A stretch of DNA of 64,000 nucleotides from Magnetococcales bacterium HCHbin5 (GTDB taxonomy: Bacteria > Pseudomonadota > Magnetococcia > Magnetococcales > Magnetaquicoccaceae). Shown piece after piece: positions 1-64,000 of this stretch (position 1 is the first letter of the stretch; the number at the start of each line of letters is the position of its first letter). The position numbers and the translations under genes are program-made. Location of the stretch: assembly GCA_002753505.1 (NCBI GenBank), contig PEAG01000002.1, positions 1 to 64,000 on the forward strand, read 5' to 3'. Under the pieces are notes generated by a model that was not told the origin of the DNA, did no database searches, and was given only the letters and a program-made list of their open reading frames with translations.

Positions 1-1093
1 CGAGTCCGATCCCAATGACGCGGATCATCTGGGCAACTTCGCTCTTTTCATGGAAAATATTCGCCGGGATTATGATCAGGCGGAAAGCCTTTACCGTCGC
101 GCCATCGAGTCCGATCCCAATGACGCGGATCATCTGGGCAACTTTGCTGTTTTCATGGAAACGATTCGCCGGGATTATGAGCAGGCGGAAAGCCTTTACC
201 GTCGCGCCATCGAGTCCGCTCCCAATGACGCGGATCATCTGGGCAACTTTGCTGTTTTCATGGAAACGATTCGCCGGGATTATGAGCAGGCGGAAAGCCT
301 TTACCGTCGCGCCATCGAGTCCGCTCCCAATGACGCCCATCATCTGGGCAACTTCGCTTTTTTCGTGGAAACGATTCGCCGGGATTATGAGCAGGCGGAA
401 AGCCTTTACCGTCGCGCCATCGAGTCCGCTCCCAATGACGCGGATCATCTGGGCAACTTCGCTGTTTTCATGGAAACGATTCGCCGGGATTATGAGCAGG
501 CGGAAAGCCTTTACCGTCGCGCCATCGAGTCCGCTCCCAATCACGCGGGTCATCTGGGCAACTTCGCTAATTTTATGTACCATATTCGCCGGGATTATGA
601 TCAGGCGGAAAGCCTTTACCGTCGCGCCATCGAGTCCGATCCCAATCACGCCAATACTCTGGGCAACTTCGCTTTTTTCATGCAAACGATTCGCCGGGAT
701 TATGATCAGGCGGAAAGCCTTTACCGTCGCGCCATCGAGTCCGATCCCAATCACGCCCGGCACCTGGGCAACTTTGCTCTTTTCATGCAAACGATTCGCC
801 GGGATTATGAGCAGGCGGAAGGCCTTTACCGTCGCGCCATCGAGTCCGATCCCAATCACGCCAATAATCTGGGCAACTTCGCTGTTTTCATGAAAAATGT
901 TCGTCGGGATTATGAGCAGGCGGAAAGCCTTTACCGTCGCGCCATCGAGTCCGATCCCAATCACGCCAATAATCTGGGCAACTTCGCTGTTTTCATGCAA
1001 ACGATTCGCCGGGATTATGAGCAGGCGGAAAGCCTTTACCGTCGCGCCATCGAGTCCGATCCCAATGACGCCAATACTCTGGGCAACTTTGCG
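1..1093 (+). repeat. 105-bp tandem repeat array encoding the TPR units
   Basis: A unit beginning cgagtccgatcccaa recurs every 105 bases (1, 106, 211 and so on to 1051), giving ten full copies and a partial one. 105 bases is 35 codons, so the array is in phase with the protein. Because the period is a multiple of three, a second frame also stays open over most of the array; that frame is not taken as a gene. Confidence 0.95.
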
Positions 1094-1423
1094 GGGTTTT
1101 TGTTGGGTATCGGCAACCCATCGGGGCTGGAAATATTGAAACGGGTTGTCGCCCTGGAGTCGACAGAGGAGGCGTTGCAACTGGAGTTGGCTTTCTACTG
1201 TCTGGCACACTGGCCGGAACAGTGGGATGCGGCTTTGCGGCAAACCCGGCTCTTGATCGCCAAAGGGGTCCGATCACCCGGTTGGGATCTGACCGCCAAC
1301 TGTCACCAGGCTGCTCTCCAACAGCACCCCCAGGTGGATTTTTTGCGCGCTCTGGCCCAGGTCGTGGCAGACAACGCCACCGCCGAAACAGTGCAACACT
1401 TTTCCTGCTGGCAGACAGACTGA
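2..1423 (+). CDS. TPR-repeat protein, 5' end outside window
   Basis: The reading frame is open from the window edge to a TGA at 1421-1423, about 473 residues. The first ten-plus units are 35-residue tetratricopeptide repeats with the core AESLYRRAIESDPN followed by LGNFA.F. They are followed by a non-repetitive cap of about 120 residues ending HFSCWQTD. TPR arrays form superhelical protein-interaction surfaces; no catalytic domain is visible here, but the N-terminus is missing. The repeats are almost identical at DNA level, so the array probably expanded recently by unequal recombination or slippage. Differences between units are mainly at the variable DADHL/HANTL/NANNL positions. Partner and role are unknown. 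Confidence 0.85.
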   Translation, partial: ESDPNDADHLGNFALFMENIRRDYDQAESLYRRAIESDPNDADHLGNFAVFMETIRRDYEQAESLYRRAIESAPNDADHLGNFAVFMETIRRDYEQAESLYRRAIESAPNDAHHLGNFAFFVETIRRDYEQAESLYRRAIESAPNDADHLGNFAVFMETIRRDYEQAESLYRRAIESAPNHAGHLGNFANFMYHIRRDYDQAESLYRRAIESDPNHANTLGNFAFFMQTIRRDYDQAESLYRRAIESDPNHARHLGNFALFMQTIRRDYEQAEGLYRRAIESDPNHANNLGNFAVFMKNVRRDYEQAESLYRRAIESDPNHANNLGNFAVFMQTIRRDYEQAESLYRRAIESDPNDANTLGNFAGFLLGIGNPSGLEILKRVVALESTEEALQLELAFYCLAHWPEQWDAALRQTRLLIAKGVRSPGWDLTANCHQAALQQHPQVDFLRALAQVVADNATAETVQHFSCWQTD

Positions 1424-1463
1424 ACCAAAAACAGCCGCGCTGCGCCCGTTTGCACAACAAGGG

Positions 1464-1560
1464 GGCTTCCAGGAAAGCGCGCCCGTTACATGCGGGGGCT
1501 TGGCCCCTGCACCCCGCCGCCAGGGAGCGTTCCGCTCACCAAACCCCTGCAATGGTTTGG
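1464..1560. repeat. Partial copy of the intergenic palindromic repeat family
   Basis: This stretch, just after the TPR gene, matches the right arm of the inverted-repeat element at 2851-3287 (a gggcttccaggaaagcgcgc block, a ggggcttggcccc palindrome, then ccagggagcg...ctcacc). It ends in a hairpin CCAAACC-8 nt-GGTTTGG at 1539-1560. No T-run follows, so it is not a classical intrinsic terminator, although it could still act as an RNA 3'-end structure. Confidence 0.7.
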
Positions 1561-1590
1561 AAAATACGGGTATCGAAAAATTGTATCCCC

Positions 1591-2307
1591 CTATTGGATT
1601 GCCGACAGTTGCCCCAGAATGGCGGTCAACCATTGATCCTTGTGGCGTTGCATCATGGGGCTGGGGTGAGCATAAAAAATACCCTCTTCGTCTGTCGCCA
1701 GGCCAATGATGGGCCAACCCTGCAACACCTGCAAACACTGTATGGCCAATGCGCGCAGTTGCAGATCCCGACCCCAACCGATCAAAACAGGGGTGGCCGC
1801 CCGGGGGCCCATCAACCGTTCCCGCTCCTCCCGACGGGCTGGACAAAAGAGGGAGTGGCTCTCCCCTCCCGGCACCGAGGCCAGTTTGGCCAGCGTTTGC
1901 ATCAACTGCTTGCTTTTGGGCTCCCGGAGATCGGACAGATTGAATACCCGGGCATGCTGCCATCCCTGGGCCGCCATCACCCGCATGATCTGATATTGGG
2001 TGTTGTCCGGCCGGGTGATGACCCGTACGGGGTGGGCCCCCACCCCTTCGCTGCCCACCAGACGGGGCACAAAACCGGCTGCCAACGGCTTGGAAGAGCC
2101 CGGATTCATCATGACCACCAGGAGATCCGGCTGCAAGGCGGATATGTCGTTCGGCTCCGACGGGGTCCGGGCATGGGCAATCAATTCCAGCACAGAACGA
2201 CAGCCGTGGTTTTGCCCCCCCCACACAACCTGATAAAAATCTCCATAAACGCCAAACAGTTGCTTCAATTCAGCCGCACGCAGGGCTGTGGGGTCACAAA
2301 TAGGCAT
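1591..2307 (-). CDS. DUF1643-like protein
   Basis: A 238-residue soluble protein. The pattern is reminiscent of DUF1643: a hydrophobic strand ending in an NP turn (LLVVMMNPGSS), a central VFNLSDLR segment, PVLIGWG, and a late YAHPSP. The family has no firmly established biochemical role. The start is set at the ATG at 2307 because GAGAG lies about ten bases upstream. An in-frame ATG at 2334 has no ribosome site. The gene is divergent from gapR. The family assignment is by eye only and is moderately uncertain; the reading frame itself looks genuine. Confidence 0.6.
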   Translation of the reverse strand: MPICDPTALRAAELKQLFGVYGDFYQVVWGGQNHGCRSVLELIAHARTPSEPNDISALQPDLLVVMMNPGSSKPLAAGFVPRLVGSEGVGAHPVRVITRPDNTQYQIMRVMAAQGWQHARVFNLSDLREPKSKQLMQTLAKLASVPGGESHSLFCPARREERERLMGPRAATPVLIGWGRDLQLRALAIQCLQVLQGWPIIGLATDEEGIFYAHPSPMMQRHKDQWLTAILGQLSAIQ

Positions 2308-2344
2308 GTCCTTTGCTCTCTCGGGGTATCGCATTAGCAGTAAC

Positions 2345-2360
2345 AGTCAAGGTTTTGACT
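2345..2360. promoter_or_regulatory. Palindrome between divergent genes, possible operator
   Basis: AGTCAA-GGTT-TTGACT is a perfect 6-bp inverted repeat with a 4-bp spacer in the divergent intergenic region between the DUF1643-like gene and gapR. It has the size of a dimeric-regulator site. TTGACT could also serve as a -35 element in either direction, but no convincing -10 was found. It is not an FNR box, whose half-sites have the opposite orientation. Confidence 0.35.
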
Positions 2361-2429
2361 AACATCTGAGCCAAGGGGGTGCGCCCCGCGCTCTCGTCCC
2401 AGTCACACCGATATTACAAGGAGTTTAGC

Positions 2430-2723
2430 ATGCCTGGATTACATCAAGCCACCCCATCCCAGCAACCCGCCGATGTGGCCGGAATCACCGGCGCGCATCT
2501 GCTGCAATATATTGAGCGCATCGAACGGTTGGAAGAGGAAAAAACGGAGTTGGGCGAGCATGTCAAAGAGGTTTTTCAAGAGGCCAAAAGCGGCGGCTTC
2601 GACCCGAAAATTATCCGCATCGTTCTGCGGGAGCGGAAAAGAACACCGGAAGAGTTGGACGAAGAGGAGATGATGGTACACCTCTACAAACAGGCCCTCG
2701 GCATGACCCCGGCCGCCTCCTGA
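2430..2723 (+). CDS. gapR: GapR/DUF2312 family DNA-binding protein
   Basis: A 97-residue protein with the DUF2312 signature: a long helix LLQYIERIERLEEEKTEL, then KEVFQEAKSGGFDPKIIR, then an acidic EELDEEE stretch and LYKQALG. In Caulobacter, GapR is a small coiled-coil protein that binds overtwisted, AT-rich DNA ahead of replication and transcription and stimulates topoisomerases. The start at 2430 is preceded by AAGGAG at ideal spacing. An in-frame ATG 17 codons upstream has no ribosome site. The N-terminal tail (about 25 residues) is Gln/Pro-rich and probably disordered. No terminator was found; the inverted-repeat region follows. Confidence 0.82.
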   Translation: MPGLHQATPSQQPADVAGITGAHLLQYIERIERLEEEKTELGEHVKEVFQEAKSGGFDPKIIRIVLRERKRTPEELDEEEMMVHLYKQALGMTPAAS

Positions 2724-2760
2724 CGGTACACATATCGTAAATTCCGGTGCCGTTGACAAT

Positions 2761-2810
2761 TGCAGGGGTCCGGGGACTGTCACGGTCCCCGGCGGGGTGC
2801 AGGGGAGCCC
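2761..2810. repeat. Solo copy of the outer palindromic module
   Basis: caggggtccggggactgtca continues into the arms of a palindrome CCGGGGACTG-TCA-CGGTCCCCGG at 2770-2792 (one mismatch), followed by gcggggtgcaggggagcccc. It is the same module as the outer part of the element starting at 2851 and in the same orientation, separated from it by about 40 bases of unrelated sequence. Confidence 0.75.
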
Positions 2811-2850
2811 CATATGCACCAACATGATCGCAGTCTTCTTTTAAACAATT

Positions 2851-3287
2851 GCAGGGGTCCGGGGACCGTCACGGTCCCCGGCGGGGTGCAGGGGCAGAGC
2901 CCCTGCTGAATGGCGCGTTTTCCCAAAGCCCATTTTCGCAGAAAATGGGCGCAACGCGCCCAAAACCGCCCCGCAGGGGCGACCTTGGGAGGGCGGCAGC
3001 CCGACCCGCACGCTTATGTTGTTGACAATGCTTGGATGAGAAACCAGAACTTGCGGATGTTCATGTTTTTGTCTGATACAAGGCCAGGAACGGTTTTTTT
3101 GCCAAGCCATTCAATATTTTGCCCGCTCTCGGTCGGGCTGCCGCCCTCCAGGAGTGCCCCTGCGGGGCGTTTTGGGCGCGCTGCGCCCATTTGCTGCGCA
3201 AATGGGCTTTCGGGAAAGCGCGCCCTTGCATGCAGGGGCTTTGCCCCTGCACCCCACCGGGGAGCGTGACGCTCCCTGGACCCCTGC
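2851..3287. repeat. 437-bp inverted-repeat element with about 156-bp arms
   Basis: Left arm 2851-3006 and right arm 3131-3287 are reverse complements of each other at roughly 88 percent by manual alignment. The spacer of about 124 bases is AT-richer. Each arm contains nested palindromes, for example CCGGGGACCG-TCA-CGGTCCCCGG at 2859-2881, GCAGGGGC-AGA-GCCCCTGC at 2888-2906, and an AAGCCCATTTT/AAAATGGGC stem. Several arm differences are compensatory, which suggests selection for pairing. No gene is supported on either strand. The symmetry resembles a MITE or an extended REP/BIME-like unit, but no target duplication was identified. Confidence 0.75.
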
Positions 3288-3507
3288 AATCGTTTGAAAA
3301 GATCATAAAAGCGGGCGTGGTCATCATGTTAGCGCGTATGGGGCTTTGCCCCTGCACCCCACCGGGGAGCGTGACGCTCCCCGGACCCCTGCAATCGTTT
3401 GAAAAGATCATAAAAGCGGGCGTGGTCATCATGTTAGCGCATATGGGGCTTTGCCCCTGCACCCCACCGGGGAGCGTGACGCTCCCCGGACACCCCGCAA
3501 TGGTTTG
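3235..3507. repeat. Three tandem copies (105-bp period) of the palindromic module
   Basis: ggggctttgcccctgcaccc starts at 3235, 3340 and 3445, an exact period of 105 bases. Each copy holds the palindrome CCGGGGAGCG-TGA-CGCTCCCCGG (the second at 3362-3384) and, in the first two, a spacer with aaaagatcataaaagcgggc. The first copy is also the outer end of the right arm of the inverted-repeat element, so the array looks like local duplication of that end. The rest of the 2724-3560 gene-free region shows nothing else recognisable. Confidence 0.85.
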
Positions 3508-3560
3508 ACAGCATTATGCCCCAGCGGGAGGGGGGACGGTTCCGCAATCAAGAGATCCAG

Positions 3561-4355
3561 TCAACCCGGCTGAATCTCCTGGCTGAACGTATACTGGGCA
3601 ATCGCCTGCAGAGTGGGTATGTCCAACAGACGAATCTGCTTGCCCGTCACATGCAACAAGGAGCGAGCCTGAAACTGCTTCAACGTCCGACTGACCGTCT
3701 CCATGGACAAACCCAAAAAATTGGCAATATCCAAACGCAACATGCTTAGGCGAAAGGTGTGCCCCACGAAACCATGCTGCACATGCCGCTCACCAATGTT
3801 CAACAAAAAAGCCGCCAAACGCTCCTCCGCACTCTGGCGGGCAGACAACACAAATTGCTGCCGCTGCTGGGAAAGATGATTGACCAGAATTTGAATCAAC
3901 TGCTCCTGAAAACGGGGAAAACGCTCCCCCAACAAATATAATTGGCTCAACGGCAAACAACACACCTCGCCCGGCTCCAAAGCCACCGCCGTCGATTGAT
4001 AATAAGCCGTCTGAATGGACTCCATCCCCAACAACTCCCCCGGCAGAGCAAACCCCAACACCCGCTCCTCGGACTGGGAGGTCAAGACAAAATTTTTGAT
4101 CCCCCCCTCGCGCAACGCATACACCCCGGCAAAAGGATCCCCTACACGAAACAGTGTCTCTCCCCTGGCAATCGACCGCTTCGTAAACAAAAAAAGCTGC
4201 GCCAACTCCAAGGGTATCTCACTCAATAAACGGACAAAACCACTTAACGCACACTGCGCACACGGCTCCCCCGTTCGACAACTGAACGGGGTGGCGTCCG
4301 GCTGTCTCTTGACTTTTTGCATGGATGCGTTGGTTATATTCTGATCGGCAAGCAC
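3561..4355 (-). CDS. FNR/CRP-family transcriptional regulator
   Basis: A 264-residue regulator with an N-terminal cysteine cluster (C26, C32, C35), a cNMP-fold sensor domain (RGETLFRVGDPFAGVY; GELLGMESI), a dimer helix and a C-terminal winged helix. The recognition segment LGLSMETVSRTLKQF has the E..SR residues typical of FNR proteins that read TTGAT half-sites. C132, in GEVCCLP, aligns with E. coli FNR C122, so an oxygen-labile [4Fe-4S] cluster is plausible. However, the residue matching E. coli C29 is absent and C26 would have to replace it. The start is a GTG preceded by GGAGAAGG. An upstream GTG (4394) lacks a site. Confidence 0.85.
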   Translation of the reverse strand: MLADQNITNASMQKVKRQPDATPFSCRTGEPCAQCALSGFVRLLSEIPLELAQLFLFTKRSIARGETLFRVGDPFAGVYALREGGIKNFVLTSQSEERVLGFALPGELLGMESIQTAYYQSTAVALEPGEVCCLPLSQLYLLGERFPRFQEQLIQILVNHLSQQRQQFVLSARQSAEERLAAFLLNIGERHVQHGFVGHTFRLSMLRLDIANFLGLSMETVSRTLKQFQARSLLHVTGKQIRLLDIPTLQAIAQYTFSQEIQPG

Positions 4356-4411
4356 AATGAATACCTTCTCCCCTCTGCGAATGGCACACGGCACGGCAAC
4401 AATAAACGGTT

Positions 4412-4440
4412 ATAATGAGAGTTAATGCGAGATATGTCAA
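4412..4440 (-). promoter_or_regulatory. Sigma-70-type promoter for the FNR-family gene
   Basis: Reading the minus strand, TTGACA (4440-4435), a 17-base spacer and CATTAT (4417-4412) lie about 60-85 bases upstream of the chosen GTG start. The -35 is consensus and the -10 matches four of six positions. No FNR-type TTGAT-N4-ATCAA palindrome was seen nearby. Confidence 0.55.
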
Positions 4441-4584
4441 AAAACGTACCACATTTTGTCTTCTCTTGCAACCGATTAGCCGATCCTGTTACAGTCTCCG
4501 ATCATTTTGTTTCAACGATCTGACAATCCGAACATGGATGATGGCAGGGGGGTGGGGGGATGACCTTTTTGACGAGGTGTACGC

Positions 4585-6015
4585 ATGCGGGACGGTACGC
4601 AGTATTTGATTCAAGAGTATCTGGATGAGACATCCAGCCGTGGGCTGCTGTTGACGGATCCGCACGGCCATATTGCCCATGTCAATCGTCGTTTTTTTGA
4701 ACTGATGGGTATTGTGGTTCAACACTACGAGGGGATGATTCTGGCGGATCTGCTGACGGTCCTGCCAGACCAGCCGGGTTGGGAAGGGCTCCCGAAAGAG
4801 CTTTTTTTGCAGCGACTGGCACCCATTCTGACCCAATCATTCCAGCAGATTGAACTCTTTTTTTTCCCCAATCGTTGGTTGCAATGGACCGGGCGCACGA
4901 TGCGAAGCGGTGGCTATGCCCTCACGGTGACCGATGTGACCATCATCCATGTCGCCCTGAACAACATTCAGCAATCTCACAAAAGCACCGTCAAGTCGAT
5001 TGCCGACATGGCGGAAAACCGGGACAACGAAACCGGGGAACATGTCCTGCGGGTGGCCCGAATGGCCCACGAACTGGCCGTGGACCTGATCGATCACGGC
5101 GTTTTTGCCGACCAACTCACTGAACAAACCCTGACCTATCTGGGTATGTCCAGCGTACTGCACGATGTAGGCAAGGTGGCCGTGCCCGATGCCATCCTGC
5201 TCAAACCGGGTCTGCTGACCCGAGAGGAACGGCTCATCATGCAAGGACATGCAGAGGCCGGCTACCGCATTATCCGCAAAATCCAGGGCACGCAGGAAAA
5301 TGATCCCTACTTTGAGATGGCAGCCTCCATCGCCAGAGGACACCACGAGTTCTGGGGCGGTGGCGGCTATCCGCTGGGAATCATGGGGGAAGAGATTCCG
5401 GTGGATGCGCGCATTGTGGCAGTCTCCGATGTGTTTGACGCCCTGACCTCCTCGCGCCCTTACAAAGAGCCCTGGCCGGAAGAACGCGCCGCCGCCTTCG
5501 TGCGAGAAAAATCGGGAATACTGTTCGATCCACGGGTTGTCGATGCCTTGCACCGGGTTCTTGACTATCGCAAAGCACTCAAATGCGTCTCCTGGGATCC
5601 ATCCATGAGCGTGGGAGAGTCGACAATGGACAAGGATCATCGCATCCTGATCGACTTGATCAACCAGTTGGCCCGTGCCCACCATCGGGCGGATGGCATC
5701 GTGATGGAATTTGTGATGGATGAACTCTACAACTATACCGTGCGGCATTTTCAACGGGAAGAGAGCTACATGAAGGCAGGTTGTTATCCAAAATATGAGT
5801 CCCATCAACAACTGCACCAGGAGTTCACCCAAAGAGTGGGCGGCATCAGACAGCAATTTTTCCGCAATTTTGATCCGAGTATCGCCGCAGACTTGACGGA
5901 TGTGCTGGGACAATGGTTGCGCCAGCATATTCTGGGTGACGATCAGGAATATCAACTCTTTTTCACCAATAATCCCCCCGGCCAACACTGGAACGGAAGC
6001 GAGCGGTTGCCATGA
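4585..6015 (+). CDS. PAS / HD-GYP phosphodiesterase with C-terminal hemerythrin domain
   Basis: A 476-residue cytoplasmic protein in three parts. A PAS-like sensor (about 15-125) begins LLLTDPHGHIAHVNRRFFEL. The HD-GYP domain (about 135-320) has VLHDVGKVAVPDAIL, MQGHAEAG and HHEFWGGGGYP, the metal and GYP signatures of c-di-GMP phosphodiesterases. A bacteriohemerythrin domain (about 335-460) shows DKDH, HFQREESYM and HQQLHQEF, the His/Glu ligands of a di-iron O2 site. The likely role is hydrolysis of c-di-GMP in response to O2, relevant to aerotaxis and polysaccharide production. The start ATG follows GAGG. The stop overlaps the next start by four bases (ATGA). It is divergent from the FNR-type gene. 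Confidence 0.92.
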   Translation: MRDGTQYLIQEYLDETSSRGLLLTDPHGHIAHVNRRFFELMGIVVQHYEGMILADLLTVLPDQPGWEGLPKELFLQRLAPILTQSFQQIELFFFPNRWLQWTGRTMRSGGYALTVTDVTIIHVALNNIQQSHKSTVKSIADMAENRDNETGEHVLRVARMAHELAVDLIDHGVFADQLTEQTLTYLGMSSVLHDVGKVAVPDAILLKPGLLTREERLIMQGHAEAGYRIIRKIQGTQENDPYFEMAASIARGHHEFWGGGGYPLGIMGEEIPVDARIVAVSDVFDALTSSRPYKEPWPEERAAAFVREKSGILFDPRVVDALHRVLDYRKALKCVSWDPSMSVGESTMDKDHRILIDLINQLARAHHRADGIVMEFVMDELYNYTVRHFQREESYMKAGCYPKYESHQQLHQEFTQRVGGIRQQFFRNFDPSIAADLTDVLGQWLRQHILGDDQEYQLFFTNNPPGQHWNGSERLP

Positions 6016-6629
6016 GCCACCCTTTCACCCAGTTTTTGCTGGAACTGATGGGACAGTTGGACTATTTTGCCATCTTTCTCCTGATGGCTGCGGAGAGCTC
6101 CATTCTGCCCGTGCCCTCCGAGTTGGTCATGATTCCAGCCGGCTACCTGATTGCCCAGGGCACATTGCAACCAGGCGGCGTGGTCCTGGCCTCCACCCTG
6201 GGGAGCCTCTTCGGCTCACTGGCAAGCTACGCCCTGGCCTTTTGGCTGGGACGACCGTTACTGCTGCGCTTTGGCAAATATCTGCTGATCACCCCCCACC
6301 ATTTGCAACAGACGGAAGCGTTTGTCGCCCGACACGGCGAGATCTCCATTTTTACCGGACGCTTTATCCCCGTCGTACGCCACCTGGTCTCCATGCCGGC
6401 CGGCCTGGCCCGGATGCGGTTGACCCCCTTCATCCTCTACACCGGAGTGGGCGCAACACTGTGGAACATGGTCCTGCTGCTGCTCGGCTTCCTGCTGCGG
6501 GAACAACAAAGCTGGCTGGAAGCACACCTCTCCTGGGTTGTTGCCGCCGCCGTGCTGTTCGCAGCCGGGGTCGTGGCCATCTACCTGGTCAGACAACGAC
6601 AATCACTCGGCAATACCACCCTTTCCTGA
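6012..6629 (+). CDS. DedA-family membrane protein
   Basis: A 205-residue integral membrane protein with about five or six hydrophobic segments and the DedA/SNARE-associated (VTT) signatures: AAESSILPVPSELVM near residue 25-40, and GRFIPVVRHLVSMPAGLARM near 117-136. DedA proteins include undecaprenyl-phosphate and phospholipid translocases that support envelope homeostasis. The start ATG overlaps the stop of the HD-GYP/hemerythrin gene (ATGA), indicating translational coupling. The 168-base gap to secA contains a separate promoter, so this gene probably ends the two-gene unit. The substrate is unknown. Confidence 0.9.
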   Translation: MSHPFTQFLLELMGQLDYFAIFLLMAAESSILPVPSELVMIPAGYLIAQGTLQPGGVVLASTLGSLFGSLASYALAFWLGRPLLLRFGKYLLITPHHLQQTEAFVARHGEISIFTGRFIPVVRHLVSMPAGLARMRLTPFILYTGVGATLWNMVLLLLGFLLREQQSWLEAHLSWVVAAAVLFAAGVVAIYLVRQRQSLGNTTLS

Positions 6630-6729
6630 ACACTATCCCATTGCTGAAAAATGTGTTGGCGGCCCGGCCCGGCAACCGTTCAATCTGTAAACGCCGTTAT
6701 TGAAAACAACAAAATATGCATCCCCTTCT

Positions 6730-6758
6730 TTGCCATGGTGGAGAAATCTTGGTACAAT
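6730..6758 (+). promoter_or_regulatory. Sigma-70-type promoter for secA
   Basis: TTGCCA (6730-6735), a 17-base spacer and TACAAT (6753-6758); each hexamer matches the consensus at five of six positions. Transcription would start near 6765, giving a leader of about 33 bases to the secA ATG. Confidence 0.7.
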
Positions 6759-6797
6759 CACCGGATCCTACTCCAACGGCTGCAAGGAATCATCTGC

Positions 6798-9500
6798 ATG
6801 TTTAGTTCAATCGCCCGCAAAATTTTTGGATCCCGTAATGACCGCTACCTGCGGAAACTGCAAAGTGTTATCGAACATATTAACGCCTTGGAAGCGGATA
6901 TGGCGGCGTTGAGTGATAGTGCGTTGCAGGGCCAAACAGAACGTTTCAGACAGCGTCTGCGAGAGGGAGAGTCCCTGGACAACCTGATTCCCGAAGCCTT
7001 TGCCGTCGTGCGCGAGGCCAGCAAGCGAACCCTGGGCATGCGCCACTTTGATACCCAACTGCTGGGCGGGCTGGTCCTGCACCAGGGTAAAATCGCTGAA
7101 ATGCGCACCGGGGAAGGGAAAACCCTGGTGGCCACGCTGCCCCTCTACCTGAATGCCTTGACCGGCAAAGGGGTGCATCTGGTGACGGTCAACGACTACC
7201 TGGCCCAGCGGGACTCCGCCTGGATGGGAAAAATTTATCGTTTTCTGGGCATGGAGGTCGGGGTCATCATCCATGGTCTGGACGATGAGGAGCGGCGGGA
7301 GGCCTATAATGCCGACATTACCTACGGCACCAACAACGAGTTCGGGTTTGATTTTTTGCGCGACAACATGAAGTTTACCCTGGAAGAGTTGGTGCAACGT
7401 CCCCTCCATTACGCCATTGTCGACGAGGTGGACTCCATTTTGATTGATGAAGCCAGAACCCCCCTGATCATTTCCGGTCCCACAGAAGACAACACCGACA
7501 AATATTATCGAGTGGATCGCCTGATACCCTCACTGCAAAAAGATATCCATTTCACCATCGATGAAAAAACCCGTACGGTGGTCTTCACCGAGGAGGGCAG
7601 CGAAAAAATAGAGTCCCTGCTGACCGAACATGGCATTCTCAAGAGCGGCAACCTCTATGACATCGCCAATGTGGAGACGGTACACCATGTCAACCAGGCC
7701 CTCCGCGCCCATGCCCTGTTTGAAAAGGACCGGGACTATATTGTCAAGGATGGCGAGGTTGTGATCATCGATGAGTTTACCGGACGCATGATGCCGGGAA
7801 GACGCTATTCGGACGGCCTCCATCAAGCCCTGGAGGCCAAAGAGCAGGTGGTGATCCAAAACGAGTCGCAAACCCTGGCCTCCATCACCTTTCAAAACCT
7901 GTTCCGCCTCTATGACAAACTGGCAGGCATGACCGGCACCGCCGACACCGAAGCCTCCGAATTTGAATCCATCTATCGGCTGGAGGTCATCATTCTCCCC
8001 ACCCATCGACCCATGATACGCAAAGACCACGATGACGTGGTTTTTCGGACCCATGAAGAAAAACTGACCGCCATCCTGGAAGAGGTGCGAAGCTGTCACC
8101 AGGAGGGTCAACCCATTCTGGTGGGAACCATCTCGATCGAAAAATCGGAGGAGTTGGCCCGTCGCCTGCGCAAAGAAAAGATACCCCATACCGTACTGAA
8201 TGCAAAATTTCACGAACAGGAGGCGGAAATTGTCGCCCAGGCCGGCCGCAAATATGCGGTGACCATTGCCACCAACATGGCCGGACGCGGAACCGATATT
8301 CAATTGGGGGGCAATCCCGACATGCGCATCCTGCGGGAAATTCCCGCCGATACCCCCCAGGCAGAAAGAGAACAACGGGAAGCAAAAATTCGTGCGGAAG
8401 CGGCGGCGGAAAAAGAGGAGGTGATCCGCCTGGGGGGGCTGCACATTGTCAGCAGCGAACGCCACGAGGCCCGCCGGATCGACAATCAGCTGCGGGGTCG
8501 CTCCGGTCGCCAGGGAGACCCGGGTTCCAGCCGGTTTTATCTCTCTTTGCAAGATGATCTGATGCGGATCTTTGGTTCAGAACGCATGGATGGCATGTTA
8601 CAGAAACTGGGGTTGCAGGAGGGCGAGGCCATCATCCACCCCTGGATCAACCGGGCCATCGAGTCGGCCCAGAAAAAGGTGGAAGGCCGCAACTTTGACA
8701 TCCGCAAAAATTTGCTGAAGTATGACGATGTCATGAATGAACAGCGCAAGGTCATCTACGAACAGCGGCTGGAAATCATGCAAAGCGAAGACCTGGCCAG
8801 TTTTATCGAGGATTTGCGGGAGGAGTTGCTGGAAGCAATCGTAACTGAAACTGTTCCAGAAACCGCTTTGCCGGAAAATTGGCAGTTGGAGGAGCTTTCC
8901 AACGGCCTGGTACGGCAATTTGCTGTCCATCTGCCGGAGATTGAGGCGTGGCGTACGGAGGATGGGGTCACCACCAAGGTCATCATGGAACGGGTAAAAA
9001 CCGCTGTCATGACCCATGCGCAAGAGCGGGAGGAGCGTATCGGGGCCTCACTGATGCGATACCTGGAAAAGACCATCCTGTTGCAGGTGCTGGATTCGCT
9101 CTGGAAAGAGCATCTGCTCAACATGGATCACCTGAAGGAGGGGATCCATCTGCGCGGCTACGCCCAGAAAGATCCCCTCAACGAATACAAGCGTGAAGCC
9201 TTTGAACTGTTTGACGGCTTGCTGGAACGGATCAAGGTGGAGGTGCTGGAGGTGTTGTGCCGGGTTGAGGTCTCCCGTCCGGAAGAGGTGGAACAGATGG
9301 AGGCGGAACGGGCCGCCGTCCGGGACCGTAAACTCTCTTTGCAACATGAGGAGTATGATTCCTGGTCCGGGGAGGAGGGTGAGACGGAATCAGACGGCAA
9401 AACCCCTTATCGGCGGGATGGCGAGAAGGTGGGTCGTAACGCGCCCTGTCCGTGTGGCAGCGGTAAAAAATTTAAACACTGCTGTGGTCAGTTGGTTTAG
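6798..9500 (+). CDS. secA: Preprotein translocase ATPase SecA
   Basis: A 900-residue SecA, the motor that drives unfolded preproteins through SecYEG. Visible features are the N-terminal [12 protein letters not shown], Walker [17 protein letters not shown], the DEAD-type [15 protein letters not shown], the preprotein cross-linking region, [18 protein letters not shown] in the second nucleotide-binding fold, and the terminal zinc/SecB-binding motif [14 protein letters not shown]. The length is normal. The start at 6798 is chosen because AAGGAA precedes it and the usual SecA N-terminus begins there; an in-frame ATG 49 codons upstream would add an unrelated sequence. The promoter at 6730-6758 lies just upstream. 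Confidence 0.98.
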
Positions 9501-9526
9501 TGTCTCTATGCCATGGAGCCTGAATT

Positions 9527-11800
9527 GTGAAAAATGCAAACGACGGCGATGACACTCTGTTGGAAGAACAGATGCGGCAGAGAGTGGCGCAACTGTCTGC
9601 GGAGATGGAGTCGAGCAATCTGCTCACCATTCAGGTCACCCCGGGTGTTGTTTGGCTGCAGATACCGGAGGCCGGGTTATACATTCTCTGTGGCGCGCCC
9701 AGCGAAGTGGTCAAGCATCTGGTTCGACGCGGGTTGATCCAGACCGTCACCCGGGCGGGTGTCACCTATGAAACCGGTCCCAACGCCATCCTGCTGTCTG
9801 ACCTGTTGGTGCAGAATGGTGGTTTTGCCAACCTGACAGAGTTTCCGGTCCTGCAGATGCTCTATCGTCAGGGCATGATCATCCCCGGTCATCCCAACAA
9901 CACGGGTGTAAAACCGCTGTTGATCGGCTCCGAGGCCCAGGTAAAAGCGCAGATGGCCTACATTTACCGGGGCAATTATGGGCTTGTTTCCAAAGAGGAG
10001 ATCATGGCCTGCGGCATTGACGAAAAGCTGGCCGACATCATGATGCGGATCAAGCTCAAGTTTGCCTTTGGTACCATTCGCCATCCGTCGGAGTTGATTG
10101 ATTCATTGGTCGTAGGGGATGAGCCGCTGTTGATTCGCAACGGTGTCACCGTGCAGCGGGTGGGTTTTAACTGCTATCGGTTTGGCTTTCGGGGACGCAC
10201 CGTGGATGTGGACTTGAACCTGCCACCCCAGATACCGTACCAGCCCCCCTATGCGTTGGGATACCATCGTATTCAACAGCCCTATTATGCCGTGTTGCAT
10301 CGTGGTGAGGGGGATGGGTGGGATCCCAATCGTCCCAGCATGGCCAGTATTATCATGCTGCAGGGGCGCATCTACTTGATTGACGCTGCACCGGGGGTCT
10401 TTTACACCTTAAGTGCATTGGGAATCGATATCAGCGAAGTGGAGGGTATCTTTCATACCCATGCTCATGACGACCACTTTGCCGGTTTGCCTGCCTTGAT
10501 TCACTCCGGGCGTCGCCTTAAATATTTTTCCACTCGGCTTGTTCGGGCTGCTGTCACCAAAAAATTTGCCGCTTTGATGTCGATGGAAGAGGAAAAATTT
10601 GGTCAGTTTTTTGAAATATGTGATCTGGAAACCGGTATCTGGAATGCGTGTGGTGGATTGGAGGTCATGCCGCTCTATTCGCCGCATCCGACGGAAACCA
10701 CCATCCTGATGTTTCGGGCCATGGACAATGAAGGCTATAAAACCTATGCCCACTGGGCGGACATCGCCTCGTTCAGGGTGTTGGATGCCATGGTGGGGGA
10801 GGGGCCCCAGGATGTGCCCCGTTCGTTTATCGAAAAAATCAAGAGAGACTATCTGCGGCCTGCGGATATTAAAAAGTTGGATATCGATGGCGGCCTGATT
10901 CACGGCATGGCGGAGGATTTTCGCGACGATCGATCCGGGCGGTTGATCTTGTCCCATACGGATCGCCCTCTCACCCTGGAAGAGATGAAAATTGGTTCTG
11001 AAACCTCGTTCGGGGCCATGGATGTGCTGGTGCCGGGCTATCAGGGCTACCTTTATCAACGGGCCTTTCGCTATCTGCGGGCCTTTTTCCCGGAGGTGGC
11101 TCCCGATCAACTGCGCATGCTGTTGAACTCGCCGATCCTTGAGTACAATGTGGGCACCATTATTCATCGGGTTGGAGAGAGTCAGGCGGCCATCGACATT
11201 GTTTTATCCGGGACGGTGGCCTATCTGGAGTCCACCTTTGGTGTCAACAACCATTTGGCCTTTGGTTCGCTGATTGGGGTCAATCTGTTTTTTGGCAAGC
11301 AAAATGTGTTCGAGGGCACCTACCGGGCTCTCTCTCACTGCAGCATCATGCGTTTTTCCAACACCCTGTTTCGGGCCTTTCTGGAGCAAAACGGCATTCT
11401 GACGCAAATGGAGACCATTCTCGATAAAATTGACTTTTTGCGCAAGACCTGGCTGTTTGGTGAACAGACCTCCTTTGCCTCACTGGGCTATATCGCCCGG
11501 GAGACAGAGCGGGTTGTTGTCCCGGCTGGTGAGCGGCTGGAACAGCCCACGGTGCCGACATTGTGGGTGGTGCTGGAGGGGGCGATTGAGATAAGCGATG
11601 CCCAGGATCGGCCGTTGGAAGTGGTCAAGGCAGGGGGATTTCTGGGTGAATCGCTTTTTTTTCAGGCCGATCTGGGCTGGCATTTCAGGGCGAAGCAAGA
11701 GAGTATCCTCTATTGCATGCAACAGGCAGAGGTGCTGGAAATTCCCATTGTTCACTGGAAAATGTTGGAAATTTTTGAAAAGCGGCGGCGCGTCCATTAA
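9527..11800 (+). CDS. Metallo-beta-lactamase-fold protein with two C-terminal cyclic-nucleotide-binding-like domains
   Basis: A 757-residue soluble protein. Residues about 270-520 hold a metallo-beta-lactamase fold with the metal motif HTHAHDDH (near 310-317), followed by LSHTDRPL. The C-terminal third carries two cNMP-like beta-rolls (about 535-640, IHRVGESQAAIDIVLSGTVAY; about 660-750, VVPAGERLEQP...GGFLGESLFF). The N-terminal 270 residues are not recognised. The combination suggests a hydrolase gated by a nucleotide or another small ligand. The start GTG at 9527 has GGAG nearby and lies 26 bases after secA, so the two may be co-transcribed. Substrate and ligand are unknown. Confidence 0.85.
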   Translation: MKNANDGDDTLLEEQMRQRVAQLSAEMESSNLLTIQVTPGVVWLQIPEAGLYILCGAPSEVVKHLVRRGLIQTVTRAGVTYETGPNAILLSDLLVQNGGFANLTEFPVLQMLYRQGMIIPGHPNNTGVKPLLIGSEAQVKAQMAYIYRGNYGLVSKEEIMACGIDEKLADIMMRIKLKFAFGTIRHPSELIDSLVVGDEPLLIRNGVTVQRVGFNCYRFGFRGRTVDVDLNLPPQIPYQPPYALGYHRIQQPYYAVLHRGEGDGWDPNRPSMASIIMLQGRIYLIDAAPGVFYTLSALGIDISEVEGIFHTHAHDDHFAGLPALIHSGRRLKYFSTRLVRAAVTKKFAALMSMEEEKFGQFFEICDLETGIWNACGGLEVMPLYSPHPTETTILMFRAMDNEGYKTYAHWADIASFRVLDAMVGEGPQDVPRSFIEKIKRDYLRPADIKKLDIDGGLIHGMAEDFRDDRSGRLILSHTDRPLTLEEMKIGSETSFGAMDVLVPGYQGYLYQRAFRYLRAFFPEVAPDQLRMLLNSPILEYNVGTIIHRVGESQAAIDIVLSGTVAYLESTFGVNNHLAFGSLIGVNLFFGKQNVFEGTYRALSHCSIMRFSNTLFRAFLEQNGILTQMETILDKIDFLRKTWLFGEQTSFASLGYIARETERVVVPAGERLEQPTVPTLWVVLEGAIEISDAQDRPLEVVKAGGFLGESLFFQADLGWHFRAKQESILYCMQQAEVLEIPIVHWKMLEIFEKRRRVH

Positions 11801-12030
11801 AAAAATCGACAGTCTCAAGAGCTTTCACCCAATGTCCATATGAGGAGGAAGGGCCGCAGTCGGTCATGATGAATTCTTGACGGCTATGTTGACAGAATTG
11901 ATACCTGATTAAGATTTTAAACGCTAGTATCCCTCGCGATTTAACCATACGTGTACGGCTGACGGGCATTCATCTCGGCTCATCGCGCCGTGCAAACATC
12001 AACACAGTTAAAGTTAACAGGGATATTCTT

Positions 12031-13323
12031 GTGAGTAACATGCACACGTTGGATGGAGCAGCCGCTGCCGCGGTCAGTGGGACGGCGGGTTTGCTGGGAG
12101 GGGGATGGCCAACCTTGTTTGGCATTCCGGTGGATTTTTTTCTGTTTGCCTGCACATTGATCGGTGTAGCCTTGTTTCACCACCACACGTTGCGGGTTGC
12201 CCTCACCGGCTTGACGGTCATCGTGGTCTACAAAATACTTTTTACCGGTTTCCATGCCGGATCCGGTCTCGTCGGTCTGCTCGGTCATCTTCAGCACGAA
12301 TGGGTCATCCTGACCAACCTGCTCTGTCTGTTGCTGGGCTTCGGCCTGCTGGCCAACCATTTTGAACGGAGCTACGTGCCGGAAATCTTGCCCCGCGTGT
12401 TGCCTTCGGGTTGGGTGGGTGGGTTTGTGTTGCTGGTTTTGATCGCACTGCTCTCCAGTTTTCTGGACAATATTGCCGCCGCGCTGATTGGGGGAACCAT
12501 CGCCAATATTGTTTTTGATAAAAAGGTACACATTGGCTATCTGGCCGCCATTGTTGCAGCCTCCAACGCCGGTGGTGCGGGTAGTGTGGTAGGCGATACC
12601 ACCACGACCATGATGTGGATCTCTGGCGTCAATCCCCTGGATGTCACCCACGCCTTTATCGCCTCTGTGGTTGCTCTGGTCGTCTGCGGAGTTCCGGCCG
12701 CCATGCAGCAACACGCCTTGCAGCCCATCGGTGCCGCCACAGCGGAGGCCCACCCCGTCGATGGGGCACGGATCGCCATCGTCTTTTTTATCCTGACACT
12801 GGCCATCCTCTCCAATGTACTGGCCAATGTGGTCTTTGTCGGCGTCGCAGACAACTTTCCGGTGATTGGGGTGGCCGTCTGGGTGGCTCTGCTGCTTGCC
12901 GCTCCCTTGCGCCAACCGGAGTGGTCCCTGCTGCCGGAATCCCTCAAAGGGAGCATTTTTCTCCTCTCCCTGGTGTTGTGCGCCTCGCTGATGCCGGTGG
13001 AAAAGTTGCCGGCCGCCTCCTGGGAGACAGCCCTTACGCTGGGGTTTGTGTCGGCCGTGTTTGACAACATCCCGCTGACAGCCCTGGCGTTGAAACAGGG
13101 TGGATATGATTGGGGGGTGCTGGCTTATACCGTCGGATTTGGCGGCTCCATGATCTGGTTTGGCTCCTCGGCGGGTGTCGCCATCTCCAACATTTTTCCC
13201 CAAGCCAAAAGTGCCGCTGCATGGTTGAAAGGGGGGTGGCATGTCACGCTGGCCTACGTACTGGGTTTTATCGCCATGATGGCCGTCGTGGGATGGCAAC
13301 CGCACGCACCGCTCGTCCGATAA
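12031..13323 (+). CDS. NhaD/ArsB-type ion transporter
   Basis: A 430-residue membrane protein with roughly ten to twelve transmembrane segments. Two half-repeat signatures typical of the ion-transporter superfamily are present: SSFLDNIAAALIGGTIA and SAVFDNIPLTALALK, each with a DN pair. Also present are NAGGAGSVVGDTTTTMMWIS and GFGGSMIWFGSSAGVAISN, closely like NhaD Na+/H+ antiporters. The magnetosome protein MamN belongs to the same superfamily and has a similar length, so a magnetosome-linked ion or proton role is possible given mamX-mamZ 1.1 kb away, but orthology is not shown. The GTG start follows AGGGAT; the ATG at 12040 is an alternative. The 230 bases upstream show no confident promoter. 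Confidence 0.8.
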   Translation: MSNMHTLDGAAAAAVSGTAGLLGGGWPTLFGIPVDFFLFACTLIGVALFHHHTLRVALTGLTVIVVYKILFTGFHAGSGLVGLLGHLQHEWVILTNLLCLLLGFGLLANHFERSYVPEILPRVLPSGWVGGFVLLVLIALLSSFLDNIAAALIGGTIANIVFDKKVHIGYLAAIVAASNAGGAGSVVGDTTTTMMWISGVNPLDVTHAFIASVVALVVCGVPAAMQQHALQPIGAATAEAHPVDGARIAIVFFILTLAILSNVLANVVFVGVADNFPVIGVAVWVALLLAAPLRQPEWSLLPESLKGSIFLLSLVLCASLMPVEKLPAASWETALTLGFVSAVFDNIPLTALALKQGGYDWGVLAYTVGFGGSMIWFGSSAGVAISNIFPQAKSAAAWLKGGWHVTLAYVLGFIAMMAVVGWQPHAPLVR

Positions 13324-13392
13324 GCACCGACCCATACCCCATTGGACCGTGTTGTTTGCCCTGACACCATCGTTCAATCGACTCGAACAAAA

Positions 13393-13415
13393 ATGGGGGC
13401 CGTAAAGGCCCCCAT
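13393..13415 (-). terminator. Intrinsic terminator of the sulfur-globule-like gene
   Basis: A perfect 9-bp stem ATGGGGGCC-GTAAA-GGCCCCCAT, followed on the minus strand by TTTTTGTT. It lies 36 bases beyond the stop of the minus-strand gene at 13452. No T-run follows on the plus strand, so it mainly serves the minus-strand transcript, although the convergent transporter gene could use the hairpin. Confidence 0.8.
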
Positions 13416-13451
13416 CGACGACAACTTCAACAAGGGGTTCGCCCCCTTCAG

Positions 13452-13928
13452 CTATTTGCTCTCTTCCTTGGGTGCCTGCTCGTTTTGTTGAGTGGCCGGT
13501 TGCGGTGGCTGCCAACGGTTGTAACCCCAACCCGGACCATAGCCCCAACCCGGACCATAGCCGTAGCCCGGGCCATAGCCGGGATACCAGCCGTTGTTCC
13601 AGCCATTGTTCCAACCGTTGTTCCAGTTGTTCCAGTTGTTCCAACCGTTGTTCCAGTTATTGTTGCCCCAACCGCCTCCATCGGCATCACCACTCATGCC
13701 GAAACTGAAATTACCGCTGGCTCTGCCATTGCCCCGGCCATTGCCCAGCCAGTTGTTGCCCCAGTTGTTGCCCCAGTTGTTGCCCCAGTTGTCATAATTG
13801 TTCCAGTTGTTGTAGGGACCATAGCCATAGCCAGGCCCCCCCCACCATGCTGAAGCCTCACCGGCAGAGAAGATGGCAATACCACCAAGAAGAGCCGCGA
13901 GAGCCAACACACCGCAGTTTTTTTTCAT
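13452..13928 (-). CDS. Sulfur-globule-like Gly/Asn/Tyr/Trp-rich secreted protein
   Basis: A 158-residue protein with a clear signal peptide (MKKNCGVLALAALLGG, cleavage near GEASA|WW). The mature part is low-complexity, made of GPGYGYGP and NNWNNGW/GWNNGW repeats, ending in a charged Gln/Glu/Lys tail. This composition is characteristic of the sulfur globule envelope proteins of Allochromatium-type sulfur oxidisers, which coat periplasmic S0 inclusions. Many Magnetococcales store sulfur globules, so this role fits. The start at 13928 follows AGAGGAAA; an upstream in-frame ATG would place the signal peptide internally. The terminator is at 13393-13415. Other Gly-rich envelope proteins could look similar. 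Confidence 0.65.
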   Translation of the reverse strand: MKKNCGVLALAALLGGIAIFSAGEASAWWGGPGYGYGPYNNWNNYDNWGNNWGNNWGNNWLGNGRGNGRASGNFSFGMSGDADGGGWGNNNWNNGWNNWNNWNNGWNNGWNNGWYPGYGPGYGYGPGWGYGPGWGYNRWQPPQPATQQNEQAPKEESK

Positions 13929-14028
13929 AGTCTGCTTTCCTCTTGTTTTCTGGATTAAAGACAAAACACGACTGGTGAGCGAAACCACTCACCACACCCT
14001 CCCCATTTTCCTGAGGAGAAATAGATGA

Positions 14029-14232
14029 AACCTGAAGCTTGAAACTTCAAGAAACCTGAACGAGCCTCTCCTGGTGACAAACAGGAGCCGGGCCACGTAC
14101 ACGCTAATCAGCTTAACGAGACCATCAGCTAGAAAGATAAACAGCCATTTTGATTTTTTCAAGATTTTCTTGAAATTTTTTTTGAGAGCAAAACGGGATG
14201 GGCTTTGGCTGGGTGCCGATGCCAAACCCATC
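14029..14232 (+). other. Structured leader region upstream of mamX
   Basis: The 518-base gap between the sulfur-globule-like gene and mamX contains no credible gene but several RNA-type structures. There is a direct repeat gaaacctgaa flanking a cttgaa/ttcaag half-palindrome (about 14025-14060). CTCCTG-8 nt-CAGGAG is at 14068-14087. TTTCAAG-ATTTT-CTTGAAA at 14157-14175 is followed by eight T, which is terminator-like but AT-rich. GATGGG-c-TTTGGC-11 nt-GCCAAA-CCCATC is at 14197-14232. A terminator-like hairpin ahead of the gene could mean attenuation. No known riboswitch class was recognised. Confidence 0.45.
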
Positions 14233-14446
14233 ACCTGTTTGTGATTAATCCCAGGTATGGTTTGACGCATGTGGGCTCTGCACGGTCTGATCATTGGGAG
14301 AAAATGGTTTCTTTCTTTTACAGTAGCCGGTTGCCTCTGGTAGGATTGCCCACACTGCTCTCTCTGCTGGTTTGGGTGTCTTTTCAGCCCCCTTACAGGA
14401 ACGACATCATGCCGCTTTACCTGTCTCCGCCCGTGTGTGCTGAATC

Positions 14447-15208
14447 ATGAAACAGACCCAGTGGTTCATGGCGTCGGGCATTTCGTTTGTCCTGGTACTT
14501 TTTTTCCTCTCTGTTTTTGCGGAGGATCCCTGGGAAGACCATGTCTACAGCAAGGCTCCGCCTATTGGCGCGGGCATGCCGGCACCGCACGTGGATGGCC
14601 GGGAGCGGATGACCTGTTCCAGTTGCCATGAAATGATTGCCAACAACCCCTCCAACGGTACTCAAACCATTCCTGCGCTCGTCGATGGTACACCCGTTAT
14701 CGCTTCCCATCGGGATGGTCGGGACAAGATGCCCTGCTCCAATTGCCATTTGATCATACCCAGGCTGAACCAACCCCAAAGCGTGCCCGCCGCCATGACC
14801 GTGATGGCTCCGGGAAGTTCCGTGCCCCCAAAGACGCCTCCAGCCGCCGCTTTTGATCCAGAGTGGCACGAACGCTTTTTACCCACCCGTTTTCAAGGTA
14901 AAGTGCTGCGTATCGTCGAAAATTCCATTCAATCCGGTCGCGTCAATACCCATGCCCTGATCTATGACGGCATCAACGAGCCCACCTGGATCAACCTGGC
15001 TCCCGCTGCCTATCTGGACCAAAAGGGGTGCCGGGTCAGCATTGGCCTCTTTATCAAGGGGACGGCCTACAAGGAGATGGGCAGCAACAAAAATGCGTTG
15101 CGTTATGCAGCCAGTTTTTCGGTTAATGGCCATACCTGCATGCTGCGGGACAGGCATTTGCGCTCTGCCTGGTCGGGGGCTGGTGTAAAGGATCGGGATG
15201 AGGAATGA
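14447..15208 (+). CDS. mamX: Magnetosome protein MamX (double magnetochrome)
   Basis: A 253-residue protein with an N-terminal membrane anchor (about 8-25) and two magnetochrome domains. Each has the pattern P-x-I...H-x-D-G-R-(E/D)-x-M-x-C-x2-C-H: CSSCH at 57-61 and CSNCH at 97-101. A C-terminal domain of about 110 residues follows (FQGKVLRIVENSIQSG...). Magnetochrome domains are c-type haem modules known from magnetosome proteins MamE, MamP, MamT and MamX. MamX (about 270 residues in Magnetospirillum) helps set iron redox state during magnetite growth. The stop overlaps the mamZ start (ATGA), preserving the mamX-mamZ order of the mamXY operon. mamY and ftsZm were not seen here. The ribosome site is weak. 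Confidence 0.87.
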   Translation: MKQTQWFMASGISFVLVLFFLSVFAEDPWEDHVYSKAPPIGAGMPAPHVDGRERMTCSSCHEMIANNPSNGTQTIPALVDGTPVIASHRDGRDKMPCSNCHLIIPRLNQPQSVPAAMTVMAPGSSVPPKTPPAAAFDPEWHERFLPTRFQGKVLRIVENSIQSGRVNTHALIYDGINEPTWINLAPAAYLDQKGCRVSIGLFIKGTAYKEMGSNKNALRYAASFSVNGHTCMLRDRHLRSAWSGAGVKDRDEE

Positions 15209-17160
15209 ATCCATTGAATGAGCCCGCTGCCATGATGCGAGATGGCAATAATACCCTCTATCTGCTCTCCAGTTTCAGCACGTTGGTCATTGCCTTGGCT
15301 GTTGGTTTGCAGCCCCTCTATCTGGATGACGCATTGCGCATTCCCTACGAGGAGAGCGGTATTATCAACTCACACCTGGTCGTGGTCACAGAGCTTATCA
15401 GCCTGTTTGTTGTGGGTTACCTGAAATTTGTTCAGCAAAAAATTGGCGGCGGTCTGTTGCTCTTTATCGGCTTTCTGGTCGCAGGCACGGGGGCTACACT
15501 GGCTCCTTTAAGCCATGAGACCCAGGCGGCATTGGGTATCGGTGGCTTGGTATTTTATTATTTGATGCGCATCTTGATCTCGCTGGGAAGCAATATTGCG
15601 CAAATTGAAACAGCCACCGTGTTCGGAAAATGGGCCGTCCCTGCGGCTGTCTCACAGGTGATGATCGATAAAATCATCATGATGGTGCTGGGAGGCACGG
15701 TGATTTTTGCCATTCTCATGCAGATACCTCACGATGCCGGGAGCGTCTATGCGGTCATGGCCATAACAGCCTTGATTGGCATTACAGCCGCATGGATTAC
15801 CAAACGGAAGCTGGCTGCGCTTCAGCCGGCCGTATTGCCCAGTGAACAACCCCTGGTGGAGACGACCTGGAGGTTGGTTGCCCGGGATCCCCGGTTGCAA
15901 CTCAGTTTGGCCGCCAGCTTTTTTGTCCGGGCCGACATGATTGTCTTGAGCCTGTTTTTATCCATGTGGCATATCTCCATCGCCGACCTTGTCGGGGTGA
16001 GTCGTGTCCATGCAACGGCGCACGCTGCGGCACTGATTGGAGTGACGGGTTTGGTGTCGCTGCTCTCCATTCCCTTTTGGAAACAGTTCATGGCGGTACA
16101 CAGTCGTGTCACCGCCATTGCAGCCAGCCTCTGCATCGCTGGAACAGGCTTCCTGCTCATGGGTCTGGTCGTCAACCCATTCAGCTGGGCCATTTTTGTG
16201 CCGTTGCTCCTCATCGGTTTTGGCTCGGCTGGCAGCCTGATTGCTCCCAAAATTTTGACCCTGGAGTTGTTGCCTCCAGCCATGCTGGGTGCTGTGCAAG
16301 GGCTTTTCTTTTTGATGGGTACTCTCGGAGTGGTTGTTTTGGTGCAAAGCGGGGGCTATTTTTTTGATGCGGTGGGCCCCCGCTCCCCTTTCGCCTTGAT
16401 CGGTACCGGCAACCTGCTGCTGCTGCTCTATGCAGGATGGTTGATTCAAGGCAAAATGAACGAAGACGCCCACCATGTGCTGTTTGCCAAAGGGAGAGAT
16501 ACCCTTGATCTGAAGCCCCTCATTTTCATGATGTCCCTGTTGCCCGTATTATGGTTGTTGGGGCGGGTATTGCTCAGCGGATATGTTCCGGGTACCTCTC
16601 TTGGAGAGATGCCGGTCGGTTTTATCAACCGCTATCTGGGCGACTGGGCCTTTAATTTTTTGTTGATCTCGCTCTCCCTGCGGCCGGTCAGCGAAATCAG
16701 TCAGATCAAGCAGTTTGGCCAATACCGGCGGATGATCGGGTTGTATGCCTTCTTTTATGCCTCGTTGCACGTGATCACCTTCGTCTGGCTGGAGTGGAAC
16801 CTGAAATGGAATGATATTGTGGCGGACATCTACAAAAGGGAGTTTACCCTGCTGGGGGTTGCGGCCTTTGCCATGCTGCTGGTCCTGGCCTGGACCTCCC
16901 GCCATGATTCCGTTCGGCAACTGGGTTACAAGCGATGGAAGCAGATTCACAAAATGACATATGCAATCAATATATTGATTGCATTCCATTTTGTTTTTGC
17001 CTCAACCCACGACAATGGAGAACCCTATCTCTACCTGATTCTGGTCGTCCTGCTGTTGTGGTACCGATTGCGACAGAAAAATACTCCAGAGCATTTACCC
17101 GGACATGGAGCCTCTGCCACTGCCGGTTCAGAGCGGATGCAAAGCCTGCAGGGGTCATAA
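15205..17160 (+). CDS. mamZ: Magnetosome protein MamZ (MFS transporter / ferric-reductase-like fusion)
   Basis: A 651-residue integral membrane protein. Residues about 15-425 form a major-facilitator domain (LYLLSSFSTLVIALAVGLQP at the N-terminus, roughly 12 hydrophobic segments). Residues about 430-630 form a YedZ/ferric-reductase-like transmembrane domain, with histidines in FFYASLHVITFVW and MTYAINILIAFHFVF suited to haem b. This fusion and length (about 660 in Magnetospirillum) are diagnostic of MamZ, thought to reduce and/or move iron across the magnetosome membrane together with MamX. It is translationally coupled to mamX. Its stop overlaps the convergent histidine-kinase stop by six bases. 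Confidence 0.9.
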   Translation: MNPLNEPAAMMRDGNNTLYLLSSFSTLVIALAVGLQPLYLDDALRIPYEESGIINSHLVVVTELISLFVVGYLKFVQQKIGGGLLLFIGFLVAGTGATLAPLSHETQAALGIGGLVFYYLMRILISLGSNIAQIETATVFGKWAVPAAVSQVMIDKIIMMVLGGTVIFAILMQIPHDAGSVYAVMAITALIGITAAWITKRKLAALQPAVLPSEQPLVETTWRLVARDPRLQLSLAASFFVRADMIVLSLFLSMWHISIADLVGVSRVHATAHAAALIGVTGLVSLLSIPFWKQFMAVHSRVTAIAASLCIAGTGFLLMGLVVNPFSWAIFVPLLLIGFGSAGSLIAPKILTLELLPPAMLGAVQGLFFLMGTLGVVVLVQSGGYFFDAVGPRSPFALIGTGNLLLLLYAGWLIQGKMNEDAHHVLFAKGRDTLDLKPLIFMMSLLPVLWLLGRVLLSGYVPGTSLGEMPVGFINRYLGDWAFNFLLISLSLRPVSEISQIKQFGQYRRMIGLYAFFYASLHVITFVWLEWNLKWNDIVADIYKREFTLLGVAAFAMLLVLAWTSRHDSVRQLGYKRWKQIHKMTYAINILIAFHFVFASTHDNGEPYLYLILVVLLLWYRLRQKNTPEHLPGHGASATAGSERMQSLQGS

Positions 17161-19539
17161 CGGTAAAAAGGGGGCCAACTGTTCCAATAATCGTCTCTTG
17201 GAGATGGGTTTGGTCAGGTAAAGGGTGCAACCGGCCTCCATGGCGGTTTCCGTGGCCTCTTTCATGGCATCAGCGGTCAGCGCAATGATGGGCACAGGAG
17301 GCAGGTCATGGGCCTGTTCCCAGGCCCGGATGGTACGGGTGGCCGTGAAGCCATCCATGACCGGCATCTGGATATCCATCAGGATCAGATCATAGGAGTT
17401 GGCTTGTACCATCTCGACCGCCTCTGCACCGTTTCCTGCGACATCCAGACGGCAGTGAACCTGTTTAAGATAAGCCCGTACCAGTACCTGGTTCTCCTCC
17501 GCATCATCCACCAGCAGCAGCGTCAGAACGGCATTATCCGGACGTGCCCCCTGTGCTGATGAGTGGGGCAGGGGGGTGGGGTTGGGGAACTCGGGGGGCA
17601 TCTCAACCGCAGGCAGGGGCAGGGTAAAATAAAATTGGCTGCCCTCTCCCTCGGTGCTGCGTACCCCGATCCTGCCTCCTGCGTGTTGGACCACCTGGCG
17701 GCAGATGGTCAATCCGAGGCCGGTGCCACCAAATTTGCGGGTAACAGAGGAGTCGGCCTGATTGAAAGGCAAAAAGATGGACTCTCTCTTGTCCGGCGGA
17801 ATACCGATACCCGTATCTGTCACGGAAAAATGGATGCTACCGTCTGGTTCCGGTTGTGCGGTGACGATGATGCTGCCCTGCTGGGTGAATTTGATCGCGT
17901 TGCCAATCAGGTTGAGCAATATTTGCCGCAAACGACCGGGGTCACCCTGCACCCATTGGGGCAGCACATCGTGGCAGCGGAGGGATAGCGTATTGCCTTT
18001 CTCCTTGGCAAGCATGTTTAAAATGTCCACTGTCCCGATGAGCAGATTGTGCAGGTCAAAGGGAATGAACTCCATGTCCAGTTGACCCGCTTCAATTTTG
18101 GAAAGATCCAGAATGTCGTTGATGAGGGCGAGCAGGGCCGCACCGGATTGGTTGGAAATTTCCAAAAACTGACGCTGTTCATCGGTGAGGGTTGTTTCCA
18201 GCAGCAACTCTCCCATCCCCAGCAGGGCATTGATGGGGGTGCGAATCTCATGGCTCATGGTGGCCAAAAATTGGCTTTTCGCCAAGGTGGCGGTTTCCGC
18301 CTGCTCTTTGGCGGCGTGCAGTGCGGCCTCACTTTTTTTGCGATCAGAAATATCCCGTAAAATGCCGGTATAGAAGGAGTCCCCCCCGGCGAGCCAGGAG
18401 GAGACGGAGAGTTCCAGGGGGAACTCCACACCGTCCTGGCGTACGCCCCGCAGCTCCAGGGTGGCATTGATCACCCGGGAGCTGGCACCCTGTGGCATTC
18501 TGGCGAGGCCCTCCCTGTGGCGCAGACGGAACTCTTCCGGCATCAGGGTTTCCACGGGTTTGCCGAGTATTTCCTGCTCTGGATAAAGAAAAATCTGTTC
18601 CGCACCCTTGTTCCAGGTGATAATTTTACCGCTGGCATCGATGGTGACAATGGCCTCAACGGCGGACTCTGCCACGGAACGGAACCGTTGCTCGCTTTCA
18701 CGCAGGGAGCATTCAATTTTTTTCCGTTCTGAAATTTCTCTGGTCAGTTCTGCAGTGCGTTCCTTCACCCGCTCTTCCAAGCCATCGCGGATCTGTTGCA
18801 ACGCCTGCTGAGCCTGGGTGCGTTCGGCCACCTCTTGGTTGAGGGCGGCTGCCACCTCTTTGAGGCGTTCGATGTGATTGACCACCTGTTGCACCATGGG
18901 CCGAAAAATAAGAAAAACTTCCAACAGCAGGGTAAACAGGGTGCAGATCAGAACCCCGGTCTCCATGTTGTGCAAATTTTTGATAACCGCTTCCCCCTCC
19001 CGCTGGTACTGCCAAACCATTTTGTCAAGCGAAACCAGCAGGGGACCGGGTGCGGTGGCGAGAATGGTTTCCACCTCGGGTTGATCGGCCTTCAGATGGC
19101 CGAACGGAGTGGCCAGCACAGAGCGCAGGGCTGCGATATAGAGCCGCATGCGGGGATCGAGTGGGGCGTTGCCCTCAAAATACATGGCATGAACCAGCGC
19201 ACTCATGCTGTCGGGCAGTCCCAACTGTTCGTTGCCCTGGGTCAGTCCGTTGTGGGAGAGTTCCATCAGGTCGGTGGCTTTTTCCAACTCCGACCGGGCC
19301 TGTTCATACTCTGCAGGGGTTTGGGAAAGCAACATACGTTGCACAAAAAGGGTGGTCCGTTGGGAGAGCATCCGCTGACGACCGCTGATGTTAACCAGTG
19401 CCCCGGTACTCTCCTGTTGGATGATGACCAGGGTCAGGGCAATGTAGGCGGTGCCTGCCAACAAGAGGATGACCGTCAATGCCAGGGCATAACGTTTGGT
19501 CATCCATCGACTGGATTCGCTTTGCTTTACGGAACGCAT
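17155..19539 (-). CDS. Hybrid sensor histidine kinase with PilJ-type sensor and PAS domain
   Basis: A 794-residue membrane kinase. TM1 is at about 17-40, then a periplasmic PilJ-type domain with [22 protein letters not shown]2 (about 195-220), a coiled coil, and a PAS/PAC domain (about 275-390, [19 protein letters not shown]). The HisKA phosphoacceptor motif [18 protein letters not shown] lies near 426, and the ATPase has [11 protein letters not shown] and [14 protein letters not shown]-terminal receiver has [11 protein letters not shown] and a conserved LTKPIS lysine. No output domain or dedicated regulator lies adjacent. The start at 19539 (ATG after AGGA) is preferred over a TTG seven codons upstream. 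It is convergent with mamZ and overlaps it by six bases. Confidence 0.9.
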
Positions 19540-19568
19540 GGTGGCGTGTCCTGTTCCCAATCAAAGAT

Positions 19569-20018
19569 TCAGTGTGTTTGACCCCAATCTTTTGCCATGC
19601 AGAGCGATGACTTGAGCTTGGCCTGATTCCACAACTCTGTGACCGTCGGGGGAATGGTTTGGCCAGAGGCCAGGGATTTGAAAGGTCGGCGGCGACCGGT
19701 GACAAACCGCCAATCAAAACCCTGGGCGTAGATGATGGTTTCCAAAATGGGTTGGGCTGGTGTGTGGAAGCCCCACTCCAAGGCATCCAACAAAGGGGGC
19801 ATCAGATCAGGGTTTGGCCCCAGGGAGAGACAGTGGTCGATTGCGCGCAGGCGGGGCAAAAAGGCCGTCATGAATGCCTCAGGAGCCAAGTGCTGTTGGA
19901 TGCGGGTGGCAGCATCAAACAGGTCTGAGGTGATAATAAGCGTTTTGGCAATCATAGCAAAATCCAGCCTGACTGGGGTTGCGGGAAAGGGGCTACCGGT
20001 TGGTGTAATAAGCAACAT
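19569..20018 (-). CDS. Hypothetical protein upstream of the histidine kinase
   Basis: A 149-residue unrecognised protein beginning MLLITPTGSPFPATP and ending in MAKDWGQTH. It contains a predicted helical middle (LIITSDLFDAATRIQQHLAP, LPRLRAIDHCL) and a FVTGRRRPFKSL segment. No membrane segment or signal peptide is apparent. AGGA lies upstream of the ATG at 20018; the frame also extends to 20069 without a better start. It ends 29 bases before the kinase start on the same strand, so it may be co-transcribed and functionally linked, but nothing in the sequence proves this. Confidence 0.55.
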   Translation of the reverse strand: MLLITPTGSPFPATPVRLDFAMIAKTLIITSDLFDAATRIQQHLAPEAFMTAFLPRLRAIDHCLSLGPNPDLMPPLLDALEWGFHTPAQPILETIIYAQGFDWRFVTGRRRPFKSLASGQTIPPTVTELWNQAKLKSSLCMAKDWGQTH

Positions 20019-20164
20019 TCTGTAACAATCCTGACATGCACTGCGTCGCCAGTCAACTACTTCCTGCAATCGCTTTTGCCGCTTGCGACAGCCATAGCAA
20101 CCGAGGCGGCCAACCCATGATCCGTTGTGAACGGAATCTTGCGCAGATGCTTGCCACTCCCGGG

Positions 20165-20194
20165 TTGACAGGGCATCCTGTTAAATGCTAGACA
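20165..20194 (+). promoter_or_regulatory. Possible promoter for the CMD-Rieske gene
   Basis: A consensus -35 TTGACA at 20165-20170 is followed, after 18 bases, by TAGACA (20189-20194), which matches only three of six -10 positions. It lies about 60 bases before the start at 20252. Confidence 0.35.
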
Positions 20195-20251
20195 TCCGAA
20201 GCTGCAGAAATATTTATCTTGATAGAACCGCCTACTGCTGGGAGAAAACAT

Positions 20252-20881
20252 ATGTCCAAGGCTCTTACCTATCTGGCCAAGACGCGGCCAGAAGCGGCGA
20301 CTCATCTGTTGAGTTTTTACAAACACAGTGTTCAGGCGTTGGATGAGAAGACCAAGTGTCTGATCCAGATAGTGACCAAGGTGACGGTTGGGACGGAGCG
20401 GGGGTTGCGTCAGTATGCACCCAAGGCGTTGAAGGCAGGGGCCAGCCGGGAAGAAATTTTGGATGCGGTTTTGATGGCTTTCCCGGCGGCTGGTCTGAAC
20501 AAAGTGCTGGACGCGATTGACATCATGCGGGAAATGGATCTGTTGCCGGAGGCTCCCGCATCCTCTCCCACTGCGGCGGAAGCCCAGTCGTTGGGGTTGC
20601 TGGCCGATTTTCCACTGCAACGCATGCAGTGTGTGCAGCGTCCCAGCGGGGATTATATCGTCTATCGGTCGGATGCAGACACGGTGGTGGTTTACAGTGC
20701 CCGCTGCCCCCACTCCAAGGCCAACCTGTGCCGGGGCACAGACCATGGTACCCAGGTGGAGTGCCGCATCCATAACTGGAGATTTGATTTGGCAACGGGC
20801 GTTTGTATAGAGCCTGCCGGGGGGGCCGGGATGCAGGTGATTCCATCGGTGGTTCGGGACGGCCAACTGCTGCTCCAGTAG
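20252..20881 (+). CDS. Carboxymuconolactone-decarboxylase-like / Rieske [2Fe-2S] fusion protein
   Basis: A 209-residue soluble protein. The N-terminal 100 residues resemble the CMD/AhpD helical fold (DEKTKCLIQIVTKVTVGTE, ALKAGASREEILDAVLMAF). The paired redox cysteines of AhpD are missing. The C-terminal half is a Rieske domain with C152-P-H154 and C171-R-I-H174, the four ligands of a [2Fe-2S] cluster, followed by NWRFDLATG. The likely role is electron transfer or redox sensing; the partner is unknown. The start ATG follows GGGAG. It is monocistronic: a hairpin terminator lies at 20986-21015. A fusion of these two folds is uncommon. Confidence 0.8.
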   Translation: MSKALTYLAKTRPEAATHLLSFYKHSVQALDEKTKCLIQIVTKVTVGTERGLRQYAPKALKAGASREEILDAVLMAFPAAGLNKVLDAIDIMREMDLLPEAPASSPTAAEAQSLGLLADFPLQRMQCVQRPSGDYIVYRSDADTVVVYSARCPHSKANLCRGTDHGTQVECRIHNWRFDLATGVCIEPAGGAGMQVIPSVVRDGQLLLQ

Positions 20882-20985
20882 CAGTGCCATCGACCTCCGT
20901 TTGCGCCGACCTGATGCAGACTAACGGATCGATGAGGCCATGATGGTCGGCGGAGACCATTCAAGTTTTGAACGCTTTTCTCGCC

Positions 20986-21015
20986 AGAAAAGCCGCCTGC
21001 CGTGGCGGCTTTTCT
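20986..21015 (+). terminator. Intrinsic terminator after the CMD-Rieske gene
   Basis: A perfect 12-bp stem AGAAAAGCCGCC-TGCCGT-GGCGGCTTTTCT. The GC core is followed by TTTT and shortly by a longer T-run (about 21025-21034). It lies 105 bases past the stop codon. Confidence 0.75.
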
Positions 21016-21064
21016 GCGTTAAGAATTTTTTTTTCCAAAGCTTGCTATCTTTTCGGACACAACG

Positions 21065-23647
21065 ATGACCAAGCCCAATCAGATGATTCGTTTAAGATAT
21101 TTCTTGCCAGCAACATTCATTGTCTTTGTCGGCGTGGTCTCGGTTGTCAATATGTTATTGAATTACAAAGCATCGCTGCGTACAGCAGAAATGACAGCGC
21201 AAGGCACTTTGGCAAATTCAGGTCGCCAGGTTTCTGACAAGATTTTCAGTTTCCTGAATTCTGCAGTCTCTGTTGTACAACTGAATGCGCACCTGTTTCA
21301 ATTCAACAATACGGAGGCGGCATTTCTGGAACACTTCAATCAGATTACCTGGAAAGAATTGACTACTTATCCTCAGTTCAAATTGATCTATTATGGGGAT
21401 GAACAAGGAAATCATTGGTTGAACAAGCGGGAGCGGGATGCATCTATTCGTGCGCGAGTATTGCGACGCCTGGATGACTCTCCGGCCAGTCGGGCTGCCT
21501 TGCGCGAAGCGGCCACGTTGTCATCGCACGACAAAGAGAAGGTCATGTCACTTCTCTCGCCCTACTTGGCAACACAGTGGCATGGACATGATGATCATGG
21601 CGGCCTGGTTGTGCAGGAGAGGGTGTATGATTTCAACTATGATCCCCGTTTGCGGCCATGGTATATCGGCTCCAAACAGGTGGATGGCCTGTTCTGGACC
21701 GACGTATATACATGGTCGGATGTTTTTCAAGGAAAAAATTTTTCACAAGTCGGGATAACAGTGTCTGCGCCGGTTTACAAGGATGGCAAACGGGCTGGTG
21801 TGGCTGGAATTGATATTGTATTGAAGGATATTTCCGATTTTTTGGCGCAATTGCAGATCAGTGAACATGGTCGGGTATTTATTATCAATGAGCTGGGTGA
21901 AATGGTGGCCATGACCGATTTTGAGGCTGTTGTGCATAAAAAAGAGGATGGCAATATTCAATTGAATCGAGTAATTGATGTGGGAGACCCGGTTATCGTC
22001 TCTTCTTACAGAAAGAGGATGGAAGTGATTAAATCCGCTGGGAAGACAATGGACGATACCGTTAAGGGAAGTTATTTTTCATTCATGGAGTCCGGCAGCA
22101 AATATTTTGCATATTATTCGCCACTGAAGCTTGAACCTTCCAGGAATTGGACAGTTGGTATTGTTATCCCAGAGGATGATTTGCTTTCGGAATCAAAAAA
22201 GGCTGTTTGGCATTCATTGTTCATCTCTGTTGCGACATTGGTTATCATGTGGGTTGTCGGGATTCGTATCAGTCAGAGTATCATGCGATCATTTTCTTTT
22301 CTGGCCGCAGATGCGCAGCGGATCACGGCATTGGACTTGGCCGAAACGCAAGGGATCAGGACGCGATTTTATGAATTTTATGAATTGTCGAATGTTTTTG
22401 CATCCATGAAAGCCAGTTTGCGAGAGATGGTCGGTACTTTGTCCGGGCAGGCAACGCGACTGGATGATGCAGCCGGAGAACTGGCCCGGGCCTCCGCCAA
22501 CCTGTGGGAGGATGCAGACAAAATGAGTGGCAGCGCAGATCTCGTGGCCGTGACCACCTCGAAAATGAGTGGGAATATGGATGCGATTGTACTGGAAATG
22601 CGGGACATGAATGGCAACATCAACGGAATCTTATCCTCTGTTGACCAGATGAATCAGAATATGGACTCGATTGCCATGACGGCGGACGAAAGCAGCAAAC
22701 GCCTGAACCAGGTGGTTTCTGCAGGTAACGAGGCTACGGTCAACATGAAACATGTGTGGGAAGCGGCTCAACGTGCCAGCGGCAATGTCTCCAATATGGC
22801 CATTGCCTTGGAGCAGATGAACACCGCATTGCATGCGGTGCGGGAACAGTGTGAGCTGGCCAATGGAGAGTCGGAACAGGTTCGTTTGCGTGCTCATGGC
22901 AGTTCAGTGATCATGGAAAAGCTTGACCTCTCCACCAAGGCAATTGGTAACGTAGTGCTTTTGATCAACAGTGTTGCCAGTCAGACCAGCATGCTGGCAC
23001 TGAATGCTGCCATTGAGGCCGCCAGAGCGGGCGAAATGGGCAAGGGTTTTACGGTGGTTTCCAATGAGGTGAAAGCCCTGGCCCTGCAGACGGAGGATGC
23101 AACGCATACGATTGCACAGCAGGTTGAGCAAATCCGTATACAGACCGGTGAGGTATTGGCAGCGTCGCGCACTGTGACGACGGGTATGGAGCGCATCAAC
23201 CAATCAAACAATGGCATCCTGGCATCGGTCAATGAGCAGAGTCGTTCTGTGGATACCATTGCCCATATCATGAAGGAGGCCTCGCTGGAAACAGATGCGG
23301 TGTCGAATAAGGTTGAGGAGTCAGCGCAGGGGATCGAAAAGGTTTCACAGAGCATGTATAAAATTTCACGAGGGATTTCAGACGTGGCACGTCATGTGGC
23401 GCAGGCTTCTGCTGAGGTGTCCGAGATGACCCACAGCATGTCCGGGGTTGCACAGGGGGCTGAGGCTGTGGGCAAAAATGTTGTTGACGCCTCCCTCTCT
23501 TCACAGGAGATTGCAAGCACGATGGAAAAGATGACATCTGCGATTGGAGATGTGCGCACCTTGAGTGGTTCGGTACGGCAAAAGGCCGATTCTGTAGCCA
23601 ATACTGTGCAAGAATTAAAGTCGATGCTGGGTCGATTCCAGGTTTGA
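21065..23647 (+). CDS. Methyl-accepting chemotaxis protein with dCache sensor
   Basis: An 860-residue chemoreceptor. TM1 (about 10-32) is followed by a large periplasmic domain (about 40-370) with the dCache_1 marker [15 protein letters not shown] and [19 protein letters not shown]2 is near 378-400, then a short HAMP-like linker, a long coiled coil and the signalling hairpin with [20 protein letters not shown] and [13 protein letters not shown]. dCache receptors usually bind small ligands such as amino or organic acids directly. There is no C-terminal CheR/CheB pentapeptide (it ends LGRFQV). No che genes are adjacent. The ribosome site before the ATG is weak. Convergent with the cytochrome c gene. 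Confidence 0.92.
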
Positions 23648-23658
23648 TTCCAGAAAAA

Positions 23659-24567
23659 TCAGTGCAGAGTTTTCAGAAAAAAGATCAACTGCCAAATCTG
23701 TTTTTCAGCCAGAATCTCCTTGAATGGCGGCATGTGGCCGCCAAAATCGCGGCCACCCGCGGCCACCATCCAAAAAAGATAGGCATCCCTGTCCAGGACG
23801 CCGCTGCCGACCCAGCTCAACCTTTCCATCGGCAGCTTGAGACGAACGGCCTCCTGGCCATCGCCCATTCCGGAATCCCCATGGCAACCCGCGCAATATT
23901 GTGCATAGTGTACCCCCCCCTCGTAAACATTTTCCATGCCGCTCGGAATGGGAGAGGTCAGTAACGAGTTGGGATCGCATCCCTCTTTGAGATAGTTCAG
24001 GCAGTAATAGCCTTTCATGTTGTGCGCATAAAAAAACTCAACGCTGCGACTTGCGTGGTTCTTGCCACTCCTTGCGACCACACCCTCTGCAGGGGCCTCT
24101 GCAAAACCTGCCGGCTGGAATGTGCCGGCGCGTTGCGGTGCGGTTGCGATCCCTTGTTGGACGATGGCGGGCAACTCTGCCGTCGGCCGCTCCCACAAAT
24201 CCTGCAGATTGATGTACGCCACCGCACTCATTATCAACAGCAAAACGGTGACTCTGAATCCCCGCTTGTCCTTGAGGCTTTCCCAGAACAGATGGGGGGA
24301 GAAGTGGACAGGGAAAGCAGCGGCGTGCGCCAGGGTCGAACAGCCCGTATCGGTTGAAGCCGACGGATTCGGCGGCATCATCGCTTGCTGTTGCGGCAAA
24401 GAGGCAGCGACACCCTCGAAAGCGTGAAGGGTTGCACCCTTCGCCGGGTTTTTGGGCGACCGCTGCTCCGCCCGGGTCGTCTCGTGAAGATCACGCAGAG
24501 CGTCTGCGTTGAGCCGGTCAACCGGCTTTTTGCCTTTGCAAAGAGAGGCGATAAGATAAAAAATCAC
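23659..24567 (-). CDS. Membrane-anchored monohaem cytochrome c
   Basis: A 302-residue protein with an N-terminal hydrophilic stretch of about 100 residues, a single transmembrane helix (RVTVLLLIMSAVAYI, about 105-120) and a periplasmic part with one haem-binding CAGCH (near 224-228). The probable distal methionine is in GGHMPPFKE near the C-terminus. It resembles class I cytochromes (cbb3 CcoP-type or Cyt_CBB3 fold) and may shuttle electrons to a terminal oxidase or in sulfur oxidation. The 100-residue N-terminal extension is unusual; the GTG start at 24567 could be too far upstream, with in-frame ATGs nearer the helix. It lies downstream of the polysaccharide operon on the same strand with a 63-base gap. 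Confidence 0.82.
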   Translation of the reverse strand: MIFYLIASLCKGKKPVDRLNADALRDLHETTRAEQRSPKNPAKGATLHAFEGVAASLPQQQAMMPPNPSASTDTGCSTLAHAAAFPVHFSPHLFWESLKDKRGFRVTVLLLIMSAVAYINLQDLWERPTAELPAIVQQGIATAPQRAGTFQPAGFAEAPAEGVVARSGKNHASRSVEFFYAHNMKGYYCLNYLKEGCDPNSLLTSPIPSGMENVYEGGVHYAQYCAGCHGDSGMGDGQEAVRLKLPMERLSWVGSGVLDRDAYLFWMVAAGGRDFGGHMPPFKEILAEKQIWQLIFFLKTLH

Positions 24568-24630
24568 AGATCAATCCGTAACAATTGTCAAACCCTGGCC
24601 AGAAATACCAAACGCTCGGGGCACCCCCCC

Positions 24631-25665
24631 TCAACCGCTGTGGATGTGCGCCACATACCAGTCTATCGACTCCTCCAACCCCTCATCAAAACGATGGGTA
24701 GGCTGATAACCTAGCAATTCTTGTGCCTTGGAGATGTCAGCCAACGAGTGGCGGACATCCCCGGGTCGGAAATCGCGGTATGTGGGCTGGATCTCATTCA
24801 GCTCAACGCCCCGCTTGCGCAATCCAGCCAAAATACTGCTGAACAGGGTGTTCAGGGTGGTGCGCTGGTTCAATGCCACATTGTATGTCTGATTGATGGC
24901 GGCCGGATGGCCGGTGGTGGCGGCCAACAGATTGGCCTGTACGCAATTGTCGATAAAACAAAAATCACGGCTTGTTTCCCCGTCACCGTTGATATAGACA
25001 GGTTTGCCGCTCAAAAGCGCGCCGATCCACTCCGGGATGACCGCTGCGTATGCACTATGGGAGTCCTGCCTGCGACCAAACACATTGAAATAGCGCAAGC
25101 CGATGCTCTCCAGACCATAGCTGTGGGCAAAGACACCGGCATAAAGCTCGTTGACATATTTGCTCACCGCATAGGGGGAGAGGGGGCGTCCGATCTTGTC
25201 TTCAACCTTGGGGAGCGCGGGATTGTCTCCATACACAGAACTCGATACCGCATAAACAAAGCGTTTGACCCCCGCCTTGTGGGCTGCCAGCAGCATATTC
25301 AGAAAACCATCCACATTGACCTGGTTGGTGGTGATCGGATCCGCAATCGATCGTGGGACAGAACCCAACGCGGCCTGGTGCAAAACCAGATCGACGCCAT
25401 TGCAGGCCCGCTGGCAATCCTCAAAATTGCGGATGTCCATTTCGTGGAAAAGGCACCGTTGCCATTGTCGTGCCGTAACGCTGTCACGGACCTGCTCCAG
25501 GTTGCGGCGATGGCCAGTGGAAAAATTGTCGATCGCAACCACCGTTTGATCCAGGTTCAACAGGGCCTCCAACAGATTGCTGCCGATAAAACCGGCAACG
25601 CCAGTGACCAGCCAACGCCGCGGGTTGGCCTGCAGTTGCTGGCAAACCTCGGTAAATTTGTTCAT
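24631..25665 (-). CDS. wbpP: UDP-N-acetylglucosamine 4-epimerase (WbpP/TviC family)
   Basis: A 344-residue extended-SDR enzyme with NAD-binding [16 protein letters not shown], the SSS/YAVSK catalytic set ([21 protein letters not shown]), and strong family likeness to WbpP ([43 protein letters not shown]). The family interconverts UDP-GlcNAc and UDP-GalNAc, or the corresponding uronic acids. The start at 25665 follows GGGAG; the frame's earlier ATG lies inside the next gene. It is the last gene of the polysaccharide operon, 13 bases after the dehydrogenase. Together they would supply UDP-GalNAc and UDP-GalNAcA as in Pseudomonas O6 or Vi antigen synthesis. Confidence 0.9.
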
Positions 25666-25678
25666 TCGCTGCTCCCTT

Positions 25679-26950
25679 TTACAGTCGACCATCCACCGCC
25701 TCAGGCGGCAATACCTGCTTGACATCGAAGAGGACCGCACCAGGGCGGCCCAGATTCCGGATTCGCTCTGCACCCATGGCGACAAACTCCCGGTGCGCAA
25801 CCGCCAGGACGATGGCATGATAGCTGTCTGGTTCCGGGGCTGGAATCAATTCCAATCCATATTCATGGCGTCCCTGTTCCGGGTCCACCCAGGGGTCATA
25901 CACCGATACCTGGAGGCCAAATTTATGCAACTCTGTGATCATGCTGACCACCAATGTGTTGCGCAGATCCGGGCAATTTTCCTTGAAAGCCAACCCCATG
26001 ACCAATACCTGGGCATTGACGAGGGATATGTTTTTCTGGGTCATGGCCTGAATGACCCGGTTGGCCACATAGGCACCCATTCGGTCATTGATGCGCCGTC
26101 CAGCCAGGATCATTTCCGGGAAATATCCCAGCTCCTGCGCTTTGTGGGTCAGATAGTAGGGATCCACCCCAATGCAGTGGCCACCCACCAACCCGGGCTG
26201 AAACTTCAAAAAATTCCATTTACTGCCTGCCGCAGCCAACACCTCCCCGGTATCGATTTCCATGAGGTTGAACAGCATGGACAGCTCATTCATCAGGGCA
26301 ATGTTGATGTCCCGTTGTATGTTTTCAATGACTTTGGCCGCTTCGGCCACTCGAATGGATGAGACCGGATGGGTACCAGCCTGGATGATGCGTTGGTACA
26401 GTGCGTCCACAAACGCCAGGGTTGCCGGGTTGGAACCGGAGGTGATCTTGACGATGGATGCGAGCCGGTGTTCCTTGTCCCCCGGATTGATGCGCTCCGG
26501 ACTGTATCCCACGGTGAAATCGGTGTTGAAGCTGAGACCGGAACCCCTCTCCAATACCGGTACACACACCTCCTCTGTTGCCCCTGGATAGACCGTGGAT
26601 TCAAACACCACCACATTGCCCTTGCTGAGTACCTGTGCCACAGTCTCTGATGCCCGCAGCAGCGGCCCCAGATCGGGGTGCTTGTGGGCATTGACCGGGG
26701 TCGGGACTGAAACAATGTAGACGTTGCAGGGGGAGAGTTCGTCTTGCTGAGCGGTGAAACGAAGCCAGCGCGCTGCGGCAAGCTCCTCGGCAGAGACCTC
26801 CAGAGTCTTGTCGTAGCCGTTTCGCAGTCCGTCCACACGTTCAGTCTGGATGTCAAAGCCTGTGGTAGGCAAAAGTTTGCCAAACGCAACGGCAAGGGGC
26901 AGCCCCACATATCCCAGCCCTATCACACCAATGTGCGGATCGTCAATCAC
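25679..26950 (-). CDS. wbpO: UDP-N-acetyl-hexosamine 6-dehydrogenase (WbpO/TviB family)
   Basis: A 423-residue nucleotide-sugar dehydrogenase. It shows an N-terminal Rossmann [15 protein letters not shown], the [17 protein letters not shown] segment, the catalytic cysteine in [18 protein letters not shown], and a C-terminal domain with [15 protein letters not shown]. The family oxidises UDP-GlcNAc or UDP-GalNAc to the uronic acid with two NAD+. The GTG start follows GGAGGAG. It sits directly upstream of the WbpP-like epimerase, the same pair as tviB-tviC and wbpO-wbpP, so an acidic GalNAcA-type sugar in the polymer is predicted. Confidence 0.9.
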
Positions 26951-27005
26951 GGGCGCAGCACTCCTCCACTCGATTTGCCAGCAACCGTTTCAGGGTATGG
27001 CCACT

Positions 27006-28442
27006 TCATATGACCCGTCGGTTTGCCGGAGCAAGCCCAACGCCCTGCAGACCCACGGCCAACATGACCATGAAGTATAATGCATTGGCAGGAATCTGGA
27101 AATTAAAATCGGTCAATCCATGGATGACGAGAGAGAGGGTGGCAACCAGACTCGCATACAGCAGGGCGGATGCCAGCGAATCACGGCGACTGTGATAGGC
27201 GCGGGCGATTATCCACCAACAGTGCAACAGGGCGGCCACCAGCAGGCCATAGCCGATGATACCCCGCTCCGTGATCAGTTCCAGGTGATCATTATGGGCA
27301 TGATCAAACAGTGCCTGTGACAGGGATTCAGGCTGATAGCGGGGGTAGACAAAGACAAAGGTACCGCTGCCGCTGCCGAACAGGGGATAATCCTTGATGA
27401 TGCCTGTTGCGGTTTGCAGGACGGCCAGCCGCCCCTCCTGTTGGATATCCGTATCCAGATAACGCCCGACCAGATGACCAAGCCCGGTCGAGTTGATGAC
27501 GATAAAAAAGAGCGTCAACAGCAAGACCCCGGCCCGCACCCGGGATGAAAGGTGCGGGTGGCGGGTATTCTTGGCGCGGGGCAGGGTGGCAACCAGCAGG
27601 AAGGCCAACAGGAGCGATCCATTGCCGCCCCGGGATTGGGTCAGAAACAGGGTGATCACCATGGCCACGCTGACACCAAACAACACACCAGGCGGACCGC
27701 TGATCATCTCCAGTCCATGGTGAAAACGATCGCGCCAACCGCTTGCAGCCCCTGTCGCCTGATAGTTGCTGCGCAACAGGCCAATGGCGACGGGCAAAAC
27801 CAGCTCCAGGAAGCCTGCCAGATGGTTGCGGTTGACAAAACTGCCATGCACATCATGCGTCGCCGCACTGCCATCCAGGCTCAATATGCTGATGCCCACC
27901 TGAGTCACACCACTGGCCAGCATCACCCAGGTCACCTGTCGCACCGCCTGCCTGGTCCGGGGCAGCACCAGGGTGAGCCAGAAAATACCCAGATAGGAGA
28001 TGCCCTTGAGCCATTCCACCAGCGTGAGATGGGGATCCAGACTGATCGTGCCTGCCTGGGGGGAGACCCCGACCAACTGGCGCACGGATACTGTGGTCGG
28101 GGAGAGCATGGTCAGCAGGGAGGTGGGCCAGGGGATGGTCTGCCACAGAGGATAAAGGAGGGCCAGCAGCCATAACAGCATAACCAAACGAAACGGGCGA
28201 ACAGCAGCATCCTGCAGAGGATCCTGAAGCGGTTGCCTCAACCAACGCTGAATCAGCCAGACAGTCAGCAGCAAAAAAACCCAACTCTCCATCAATCCCC
28301 AGGCCCAGGGACGGTTGCTGCCCAGCGGTAACGGGGCCCAGAACAGCAGCAATAAATAGCCACGCAGCAGCCAGCGATGGCCGGGGCCGTCCGCTGCAGG
28401 CGTTATCGATTTTTTGATAACCGGTCGTATATTCTCTGCCAT
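27006..28442 (-). CDS. Wzy/O-antigen-ligase family membrane protein
   Basis: A 478-residue polytopic protein with about 12 hydrophobic segments and the ligase/polymerase loop FDHAHNDHLELITERGIIG (near 377-395). SLDPHLTLVEWLKGISYLG and GGNGSLLLAFLLVATLPRAK also fit the family. These proteins polymerise lipid-linked repeat units or transfer glycans to an acceptor. The start lies 40 bases inside the upstream VpsP-like gene, with only a weak ribosome site. A second Wzy_C-type protein is encoded at 41523, so one may polymerise and the other ligate or act on a different glycan. Confidence 0.85.
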   Translation of the reverse strand: MAENIRPVIKKSITPAADGPGHRWLLRGYLLLLFWAPLPLGSNRPWAWGLMESWVFLLLTVWLIQRWLRQPLQDPLQDAAVRPFRLVMLLWLLALLYPLWQTIPWPTSLLTMLSPTTVSVRQLVGVSPQAGTISLDPHLTLVEWLKGISYLGIFWLTLVLPRTRQAVRQVTWVMLASGVTQVGISILSLDGSAATHDVHGSFVNRNHLAGFLELVLPVAIGLLRSNYQATGAASGWRDRFHHGLEMISGPPGVLFGVSVAMVITLFLTQSRGGNGSLLLAFLLVATLPRAKNTRHPHLSSRVRAGVLLLTLFFIVINSTGLGHLVGRYLDTDIQQEGRLAVLQTATGIIKDYPLFGSGSGTFVFVYPRYQPESLSQALFDHAHNDHLELITERGIIGYGLLVAALLHCWWIIARAYHSRRDSLASALLYASLVATLSLVIHGLTDFNFQIPANALYFMVMLAVGLQGVGLAPANRRVI

Positions 28443-29170
28443 AGTGGATTGTTGTCCAGAAAGGGTTGAACCCGATGCAAAAGGTCATATTTGGCAGCCT
28501 GCTGCAAAATCATCTCGCCATCCAGCGGCATGGCATGTTTGGTCAGGGTATCGACCAGTGCCTGTTGCTGCGGGTCCAGGTGTGGCCAAAGGGCAAAACC
28601 GATACGGATGGCGGTCAGCCGTACATCCCTGGAGTGGGGGGCGAAGCGGACAGCGCGCATCCAATCCGTCATGGCAAGGGTGGAGGGTTCGCCGGCCTGC
28701 AATCGGGCTTGTGCCAGCAATATCCATAAATAGCCCCAGTTTGGGCGCAGTTGCAGGGCGTGCTGATAGGCGAGAATGGATTGGTGCCAATAGGCCTTGG
28801 CCTGGGGAGACCAGGGGGGGTGGTGCAACGCATGCTGATGATGCAGACGTCCTGCCAGGTAGTACAGGTCGGCATTGTTGGACTCCAACCACTGGGCTCT
28901 GGTGAGGGTGTCCATGGCCATCTGCCAGCGTTCCGCATCAAACGACTGACCGCCGGTTATGGTCGGGTCGCTCTGTTCCCAACTTTCCAGGAGCAGACGG
29001 GCCGGATAAGCGTACAGGCCGGCCAGTCCCCATCGCCCGGCCCACAGTGCCAGGCTGAGTGCCAGGCAAAGGGAGACAGACAACAACAGCGACCGGCTGC
29101 CACCCTGCTCAACCGGTTCGGGCAGGGTGGGTGCGGGCTTCTCTTCCTTGTCTGAAAAGGAGATCATCAC
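28403..29170 (-). CDS. TPR-containing polysaccharide-cluster protein (VpsP-like)
   Basis: A 255-residue protein with a cytoplasmic N-terminus, one membrane helix (SLLLSVSLCLALSLALWAG, about 26-44) and a periplasmic helical part with TPR-like units (MAMDTLTRAQWLESNNADLY; SILAYQHALQLRPNWGYL). Its position next to a Wzc-like kinase and an O-antigen ligase is like that of VpsP-type proteins in exopolysaccharide loci, which are thought to be scaffolds or polymerase partners. The function is not established. The start may be GTG 29170 or ATG 29167. Its 3' end overlaps the next gene by 40 bases. Confidence 0.7.
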   Translation of the reverse strand: MMISFSDKEEKPAPTLPEPVEQGGSRSLLLSVSLCLALSLALWAGRWGLAGLYAYPARLLLESWEQSDPTITGGQSFDAERWQMAMDTLTRAQWLESNNADLYYLAGRLHHQHALHHPPWSPQAKAYWHQSILAYQHALQLRPNWGYLWILLAQARLQAGEPSTLAMTDWMRAVRFAPHSRDVRLTAIRIGFALWPHLDPQQQALVDTLTKHAMPLDGEMILQQAAKYDLLHRVQPFLDNNPLWQRIYDRLSKNR

Positions 29171-29198
29171 AAGAAAAGATGATCACGGTTGGAGGTTG

Positions 29199-31676
29199 TC
29201 ACTCTTTCACCTCCTCTTCGGGCTCTGCATCCGCATCTTCCTGGTCATCTCCGTATACTTTGTCCTCACCCCCATACCCATATCCATACCCATAGCTGAC
29301 GCCATAACCATAACCGCCGCCATAGCCATAACCCTGTTTCCCCCCGTATCGAAGCATTTTTTTGGTATCCACCGTATTCAGGACCAGTCCCAACATGCGG
29401 GTGTTGACACGGGTCAAATGCTGGATGGCGGCGCGGACCAGATTGCGTTGGGTCCGACCCGCCATTACGACAAACACCATGCCGTCCGATTGGGTGCCAA
29501 GGATGCGGGTATCCGTTACCGCCAAAACCGGGGGCGAGTCAATGATGATCCGCTGGTATTCATGACGCAACACCCCCATGATCCGCTGCCACTTTTTGGA
29601 GGCCAATGATTCACTGGGATTGATCTGATGGGTTTGACAAATGAGCAGGTGTAAACCATCCCTGGATTCGGTGATCTCTTTGCGAACAGCCGTGATCTCC
29701 TCGTGGAGAGGGGGGCCGGAGGCAGACAGCAGTGAGAGCGGCGACGCCTCCTCGCTCCACCGGTTCAGATCGGCGAGCAGGTTGTTGATATTGCCATCAA
29801 CCTCCAGATTCAAGCGAAAATATTTGTTCATCCTCGGCTTGCGCATATCGGCCTCTATCAACAAAACCCGTTCACCCGAGAGGTGAAAGGCACGGGCCAG
29901 GTTGATGGCAACCGTGGTCTTGCCCTCTTGCGGTGTGGAGGAGGTGACGGTGATCACCTGCGGCGGATGGTCCATGGAAAAAATGATGCTGGTACGGATA
30001 ACCCGAATCGCCTCCGAATAAGGGCTGCGGGGATGGTTGATCATCATCCCTTCCGGAGAGATTGGCCGCCGTTTGCTGGCATACAGTTTGGGTAGTGTGG
30101 CCAGAATGGGCAACCCTACCGACAACTCCAGATCTTCGGGATTCTGGATGGTGCGGTCCATGTTTTCCAGCAGCAGAGCCAACATGATACCCAACAACAG
30201 CCCGACCACGATGGCCATGCTCAGGGTCCGGCGTTTGTTGGGGGTAAAACTGCTTTGGGGCGGCTTGGCCGGGTCGACAATACGGGCATTTTCCGATTCC
30301 ATCCCCTCACTGGCCCCGGCCTCCTTGAAACGTTTCTGGAACAGTTCATAAAGCTGTCTGTTTGCCTGAACATCCCGCTCCAGGTTACCGAGGATGAACG
30401 CCTTTTTCTTGTACTCCTGCAGCCGCTCCTTGTGTTCCGCCAACTGCTGCTCCGCCTTTTTTTCCTGCAGGCTGGCGATGGAAAATTCATGTTTGGCGGC
30501 CGCAACGGCCCGATTCACCTCTTGATTTATTTTTCCTTTAATCTCCCCCAGTTCTGCCCTGGCGCGCAAAATTTGCGGATGTTTGTCCCCGTAACGGGTG
30601 GAGAGTTCGGAGAGCTGCAGGTTGACTTTCGAGGCCTCCTTGAGAAAGGTGTCCAGCATGGGATTGTCCTTGATGGGCATCGCCGCCAGGTTGCCCTTGT
30701 ACTCCTCCAGCAAAGATTGAAGCCGCTCATAGTTGACTTGCGATTCGATGCGATGGGAACGCGCCGTCATCACTTTGGTATTCAGAGAGGACAGCAACTG
30801 GTTTTCCATGTTCTCTTCTTCAGCGGAACCCAGCATGTCGGTACTGATACGGTACTCTTGCAGCTTGCGCTCAGACTCCTCCAGACCGTGCCGCAACCCA
30901 TCCAACCGTTTCATCAACCAGTTGGCCGCGCTCTGAGTCATTTTTAACCGCGCCTCCAGCATCTGGTCAATGTAGACCTGTGCGATGCCGGTGGCTACCC
31001 GGGCGGCCAGTTCCGGTGATTCAGAAACAAATGATATGTTGATCAGTTGGCTGTTCCTGATCGGGGATATGCTGATCCGTCCACTGACCGCACTGACCAA
31101 TGCGGCAAACCGTTTGGCATCAAAATCGGTATCTGCAGGCTTTTCCACCTCGTGGACAACCGTTTTGGCAGGTGGTGGCAGATAGGGTTGCAGCCAACCG
31201 GGAATCCATTGGCTCTGGGTCCAACTGCGTTTTTCAGGTTGGCGTTGAGGATTAAACTCCTGGACCAGATCCAGCCGTTCCTGTCGAACCACCTCTTCCA
31301 CCAGATGTCGGCTCTGCATCAATTCAATTTGAGTCTGCATATAGGTTTGGGCACCATAGTCCGCACTATAGACATTCTCAATGGAAATTACTTTAGTTTT
31401 GCTCTGCTCAATCAGCAGAGTGGCAGAGGCCCGAAACATCGGTACCAGGGAGGAGAGATGAACGGCGGTGCCGAGGGTGACGAGAAGGGCGATACCGAGT
31501 ATTTTCCACTTATGTTTGAATACGACATGCCAATAGTAGAGCAGGCGGAGGCTTGATTCCTCCTCCTGGGGCTGACCTATGGACAAGGGGGCATCCATTG
31601 GCCCCTGCAGGACGGCAGTTTCCGTTCCAGGGAGTGTGGCCATAGGGTGCTGCTGGATGTCGATGTCGTTTGCCAT
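29199..31676 (-). CDS. Wzc-type polysaccharide co-polymerase / tyrosine autokinase
   Basis: An 825-residue inner-membrane protein. It has a Wzz domain with TM1 (about 55-75), a long periplasmic coiled coil (about 200-430), a GNVR-type segment near TM2 (about 470-490), and a cytoplasmic BY-kinase. The kinase has Walker A SSTPQEGKTT (near 575), Walker A' LLIEADMRKPRMNKYF and Walker B RIIIDSPPVLAVTD. The C-terminal tail is an extreme Gly-Tyr repeat followed by an acidic end; these tyrosines are the expected autophosphorylation cluster. Such kinases control chain length and export with Wza. An AGGGG site precedes the ATG, eight bases after the Wza-like stop. Confidence 0.93.
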   Translation of the reverse strand: MANDIDIQQHPMATLPGTETAVLQGPMDAPLSIGQPQEEESSLRLLYYWHVVFKHKWKILGIALLVTLGTAVHLSSLVPMFRASATLLIEQSKTKVISIENVYSADYGAQTYMQTQIELMQSRHLVEEVVRQERLDLVQEFNPQRQPEKRSWTQSQWIPGWLQPYLPPPAKTVVHEVEKPADTDFDAKRFAALVSAVSGRISISPIRNSQLINISFVSESPELAARVATGIAQVYIDQMLEARLKMTQSAANWLMKRLDGLRHGLEESERKLQEYRISTDMLGSAEEENMENQLLSSLNTKVMTARSHRIESQVNYERLQSLLEEYKGNLAAMPIKDNPMLDTFLKEASKVNLQLSELSTRYGDKHPQILRARAELGEIKGKINQEVNRAVAAAKHEFSIASLQEKKAEQQLAEHKERLQEYKKKAFILGNLERDVQANRQLYELFQKRFKEAGASEGMESENARIVDPAKPPQSSFTPNKRRTLSMAIVVGLLLGIMLALLLENMDRTIQNPEDLELSVGLPILATLPKLYASKRRPISPEGMMINHPRSPYSEAIRVIRTSIIFSMDHPPQVITVTSSTPQEGKTTVAINLARAFHLSGERVLLIEADMRKPRMNKYFRLNLEVDGNINNLLADLNRWSEEASPLSLLSASGPPLHEEITAVRKEITESRDGLHLLICQTHQINPSESLASKKWQRIMGVLRHEYQRIIIDSPPVLAVTDTRILGTQSDGMVFVVMAGRTQRNLVRAAIQHLTRVNTRMLGLVLNTVDTKKMLRYGGKQGYGYGGGYGYGVSYGYGYGYGGEDKVYGDDQEDADAEPEEEVKE

Positions 31677-31684
31677 GGGTGCCC

Positions 31685-32788
31685 CTACCAGAAACTGGCG
31701 GTAACATTAACGACATCTCCGGGAAGAATAGGGTCATTCAAGTTGACGGTATGCTCTTTGAAGAGGGGGTCATTGTCGTGGACGATCAGGATGCCCTTGC
31801 GGTCGGCATACTCGGTAAACCCTTCCGCCAGGGCAATCGCCTTGCGGACGGTCAATCCAGGTTGGAAGGGAAAAGCCCCCGCTTTTTTTATCTCCCCATG
31901 CATGTAATAGACGCGGTACTCCGCTACGGTGACAAAAACGACAGGATCCACCAGAAAACCTGCTGCCAGTTTTGTGCGGATGCTCTCTTCTGCATCCTTG
32001 ACCGTCAAATTTGCGACTGTCACCTCTCCCAACATCGGCAGATTGATGCCGCCCTGGGCGGATACCGTGACTTCGGCACTGAGACTGGTTTCGTTGTCTA
32101 CTGTGACCTTTAATTTGTCTCCGGGGCCGATGCGGTAGGCAAACTCCACGCTCTCTCCCGTCTCTTGCGGAGTGACTGAGGTGGAGACGTGGAGAATGTC
32201 CTTTGGCATGATCGGGTCGTCCAGGCTCACCGAGGTCAACAACTCCCAACCGGCATTCTGGCGGCGGGATATGGTAAAATGGTTGCGTTCGGCAAATGGC
32301 GCAAAACCACCCGCACTTTCAATCGCCTTTTTGACCGTCATGCCCGGCTGGAAGGGGTATCCACCGCCCTTTTTGACCTCTCCATGCACGAGATAACTGG
32401 GATATTCAAGCACGGCAACGGTCACGACGGGATGCACCAGAAAACCGTTCCGCAGCCTGGTCTGGATCTCCTCTGCCAACTCTTTGGGGGTGCGGTTGGC
32501 GACTGTGATCGCTCCCAGCAATGGCATCTCAATGGTACCCTGTTCAGAAACCTTGTGGGTCAAGGTCAGATCTGACTCGTTTTCCACCGTTATTTTGATC
32601 GTATCCCCTGTACCCAGGCGATACGAGACCGGAAGAGCGTTGCCCGCAACGCAAGGCAAAATTTGCCCACCGACGAGGAGCACAACAAAACCCGGCCAGA
32701 TAAACCATCGGTTTCCGGTTCGATGACCACCCGTTCCCCGTGCCCTCACGGCACTCAGGAACTCTGCCAATAAGGTAACAAAATTCAA
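31685..32788 (-). CDS. Wza-like polysaccharide export protein with duplicated Poly_export-SLBB module
   Basis: A 367-residue exported protein. After a hydrophobic N-terminal segment (FVVLLVGGQILPCVAGNA) it carries two copies of the same module. Module 1 has YRLGTGDTIKITVENESDL, LLGAITVANRTPKEL and YLVHGEVKKGGGYPFQPGM. Module 2 has YRIGPGDKLKVTVDNETSL, MLGEVTVANLTVKDA and YYMHGEIKKAGAFPFQPGL. Wza proteins form the outer-membrane export channel. No proper lipobox is seen (ILPC), and the long C-terminal helix of E. coli Wza is absent, so it may rely on the adjacent barrel protein. The start is TTG with GAGGGA upstream. Confidence 0.88.
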   Translation of the reverse strand: MNFVTLLAEFLSAVRARGTGGHRTGNRWFIWPGFVVLLVGGQILPCVAGNALPVSYRLGTGDTIKITVENESDLTLTHKVSEQGTIEMPLLGAITVANRTPKELAEEIQTRLRNGFLVHPVVTVAVLEYPSYLVHGEVKKGGGYPFQPGMTVKKAIESAGGFAPFAERNHFTISRRQNAGWELLTSVSLDDPIMPKDILHVSTSVTPQETGESVEFAYRIGPGDKLKVTVDNETSLSAEVTVSAQGGINLPMLGEVTVANLTVKDAEESIRTKLAAGFLVDPVVFVTVAEYRVYYMHGEIKKAGAFPFQPGLTVRKAIALAEGFTEYADRKGILIVHDNDPLFKEHTVNLNDPILPGDVVNVTASFW

Positions 32789-32833
32789 AGGTATCCCTCA
32801 GTATCCGGCAAACAGCATGTCCCACGTTTACAG

Positions 32834-34219
32834 CTACAGTGCCCCGGTCAGCGTGAACATCAGCGCGTTGCTCCCATACTCGCCGCCAACGACGGTACTC
32901 TGCTTGGTCTTGCGCACAAATTCCGTGCCAACAGAGAACCAATTAGGCAATTTGTATTCCATTCCCGCCTTGCTGGTCCAGAAATTTTCCTCCTTGGCCG
33001 TTTCATAGACACTTTGGTTTAGATCCACGCTGGCCAGCAGATCCCAGTCCACAGCCAATGTATGTTTGATTCCGAATTGAACCCCCGACGAGACATACGC
33101 CTCGTTCTGGTCTTCGCTCATTTGCATGCTGCGGTTACTGACAAAATTAAACCGTGTGCGGGATTGCGGTTGCCAGGAAGCGGTGGAGTTCCAGGTCAAA
33201 CTTCTGTTGTTCTTGCCTTGAGCGTTGGTCAAGCTTTTGTTGGTGATACCGATTTTTGTCTGAGACTCCGTGCGTGCCGTGGCTTTCCAGCTGATGCCAG
33301 CCAATAGTCGAGTTTCCGTGTTGTCCAGCTTGGGTGACACATCGTAAACGGTCTCCTTCTGGCCGATCTCAGCCAGCAGGCTGGTTTTTGGGGTCAGTGC
33401 CCAGCGGAACAGCAGAGTGGCATCATTCCAGGTGTGATCCTGAGTAAATTGGTTGTTGTTCAAAGATATCCGTTCAGCATGTCCCAGGCTGAACTCGGTG
33501 GTCAACCGGCGCAATTTCAGCCGGGATGTGCCTTTGAATGAGTCCTGTTGCCAGGCATTGGGACCGACAGGCGCGGAAAACAGGCTGGGTGTCTGTACCG
33601 ACGCCTTGCCCGGTTCACCCCGTTCGTCGTGTTCCAGGGACCGGCTGACACTCAGATCAAATTCCACCCGCCGTGTAGGGGCCAAATGCGCATTCAGGCT
33701 GAATTTTTGATCGGTATTGTCCTCTGTTTTCAACTCCTGGTACCGCTTGATGTTGGCCTCCAGGTTGCCTTCCAGCCGATTTTGTGCCCAGTGGGTGAGC
33801 AGTTTCATGGCCGACTTGATCTGCGTTATTGTATCGCTGCGGGTGTTGGTCGCCGTTTTGTATACATTGTCATCCCAACGCACCGTTGAGGAGATCTCCG
33901 GAAAAGCCCGAAAGGCTCCGAAGTTCAGCCCCCGGCTGGCATGATGGGGAGCTGGAGTGCTGGTATGGGGCGGAACGGTCGCGTTACGCTCGGCCGCATC
34001 CCAGCCAGAGGTTCCTCCCGTGGCAGGCAGATAGGGCGGTGCCGGATGGCTGTCCAGCCAACGGAAGGCATCCTCCGCCAGGATCCGGCTTCTCTCCGCA
34101 GCGATGGTATCGCCGGTCACCATGCCATTCATGAGGGAGAGTACCGTCAGGAACGACAGGTACGTGTGGATGTTCCACCTTCCGGGTGCGCATATTGCCA
34201 GCAGGGAGCGGGTAAACAT
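32834..34219 (-). CDS. Outer-membrane beta-barrel protein of the export system
   Basis: A 461-residue exported protein. The N-terminus has a hydrophobic stretch (YLSFLTVLSLMNGMVTGDT) compatible with a signal sequence. From about 130 onward there is an alternating amphipathic pattern (SSTVRWDDNVYKTATN; FDLSVSRSLEHDERGEP; RTRFNFVSNRSMQMSEDQ) of about 20 strands, ending in VVGGEYGSNALMFTLTGAL. It matches the 'putative beta-barrel porin 2' type of protein that accompanies Wza/SLBB exporters in VPS- or EPS-like loci. A structural or pore role in polymer export is likely. The start has only a weak ribosome site; 45 bases separate it from the Wza-like gene. Confidence 0.78.
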   Translation of the reverse strand: MFTRSLLAICAPGRWNIHTYLSFLTVLSLMNGMVTGDTIAAERSRILAEDAFRWLDSHPAPPYLPATGGTSGWDAAERNATVPPHTSTPAPHHASRGLNFGAFRAFPEISSTVRWDDNVYKTATNTRSDTITQIKSAMKLLTHWAQNRLEGNLEANIKRYQELKTEDNTDQKFSLNAHLAPTRRVEFDLSVSRSLEHDERGEPGKASVQTPSLFSAPVGPNAWQQDSFKGTSRLKLRRLTTEFSLGHAERISLNNNQFTQDHTWNDATLLFRWALTPKTSLLAEIGQKETVYDVSPKLDNTETRLLAGISWKATARTESQTKIGITNKSLTNAQGKNNRSLTWNSTASWQPQSRTRFNFVSNRSMQMSEDQNEAYVSSGVQFGIKHTLAVDWDLLASVDLNQSVYETAKEENFWTSKAGMEYKLPNWFSVGTEFVRKTKQSTVVGGEYGSNALMFTLTGAL

Positions 34220-34318
34220 GTTTAGGGCCTGGCATAAAAAATGGCATAAGAGCTGCGTTCTTCAACCCGGAGCGTTGGATGGACGGCTGATTCCCGTGTC
34301 GGGCGGTTGCACATTTTT

Positions 34319-35350
34319 TTATGCCTTTTCCATGGTTTGCGATACAAACCAGCTGTACCCGACCAGCACTGCCAAAAAGCTGTAAAACAGAATGGCTTCG
34401 GGTACCGCCAGAAAGTGGGCGGTGATCGCCAGCAGGGAAAAAAGGCCGCTGATGCTCAGCAGAATGAGAAACACCTGCTGTTTGTTGTACCCCAGGCGCA
34501 ATAAAATATGGTGTATATGTCCCTGGTCGGGGACAAAGGGGTGGTGTCCGGTGAGCAATCGCCGAACAATGCTGCTGAACAGGTCAATCAACGGCATGGC
34601 CAGCAGCCATAAAGCGACGGCTGGGGAGCAGGTGGCGCGAGCCCCCTGGGAGAGGGTGACAGTAAACCAGAACAGGGCAAATCCCAGCAGCATGCTGCCG
34701 GCATCGCCCAAAAACACCTGGGCCGTCTTGTCACGGGATAACGGGGCATTCAACAACAAAAAGGGAATCAGCACCACGATGGCCAACAGTATCCAGTAGG
34801 CCTCTTGCCAGCGGCCAGCCTGTGTTGCCAGGAACAGCAGGGCCAGAAAGGCGATCAGGGATTGCCCGGCAGCGAGACCATCCATCCCGTCGGACATGTT
34901 GACAGCGTTGATGACTGCGACAAAGGCAATCATACTGAAGGGCACAAACCACATATCGAGGGGAATGATGCCCGAACCGAAGAGATCCCCCAAATCGTGG
35001 ACCAGCACCTCGCCCCATCCGGTCAACAGCAGGGCCAGACCAAACTCGGCCAGCAGCCGTATCCAGGGGCGCAGCTCCAGGCAGTCGTCCAGGCAGCCAA
35101 CGACCAGAATGCTGGTGGCCACGGTCAGCAAAACCGCACCGGAGGTATCCGTGTTGTCCAGGAAGATGCCACCGACGAGATAGCCGCTGTATATGGCCAG
35201 ACCACCGATCAGGGGGGTGGGGGAGGAGTGACATTTGCGCGGACCCGGGTGGTCCACCCAACCGATCCGCCGGGCGACGGGCTGACCGAACCGGAGCAAC
35301 ACGGATGTGACGGTAAACGCCAGCAGGATGCCAAGCCAAGGAATGTGCAA
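34319..35350 (-). CDS. Polyprenyl-phosphate sugar-1-phosphate transferase (WecA/WbpL family)
   Basis: A 343-residue polytopic enzyme with about 11 hydrophobic segments. It has the family motifs NMSDGMDGLAAGQSL (catalytic Asp pair), VFLGDAGSMLLGF and the cytoplasmic HHPFVPDQGHIHHILLRLG loop. It transfers HexNAc-1-P (GlcNAc or similar) to undecaprenyl phosphate, the first step of repeat-unit assembly. The start is TTG preceded by AAGGGGG. It is 16 bases downstream of a glycosyltransferase and 99 bases upstream of the barrel gene, which makes it the central initiation gene of the operon. Confidence 0.92.
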   Translation of the reverse strand: MHIPWLGILLAFTVTSVLLRFGQPVARRIGWVDHPGPRKCHSSPTPLIGGLAIYSGYLVGGIFLDNTDTSGAVLLTVATSILVVGCLDDCLELRPWIRLLAEFGLALLLTGWGEVLVHDLGDLFGSGIIPLDMWFVPFSMIAFVAVINAVNMSDGMDGLAAGQSLIAFLALLFLATQAGRWQEAYWILLAIVVLIPFLLLNAPLSRDKTAQVFLGDAGSMLLGFALFWFTVTLSQGARATCSPAVALWLLAMPLIDLFSSIVRRLLTGHHPFVPDQGHIHHILLRLGYNKQQVFLILLSISGLFSLLAITAHFLAVPEAILFYSFLAVLVGYSWFVSQTMEKA

Positions 35351-35366
35351 TCTGTTTTACCCCCTT

Positions 35367-36542
35367 TCAACCTGTTGCCGTGGCCTGTTGATGGATGGCC
35401 TCCTGATACACGGCCAGCAATGCACGGGTTACCCGTTCCATGGTAAATTCCTGGCGGGCCAGCTCCCTGGCCCGCGCGCCCATCTGGCGGCGGCTGCTCT
35501 CCTCCAACGCCAACAACTGTCGCAACCCCTGCTGCACCCCTTCGGTGCCGTTGGCTACCTCGATGCCTCCACCCCAGCGCGCCAAAGCGGGAAAGTGACA
35601 GCCTTGGGTGTAGACGGCAGGAAGCGCGGCTGCCATCGACTCCAGCAGGGCACTGCTCAACCCTTCGCTGCGTGAAGGCAGGACAAATCCCGAGCCGGAC
35701 GCGAACAAATCTGCCTTGGCCAGGCCGGTCACCTCGCCCGGCAGAGAGACCTGTTGCTGGATTCCCAACTGTTGCAGTTGCTGCAGCAGGCGTTGCCGCC
35801 CCCCCCGATAATCTGCACCAGCCAGCACCAGATGCCAACCATGGGTCGTCCCCTCATGGCAGAGTTGGGCCCAGGCTGTCACCAGCTCCACCACGCCTTT
35901 TTCCTCCCACAGTCGGCCCAGATAAAACAGCACCCGCTTGCCGGTCAGGAAGGGCCATCGTTCCAGAGCCCCTGCTGCTGTTCCAGTGGGCAAAAACGCA
36001 GCCGGCTCCAAGCCGTTGGGAATGACCCGAATCGGTGTGGCAACTCCCGCCTGACGGCAGGCCTGTTCCTCGCGGGGGCTCAAGGCCTGTAAAAATGCCG
36101 TGCTGCGGAGCATCCTGTCAAGCAACAGCCGACGATAGAGCTGCTTGTGCCAAGCCTGATAACGCCAGGGTTCCATGAGTGAACCATGGGGGGTAATGAT
36201 GAGTGGCTTGTTCAACGCCCTGGCCACATGCCACGCGGCCCACACCGGGTGATCCCACAGCATGTGGGCATGGACAACATCACAGTTTGGCAATACCCGC
36301 CACAAGGCTTCCAACAGACCGGCACCGCGAAACCATCGCTGGGGCCAAACCGGTGGAAAAAGGTGGCAACCGGGCAAATCGCGCTGCAATTCAGCCTGTT
36401 GCCATACGGGTGCCACCCCCAGAACCGTTACCTCTGCATGGGGGGTCAAGGCATGGAACTGCCGTTGCACCACGGCAGCCGGTCCCCCCTGTGAATGGTG
36501 CAGGAGGCCGGAAACAATCGCCAGGCTGACTTTGCCACTCAT
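35367..36542 (-). CDS. Glycosyltransferase family 4
   Basis: A 391-residue GT-B fold enzyme. The N-terminal glycine-rich acceptor loop LLHHSQGGPAAVVQRQF is followed by DVVHAHMLWDHPVWAAWH and IPNGLEPAAF. The nucleotide-sugar half has FYLGRLWEEKGVVELVTAW and the E-x7-E motif in RSEGLSSALLESMAAALPAV. It retains the configuration of the donor sugar; donor and acceptor are not predictable. The start overlaps the upstream gene's stop (ATGA at 36539-36542). Part of the run of coupled glycosyltransferases in this operon. Confidence 0.9.
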   Translation of the reverse strand: MSGKVSLAIVSGLLHHSQGGPAAVVQRQFHALTPHAEVTVLGVAPVWQQAELQRDLPGCHLFPPVWPQRWFRGAGLLEALWRVLPNCDVVHAHMLWDHPVWAAWHVARALNKPLIITPHGSLMEPWRYQAWHKQLYRRLLLDRMLRSTAFLQALSPREEQACRQAGVATPIRVIPNGLEPAAFLPTGTAAGALERWPFLTGKRVLFYLGRLWEEKGVVELVTAWAQLCHEGTTHGWHLVLAGADYRGGRQRLLQQLQQLGIQQQVSLPGEVTGLAKADLFASGSGFVLPSRSEGLSSALLESMAAALPAVYTQGCHFPALARWGGGIEVANGTEGVQQGLRQLLALEESSRRQMGARARELARQEFTMERVTRALLAVYQEAIHQQATATG

Positions 36543-37678
36543 GCACGGGTGTCGGGGAGAATCAGCGATTTGATCCTGTCAACCCCCCTTTGTGGTGGCC
36601 ACTCTTCGGCGATCTGCCGGGCTCCCTGTTGCAGCCTGTGCAACAAGGGGGCGTCACTGGCCAGTTGCACAATCTGCCCGGCAAGTTGCTCCACATTCCC
36701 CACGGTATGAATAAATCCGGAGACTCCAGGCACTACCCGATCGACCGCCGCGCCCGTGGCGTCCGATCCCAGGACGGCCAGACCGGCCGCCATCGCCTCC
36801 AACACCACCACCCCGTAGGGTTCCCACCGTGCCGGATGGATCAGGGCATCGGCCTCGCTCAAGATCTGCATAATATCCTGCTGCTGTTTCCAGCCCAGAA
36901 AAACAACCTGATTGCCCAGTTGCAGATCCGCTACCGTTTGTTCAAGCCGGGGACGTTCCGGTCCATCCCCGATCAATAACAGTCGCAGCGCATGATGGGT
37001 GCGACGGGCCCTGGCCAGGGCCTGGATGGCAATCTCCCACCCTTTCCGATAGATCAATTGTCCAACGCCTGCCAGGGTGCGCAGAGGCGGTGTCACGGTT
37101 TGCCGGAGTCGTGCGGGAGGCTCTCCCAGGATCACCCAGTGGGGAAAGTCGACGCTTTTGTTGGTCGGGCAGCCCAACTGGTGGAGGGCTTTCACCCCAA
37201 ACTGGCCGGTGACCAGGGAACGATGGGCGTGGGCAAAGATCCAGCGCAGCACCATGCGCCGCCCCAGCCGCAGCCACCAGGGGCGGGGTGAAGGCAGCCG
37301 GTCATGCCACAGCCACTCTTGCGGCAACGGGGTATCGGTCCAATAGAGGAATGGTCTGTTGGCGCGAGCGAGAAAAAACATGGCCGCAAGCAGGGTAGGG
37401 GTGTAGTAGGAGGAGACCATGAACCAGCTGTCCGGCTCCTCTGCCAGCAAGGTGCGGATCAATCGCCAGTCGATCCAGGCGTCGGGGTCGGCCATCTGCC
37501 AGTTGTAGAGACGGCGGTCACGGGCGGCGAAAGGGTGGGTGGTGGTGGGGCCCATCATGATCACCACGCGCAGCACAAGGCTGCCATCCGCGACCAGAGC
37601 ATCAAACAGGGTGTCGTGGTAGGGGGTGAATTCCGGGCAGAGAAAGACCAGCCGTTGTGGTTTGGTCATGCCATTCAT
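36539..37678 (-). CDS. Glycosyltransferase family 4
   Basis: A 379-residue GT-B enzyme beginning MNGMTKPQRLVFLCPEF. Family marks are VGQLIYRKGWEIAIQALARA, LLIGDGPERPRLEQTVADL and the E-x7-E region HPARWEPYGVVVLEAMAAGL followed by GSDATGAAV. The start at 37678 is chosen because its ATG overlaps the TGA of the upstream methyltransferase (ATGA). The same frame stays open much further upstream, but that part is the out-of-frame shadow of two methyltransferase genes. Sugar specificity is unknown. Confidence 0.88.
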   Translation of the reverse strand: MNGMTKPQRLVFLCPEFTPYHDTLFDALVADGSLVLRVVIMMGPTTTHPFAARDRRLYNWQMADPDAWIDWRLIRTLLAEEPDSWFMVSSYYTPTLLAAMFFLARANRPFLYWTDTPLPQEWLWHDRLPSPRPWWLRLGRRMVLRWIFAHAHRSLVTGQFGVKALHQLGCPTNKSVDFPHWVILGEPPARLRQTVTPPLRTLAGVGQLIYRKGWEIAIQALARARRTHHALRLLLIGDGPERPRLEQTVADLQLGNQVVFLGWKQQQDIMQILSEADALIHPARWEPYGVVVLEAMAAGLAVLGSDATGAAVDRVVPGVSGFIHTVGNVEQLAGQIVQLASDAPLLHRLQQGARQIAEEWPPQRGVDRIKSLILPDTRA

Positions 37679-38373
37679 GGCCGTTTTTCCGCTTCGACGA
37701 TCACGGTGCCACCGCCACCGATCTGCTTGGCCATTTCGATGCGATCGATGGCCGGAATGCGACTGTCCAGGACGGCGCGCTCCTCTGGTTGGGCAAATCC
37801 CGCCTCCCGGAACAGTGCCAGCAAAGAGTCCCGATCGTAGCACCATTTGTGGGAGTTGTAATCCAGCAACAGGTGGTACAGCTTGCGCGGCCAAAAACGG
37901 CTTGTGAGCGGTGTAGCGGGTTGCAACAGCAGTCGGTGCATCAGGGTATCGGCTGGGGAGTGACCAGCGGCCCTCGGGGAGACCACGCCGCGCTGGTAGC
38001 AGGCGACATAGTAGGCGAGGTCGGGTACTGCCATGCGCACGATGCCACCGGGCCGGCAGCAACGCCACAACTCTTGCAGCAACGCCAACGCCTCGGAGCG
38101 ATAGAGATGCTCCAGCAGATGGGATGCGTACACTGCGGTAAAGCTGTCATCCGGGAAAGGCAGTGGTCGCCGCAGATCCAGATGCATGATGGAGTCCGGC
38201 CATGGTTGCGCGCTGTGCTCTTGGGGCAGCATGCGCGTCCAGGTGGCCACCCTTCTCATGAGTGGCCACCTGGCCAGCCAGACATGCCAGGAGCCGTCGG
38301 TATTGAGCCAGCCATCGGGGGCGAAGCGGCCACAACCCAGGTGCAGTTGTTCGGGAAGCGGGGGTCTGTTCAT
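37675..38373 (-). CDS. SAM-dependent methyltransferase (Methyltransf_11 type)
   Basis: A 232-residue class I methyltransferase-like protein with QLHLGCGRFAPDGWLNTD (SAM-binding strand and loop), the LDLRRPLPFPDDSF acidic loop and YASHLLEHL. RPGGIVRMAVPDLAYYV forms strand 4. Proteins of this kind are frequent in O-antigen loci and often modify terminal sugars. The start at 38373 overlaps the previous stop (ATGA), and the stop overlaps the following glycosyltransferase start. The substrate is not predictable; some members have lost methyltransferase activity. Confidence 0.85.
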   Translation of the reverse strand: MNRPPLPEQLHLGCGRFAPDGWLNTDGSWHVWLARWPLMRRVATWTRMLPQEHSAQPWPDSIMHLDLRRPLPFPDDSFTAVYASHLLEHLYRSEALALLQELWRCCRPGGIVRMAVPDLAYYVACYQRGVVSPRAAGHSPADTLMHRLLLQPATPLTSRFWPRKLYHLLLDYNSHKWCYDRDSLLALFREAGFAQPEERAVLDSRIPAIDRIEMAKQIGGGGTVIVEAEKRP

Positions 38374-39224
38374 GGTGCAAGCCCTGCATCGCTCTTGCGG
38401 GCCAGGCAATAGATCTGTGGTGCCAGCGAGGGCGTCCGATTCAGCAAGGCGAATCCTGTGCGCCGCACCAACTCGAACAGGGACAACGGCCGTGGATAAC
38501 AGACCATGCTGCCAATCGTTTCCACCTGAAATCCCCACTCCGGCAACCACCGCTGCAACGCCTGGCCGGAATAGTAAAAGACATGTTCCCACGGGTCCAG
38601 GGAGAGCGGTTTGCCTGTCATCCGGTAGAGCCATCGTTTCCAGTGCAAGGCTTTTCCGTTGGGAATGGAGAGAAAGAGCAGGCCATTGGTTGACAACGTT
38701 GCGGACAACGCCTGCAAAAAGGTCTGCGGGGCGCGAATATGCTCGAACACATCCCAGAGGGTGATCATGGCGAAGGGGGGGGCAGCGGCGGACAACTGGG
38801 CGAGATAGGCCTGGCAACTGGTGGCATGGCGGACCTGGGGAAACCGCTGTCGGGCATGGTCGGCCTGGGCCGATGAGGCATCAAAACCGAACACCTGCCA
38901 CCCCTGTCGTGCAGCATAGGCCAGAAATCCCCCGGTGCCGCACCCCACGTCCAACAGGTGTCGCGGGCCGTCGGGCCACCGGGGCTGGGTGATCCGTTGC
39001 CACTGCCGAAAGGCAGGCTCTTTATGGTCAGCCTGGCACCAGAGACGGTGCTGGTCAATGCTGCCGTCGGCCAGGGTGAGATAGTCCGGTGAGACGGCTT
39101 CGTACTGTTCCAGTGTTTGAATCACCTGGCAGGTCCGGCAGTGGACAAGCGTGAAGGGTCGGTGGTCCCGCTGCTCTTTGGAAAACAGTACAGCCTCCGT
39201 GCCGCCGCACAGTCGGCAGTTCAT
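38370..39224 (-). CDS. SAM-dependent methyltransferase with N-terminal zinc-ribbon-like cysteines
   Basis: A 284-residue protein with an N-terminal C3-x2-C6 and C29-x2-C32 set (a probable zinc ribbon), then a class I methyltransferase core HLLDVGCGTGGFLAYAARQG, FDASSAQADHARQRF and MITLWDVFEHI. This zinc-ribbon/methyltransferase layout is typical of C-methyltransferase-like or lipopolysaccharide-locus enzymes acting on nucleotide sugars or glycans. Both ends overlap neighbours by four bases (ATGA), so it is translated as part of a tightly coupled chain. Confidence 0.87.
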   Translation of the reverse strand: MNCRLCGGTEAVLFSKEQRDHRPFTLVHCRTCQVIQTLEQYEAVSPDYLTLADGSIDQHRLWCQADHKEPAFRQWQRITQPRWPDGPRHLLDVGCGTGGFLAYAARQGWQVFGFDASSAQADHARQRFPQVRHATSCQAYLAQLSAAAPPFAMITLWDVFEHIRAPQTFLQALSATLSTNGLLFLSIPNGKALHWKRWLYRMTGKPLSLDPWEHVFYYSGQALQRWLPEWGFQVETIGSMVCYPRPLSLFELVRRTGFALLNRTPSLAPQIYCLARKSDAGLAP

Positions 39225-40321
39225 GACAGGGTACCTGTCTGCTCAATCGAACCGGACATCGCTTCCCCTCTGTATGTTGCACCGGATCGCCAGCCATCCA
39301 CATCCTGCAACCATTGACGCATCCGGCCATGAATGTCATGACCGCTGCGGATCACCTTGAGCCGACCGGCAGTGGCGACCCGTTGCCTGATGGACTCATT
39401 TTGCAGGTAAAATTTAATTTTTTCAACAAATTCTTCCGGTGAGGAAAAAAAATCCGCCTCCACGCCGGCCTGAAACAGGTTTTCCATCCAGGGTGTTCTC
39501 TCGGCCAGTAAAAACAGGCCGCAGGCCGGGATTTCAAAGGTGCGGCGGGTATACTGGTCGCGGTTGCGTTTACTGACAAAACAGGCTCCGATCTTGGCGG
39601 CGCAGAGGGCCTGGCGATAGGGTTCCGGCTGCAAGTGGATGGCCGGTCCCACCTGTTGGTAAATGGCGGCGGGCAGGGCAGGCCGCCAGTAGCGTTCACC
39701 ACCGTAGAGCCGCAGACGAATGGCCTGTTGAACGGCCAGGATGATGCACGGAATACGCAGATCTTGTTCCATATGTCCCGCAAAAATCACCTCGCAGCCC
39801 CAACGACGCTGCTGATCCTGGTCCAGTTGCCGGGGATAATCCAGCCAGGGGATAAAGTAGGGGAGCAGGAGGCCGGTGTTGCAAAGGCCATGCGCCCTGG
39901 CCTCCGGGATGTTTACCGGTCGGTACAGGTGAAATCCCTGATAGTAGGGCAGGGCGGGCAGCAAATGGCGGTAGCGGAGCAGCTTTCGTTGCGCGCCAAA
40001 AGGGTCGTCATTGTGGTATCCCACCACAAAGGTATGGCGGCGCAGCTGTTGAATGGTGGCAGCGGAAAAATAGTGGCCCTGGTAGAGCAGCAGGACATCC
40101 GGGCGTTGTTGCGCCACCTGGAGCAGCAATTGCCGGTTGATACGCCGGATGCCCGGCCCCCACAGCAGCCGTCTCTCGGCACGCCCCAGCAGCCCCGGCA
40201 GGGTCAAACGGTGAGACTCGAACAGAGTGGCACGAACGCCCAACTCGTTGAGGGTGCGCACCCAGGCCGGCTCATAAATGGGTTCGAATGCACCCTGGGA
40301 GATCAGGACAGAGCGGATCAT
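39221..40321 (-). CDS. CgeB-like glycosyltransferase
   Basis: A 366-residue protein beginning MIRSVLISQGAFEPI. It has features of the CgeB/spore-maturation-like GT-B family: LLLYQGHYFSAATI, VGYHNDDPFGAQRKLLRYR, and the C-terminal RTFEIPACGLFLLAERT followed by SPEEFVEKIKFYL. The donor is unknown. The start at 40321 forms an ATGA overlap with the upstream gene; an apparent extension to 40375 lies inside that gene. The stop overlaps the zinc-ribbon methyltransferase start. Confidence 0.85.
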   Translation of the reverse strand: MIRSVLISQGAFEPIYEPAWVRTLNELGVRATLFESHRLTLPGLLGRAERRLLWGPGIRRINRQLLLQVAQQRPDVLLLYQGHYFSAATIQQLRRHTFVVGYHNDDPFGAQRKLLRYRHLLPALPYYQGFHLYRPVNIPEARAHGLCNTGLLLPYFIPWLDYPRQLDQDQQRRWGCEVIFAGHMEQDLRIPCIILAVQQAIRLRLYGGERYWRPALPAAIYQQVGPAIHLQPEPYRQALCAAKIGACFVSKRNRDQYTRRTFEIPACGLFLLAERTPWMENLFQAGVEADFFSSPEEFVEKIKFYLQNESIRQRVATAGRLKVIRSGHDIHGRMRQWLQDVDGWRSGATYRGEAMSGSIEQTGTLS

Positions 40322-41526
40322 AAGGCCATCTGGATGGCCTGCAGCACCCCGTCCGTCTCCCGTTCCGGGTCGCAAAAGGCCAGGCAGCGTTGTCGGGCTT
40401 GGCTGCCCAGTTGTTGGCGCAGCTCAGGGTCCAGCAGCTTTTCCATCGCGGTTGCCAGTGCCAGGGCATCGTCCGGCGGGATGACAAACCCGGTTTCGCC
40501 GTCGAAGACCAGGGCGTTGGCCGCACCACAGGCATCGGTGGTCACCAGAGGCAGACCGGCGATGGCGGCCTCCACCAGCACCTTCGGGAAACAATCCTTT
40601 TGGGTGGGCAACACCAGCGCGTCCGCAGCCAGATAACAGGCGGCCAACTCCGCCAGCGGACGGGGACCGGGAAAAGAGATGATCTGGCCGACCCCCTGGT
40701 CTGCGGCCCGTTGCTGGTACGCCTGCAGACTCCATTCACCGGCCTGGGCCGCCTTTTCGCCGATGCACAGCAGCTGAAAATGGTGACCGCGCTGATGCAA
40801 GATCGCTGCTGCATCGATCAGGGTAAAGATGCCCTTGAAGCGCAACAGGGTGCCCACAAACAGAAAGATGCAGCTTTCCGGGGGCCATGCCAACGCCTGC
40901 CGCAACGCAGGTCGGGGCAGCGAGATGCGAGACAGGTCGTTCTGAAAGGCGGTTGCACCCGCTTCAAAAGGGGCATCCACCATTCGGTGGTCGGGAATGT
41001 GATAGATTTCGGCAAGGGTTTGGCGGGTGGTGGGGGTCTGTACCACGTGGACCCGGCAACGGTGCAAAATCCAACCTTTCAGCAGCCGTATCCACCAGCG
41101 GCGGCGTCCCTCCCAGAGGGGGGGCAGGGTCTGATTGACCGAGATGATGGCACGTCGCAACAGGGTGGCAAACAGGGTGGTCGCCAATGCCGATCCGCCC
41201 TGGATGCCGGAGAGTACCACCACCTCGTTTTCCCAGGCACAGGCCCAGGCTGCCCGCCAGTTGATGGTGGAGAGAAAACCCTCCGGGGTGGCCTTCCGGC
41301 CGCGCACCGAAAAAAAACGTCCCTGGATATGGGAGGCGCGATGAGAGTAGGGCAGATCCGTTGCGACCGGGCTGGCCAAAATGGGATAGGCGCGCAACTG
41401 ACCGGGCAGGCGCACCGCAATACGCGCCAGATAGTCAGCCGTGAAGGGTTTTAAATCATACAGCAAAAATCCCAGCCTGGGTTTGGTGCGGGGAGGGTGT
41501 TGCGGTTCCCGGGCGGAGCTGTTCAT
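40318..41526 (-). CDS. Glycosyltransferase family 4
   Basis: A 402-residue GT-B enzyme. RPKPRL-like N-terminal basic residues lead into LGFLLYDLKPFTADYLARI. VVLSGIQGGSALATTLF and VHVVQTPTTRQTLAEIY follow. The donor half has FLFVGTLLRFKGIFTLIDAA, LLCIGEKAAQAGEW and the E-x7-E region DCFPKVLVEAAIAGLPLVTT. The start at 41526 overlaps the upstream polymerase stop (ATGA); a longer start at 41541 is possible but would increase the overlap. Donor and acceptor are unknown. Confidence 0.87.
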   Translation of the reverse strand: MNSSAREPQHPPRTKPRLGFLLYDLKPFTADYLARIAVRLPGQLRAYPILASPVATDLPYSHRASHIQGRFFSVRGRKATPEGFLSTINWRAAWACAWENEVVVLSGIQGGSALATTLFATLLRRAIISVNQTLPPLWEGRRRWWIRLLKGWILHRCRVHVVQTPTTRQTLAEIYHIPDHRMVDAPFEAGATAFQNDLSRISLPRPALRQALAWPPESCIFLFVGTLLRFKGIFTLIDAAAILHQRGHHFQLLCIGEKAAQAGEWSLQAYQQRAADQGVGQIISFPGPRPLAELAACYLAADALVLPTQKDCFPKVLVEAAIAGLPLVTTDACGAANALVFDGETGFVIPPDDALALATAMEKLLDPELRQQLGSQARQRCLAFCDPERETDGVLQAIQMAL

Positions 41527-42875
41527 CGTCGGCCATTCCATCTGTTCTGTTTGGGCAGCAATCGACTGATATGAACCAGTTTGCCTTCCGCTGCCAGTGA
41601 GCAGATCGCCAGTCCGACGGCGATGGCGATCGATAACAGTTGCAGCATGCCCCCCAGACCAAACATGCCAATCGACATGGAGAGCAGCAAGGCCATGGAA
41701 AGCATGCCATACGACATGCCGTTGTTCGGATCCACATAGTTGCGTATTCTCCAGGCGTACACAAAGCCGGACCCGAGCAACAGCAGAAAGGGTATCAATG
41801 TCTGCAAACCCGCCTCCACCCAGATATACAGATACATGTTGTGGGGGCGTACCCCCGAACCGGTCCAGCTGCCGGAAAAGGTGTATGGCAGCAGCCTGAG
41901 ATATTCAATGCTGTCCATGCCATATCCCCAGGGATTTTCTATTGCCAAATTGAAATAGGCCTCCCAAATGCCGGATCGGGAGTCATTGCGTTCGTTGATC
42001 TCGAAAGTGGTCCGTTCCTTGTTGGCACTCAGGGCGGCTTCCAGCAGATCATCCGGGGCAACAACCTGCACAAACACCAGGACGACAAAGAAGAAAAAGA
42101 GAGCCCGCACCGTTTGGCCCTGGAATCCTGTCAAAATCAGAATACCGGCTGCCGCACCGATCCACGAGGTTCGGGAAAAGGAGAGCAGCAGTCCCAGTAG
42201 CAGCACAACCGTCATGCTGACGGCGAGCCAATCGGTGGAGCGGGCAATTTTTTTGGTTGTGCTGCCCAGCATACTGTGAACGTTGATCAAAAGGGCCGGC
42301 ATGATGGAGAGTCCGAAATAGGTGGGATCGGAGAGAAAACCGACCATGCGCATGGCGTTGGGAATTTTGCCCGGGGAGAGATGCATGGCGACCAGGGCCT
42401 CTCCGATGCCGGTCAATCCCGGGACCATGAACAGCAGTCCGTAACAGGTACTGGCCACACCGTACCAGACAAAGACTCTGAAAAAAAAGTGCAGATCTGC
42501 CACGCTGCGGATGGCGAGCACCAGTGCCACGCCCAGCCCAATGGAGCGCATCAGGCTGATGATGCCCTCCACCAGTCCGGGGGCGTTGGGGCCATAGGTA
42601 CTGCTCAGGACGTAAAAAACGCTGAACAATAAAAAAAACTTCATCGGTACGTTGATATATCCCAGTTTCCCCCCCTCTTTTATGGAGACGGCCAGCATAA
42701 TGGCCCCCACCAGCAGCGGAAAGCGGGAAGGCAAGCTGCCCTCTGTCATGATGTCGCGGGCCAGGGGCCAGATGGCAAATATCAGAAAAAAATAGACGCC
42801 CGCATAACGGATACCCAGAGTGAGCGTCTGTTTGGAAGGGATGGGTCGTCGCTGGGCTGGTAGGCTTCGCATCAT
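41523..42875 (-). CDS. O-antigen polymerase (Wzy_C-type) membrane protein
   Basis: A 450-residue polytopic protein with about 11-12 membrane segments and the Wzy/ligase periplasmic signature GVRPHNMYLYIWVEAGLQT, preceded by SRSGIWEAYFNLAIENPWGYG. SFSRTSWIGAAAGILILTG is also typical. It probably polymerises lipid-linked repeat units in the periplasm. The start at 42875 (ATG with GGAAGG upstream) follows the first glycosyltransferase by seven bases. Its stop overlaps the next glycosyltransferase. With the related protein encoded at 27006, the locus carries two members of this superfamily. Confidence 0.86.
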   Translation of the reverse strand: MMRSLPAQRRPIPSKQTLTLGIRYAGVYFFLIFAIWPLARDIMTEGSLPSRFPLLVGAIMLAVSIKEGGKLGYINVPMKFFLLFSVFYVLSSTYGPNAPGLVEGIISLMRSIGLGVALVLAIRSVADLHFFFRVFVWYGVASTCYGLLFMVPGLTGIGEALVAMHLSPGKIPNAMRMVGFLSDPTYFGLSIMPALLINVHSMLGSTTKKIARSTDWLAVSMTVVLLLGLLLSFSRTSWIGAAAGILILTGFQGQTVRALFFFFVVLVFVQVVAPDDLLEAALSANKERTTFEINERNDSRSGIWEAYFNLAIENPWGYGMDSIEYLRLLPYTFSGSWTGSGVRPHNMYLYIWVEAGLQTLIPFLLLLGSGFVYAWRIRNYVDPNNGMSYGMLSMALLLSMSIGMFGLGGMLQLLSIAIAVGLAICSLAAEGKLVHISRLLPKQNRWNGRR

Positions 42876-42882
42876 GGCAGGA

Positions 42883-43956
42883 CTACCCTTCCAATGGTCG
42901 GCGGGGGTTGGCCTGTGCGGCAACGGCAGCTTTGACCGGGGCAGGAAACCCCAGAGCCTGCAGGTAGCGGTCGGTCATCTTTGCCATCGAATGGTTGTTT
43001 TCGGCCTGTTGTCGGGCCATCTGCCGATAGTGGGGCAGGTTTGCCAAAACGGTTTCGATGGCGTTGGCCATGCCGGCCCGCAGGGGCTCACCGTAAAGCA
43101 TCTCCGGATCCGCGATGGCCAATCCTCCCGACCCCACCAGTTCGGCAGTGCCCCCTTCCAGGGGACAGACCACCGGCACCCCGCAGGCCAGGGCCTCCAC
43201 GACAACATTGGGACAGGTGTCGCCGATCACCGTGTGGAGCAAACAATCCATCTGCTGGTAGTAGCCGACCAATCGGTGTGGCGGGACGGAGGGGACATAC
43301 TGAATGGCGTGGTGCCAGTATGGATCGGCCATGGCCTTGGCCAGGGTCGCCTTGCAATATCCATCCAGCGAGCCAACCAGCAACAGGCGGGGTCGCACCG
43401 GGAGTCGACGGGCAACATCAAAAAACACCTCCAAACGGGGCCGACCCCGTGCAGCACCCACCGTACCGATCACCGGTGGCTGCACGGCCCGGTGCAGCGC
43501 ATCCGGCAGCGGGGTGAACAGGTCGATTGGCACCGCATTGGGAATGATTTCCCAACTGCCTTCTGGACGCTGGTACAGCGTATCCAGCTGGCGTTTGCTC
43601 CAGCCACTCTGGTAGATGACAAAATCGGCCTGCATGAGGGCTTGTCGGGTTTTTTCATTGGCGGCGACAAAATCGGGACGCCAGCATCGATCACCGAACA
43701 GATCGCCAAAACGACGAAAATGGTCCTCGATATACATGCCGGCAATGCGGTACACCCGCCGCCTGGGGGCCTCCCCGCCCTTTTCCGGCTGGTAATTGCC
43801 GAGGAAGAGAGCCGGTTGTCGGCGAGGGATAAACCAGGAGGGCCACACCCAATAGCCCTGTTGCCGGGCTGTGCGAATAAATCGACTCAGTAAAACCTGC
43901 GGACCACCCCGGGCGCGCGGCCACGGCATGACGGTGAAGGATTTTGATGGCGTCAT
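42883..43956 (-). CDS. Glycosyltransferase family 4; first gene of the minus-strand operon
   Basis: A 357-residue GT-B enzyme. PRARGGPQVLLSRFIRTA is the N-terminal loop; ADFVIYQSGWSKRQLDTLY and IIPNAVPIDLFTPLPD follow. The donor half has VIGTVGAARGRPRLEVFFDV and DTCPNVVVEALACGVPVVCP, with the TAELVG segment. It is the promoter-proximal gene of the run of minus-strand genes extending to 24631. The 186-base region upstream, shared with a divergent methyltransferase gene, must hold promoters for both directions, but no convincing pair of hexamers could be assigned. Confidence 0.87.
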   Translation of the reverse strand: MTPSKSFTVMPWPRARGGPQVLLSRFIRTARQQGYWVWPSWFIPRRQPALFLGNYQPEKGGEAPRRRVYRIAGMYIEDHFRRFGDLFGDRCWRPDFVAANEKTRQALMQADFVIYQSGWSKRQLDTLYQRPEGSWEIIPNAVPIDLFTPLPDALHRAVQPPVIGTVGAARGRPRLEVFFDVARRLPVRPRLLLVGSLDGYCKATLAKAMADPYWHHAIQYVPSVPPHRLVGYYQQMDCLLHTVIGDTCPNVVVEALACGVPVVCPLEGGTAELVGSGGLAIADPEMLYGEPLRAGMANAIETVLANLPHYRQMARQQAENNHSMAKMTDRYLQALGFPAPVKAAVAAQANPRRPLEG

Positions 43957-44142
43957 AAGGTCGGTTGCCTCATCGATGCGTGGAGGCCTGGAGCGAACGG
44001 CCGGCCTGTTGTGACGGTCTCCCGGAACGGGAGCTTTTGTCGTTGACTTCAGGAATACCTTGTTGTTAGGTTATTGGATTCGATTGCAATAATCAAGGCC
44101 GATGCACAGAGGACTGGGTAAACCAGTGGGGAGCCAAGCCGG

Positions 44143-44871
44143 ATGGGTGCCACATTTGATAAATATGCGCAACGCGGTGCCTATCATTGGGCCTCTCTGT
44201 CCAACAATCCCTGGCGTCATCACTGCCCCACCGTGGCCCGTTATCAGGCGGTACTCAAGGCAAACCCGAACTGGAGCGGGGCGACGGTGGTGGATGTGGG
44301 GTGCGGTGATGGGGCGTTGGCGGGTTGTCTGGTCAAGGCCGGGGCGGTTGTGACGGGCGTGGAACCGGAAGCGGCCGGTCGGCAATTGGCTCAGCAGGAG
44401 TTTGCCCGGCGCGGTCTCCCCGGGCGTTTTGTGGCGCAACTGGCCGAGTTGGCCGATGACTCCTTCGACGTGGCGGTCTGTAGCGATGTCATCGAACATG
44501 TGGAACAGCCAGAACAGCTGTTGCAGGAGATTCGACGGGTTGTCAAGCCGGGTGGCATGGTGGTGGTGACTACACCGATTCGCTTGACGGAAACCCCTCT
44601 CGACCCCCACCATGTACAGGAATTTTTTCCCGGTCCCTTTCAATCCTTGATGGAAAGTCACTTTGCGGCGGTCACTTGCCAGCACCACATTCCCCTGGCA
44701 GGGTTGATGCTGTACTATTGGCAACCCTGGTTTTTTTTGCGTCGTTCCCTGATTACCCGGTTGTGCAATGTGCTGAATATCTGTTTCGGCATCAATCCGG
44801 TGGCCAAAATCAACGCCATGGAGCGGTATCACCTGTTGCAGTTGGCGATCGGAACCAAACCGAAAAGGTAA
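44143..44871 (+). CDS. SAM-dependent methyltransferase (UbiG-like fold)
   Basis: A 242-residue class I methyltransferase with VVDVGCGDGALAGCLVKAG (near 48-66), GVEPEAAGRQLAQQEF, SFDVAVCSDVIEHVEQPEQL and VVKPGGMVVVTTPIRL. It starts at 44143 with GGGGAG upstream and heads the plus-strand part of the polysaccharide locus, divergent from the large operon. It is seven bases upstream of the flippase gene. A glycan-modifying or capping methylation is likely; the substrate is unknown. Confidence 0.87.
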   Translation: MGATFDKYAQRGAYHWASLSNNPWRHHCPTVARYQAVLKANPNWSGATVVDVGCGDGALAGCLVKAGAVVTGVEPEAAGRQLAQQEFARRGLPGRFVAQLAELADDSFDVAVCSDVIEHVEQPEQLLQEIRRVVKPGGMVVVTTPIRLTETPLDPHHVQEFFPGPFQSLMESHFAAVTCQHHIPLAGLMLYYWQPWFFLRRSLITRLCNVLNICFGINPVAKINAMERYHLLQLAIGTKPKR

Positions 44872-44878
44872 ACAGAGG

Positions 44879-46120
44879 ATGGTGGATGGCGGATTTTCCT
44901 TTGGCCGGCTGTTTGCCTCCCGCTATCTGCGCGAGAGCCTCTTTTTTGTGGGGTTGCAGCAGGCTTTTCAGGTGGGCGTCGGCCTGTTGCAGGTTTGGAT
45001 TTTGACCAATCATCTCTCCCGGGAGGCCTATGGCGTCTGGGGATATGTGGCGGCTTTTGCGGCCATGGCCAACATTTTTACCCTGCCCGGTCTCAATCAG
45101 GTGATTACCTATGGCGCGGCCAACTTGCAACATGGCGTCTTGATGGCCGGTGTGCGCTTGCGGCTCTCTTATGGTCTGCTGTCCAGCGTTGTGCTGCTGG
45201 GTTTGGCTTGGTCACATGCCGGCTCCGACCAGGCGCAGGCCGCCGGTCTGCTGTTGATTACCGCCCTGTTCATGCCCATCTGTCAGGTCATGGACAGCAT
45301 GGACGCCTTTTTGACCGGTTTGGGCAACTTCAAGGCCCTGTTCTGGCGCAGAGTATTGCTCCAGGGCAGTCTCTCCCTGTCGCTTTGGGCCGGTGCGGTA
45401 TTCACCGGTTCGCTCTGGGTCTGTGGGGCCATCCTGTATGGGGGAGGGGCCCTGATCAGCACCCTGCTCTTTGTCTCCCTGCTCAAGCATCGGCAAAACA
45501 CCCTGCTGCCCGACCGGTTTCAAAACCTGACCAGGCAATTTTCACTGCAATCCATCGGTGCCACCATCAGCCGCACCATGGAGCGGCCTCTGCTCTCCCT
45601 GATGGTCGGCTTTCACGATCTGGCGGCCTATAATGTGGCACTGACCGCCCAGGTTCCGGTCACCTACGGACGTCTGATTGACCGCATATTGATCAGCCGC
45701 TTGACCGGTTTGCGGCAAAAGATCGATGCCTCCTGGGTCTGGTTTGGTGTGGGCGTGCTGTTTGGCATCGGTTGGCCGGCCTGGCTGCTGCTGGTCATGG
45801 TCGTCCGCTGGTTGGTGCCGATCGTCTTTCCCGGTTATGTGGATGCCATTCCCCTCATGGAGATATTGTTGTTGCAGATTCCCTTTTCCTGGGGGGCCAA
45901 GCCGGGTCTGAGCTGGCTGCTGGCCCATGCGGAGTATCATGCCTGGTATCACCGTCTGAACTGGGGCACCATCCTGGCGCGCATACTGCTGATCGCCGCG
46001 GGGGCTTGGCAGGGAGGCATGACCGGAGTCGCATGGGCCTGGGTCGGGGTGGAAGGGTTGACCTTTTGTGCCGTTTTGCTCGTTTTGTCCAAGGCGGCCG
46101 TGCGCGGTCCGTCGGAGTGA
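44879..46120 (+). CDS. Wzx-type oligosaccharide flippase
   Basis: A 413-residue membrane protein with about 12 hydrophobic segments and MATE/MVF-like polysaccharide transporter features: ESLFFVGLQQAFQVGVGLLQ, ILTNHLSREAYGVWGYVAAF (the small 'LG..YG' type motif), and a central RTMERPLLSLMVGFHDLAAY. It would flip undecaprenyl-linked repeat units across the inner membrane for Wzy. The ATG at 44879 has AAAGG about ten bases upstream. It lies in the same plus-strand unit as the methyltransferase, acyltransferase and SGNH genes. Confidence 0.85.
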   Translation: MVDGGFSFGRLFASRYLRESLFFVGLQQAFQVGVGLLQVWILTNHLSREAYGVWGYVAAFAAMANIFTLPGLNQVITYGAANLQHGVLMAGVRLRLSYGLLSSVVLLGLAWSHAGSDQAQAAGLLLITALFMPICQVMDSMDAFLTGLGNFKALFWRRVLLQGSLSLSLWAGAVFTGSLWVCGAILYGGGALISTLLFVSLLKHRQNTLLPDRFQNLTRQFSLQSIGATISRTMERPLLSLMVGFHDLAAYNVALTAQVPVTYGRLIDRILISRLTGLRQKIDASWVWFGVGVLFGIGWPAWLLLVMVVRWLVPIVFPGYVDAIPLMEILLLQIPFSWGAKPGLSWLLAHAEYHAWYHRLNWGTILARILLIAAGAWQGGMTGVAWAWVGVEGLTFCAVLLVLSKAAVRGPSE

Positions 46121-46162
46121 ACAGATCCGGTATTCGGCAGCAACGGTGATTGAGGGGGGAGT

Positions 46163-47647
46163 ATGTCGTTTGTAGATCCAGTTTTTTTGTTTGTTTTTTT
46201 GCCGCTGGCGTTGGCTGGGTACCAGCTGATCATGCCGCAGCAACGGGACTCTCCTCTCTTTGGCATGCGCTTTCTGGCGATGGTTTCGACAGCGTTTTAT
46301 GCCTGCTGGGATATCCGTTTTTTGCCCATTCTGCTCTTTTCGACACTCATTAATTTTGGTGCTGCAAAAGCCATTTTTCTTGCCCACAATAGCCGGAAAA
46401 AAACTCTGCTGGTTCTGATACTGACAGCCAACCTATCCCTGTTGGCACTGTTTAAATATACGGCCTTTGCCCTGCAGACAGTGGCTGCGATGCTGGATAT
46501 GGCTGTCGTTGCACCGACCATGATTTTGCCTCTCGGCATCTCTTTTTTTACCTTTACCCAGATCGCCTATGTTGTGGATGTCTATCGGGGCAGCCTGCCG
46601 GAAGAGCGGTTTGTCTGCTACTTTTTGTTTGTGACATGGTTTCCGCATCTGATTGCCGGCCCCATTCTGCACCATCGGGAGATGATGCCCCAGTTTTATA
46701 CCGCCCTGAAGGCCCCGTTGCAGCGCGATCATCTTGCAACAGGCTTGACCTGGGTTGCCGTTGGTCTGTTCAAGAAGGCGGTGCTGGCGGATGGCATGGC
46801 GCATTTGGCAACGCCGCTTTTTCAGGGCGCATCAGCGGGTGCGCTTCCTGGTTGGGTGGCGGCCTGGAGTGGCCTGTCGGCGTATGCACTGCAACTTTAC
46901 TTTGACTTTTCCGGCTATTGTGACATGGCGATCGGGTTGTCGTATCTGTTCGGTGTGCGCATGCCGCTCAATTTTAATGCCCCGTACAAGGCGGTCAGTA
47001 TCATGGATTTCTGGAGTCGCTGGCATATGACCCTGTCGCGGTTTTTGCGGGACTATCTCTACATTCCCCTGGGGGGAAACCGGTTGGGTGAGGTCAGAAA
47101 GGCGGTAAACATTATGCTGGTCATGCTGTTGGGTGGGTTATGGCACGGTGCCGGATGGACCTTTATTGTCTGGGGTGGTTTGCACGGCTGTTATATCCTG
47201 ATCAACCACTTGTGGCGGGCACGGCGCGTTCCCGACAGCCGGTTGATGCGTTCAGTCGGGCCTGTGTTGACAGTGTTGGCTGTGGTTTTTGCCTGGACCT
47301 TTTTCCGGGCCAGTGATCTGCCGACGGCCATTCGCATCAGCCGCGGACTGTTTGGACTCAACGGCATGGTCACTGCCGTCGATGCCGTACAACCGTTTGC
47401 TGTTCCCGATGGGCGCAGCCTGGTGTACATGCTCTTGTTGTGGGTGGTTGTCTGCTGGTTTCCCAACTCACAGCAGATTCTGGCCCGCACGGAAGCGTTT
47501 CTGGGCCAACGGTCGGAGCCCGCCCGTGGCCTTTTTCAGTGGCAACCCAATGCCATGTATGCCATCGTGGGGGGGGTGGCTTTGGCCATGGGCCTGTTCA
47601 ACGTCCTGTTTTCCCCTGTTGGCGAATTTCTCTATTTCCAGTTTTGA
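46163..47647 (+). CDS. MBOAT-family O-acyltransferase (AlgI-like)
   Basis: A 494-residue polytopic protein of the AlgI class. It begins MSFVDPVFLFVFLPLALAGY and shows ILPLGISFFTFTQIAYVVDV, FPHLIAGPILHHREMMPQF, YFDFSGYCDMAIGLSYLFG, and the catalytic histidine region GGLWHGAGWTFIVWGGLHG. AlgI relays acetyl groups across the membrane so that a periplasmic SGNH protein can O-acetylate the polymer. A GGGGGAG site precedes the ATG. Its TGA overlaps the ATG of the next gene (TGATG), matching the usual AlgI-AlgJ/X pairing. Confidence 0.93.
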   Translation: MSFVDPVFLFVFLPLALAGYQLIMPQQRDSPLFGMRFLAMVSTAFYACWDIRFLPILLFSTLINFGAAKAIFLAHNSRKKTLLVLILTANLSLLALFKYTAFALQTVAAMLDMAVVAPTMILPLGISFFTFTQIAYVVDVYRGSLPEERFVCYFLFVTWFPHLIAGPILHHREMMPQFYTALKAPLQRDHLATGLTWVAVGLFKKAVLADGMAHLATPLFQGASAGALPGWVAAWSGLSAYALQLYFDFSGYCDMAIGLSYLFGVRMPLNFNAPYKAVSIMDFWSRWHMTLSRFLRDYLYIPLGGNRLGEVRKAVNIMLVMLLGGLWHGAGWTFIVWGGLHGCYILINHLWRARRVPDSRLMRSVGPVLTVLAVVFAWTFFRASDLPTAIRISRGLFGLNGMVTAVDAVQPFAVPDGRSLVYMLLLWVVVCWFPNSQQILARTEAFLGQRSEPARGLFQWQPNAMYAIVGGVALAMGLFNVLFSPVGEFLYFQF

Positions 47648-48636
47648 TGCGACATTATCTCCATATATTGCTGGCCATACCGGCCATTCTGCTCCTGGGC
47701 AGCCTGCTGCTTGCCTTTTGGGCCACCTTTGATTGCATCGGTGGTGACAATCAGCAATGCAGCCTGTTGCAGCATCAGTTTGAAAAGCTGGATCATGCTC
47801 CCCCCGTGATCGATCTTCTCTTCCTGGGGGACAGCTCCCTGGGCCGGGCGGTTGACGCGCAGCTTTTTGCCCGTTTGTCCGGTTTGTCCGGCCAGCGGGT
47901 TTTGAACCTGGCGTTGACAGGGAATTTTAACCTTCCCAGCATGCGCAACCTGCTGGCGCACGCCACCAGCTCTGCCAGCATCAAGACGGTGGTCCTGATG
48001 TTGACACCGCAAATTTATGATATTCCAGCGGAGTCGCAGGATATGCCGAAGTATCAGGCCTTTCCGGGTGTGCTGTGGAGTGCGCGGTTTGATTGGCATT
48101 TGCTGTTGCAGACGGTGGCTGAATACCGTACAGCCTTCATGCGCGCAGCAGTCCATGAACTTTTTTCCCGCAAAAATGTGGCCTTGGGGGTCAAAAAAAT
48201 CAAAGGGATGGTTTGGGGTGGTTCAGGGAGAGAGCCCCATATAGTCGATGATTATCTGCGGCCCCGGGACAAGCGGATGACGATGGCGGATTTGCCGGAA
48301 CGATTCGGGGATGCGTCCAGCCGTTATCTGCCCTCTCTGCATGCCATTGGTAACCTCTGTCGGCAATGGCAGATCCAATGCCTCTATCTGCACGGCACGG
48401 TTTTCGGGAAGAGTGCCGAAAATTCCGGCGATATGATTGAAAAAATCAATGAGATGGTAAACGGTTCCGGCCTGATCCTGGTCAACCCGGCCCCCATCCC
48501 CGTTCCGTTTGAGGAGATCGGCGACTCCGTCAACCATGTGGATCCGCCCTTCAAGTCCAAGTATACGGTAGTGGTGTATGACCGCCTTCGGCCCTATTTG
48601 CCGGTTGAGCGACAGGCTGGACGACCCACGGAGTGA
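47647..48636 (+). CDS. SGNH/GDSL-like periplasmic partner of the AlgI-type acyltransferase
   Basis: A 329-residue protein with an N-terminal membrane anchor (HILLAIPAILLLGSLLLAFW, about 4-23), then LLFLGDSSLGRAVD (GDS block, near 57-70), LNLALTGNFNLPSMRN and a C-terminal GDSVNHVDPPFKSKYT (with D and H in the position of the catalytic pair). It is probably the esterase/acetyltransferase that modifies the exported glycan. The start at 47647 overlaps the stop of the AlgI-like gene. A short hairpin CCCACGG-6 nt-CCGTGGG (48625-48644) spans the stop codon, but no T-run follows. Confidence 0.75.
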   Translation: MRHYLHILLAIPAILLLGSLLLAFWATFDCIGGDNQQCSLLQHQFEKLDHAPPVIDLLFLGDSSLGRAVDAQLFARLSGLSGQRVLNLALTGNFNLPSMRNLLAHATSSASIKTVVLMLTPQIYDIPAESQDMPKYQAFPGVLWSARFDWHLLLQTVAEYRTAFMRAAVHELFSRKNVALGVKKIKGMVWGGSGREPHIVDDYLRPRDKRMTMADLPERFGDASSRYLPSLHAIGNLCRQWQIQCLYLHGTVFGKSAENSGDMIEKINEMVNGSGLILVNPAPIPVPFEEIGDSVNHVDPPFKSKYTVVVYDRLRPYLPVERQAGRPTE

Positions 48637-48674
48637 GCCGTGGGACGGGGGGGGGTGGGGATGCACCGTTTGGC

Positions 48675-48746
48675 TCAGGGTTTTTCCTCCAGCAATTCAA
48701 ACAGACCGTACAGGGTACGCATCACCCAGACAATGGGCCACCCACC
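48675..48746 (-). pseudogene. Remnant: last 23 codons of a VOC-family gene
   Basis: Reading the minus strand, this stretch encodes GGWPIVWVMRTLYGLFELLE followed by EKP and a TGA. It corresponds residue for residue (three nucleotide differences in 66, plus a changed stop) to the end of the intact VOC gene at 62767-63189. No start codon or earlier part of the gene is present; upstream it runs into an unrelated ORF. It is a scar marking the left edge of the defence region. Confidence 0.85.
48681..48746. repeat. 66-bp direct repeat, left copy
   Basis: tttttcctccagcaattcaa and the bases following, to cccacc, match 62773-62838 at 63 of 66 positions in the same orientation, offset 14,092 bases. The similarity stops abruptly at 48747. 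The two copies bracket the whole defence operon. Confidence 0.92.
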
Positions 48747-48747
48747 A

Positions 48748-48846
48748 TCACAACGGATCCCGTTCCTGGAGTGGTCCTTCATCCTCAATGTCCGGGAAGT
48801 CCGGAATTGCTCCCGCAAAACGGTCGAGAAATTCCTTTGTTGTCAT
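48748..48846 (-). pseudogene. Truncated small ORF, possibly the start of an acyl-carrier-protein gene
   Basis: A 32-residue ORF starting MTTKEFLDRFAGAI and ending in LQERDPL, with a strong ribosome site (AGGAGG eight bases before the ATG). The acidic helix followed by a loop resembles the first half of the short acyl carrier proteins found beside fkbH genes. The phosphopantetheine serine region would come next but is missing, because the frame ends exactly at the VOC remnant. A truncated gene is therefore more likely than a functional micropeptide. Identity as ACP is an inference from a very short segment. Confidence 0.45.
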
Positions 48847-48911
48847 AGGGAACGCCTCCTCTATACGGTTATTTCCATTTTTTGCATTCATCGGTTCTGC
48901 GTCGCAAACCA

Positions 48912-51900
48912 TCATCCCACCTCCCTCCGCTCCAACCGATCCCACGCCGCCAACACCAACCGGGCAGTGCGGTATTCACCGAATGCTTTCATCTCATTGT
49001 TTTTGAGACCGCGAAAAGTCTCGCTGGGATAGTCTGGCCCCATGGCATCTGCCGGGTCGAGGATGTAGCGCAGTTCATCGCGGGTGAGTCCGTAGAGCCG
49101 GGCGTAGTAGGCATCCAGTTCTGCCCGCAGGTGGGCGCGGCGGTCGGGATCCCAGCGGAAGGGTGGGCCATGGTAACCCAGATCCTCGGCAAAGGGTTTC
49201 AGGTCGTGGGCGGTGTAGACAAGTTCTAGAACACGAGTCCGTATAAAATCAATATCAACCTTGGTGTATAATCCAGGAGCTAGGACAGGAAATTGGCTGA
49301 CAGTAAAAAAGGTTAGGTGCAATCCACCTACCTTGTGTCGGGCAAAATAATCGAAAATAATGCTATTCATATTGGCTAACAGAAGGTCACCGCTAGGTCC
49401 ATCGAAATTGTCAAATTTCATCACGGGAAGAGTATGTCCAACGCCTACACACGGTATGGCAGAGCAAATAACCGTTCTTTCATTTGTGGCAGAAGTAATA
49501 TCCTTGAAGGAGAGAAACCATTTCTTGTCCCAGAAACGGCGGATGCGCTCTAATACATCTTTCTCTTGCACCCAATAGAAAGGGGATGCGCTGTATTCTG
49601 GGTCAATGTATGCTTCCAAGGGAGTTTGAGGAAGCACGCGGTACCCTCGGTCAGCACTCCTTGTTTCAAATGAGCCTGCCCGGTGGTCGAAAAAATTGAT
49701 CATCTTCGCCTCATACAACGGCACCCAAACCTCCCCCGCCGCATCCAGCCATTTCACCCCCTCCCGCACCGCTCTCATTTCCGCCAACTGCTCCGCCGTG
49801 CGGAACAGGCCGCTGTCGTTGGACATGTCCAACATGCGCATAAACTTGATGCCCCACGGATTGCCTTGATCGCCTTTGGTTTCATCAATCAGAACCGGCA
49901 CGTTTCGATAAATTTTTTTGGTCAGTTCCGCATCCCTCTTGCTGCGAAACACCGGGCAGGTGCGGGTGTTGGGATTGATGAGGCGGATATCTTCGGCTGA
50001 CAGGGTGAACTGTCGTTCCGGCTCCAATAAATGTTCCGCCCGGGTGGCGAAAAAGGTGAAACGTGTGGCCGGAATGCGGTTGCCCAGGGTGAGCAGGGCA
50101 AATTTGAAGCTGCGATGCACTCCTGTAAAGATTGCCTCCCGATTCTCGAAATCCAGCAGGCTGACCAGTCGCCCCCCCAGGGAGACGGCCTCAAAATATT
50201 TTTTGGTGGAATCATCGGTGGCAATGCCCGTGGGAACGATAAACCCAGCCCGACCGCTGGAGGATTGCAGGTTGAGAAACAGTTCCGCAAACAGGGCATA
50301 GGTATTGACATCTCCGCAGCCGGTTAACGGGAATCGTCCGCTTGTGCGGCAAAACTGGCTGGTTGCCTCGGCCTGCCGTTTGGCGGCATTGAACGCATCC
50401 AGCAGGGAGTATGGTTGGGTCGATGCATTGGAAACCAACGCCTGGATCAATTTTTCCCTGGCCGCCTTGTTGGGTGCCCGGGCTATTTCTGGAGCCCGTT
50501 TATCAAAAAACTCCTGCTCCTGGAGCTTGATCCGCTCCCACGGCGGATTGCCCAGCATCACATCAAACCCACCCCGCCAGCCCATGGCGTCGTTGTCCGC
50601 TTTTTCATCCTTGGTCACTGGGCGAAACAGCTCCGGGAACTCCAGGTGCCAGTGGAAAAAACGGTACTCTCCTGCCAGATGCTGGATGTCTCTTTTGAGA
50701 GGGTTGGGCACATCATGGGGATTGCGTCGAATGCGGCGGAAAAGCTCTTCGGTAATCCCGGGTGCAAAGGGATCGTTCTTTTTGATCACGAAGGCAGCGC
50801 ACCAAGTGTCGGCCAGAAAACGGCCTGAGAGATAGCCACCGGAGCGGACATGTTCCGCATAACGCCGTTTTTGTTCTGCCACTTCGCCCAGGGTATCGGC
50901 GGGCAGGGTGTTCAGGTTCAGCATGGAGGTGGCCAAATTGCCCAATTGTTCCCAGGGATACGGTTCCTCTCGGAACAAAGAAACCATCTTGTGTTGGCGT
51001 TGCTCTTTGTTGCGTTTTTTCAGCACAGTACAGACCTTCTTGTCGTCTCCCGTGACCGGTTCAAACGCTGCGTCAGGAATACCGGCCTCAAGGGCCACCG
51101 GCGTGGCCCCCACCAGGGAATCGCCGCACTTGATGCGATGATCCAGGAAGGTCAACGGCTTGCCCGGTTCCAGAGCCTCAACCCACAAGGCGGTTTTGCA
51201 GAGTTCCACCGCCAGGGGATTCTTGTCCACCCCATAAATGCAGTGGCGCACCACCTCCCGCAGGGCGTGTTGTCGTTGCTGCTCGCCAGGGGTGTCAAAA
51301 CCCGCCTGCAGTCGGGATATTTCTGCTGCCAATCGCCGGGCGGCGGCCAGCAAAAAATGACCGCTGCCACACGCCGGATCACAGACCTTGAGGTTCAAGA
51401 TGGCCCCCACCGGATCGGTGGGATTGTCCCGCACGGCCCGTTCCAACACCGGCTCCAGGGCCGATTTGATCAACTCATTGACCAGACTGGGCGGGGTGTA
51501 ATAGCTGCCGGTGAGCTTGCGCTCCGAACCGGTGCCGCTCTTCTCCTCCGCTGCATCCCCCACAAAACCAAACTGCCAGGGCGAGGCCTCTACATCGATG
51601 CGCGGGTGCAACTCCAGCAGGCTTTCATAGACCGAACCCAACTCTTCGGTTCCCATATCGCGATAGTTGATGCGAGAGGTGGCCTGACCGGACTGGAAAA
51701 AGCTCAAGGCGCGGATGGCCGTCAGCAAGCGGGCATTGTCCATTTCCGCCACATCCAGTCGGGGGCATTGGTCGATGTCGAATAGGCCACCCAGGGCGGG
51801 CAAGGCCAGAGGAATGGCACCTGATGCCAATCCCCGAAACGTGATACACAGTCCCTGCCAAAGATCAGAATGCCGGTCATAGTGGCGTTTTTTCAGAGCC

Positions 51901-52901
51901 TTGTCCCGCAGTCGCGCCAGGGCATAGCCTTCCCGATAGAGCTGAATGGCCTCTTTGTCGGCGTCGGTGGCATGAAGCAGGTTGCGCTCTTCGGCCTTGA
52001 AGAGAAAAAGCAGTCGGTAGACCAGACGCAGCAACTCCTGGAAAAATTCGGTCTCTTTGATCTCACCATCCGTCAGGGCCTGGCGCAACGATTGATTGGC
52101 CCGGTGTTGCAGAAAACCGTTGCCCAACGCCCGCAAGGCGGTGGTTACCCCCTGGCGCAGATTGGTCAGGGCGCGTTCGCCGGTCTCCTGGGCCTGCTTG
52201 CGCCATGTCTCCCAACAACAGTCGGCGGGTTTGTCGCCGCGGGATCTGCCCCGACTTTCGTGCAAGAGCAACCAGAAGGCGGCAAAATCGGAATAAAGCT
52301 GCTCCTGGAAAATACGTCCCAGGTCAGCCTCCACAAAGGTTGTTCGGGTCAGGCTGGGGTTCTCCCGCAACAGCCGAATTTTTTCGCCATTGGCCACCAA
52401 ACCCCACAAACATGCCTCCTCGGCATTGAGATACTCCTGGATCAGGGCATGGGGCGGGCGTCTGCGTCCTTCATCGCCAAAACGGGGATCCCCCTTGTCC
52501 AGGTCAAATTCCCACGTGGTCAGCAGAATGGGGATGGAGCCGCCGCAAGCCCGGTGTGACAGAGGAAACTGCCGATCCCCCAGGATGGCTGGCGGAGAGC
52601 GATCCAGATCCCGATAGCCCAACACCTGAAACAGGAAAGGCTCCAGCCACCCATAAATCCCAACCTTGACACTTCCCCTGTCCGTTATGCCCCGACGATC
52701 CGCATAGCTGGACCACAGATCCAGACCAATGCGCCAGTAGCGTCCAATCTCATCCCGGATGTTGAGAGATTTGGAGATGTCATAATTGGCGGGGGTTTGG
52801 TCGGGCGCACCCATGGCGGCCACCTTTTGCAGAAACTCCGGCGGCAGAATGTTGCCCTCTACCCTGAGAGCGGTGAAACCGTGGTCCGCATTTTTTCTCA
52901 T
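48912..52901 (-). CDS. Eco57I-like adenine-specific DNA methyltransferase of a DISARM-like operon
   Basis: A 1329-residue protein. The N-terminal 400 residues are a helical region. Methylase motif I CDPACGSGHFLLAAARRL lies near 505 and the catalytic motif IV in VMLGNPPWERIKLQE near 780. A C-terminal target-recognition-type region follows (GNPWGIKFMRMLDMS; WFLSFKDITSATNERT). NPPW indicates N6-adenine methylation. The size and layout match DrmMI-type or Eco57I/PglX-like enzymes of defence systems, which mark self DNA. No PD-(D/E)XK nuclease motif was spotted in this protein. The start overlaps the HIRAN gene's stop (ATGA); it is the last gene of the operon. Confidence 0.88.
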   Translation of the reverse strand: MRKNADHGFTALRVEGNILPPEFLQKVAAMGAPDQTPANYDISKSLNIRDEIGRYWRIGLDLWSSYADRRGITDRGSVKVGIYGWLEPFLFQVLGYRDLDRSPPAILGDRQFPLSHRACGGSIPILLTTWEFDLDKGDPRFGDEGRRRPPHALIQEYLNAEEACLWGLVANGEKIRLLRENPSLTRTTFVEADLGRIFQEQLYSDFAAFWLLLHESRGRSRGDKPADCCWETWRKQAQETGERALTNLRQGVTTALRALGNGFLQHRANQSLRQALTDGEIKETEFFQELLRLVYRLLFLFKAEERNLLHATDADKEAIQLYREGYALARLRDKALKKRHYDRHSDLWQGLCITFRGLASGAIPLALPALGGLFDIDQCPRLDVAEMDNARLLTAIRALSFFQSGQATSRINYRDMGTEELGSVYESLLELHPRIDVEASPWQFGFVGDAAEEKSGTGSERKLTGSYYTPPSLVNELIKSALEPVLERAVRDNPTDPVGAILNLKVCDPACGSGHFLLAAARRLAAEISRLQAGFDTPGEQQRQHALREVVRHCIYGVDKNPLAVELCKTALWVEALEPGKPLTFLDHRIKCGDSLVGATPVALEAGIPDAAFEPVTGDDKKVCTVLKKRNKEQRQHKMVSLFREEPYPWEQLGNLATSMLNLNTLPADTLGEVAEQKRRYAEHVRSGGYLSGRFLADTWCAAFVIKKNDPFAPGITEELFRRIRRNPHDVPNPLKRDIQHLAGEYRFFHWHLEFPELFRPVTKDEKADNDAMGWRGGFDVMLGNPPWERIKLQEQEFFDKRAPEIARAPNKAAREKLIQALVSNASTQPYSLLDAFNAAKRQAEATSQFCRTSGRFPLTGCGDVNTYALFAELFLNLQSSSGRAGFIVPTGIATDDSTKKYFEAVSLGGRLVSLLDFENREAIFTGVHRSFKFALLTLGNRIPATRFTFFATRAEHLLEPERQFTLSAEDIRLINPNTRTCPVFRSKRDAELTKKIYRNVPVLIDETKGDQGNPWGIKFMRMLDMSNDSGLFRTAEQLAEMRAVREGVKWLDAAGEVWVPLYEAKMINFFDHRAGSFETRSADRGYRVLPQTPLEAYIDPEYSASPFYWVQEKDVLERIRRFWDKKWFLSFKDITSATNERTVICSAIPCVGVGHTLPVMKFDNFDGPSGDLLLANMNSIIFDYFARHKVGGLHLTFFTVSQFPVLAPGLYTKVDIDFIRTRVLELVYTAHDLKPFAEDLGYHGPPFRWDPDRRAHLRAELDAYYARLYGLTRDELRYILDPADAMGPDYPSETFRGLKNNEMKAFGEYRTARLVLAAWDRLERREVG

Positions 52902-53623
52902 AGCGTTCTACCGACTTCAAGGAACACGTAAACCAGGGGGCGGTCCTCCGTGCCATTGATGCGGTCAATAAATCCACGAACCCCAGGAATCTCCAACCAG
53001 CGATGCAGACCAGGGGCCTGCAGCTTGTTGACAAAACCAATAGGGCGGCCATCCAGCAGTTCGATCCGAATCGCCAATGGATCATGGGGATTATCTGGAT
53101 CTGCCCGCAACTGAATCTCCTGCCCGTTACTGAGCAGCGGAAGGACTTTTTTAAAACCTTCTATATGACGGAATCCGGCCACCTCCTCCAGAAATTCAAA
53201 CGGCGGTTTTGCCGTATCAAACGGATGAACCAGGGAGAATCCATCTCCGGGCAGTTGCGCACCCACATAACCCAGCAAAGCCAGGGGGCTGATTGGAATG
53301 GCGGGATCGAGCCGCCAAAATCGCAGGAAGTCATCATAGTCCCGCCTTTTCTTTGGAGGCATACGCCGCATGAAAATTTCCAAAATGCCAGAGGCGTGTT
53401 GATCCAGGTCCAGCGGAAAGGCCGGATAGCCCAAAAAACCAGCGGCCAGGGCCTCTTCAAAATCTTCTGTTCCTTTCAGATAGCGCAAAACAATAGTACC
53501 CGTTTCCTCTGCAGCGATTTCCGCCACTTTCCGCCGAGTTCGACCGGAAGAACTACCATCCGGGGCTTGCCAAGCCAGAAATAGGTGCTTTGGCTCAATA
53601 ATGTGTCGAATTGTGTTGATCAT
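52898..53623 (-). CDS. HIRAN-domain protein in the defence operon
   Basis: A 241-residue protein. The C-terminal 90 residues match the HIRAN domain (GFRHIEGFKKVLPLLSNGQE; LRADPDNPHDPLAIRIELLD; GRPIGFVNK), which in HLTF-type proteins binds 3' single-stranded DNA ends. The N-terminal 140 residues are less clear; they contain GTIVLRYLKGTEDFEEA and RMPPKKRRDYDDFLRFW, like HIRAN proteins encoded next to HipA-like kinases. A role in recognising stalled or damaged phage DNA is conceivable. The ATG at 53623 is favoured by AGGGA upstream and sits four bases after the kinase stop. It is coupled to the methylase by ATGA. Confidence 0.78.
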   Translation of the reverse strand: MINTIRHIIEPKHLFLAWQAPDGSSSGRTRRKVAEIAAEETGTIVLRYLKGTEDFEEALAAGFLGYPAFPLDLDQHASGILEIFMRRMPPKKRRDYDDFLRFWRLDPAIPISPLALLGYVGAQLPGDGFSLVHPFDTAKPPFEFLEEVAGFRHIEGFKKVLPLLSNGQEIQLRADPDNPHDPLAIRIELLDGRPIGFVNKLQAPGLHRWLEIPGVRGFIDRINGTEDRPLVYVFLEVGRTL

Positions 53624-53627
53624 GACT

Positions 53628-54569
53628 TCAATCCCTGCTGGTGAGAACCGCACGTAACCGCTCTATTCGGACACGGAGGAGGCATTCGATCCATTGGATC
53701 CGTTCCAACGTGGGTACGACAGGTACGGGAAAATTTGGCAATACGCGCATCCAAGTATTTAAGACATCCATGTCAAACGCAAGGCACCCGAAGAGGTTCT
53801 GCCTTAATCCTGGATATTGATTGAGCAGCCACTTAATCAGATCAAAATGGCCACACTTTTTGTCCTCGGTTTGGTTCCAGCGCATGTGGTGCTGCCCCTT
53901 CTCGATATAGCGTTTTGTTTGCGCCGGGTCCGATACGAAGCTGACAATCTTGTCATCCAATATTTCATGCCCGAGGCTCGTGCCATTGTCGAAAGCCGGA
54001 GCCAATTCCGGTCTTGGCGGTGTACCTCTCCACAAAATCCCCCAGTTTCCCTGGTGACGGTCGGTGTTGCCGATCAGTGCATCGAAAACAAGAATGCGCG
54101 CCATATCTGGGATCAATCCTGCATCAATTTCTGAAAGAATCTTCAACACGGTTAAAATGTTGTGCTGGCACCCCTTCTTGACGTCAAAATTTGGAATCAG
54201 CCTTTTCATGTGGACAGTACCCGGCTCGTAGCGCACATTTTTATCATCCCGACGGTAAAACCATTCGATTAAGGCGGCAGATTCGTTACTTTTTGACTTC
54301 CAGGCAGCATAGGCCGGAGGAACGGAAATTCCCATCAGGCATCCCAAACGGTAGGCAATTACCTCACACCAAAATTGGGCCGGATGGCGACGTGATGCGT
54401 GTTTGAACAGGTAACGATGCCCGCCAATCAAGAACGGCAAGGGTGGAGATTGAGGGCTGATCCATAAAGACTTCTCTCGGGTACCTTCAGGGTAGGCGGG
54501 GAACCGATCATCTGGATTCCAGGATGAAATATCAATAACCTCTGAAGCCAGTTGCGCATGTCCTGACAT
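53628..54569 (-). CDS. HipA-like kinase in the defence operon
   Basis: A 313-residue protein with the HipA-type kinase core: LVFDALIGNTDRHQGNWGIL (catalytic loop, near 158-178) and LAPAFDNGTSLGHE (metal-binding Asp, near 187-200). PFLIGGHRYLFKHASR, near 45-60, may hold the ATP-binding lysine. HipA enzymes phosphorylate protein serines (for example glutamyl-tRNA synthetase) and cause growth arrest. Here it lacks a HipB antitoxin partner and lies inside a helicase-methylase operon, which suggests an effector or regulatory role in defence. GAGGAAG precedes its ATG; it starts nine bases after the SNF2 gene. Confidence 0.8.
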   Translation of the reverse strand: MSGHAQLASEVIDISSWNPDDRFPAYPEGTREKSLWISPQSPPLPFLIGGHRYLFKHASRRHPAQFWCEVIAYRLGCLMGISVPPAYAAWKSKSNESAALIEWFYRRDDKNVRYEPGTVHMKRLIPNFDVKKGCQHNILTVLKILSEIDAGLIPDMARILVFDALIGNTDRHQGNWGILWRGTPPRPELAPAFDNGTSLGHEILDDKIVSFVSDPAQTKRYIEKGQHHMRWNQTEDKKCGHFDLIKWLLNQYPGLRQNLFGCLAFDMDVLNTWMRVLPNFPVPVVPTLERIQWIECLLRVRIERLRAVLTSRD

Positions 54570-54578
54570 AAATCTTCC

Positions 54579-57419
54579 TCAAAAAGCCACGGCGGGGGCC
54601 AGGACGTAGAGGCCAATCACATCCACCGGCAGGCAGGCTTTGACCTCATAACTGCCCCTGGCTTCACTGGCGTCCCGCACCCGCCGATGGTCTGCCAGGA
54701 GTTCGTTGGCGCGCGCATGGGCAATTTGACTGAAGGCTGGTTGCAATGGCTCCACCCCCTGTTTGGCCATTTCGATCATCTGAGTCTGCTGGCCGGGATC
54801 CATGTTGCGGGCGGGTTCCAACTGCATCAGCGACAACGCATCCCGCTCCGGCAATACTCTGAGAGTGCTGGAACCCTCCACCGCCACCCCCAGACACTCC
54901 TCGGAGAGCAAGGTTTTGCTGTGAAGCAGACGGTTTCCCTCACGCCGTTCGATGATCAACTGGCTGCGCAAACGAAGCAAAAAGACCGTGGTGCGGATCT
55001 GGACCCCCTGGGTAAAGATGGCCCCGCAGCGGGCGGCCAGCTCCGGTTCCTCTTCGTCCAAGGCGCGTTCGGCTACATATTCCGCCAAAGTGGCCACCAG
55101 GGGATGGGTACGGTGGATGTAGGCGACACCGGATGGGGCCGGGTGGGTAAAGGTGATGCGGGTATTGTCCAACAGATCGACGGCAGCCAAACGTTCCCGC
55201 AACGGGGGTACAAGATGCTGAAGCGGAAAGCGGAAATGGTTGCGGACCGCTTCCAGGGGGGCACCCAGACGCTCCGCTGCCCTCCGCACAAAACGGGCAA
55301 CATCAGCCTCACCCCCCAATACCTGAACGGCCTTTTCCCATTCGGGCAACACCTCATCGGGTTTTAACCGCCGTTGGGCAAAGAGGGCTTGGCTCTGTTT
55401 GGCCTTTTCCTTGGCACTCTCCCAGGCCATCTCCACCTCCTGATCCAGTTCATCGAACGGAAGCAAGAGTTGCTTGTGCCCTTGCATCTGGTTGCCTTTT
55501 TTTAACAAGACCGTTTGCATAATGGCATCCATCACCTTGTTGCTGTCCGAGGGCATGGGCACGGAGACACCCAGCTCCTTGCGGATACGTTCGGCCTTGC
55601 GCAGGATTACCTGGAGGACCGCGCCATCGACGGGATTGTTCGCCCCATAATACATGAGAACGCGCACCCTGGGAGAGGGTTGGCCGAACCGGTCCACCCG
55701 GCCCTCCCGTTGCTCATGGCGGGTGGGATTCCAGGTCAGGTCATAGTGGACGACAGCATTGAACAGGTTTTGCAGGTTGATCCCTTCGCTGAGGCAGTCC
55801 GTAGCCACCAGCAACCGTTTGTCAAACTCCCTGAGACTTTGGACCTTCTCTTCCCGTTCTTCCGGGGCCAGCTCCCCGGTGACGGCCATCACCTGCACAC
55901 CTTCCCGCTGGAAGGCGGACTGGAGCTGCTCCGCCACATAATGGGCGGTGGCGATGTAGCGGCAAAAGACCACCGTCTGAAAGCCATCTGCCAGCAGTTT
56001 TTTTAATTGCACCAGCAGTTCCGCCAGCTTGGGATCCTGGCGCGCACCCTTCAACTGTTCGGCCCTTTGGACCAGTTTTGCCAGCTCCTGCCGCTCCTCC
56101 ACGGTGCCCGCCGGAATGCTCTCATCCAGGCTCAAACCCTCTTCCGCATCGCCATCCAGTACGGTTTCTGCAGCCCTTTTTTCCAGGTTGACGAGTTGGC
56201 TCTCTTCGGACTCTGCACCGGCAGCCTGCATCCGGGTGCGTAACGCCAGGCTCGCTGCGGCGGGACTGCTGCCGATGCAGCGGAGCAACGCCAAGGCTGC
56301 CCACCAGCTCATGCGCTGTTTCAACAGGCTCAATCCTTCGGCCTGCTGGACCATTTGCCGGGCATGGTGCAAAACATCATCAAACAGCTTTTTCCAGTCA
56401 CCCGTCAGAAGGTAGGTGGTCTCCGCCGACTCCCGATCCGGGAAGAGCGTAGAGTCCTGCCACTCCCGGATATCCGGTCGCCGCCGTTGTACAAAATGGC
56501 GGGCCAGCTCTTCACGCAATCCTTTGCGGTCGGAGGGGGGGGAACCCTGGAGAGCTTTGAATTCAGGCCGCAACAGGCCAAGCAGATTGTAAAACGCCTC
56601 CTCATCGCCGCTGTGGGGGGTGGCGGTGAGAAAGATCATGTGCCGGTTTGGATCATCCGCCAGCCCCTTCAACAACTGGTATCGCTGATGACGGGCGTTG
56701 GCACCACTGCGAACCGAACTGTGGGCCTCCTCCACGATGACCAATTCCGGGCAGGCGCGCAGAAACTCATCCCGACGCCGATCCGCCTTGATATAATCCA
56801 GGGAGACAATGGTGAAGGGATAGACCTCGAAGATTGACTGGCCAGCCATCAGCCCCCGTTCCAACCGTCCGGCGGTGCCGGTACGAACCACTTCCGCCTG
56901 GATGTTAAATTTGGAGAGCAGTTCCTGTTGCCATTGTTCACACAGATGCGGTGGGCAGATCACCGTCATCCGTTCCACCTCGCCCCGGTCCAGCAGTTCC
57001 CGCATGATCAAGCCCGCCTCAATGGTCTTGCCGATACCGACATCGTCGGCGATGAGCAGGCGTACCGTTGCCAGCCGCAGGGCCATGAGCAGCGGCACCA
57101 ACTGGTAGGCCCGTGGTTCCACACCGAGGTTGCCAAAGCTGCGAAAGGGCCCCGCCCCGGCCCGGAGAGTGAGGCGCAAGGAGTCCCGCAACAAGAGCGC
57201 GGCGGTTTGGGAACCCGCCTTGGTCGCATCCGGCAGCGTAAAGGTGGCCGACACCGGCAGGGTCGGTTCGAGGGGCAGAAAAAGGATGGTGGCATCTTCC
57301 TCACTGCCACCGAGAGGGCGCAGACGCAGAACTTGGTCCCGGCTTTCCGCCAGAACCACCCACTCCCGTCCCCTGGCTCGCACCAGACTGCCGGGCTGAA
57401 AGCTTTCGGCCATGCTCAT
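54579..57419 (-). CDS. SNF2-family helicase (DrmD-like)
   Basis: A 946-residue superfamily 2 ATPase. Residues 1-100 form a small beta-rich domain (SLVRARGREWVVLAES). Walker A is ADDVGIGKTIEAGLIM (near 123-138), motif II is LVIVEEAHSSVRSG (near 225, EEAH instead of DEAH), and motif III is FLTATPHSG. The second lobe has TVVFCRYIATAHYVAEQLQ and HEQREGRVDRFGQ (near 570). The C-terminal region is long and helical. This type matches DrmD of class 1 DISARM and other SNF2 remodellers of R-M-like systems. The start at 57419 forms an ATGA overlap with the giant helicase; a frame extension to 57473 lies inside that gene. Confidence 0.88.
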   Translation of the reverse strand: MSMAESFQPGSLVRARGREWVVLAESRDQVLRLRPLGGSEEDATILFLPLEPTLPVSATFTLPDATKAGSQTAALLLRDSLRLTLRAGAGPFRSFGNLGVEPRAYQLVPLLMALRLATVRLLIADDVGIGKTIEAGLIMRELLDRGEVERMTVICPPHLCEQWQQELLSKFNIQAEVVRTGTAGRLERGLMAGQSIFEVYPFTIVSLDYIKADRRRDEFLRACPELVIVEEAHSSVRSGANARHQRYQLLKGLADDPNRHMIFLTATPHSGDEEAFYNLLGLLRPEFKALQGSPPSDRKGLREELARHFVQRRRPDIREWQDSTLFPDRESAETTYLLTGDWKKLFDDVLHHARQMVQQAEGLSLLKQRMSWWAALALLRCIGSSPAAASLALRTRMQAAGAESEESQLVNLEKRAAETVLDGDAEEGLSLDESIPAGTVEERQELAKLVQRAEQLKGARQDPKLAELLVQLKKLLADGFQTVVFCRYIATAHYVAEQLQSAFQREGVQVMAVTGELAPEEREEKVQSLREFDKRLLVATDCLSEGINLQNLFNAVVHYDLTWNPTRHEQREGRVDRFGQPSPRVRVLMYYGANNPVDGAVLQVILRKAERIRKELGVSVPMPSDSNKVMDAIMQTVLLKKGNQMQGHKQLLLPFDELDQEVEMAWESAKEKAKQSQALFAQRRLKPDEVLPEWEKAVQVLGGEADVARFVRRAAERLGAPLEAVRNHFRFPLQHLVPPLRERLAAVDLLDNTRITFTHPAPSGVAYIHRTHPLVATLAEYVAERALDEEEPELAARCGAIFTQGVQIRTTVFLLRLRSQLIIERREGNRLLHSKTLLSEECLGVAVEGSSTLRVLPERDALSLMQLEPARNMDPGQQTQMIEMAKQGVEPLQPAFSQIAHARANELLADHRRVRDASEARGSYEVKACLPVDVIGLYVLAPAVAF

Positions 57420-60400
57420 GGCGTGTTTCCCTGTCCAAAGATAAAGCGATGCGCCTGGATTATGGCCCGCCATGCCGATTGTTCCTTGGGAAACCGCACG
57501 ACGGTCAGCCCGGCATCCCGCAGGTTGCTGGTGGTCTGGGCGTCCAGTTTGCTCTGGGTGTTGCCTTCATGGTGCGGTCCATCGATATAAACAAGGGCCT
57601 GTTTGTCGGAATAACCGAAATCCGCCCGGGTGTTGAATGCCTGGAGTAACGGTTGGGCACGATCGGGCAGGTTGTAGCCATGGTCGCGCAAATAGAGCAA
57701 CCATGCCCGCTCCAGCGAAGAGACAGAGGCGTTCAGGAGGCTCTGTAAAATATCATTCAGGGAGTGGCCCGATTGCCCTTTTTCCGTTTGACAACGGGTC
57801 AGACGGCAGAGCAGGTCCAGTACCTGGACATTATTGCGGTCGATCAACGCATGTTCAGGCTGATTATAATAACTGAGCAGGCAACGATAGCAACCGGCTT
57901 CACAATTTTCGTTGGTGTCCACGAGATCGGCGTGATTATGCCACTTCCCTGAGCCAGAACGGAAATGGAGAATCTCCAAGGCTTGTCTTGCCACCTTGCG
58001 CACAGCTTTCGGGTCCGAAACCAGACGGGTCAGGACGCCTGCTCCCCCCTCGGCCGACTCATAAAACAGGATGGCATTGCGGCGACCCCGTTCTGGCAAG
58101 GGCTCAGCCGCCAGTTCGCTCTCCTCCAGTTGGAAGGTCGCTTCGATGCCCCGTTTGAAGGCGTATTGCAAGGTGACCATTGCCGCCTCATCCAACAGCA
58201 TTTTGGACTGCACGATCAGAATATTGCGGCGATCTTCCACATAGGGCGTGATGCGTTGGATCGATTTTCCCTGTTCCAGAGTATCGTCCACATCTTCCGG
58301 GGCTTGGGCATCCTTGGACCAGATGCCGCTGGCCACGTCAATGTTGAAGCCATGGATGGATTTTTCCTTTCTGCGCCGCCACCCCAGATTGATCCGCCAC
58401 AGGGCAGCGGTCGGTCCATAGCGGACAGTCAGCAACGCATCATCGCCTGCCGAAATCTTGAGTGAGGTAAAGCAGGGCAGGCCATTCTGCTCGGCATAGC
58501 GAAATGTCGTGGCGGTTTCATAGCCCTGACGTTGCCGTTCCTCCTCGTCGGAGGTGATACGGTTGGCCCGCCGGGTGCTGACCTGCTCAATGCGGTACAG
58601 GTCGATCAGGTTGCGCCCTCCCTCCAGGGGGTTGGTACAGTTAACGCACAATTCAAACGCTTTCTGGTCACCAAAGTGCCCATAACCACAGGCCGGGCAA
58701 AGCCGGGCACTCTGGACCGGAAGGGTGGCCGAGGTGGAAACGTTCTCCTCATCCTTGATACCGAGGATAGCCTTGCGCACACGGTAGGTACTGCCTTCAT
58801 GGTAGATGATGGATTGTGGCCCAAACTCAGACAGTCCCAGGAAACGCGGGCGACTCAGGAAGGCATCACGCCCGACCTTTTCCCGGCGACCTGGAATAAA
58901 GGCCATCAAAGGGAGACGGGGAAAATTATAACCGGGCAAAAACCCCTGACTGGCCAAAAATCGGTAGGTGTAAAAATCGGAATTCATGCTGGCCCTGGCG
59001 TCCAGCAGCAGATCCTGCTGAATCCGGGCTTCGTCGTACCGTTGTTTGGCCTCCTTGCGGTCCTTTTCCGTGGCCGCCGCATTCATCTGGACAGCATGGC
59101 TTTTTTCCATCTGCCTGGCTGTGGCGCGATACAGGGAACGCCAGCGATCAAAAGCCTGATTGAATTGGCGGAATGAGGCGTTGATAATGTTGCCCTGCCA
59201 CTCCGGGCTGTACCAGGGAGCTGCGTCAGGGGTCAACTCATTCTCGACCATGGCCAGTATGGCAATGGCACGTTTGGCAGCCCGCTCACGCACCGGATGC
59301 GTGTCCATGCAGGTTGCCAGATCCTGTCTCACTGGCAGCGTATCCGGTTTTTCCAGATCCAGCGACTCCTTGACCGAGCTGCCGAGCTTTTGACCGGTCT
59401 CTGCCAGCCATACCGCGTGGAGGTGGCTTTTGATCAACTCTTCGTTGGCCAAATCGATCATGGGGGGGTTGACACTGCCAGTCACCATGCGGGCCGGGTC
59501 GGCAAAAAAATATTGATCATGGGGAGAACGGGCTGCGCAGTAGGTGATGACCAGGGCCGGTTGCCCGCTGCGCCCGGCCCGCCCGCTGCGTTGGGCATAG
59601 TTGGCAGGTGTCGGTGGTGTGTTGCGCATGAAAACGGTATTCAGGGCCGAAATATCAACACCGAGTTCCATGGTGGGTGAACAAAACAGTACAGGCAGCT
59701 TGGCGGCTCGGAATGCCTCTTCCCGTTCTTCGCGGGTGGTGTTGTCCACCTGGGCAGTATGTTCCCTGGCTTCCAGTTGGTGCAGGAAGCGATCCTCATC
59801 TTGAAGCTGTTGGGCAACATTCTGGTAGAGGGTACGGAAAAAGGCGTTGTCACTCTCCTTGAATCCTCTGGCAGACGAGGCAGCTGTTGGATTCTGGTTC
59901 AAGGACCACTCCAAAACGGTTGCCCCAACGCGATATCCCCGCTGGCCGTGATTCATCTCAACCGGCTCGACCAGACCATAGAGCTCCAGCACCCGGAGCA
60001 TGTCGTCGATCAAGGTGTTGTGGATATTGTCATCAAACTTTTTGGGATAATCGGGGGTTCCGGCCCCCCATGTCGCCTGGCTCTTCAAACGGGTACCAAA
60101 TCGGGAACGATAGGAGATGTGGACAGTCGGAGGGTCAAGCCTGGCTGACGGAGATTTTGGACGGGGAATCATGATGGTTGCGGCCACCGGACTCTCATCC
60201 TCCGACAAACCCCAGGGTTCCTTCAAATCTGAAAAACTGCGGTTGCGAACCTGCTCCAGGTAATGGGTATCGAGGTAGATGGTCTTGATGGCCAAACCAC
60301 GGCGCATGGTATCGAGCAACTCCTGAAGCAGCGATTCCCGGAGTTCCGGAGTTGCATGGGCCAGCAGTGGGTGCGAGAGGGACCATGCGTTTTGGTCCTG

Positions 60401-62647
60401 GGCACACTCTTTGAGGGACTGGTACCGAATTTTGAGCAGGCACAGTTGCTCCAGATTGGGATTCGTGATGCGCCAGCCCCGGCGCAGATCGTGATACAAC
60501 CGATAGCCTATCACATCACGCAGGGTTTTCTGGGTGTTCTGGGCCTTGGCTCCCTTGGCCTCCGGGTTGGAGGAATAGTCGTCTGGCACCAGACGCAAAT
60601 GTTCCACCACCCGTTGGGTCAGGGTATCATCCCGCAACACTCCGTCCGGTTCATTCTTGATGGCGGCCAGCAGGGCACCCCGCAGGAGCAAAATCTGGAT
60701 AAAATCGTTAAAATGTCCAGCCTGCAATGAAGCATCCTGTCGATTATCGCTGAACCCGAGCAGTTTTTTGGCCTCTTGTCCCAATCCTTCCGCCTCACAC
60801 AGCAAATATCTGAGTGCTATCATGGTGAGTATGGTCGTTGCGGAACTGCGTCCCTCACTGCTCAGGGAGGAGAGTTTGGTCAGGTCACTGCGTATACTGC
60901 CGTCATAGCTTATGCCGCAATCGGGATGGAGGCAAAAGCGGAAGGATCCGGGGATATACCAACCGGGCATGCCATCAGCCTGAGACTCACCCTTGGTACT
61001 GACCTGCAAAGGAATGGGACGGTAGCGGCGATAGTAGGGTCTCAAACGCGCCTCGCCACTCTCGAAATCAAGCCACTCCTCAGGAAAATGCGCCTCCATG
61101 CCCTGTGGGTTAAACAGGCCATCCGGGTCAGGCATAAAAAAACCGGACTGTACGCTATCCTCCTCGCTGGCGCGCTCGGACAACTCGCGCGGAGCGATGG
61201 CAGTCACGTGTCGGTTCTCGGTGGTGGCCCAAACGGGCAGATATTCCTGCCCACACTCCCGACAAAACACGCTGTTGAACAGGAGCTTGTTGCGCTCCCC
61301 AGGCTGAAATTGCTGGCCATCAACAGTCAGGTAGCGGCGTCCCGCAGGCTCAAGAGTGGTGAACAGATTGCCCGCTCCGGCAATAAATTGATGCAATCGG
61401 AACGCGAACAGCGGCTGTCCTTGGGCATTCTTGGTATGAAAAGCGAGCAGGAGAAAGCGGGCCAAATATGTCTCACAGTTCCCCAAGGGGAGATTGGTTG
61501 CAACAGCAAGCTGCTCAGCCGCCTGAAGCACTGTTTTTGGCTGGGAGGTGCGCCTGAGTTTGCCATCGGGCAGCCCGCCCGCCTTTTCCAGACCCAGATT
61601 TGTTTCCACCCAAATGGCAAGCGGATGACGGCTTAATGCCTCGTAGGAAGGCGAATCCGGTACCCCATTTGAGATGGCCAGGGCCAGATCCTGAAGCGGA
61701 ACCGCACCAGGCGTTACCCGTTCCAACGTTTCGGTCACGACATTGTCTGGTTTCACCACAGAACCAAACAACCGGCTGGCCACCTCTGCCACCACCCGGC
61801 TGCGCTCTGCGGGCGTTCCCTCGGTGGTCATGGTGGCCGAGGTTCCGACGCACAGGAGATCGGCATTGAGTCGTTCCCGTACCCGTCTGACCAGTAGGGC
61901 AACATCGGCTCCCTGCCGACCACGGTATGTATGCAGTTCATCAAGCACCAGAAAACGTAGCCCGGCTGCATGCTTGATGACAGCCTGATCGGGAGGATTG
62001 TGACGGGTCATGATCAATTCGAGCATGACATAGTTGGTCAGGAGAATGTCAGGCGGGCATTCAGCAATTTTCTGACGATCTTGCTCGGACTCCTGCCCTG
62101 TGTAGCGGGCGAAAGTGACAGGTTCCTGGTTGGGTGCATAACCCACGTGGAGAAACCTCTCCAACTCCTCCTTCTGGCTGTTGCAAAGGGCATTCATCGG
62201 GTAAACCACAATGGCCGAGATGCCCACCTGTTTTTTTACCGCTTTCTGACGCAGGACGTGGTCAACGATGGGGATGAAATAGGCGAGAGATTTGCCGGAA
62301 CCCGTTCCGGTCGTCAAGACATAACTCTCCCCCTGTTGGGCAATGCGGATAGCCTCTTCCTGATGCTTGTGTACCCTCATCGGAATGCCGAGGGAACCAG
62401 GCTCCTTCCGGGTGCGGAAAATGTTCCGGCATTCCGGGTGCAGGAGTCCCTCGGCGACCAGATCGTCAATCCAGCCTCCCGACACAAAACTTGGGTTCAG
62501 CTGGATGAGAGGGGCTGGCCAGAAACGGCCTTTTCCATACACCTTATCGACATAAGCCTTCATGTCGCTGGCCAGGATTTTGGTAAAACTGCGGGAGAAT
62601 TGCTCGTATTGATCGATCAATTTTTTTCGGAACTCGAACACGTCCAT
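57416..62647 (-). CDS. Giant DEAD/DEAH helicase with DUF1998-like cysteine clusters and nuclease-like C-terminus
   Basis: A 1743-residue protein, first gene of the defence operon. Walker A TTGTGSGKSLAYF is near 112-124 and motif II VLDELHTYRGRQGAD near 234-248. The second lobe has CSPTMELGVDISAL and motif VI YAQRSGRAGRSG (near 1010-1022). The DUF1998-type region carries CPACG...CVNC (near 1320-1340) and CEAGCYRCL (near 1577). The last 110 residues contain ADFGYSDKQALVYIDGPHHE, a Vsr/DUF559-like PD-(D/E)XK nuclease pattern. It looks like DrmA helicase, DrmB DUF1998 and a nuclease in one chain; Druantia DruE is another relative to consider. GGGAG precedes the ATG. No promoter was assigned. Confidence 0.88.
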   Translation of the reverse strand: MDVFEFRKKLIDQYEQFSRSFTKILASDMKAYVDKVYGKGRFWPAPLIQLNPSFVSGGWIDDLVAEGLLHPECRNIFRTRKEPGSLGIPMRVHKHQEEAIRIAQQGESYVLTTGTGSGKSLAYFIPIVDHVLRQKAVKKQVGISAIVVYPMNALCNSQKEELERFLHVGYAPNQEPVTFARYTGQESEQDRQKIAECPPDILLTNYVMLELIMTRHNPPDQAVIKHAAGLRFLVLDELHTYRGRQGADVALLVRRVRERLNADLLCVGTSATMTTEGTPAERSRVVAEVASRLFGSVVKPDNVVTETLERVTPGAVPLQDLALAISNGVPDSPSYEALSRHPLAIWVETNLGLEKAGGLPDGKLRRTSQPKTVLQAAEQLAVATNLPLGNCETYLARFLLLAFHTKNAQGQPLFAFRLHQFIAGAGNLFTTLEPAGRRYLTVDGQQFQPGERNKLLFNSVFCRECGQEYLPVWATTENRHVTAIAPRELSERASEEDSVQSGFFMPDPDGLFNPQGMEAHFPEEWLDFESGEARLRPYYRRYRPIPLQVSTKGESQADGMPGWYIPGSFRFCLHPDCGISYDGSIRSDLTKLSSLSSEGRSSATTILTMIALRYLLCEAEGLGQEAKKLLGFSDNRQDASLQAGHFNDFIQILLLRGALLAAIKNEPDGVLRDDTLTQRVVEHLRLVPDDYSSNPEAKGAKAQNTQKTLRDVIGYRLYHDLRRGWRITNPNLEQLCLLKIRYQSLKECAQDQNAWSLSHPLLAHATPELRESLLQELLDTMRRGLAIKTIYLDTHYLEQVRNRSFSDLKEPWGLSEDESPVAATIMIPRPKSPSARLDPPTVHISYRSRFGTRLKSQATWGAGTPDYPKKFDDNIHNTLIDDMLRVLELYGLVEPVEMNHGQRGYRVGATVLEWSLNQNPTAASSARGFKESDNAFFRTLYQNVAQQLQDEDRFLHQLEAREHTAQVDNTTREEREEAFRAAKLPVLFCSPTMELGVDISALNTVFMRNTPPTPANYAQRSGRAGRSGQPALVITYCAARSPHDQYFFADPARMVTGSVNPPMIDLANEELIKSHLHAVWLAETGQKLGSSVKESLDLEKPDTLPVRQDLATCMDTHPVRERAAKRAIAILAMVENELTPDAAPWYSPEWQGNIINASFRQFNQAFDRWRSLYRATARQMEKSHAVQMNAAATEKDRKEAKQRYDEARIQQDLLLDARASMNSDFYTYRFLASQGFLPGYNFPRLPLMAFIPGRREKVGRDAFLSRPRFLGLSEFGPQSIIYHEGSTYRVRKAILGIKDEENVSTSATLPVQSARLCPACGYGHFGDQKAFELCVNCTNPLEGGRNLIDLYRIEQVSTRRANRITSDEEERQRQGYETATTFRYAEQNGLPCFTSLKISAGDDALLTVRYGPTAALWRINLGWRRRKEKSIHGFNIDVASGIWSKDAQAPEDVDDTLEQGKSIQRITPYVEDRRNILIVQSKMLLDEAAMVTLQYAFKRGIEATFQLEESELAAEPLPERGRRNAILFYESAEGGAGVLTRLVSDPKAVRKVARQALEILHFRSGSGKWHNHADLVDTNENCEAGCYRCLLSYYNQPEHALIDRNNVQVLDLLCRLTRCQTEKGQSGHSLNDILQSLLNASVSSLERAWLLYLRDHGYNLPDRAQPLLQAFNTRADFGYSDKQALVYIDGPHHEGNTQSKLDAQTTSNLRDAGLTVVRFPKEQSAWRAIIQAHRFIFGQGNTP

Positions 62648-62766
62648 CAGGCAATCTCCCGATGCAGCCGATACGACTTGTTTGCAGGAAAAAAAGAGAC
62701 GATGCCCCTCATTCCCAACCCCTCACGGGAACCAGTCTAACGCAATTCAACGATTGAAAACAGGCC

Positions 62767-63189
62767 CTAGGTTTTTTCCTCCAGCAATTCAAACAGACCG
62801 TACAGGGTACTCATCACCCAGACTATGGGCCGCCCACCCAGGGCAACAGCCGGTTGTGGTTTGGAGATGGGCAAAAAGCCGTGGGTACGGCACCGACGCA
62901 GGCTTTCCGACAAGTCGGGCACGGAGTAGCACAGGTGCAGCAACTTGACCCCCTTTTGCAGGCTGAGTGCCACGGGGGATTGCGCATCCCATGGCTCCAC
63001 CAACTCCAGCAATTGATCGTGGATGCGCACAAACGCGACCCGTACCCGCTGAATGGGATCATCCACGGCAACCCCGGCTCCACATACGGATTCGATGGAG
63101 GCCGTCACCAAACCGGTATGGTGATAACGGGCACCGGGACCGAACAGATCCAACGCCTGGATGGGTAGATCCACGGAATGAAAGGTCAT
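62767..63189 (-). CDS. VOC-family (glyoxalase/methylmalonyl-CoA-epimerase-like) protein
   Basis: A 140-residue protein with two beta-alpha-beta-beta-beta modules. It has RYHHTGLVTASIES (first metal His), VRVAFVRIHDQLLELVEP (Glu), KLLHLCYSVPDLSESLRRC (His) and TLYGLFELLE (Glu), the ligand pattern of metal-dependent VOC enzymes. Its ATG overlaps the stop of the fkbH-like gene (ATGA), so both act in one pathway, perhaps in making or using an unusual acyl unit for glycan or natural-product synthesis. The precise reaction is unknown. Its last 23 codons are duplicated at 48675-48746. Confidence 0.8.
   Translation of the reverse strand: MTFHSVDLPIQALDLFGPGARYHHTGLVTASIESVCGAGVAVDDPIQRVRVAFVRIHDQLLELVEPWDAQSPVALSLQKGVKLLHLCYSVPDLSESLRRCRTHGFLPISKPQPAVALGGRPIVWVMSTLYGLFELLEEKT
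62773..62838. repeat. 66-bp direct repeat, right copy
   Basis: This copy lies inside the 3' end of the intact VOC-family gene and matches 48681-48746 at 63 of 66 positions, same orientation. The start of the defence operon lies 125 bases to its left. Confidence 0.92.
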
Positions 63190-64000
63190 GATTCCCCCCT
63201 GTTGTTTTCCTGGAACGTGGATGCCGAGGTGCCATCCAGCAGCTGGATATGGGCTGGTGCCGGGTAAACCCGATCGACCGGCCACTCAAAACGGTGGGGA
63301 TCCTCGGCAGCCTGCTCAAACCCGCTGCGTTGCCAGAACGCGAGGCACGGGCCATTTTTGGGTGTTTCGAGATGGCGTACGACAATCCGTTTTGCCCCGG
63401 ATGCCCGGGCCATCTCCCACACATGTCTGGTCATGCACTCCTCTATCTTTTTACCCATGACCCGGCAACTGAGGATAAAATCCACCACCGTGGCCACCTC
63501 GCCAGCACACTCCAGACTGACAATGCCCGTCAGCCCGGCACTGCCAAATCGGTCGGCAACACGGAATATGTGCAGCATTCGACCCTCTCCCTCGCTCCAT
63601 GCGGCCAGTTGCGGTTCGGCAAGTCGGCGGGTCGTCAGGTTCATCTGGTTGGTTTTGTTGAACAGTTGGGCGGTGCGTTGCCGGTTGGAGGCGGAGAACC
63701 GCTCCACAGTGACGGTGATTTCCAAACGGTTCAGCCAATCGTCCAGCGAGTCCACCGTCTGCCGCATCTGCTGCCGCTGCCGCTCTGCAACGTACATCTG
63801 CGTCCGCTCCACATCCTCTGTGCTCAACGCAGGAATAGCGAAACAGTCCAACGACTCCAGGGTGGTCCGATAGGCCATTTTGCTGGTCGGCCATTCCGGG
63901 ACCAGAATTTCCGGCAGCGCATCCCGTACCCGTGCCCGTTCCACCGGGTTGTCATCGATGAACACCACCGACTGCAGCCCAAGGTTGAGTTCAGCCGTCA
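63186..64000 (-). CDS. FkbH-like HAD-family protein, 5' part outside window
   Basis: About 270 C-terminal residues are visible and the frame is open to the window edge. The HAD-superfamily end VVFIDDNPVERARVRDALP is followed by a GNAT-like domain typical of FkbH: QLFNKTNQMNLTTRRLAEPQ, FGSAGLTGIVSLECAGE and VVDFILSCRVMGKKIE. FkbH proteins take 1,3-bisphosphoglycerate and load glyceryl groups on acyl carrier proteins; in O-antigen loci they accompany amino-sugar or acyl modification genes. It is coupled to the VOC gene by ATGA. A partner ACP is expected upstream beyond 64000; a truncated possible ACP start is present at 48748-48846. Confidence 0.85.
   Translation of the reverse strand, partial: TAELNLGLQSVVFIDDNPVERARVRDALPEILVPEWPTSKMAYRTTLESLDCFAIPALSTEDVERTQMYVAERQRQQMRQTVDSLDDWLNRLEITVTVERFSASNRQRTAQLFNKTNQMNLTTRRLAEPQLAAWSEGEGRMLHIFRVADRFGSAGLTGIVSLECAGEVATVVDFILSCRVMGKKIEECMTRHVWEMARASGAKRIVVRHLETPKNGPCLAFWQRSGFEQAAEDPHRFEWPVDRVYPAPAHIQLLDGTSASTFQENNRGES

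Follow-up and report, generated by a model that had tools for sequence, protein, structure and literature searches.

A probable nested HipI-HipN-type toxin-antitoxin module at the armA/armB junction of a Magnetococcales ARMADA type I operon

ARMADA is defined, in the sections of the Bell et al. 2025 preprint drawn on here, by a YprA helicase that carries DUF1998 and a Vsr nuclease in the same protein, followed by BrxHII-like and PglX-like genes (PMC12458937). In type I the genes run in the order YprA, BrxHII-like, PglX-like, with the Vsr-type nuclease at the C terminus of the first, and the helicase is nearest to that of Druantia; in the same sections, E. coli ARMADA type II, the sole ARMADA tested, requires all of its genes and protects without cell killing, that is, non-abortively (PMC12458937). 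Toxin genes within restriction loci are a known theme in the portions of the literature considered here (PMC3506569, PMC6265443, PMC12839542), and in 2012 Makarova and colleagues put forward a coupling of immune loci with suicide genes and observed that typical antitoxins seemed not to be encoded in immunity loci (PMC3506569). A HipS-like domain joined to a HIRAN domain constitutes the HipN architecture, which is paired with HipI kinases and has been proposed as antitoxin (Gerdes et al. 2021, PMC8262856); in actinobacteria, about one third of diDNase genes adjoin a HipA-HIRAN-type pair (PMC11706625).

Core genes and class assignment

We analysed a 64,000-nucleotide stretch of DNA from Magnetococcales bacterium HCHbin5 (the window), whose positions 48912-62647 are tiled by five minus-strand open reading frames of 1743, ~946, 313, ~241 and 1329 residues:

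57416-62647, minus strand: ArmC, YprA-family SF2 helicase with fused DUF1998/MZB and a C-terminal Vsr-like PD-(D/E)XK nuclease, 1743 aa
57419-57868, minus strand: predicted nuclease domain of ArmC (C-terminal 150 aa), EDxHD (Vsr-type), catalytic set E/D/H/D intact
54579-57419, minus strand: ArmA, BrxHII/RapA-type SNF2 helicase, ~946 aa
53628-54569, minus strand: HipA-like kinase, HipI type, PADLOC PDC-M03A, 313 aa, catalytic motifs intact
52898-53623, minus strand: HIRAN protein, HipN type, PADLOC PDC-M03B, N-terminal HipS-like and C-terminal HIRAN halves, ~241 aa
48912-52901, minus strand: ArmB, PglX/DrmMI-like adenine-N6 methyltransferase, 1329 aa, unsplit in the window

Two start sites were corrected: ArmA begins at 57419 rather than 57473, as it does in the relative L056, so that its start overlaps the stop of ArmC in an ATGA, and the HIRAN protein begins at the ATG at 53623 rather than the GTG at 53653. 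The junctions then read, in order, ATGA (57416-57419), 9 bp, 4 bp and ATGA (52898-52901), in keeping with the earlier proposal that the five genes form one translational unit. The operon is real and chance is excluded, because both ARMADA loci and the gene pair recur in other genomes.

Pfam confirms every domain named in the sequence-only reading, namely the helicase with DUF1998, the SNF2, HipA-like and HIRAN proteins and the adenine methylase. ArmC matches DEAD (1.9e-26), Helicase_C, MZB (6.5e-10, residues 1493-1590) and, weakly, a DUF559 nuclease; its best PADLOC matches are DruE3/DruE1, it is 70-93% identical to the ArmC proteins of seven other Magnetococcales, and the fusion of DUF1998/MZB to the helicase is a type I feature. 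In its tail, E53, D83, H100 and D109 are invariant in an alignment of 12 homologues from several phyla. The AF2 model of this tail (pLDDT 81) has as its top Foldseek match 3r3p (prob 0.99, with a weak E of 0.03), the structure of I-Bth0305I, which we take to be a Vsr-like EDxHD nuclease. The PD-(D/E)XK-like C terminus suspected from the letters alone is thus borne out as a Vsr-like (EDxHD) domain, predicted from residue conservation and fold to be active. No PLD domain was found in any of the five genes by Pfam domain search, in agreement with the sequence-only reading.

ArmA carries SNF2-rel_dom (1.2e-12) and Helicase_C (5.1e-21) and matches the DpdE, DrmD and BrxHII profiles of PADLOC. It scores below the curated NCBIfam cut-offs for both DrmD (NF038317, 346.7 bits vs 610) and DpdE (NF041062, 190.4 bits vs 500), and Dpd was rejected on the latter score despite the 707 bits reached with the PADLOC profile PDLC02853 "DpdE". 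ArmB matches Eco57I (1.6e-17; Eco57I/N6_Mtase) and the PADLOC DrmMI profile (5.6e-76). ArmC, ArmA and ArmB, all on the minus strand, follow the type I order with two extra genes between ArmA and ArmB. By domains and gene order, armC-armA-armB is assigned to ARMADA type I, whose criteria in the sections of the preprint used here also include the YprA phylogenetic clade and a BrxA-like insert after RecA1 (PMC12458937). The sequence-only reading had found the five-gene combination to match no named system; profile searches instead place its core in a system that is already known, ARMADA type I, named in 2025 (PMC12458937). Its further description as DISARM-related holds as to kinship, but not as a label, since the system has its own name.

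The HipA-HIRAN pair and the armA/armB junction

The HipA-like kinase matches HipA_C (1.3e-11), PDC-M03A (2.1e-44) and CtkA (2.8e-6), and its catalytic motifs GNTDRHxxNWG and AFDNGTSLG are intact. The HIRAN protein matches HIRAN in Pfam (6.4e-6) and PDC-M03B in PADLOC (6e-24); in Foldseek searches with its AF2 model (pLDDT 85.8), the C-terminal half matches the HIRAN domain of HLTF (3.2e-6) and the N-terminal half the Legionella HipS antitoxin (8ezr_A, TMt 0.65), as well as 7vkb_B. Taken together, profiles and models identify the two genes as a predicted toxin-antitoxin-type module of HipI-HipN architecture, listed by PADLOC as the candidate system PDC-M03, separate from and outside the ARMADA core. 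A literature search for PDC-M03 together with HipA or HIRAN returned nothing. Stand-alone HipA-HIRAN pairs are found in three genomes (G002, G036 and G242) and further pairs in four viral contigs (L199-L202), of which at least three have repressor-like genes next to the pair; HIRAN on plasmids gave one weak match only. In a separate observation, L057 holds a pair in an apparent filamentous-phage region, again adjoining repressor-like genes.

We compared eight Magnetococcales ARMADA type I loci, including that of the window (G000, G002, G018, G020, G027, G031, G039 and G047). The armA/armB junction holds a HipA-HIRAN pair in three of them (G000, G020, G039), representing three families, Phd-VapC in two (G002, G047), and, in one (G031), a DUF2281-type gene together with a VapC in opposite orientation; in the remaining two (G018, G027) it is empty, at 13-14 bp. 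G002 belongs to the same genus as the window and its ArmA is 93% identical, its slot holds Phd-VapC, and it carries its own HipA-HIRAN pair elsewhere. In the tree, the window pair groups with this stand-alone G002 pair (support 95/96), apart from the other nested pairs; a tree in which the nested pairs are monophyletic is disfavoured, without rejection (p-AU 0.09). Parsimony on a 16-locus tree requires at least seven changes of slot state. In G020, a 59-bp duplicate of the ArmA 3' end lies between the HIRAN gene and ArmB and is an insertion scar. The HipA kinase of the same locus contains an in-frame TAG, and the toxin may therefore be dispensable. Since sister bacteria hold different toxin-antitoxin pairs, or none, in the same slot, the system appears to swap toxin modules, and the armA/armB junction is, as far as comparison of these sequences can tell, an exchangeable toxin slot in Magnetococcales.

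Beyond the order, toxin-type genes occupy the junction in four of about 100 loci: Phd-VapC on a megaplasmid in Acidithiobacillus, AbiEii in one Thermoanaerobaculia and one Bacteroidetes locus, and a PIN gene in Spirochaetes; a few others hold AlbA_2 or other genes. About 24 added junctions from two Pseudomonadota orders yielded one AlbA_2-type gene and zero toxin-antitoxin pairs, and the one ARMADA locus in viral contigs has an empty junction. With the junction mostly empty outside Magnetococcales, the slot is not common to all ARMADA loci; in the loci compared, its use is the habit of one lineage, with scattered and independent cases elsewhere, rather than an ARMADA constant.

A site within ArmB and the borders of the block

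In three of the eight loci (G018, G039, G047) ArmB is split: the first part ends after ...KKIYRNVPVLIRE and the second restarts at M-x-x-x-NPWGIRFM. The gap is filled by a DUF2281-type antitoxin and a PIN/VapC toxin, the PIN protein of G018 differing from that of G039 and G047, and a third PIN toxin interrupts the ArmB of Methylobacter oryzae (L132) at this very codon. The window ArmB is whole; directly 3' of it lies an antitoxin remnant, MTTKEFLDRFAGAIPDFPDIEDEGPLQERDPL, which resembles KAFLDCCAGSIPDFPDMEDEGPLQEREWME inside the split ArmB of L056. The inserts and the features that border the window operon, of which the sequence-only reading had overlooked the 70-bp repeat and the antitoxin remnant, are as follows:

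L056 14129-14820, L093 16256-16973, L092 5168-5828 and L132 14844-15812: modules in split ArmB, DUF2281-type antitoxin and PIN toxin
48748-48846, minus strand: antitoxin remnant ORF, 32 aa, DUF2281-type antitoxin C terminus, directly 3' of ArmB
48677-48746, no strand assigned: distal copy of the 70-bp direct repeat, a duplicate of the tail (3' end) of a VOC-like gene, edge of the inserted block
62769-62838, no strand assigned: proximal copy of the 70-bp direct repeat, at the 3' end of the VOC-like gene, which is intact
62720-62770, no strand assigned: repeated sequence of ~51 bp lying between the VOC gene and ArmC, probably what is left of an IS end

The eight operons together contain six PIN genes vs 0.17 expected from genome-wide counts, a ~35-fold excess that assumes a 13.5-kb operon and ignores kinship, the independent cases alone numbering at least three or four. 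In G047, two of the three PIN genes in the genome lie inside its ARMADA operon.

Three kinds of side observation belong here. Four-helix-bundle (IVP-like) proteins are encoded in or next to ArmB at L174 13277-13785, L140 15814-16328 and L160 5969-6358, and the L174 gene overlaps an open ArmB frame. In a Deltaproteobacteria MAG (L185 6785-8998), an ORF of 737 aa, part of it RelE-like, sits between ArmC and ArmA and may be connected with the RelE-fused ArmD of ARMADA type II. Finally, the G020 genome carries, besides L055, a second, distant ARMADA-like helicase pair (L099, contig C139; ArmC 33% and ArmA 44% identical).

The block as a whole is bounded by the 70-bp direct repeat, whose copies are 94% identical and represent the 3'-terminal part of the VOC-like gene. 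This is the same kind of gene-tail duplication as that of the ArmA tail in G020, and it looks like the trace of the insertion of a ~14-kb block. The ~51-bp sequence has 88% identical copies in G010 and G029 (L059 at about 7545-7594 and L060 at 66-116); the G010 copy adjoins a transposase ORF and a serine-recombinase gene, and the sequence is probably an IS end. When relatives were searched for the VOC gene beside an unoccupied site, no close genome proved to have kept this neighbourhood.

A nested growth-arrest module: proposed mechanism, rival readings and known systems

We propose that the window holds an ARMADA type I operon into which a HipI-HipN-type toxin-antitoxin module (PDC-M03) was inserted at the armA/armB junction, where it forms a nested second, growth-arrest line, and we give this reading a probability of roughly 0.7. 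ArmA, ArmB and ArmC would act jointly as a direct DNA-restricting complex in which ArmB marks or senses DNA and ArmC unwinds and cuts it. HipN, as modelled, would keep the HipI kinase inactive via its HipS-like domain and may probe DNA ends via HIRAN; HipI would be freed when the DNA ends of an infection titrate HipN, when restriction by the core does not hold, or when operon expression fails or the operon is lost, and would then phosphorylate a translation factor and stop growth. The nested module would therefore serve both as a second, growth-arrest line and as an addiction layer that makes the operon costly to lose. Against this reading stands the non-abortive action of the one ARMADA tested, type II of E. 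coli (PMC12458937); the sequence-only reading, too, had suggested a possibly abortive system. A broader form, in which the ARMADA type I of some lineages has two fixed bays, at armA/armB and between the methylase and target-recognition halves of a split ArmB, that swap HipI-HipN, Phd-VapC and DUF2281-VapC as second-line suicide or addiction modules, is put forward tentatively, at somewhat under even odds.

The most serious competing explanation, which we nevertheless regard as less likely, is that the modules are neutral or selfish passengers which persist through tolerated sites, addiction and a shared transcript and contribute nothing to ARMADA function. Their decay is consistent with this, as seen in the in-frame TAG of the G020 HipA and the antitoxin remnant at 48748-48846, as are their absence from most loci, the four-helix-bundle inserts in other ARMADA loci (L140, L160, L174) and the free-living HipA-HIRAN pairs of prophages and chromosomes. 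The precision of the insertions argues against it, however: ATGA coupling is kept, two exact sites recur, including the same ArmB codon in two classes, and PIN genes exceed their genome-wide density in the operon by the factor given above, kinship again being ignored.

More doubtful still is an integrated five-gene system with an indispensable arm in which HIRAN senses the DNA ends produced by the helicase-nuclease and signals to the kinase. Co-transcription across junctions of 4 bp and ATGA, the intact kinase motifs, a HIRAN fold like that of the DNA-end-binding HLTF and the retention of the pair in three families would fit such a system, but the pair is absent from five of the eight close relatives, Phd-VapC takes its place in the nearest relative of the window, and HipA-HIRAN occurs without ARMADA. 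HipA-HIRAN was rejected as an obligatory ARMADA component on the evidence of relatives without the pair. HipA and HIRAN are not conserved with the other three genes, which the sequence-only reading had itself named as a refuting condition: the pair is present in 3 of 8 Magnetococcales loci and in 0 of about 100 others. The kinase and DNA-end-sensing arm of that reading is a fair description of the pair itself, which behaves as a swappable passenger of the operon and not as an integral part of it. That the operon is a DISARM class 1 or Druantia variant and not ARMADA is highly improbable: the DrmMI and DrmD matches in PADLOC and DruE as best match of the large helicase point that way, but DISARM class 1 was rejected because DUF1998 is fused, leaving no separate DrmB, there is no PLD DrmC and the DrmD score lies below its cut-off (as does that for DpdE), and Druantia because neither DruH nor any other Druantia gene stands beside the operon.

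HipA, HIRAN or any kinase receives no mention in the main text of the ARMADA preprint (PMC12458937), and nested HipI-HipN modules and exchangeable toxin slots in ARMADA appear undescribed in the literature searched, which covered few preprints. The loci compared here contain complete toxin-antitoxin pairs within an immunity operon, with close relatives apparently swapping different pairs at a site that is the same to the base, and the near-identical natural operons (empty, HipA-HIRAN or Phd-VapC) constitute a direct test set for the coupling of immunity and suicide.

Among known systems, pneumococcal tvrAT (PMC6265443) and the BREX nuclease effectors (PMC12839542) likewise place toxin-antitoxin-like or RNase genes between restriction or methylase genes; they belong to other host systems, and the parts of those reports considered here do not describe a single fixed junction where module families replace each other. 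DISARM class 1 shares a homologous SNF2 helicase, adenine methylase and YprA helicase, whereas the window has neither a separate DrmB nor a PLD DrmC. ARMADA type II shares ArmA, ArmB and ArmC and has a toxin-like domain of its own, RelE fused to ArmD, but differs in gene order, carries the toxin on a fourth helicase and has no HipA. HipI-HipN (PADLOC PDC-M03), likened here by architecture and PDC-M03A/B profile matches, likewise places a protein with HipS-like and HIRAN domains after a short HipA kinase, but the window pair sits inside a defence operon and is not free-standing. Closest is ARMADA type I itself, which agrees with the window in its trio of core genes and their order, in a YprA helicase that bears both fused DUF1998 and the Vsr nuclease and resembles DruE, and in having no PLD; what sets the window apart is that its armA and armB are separated by the HipA and HIRAN genes.
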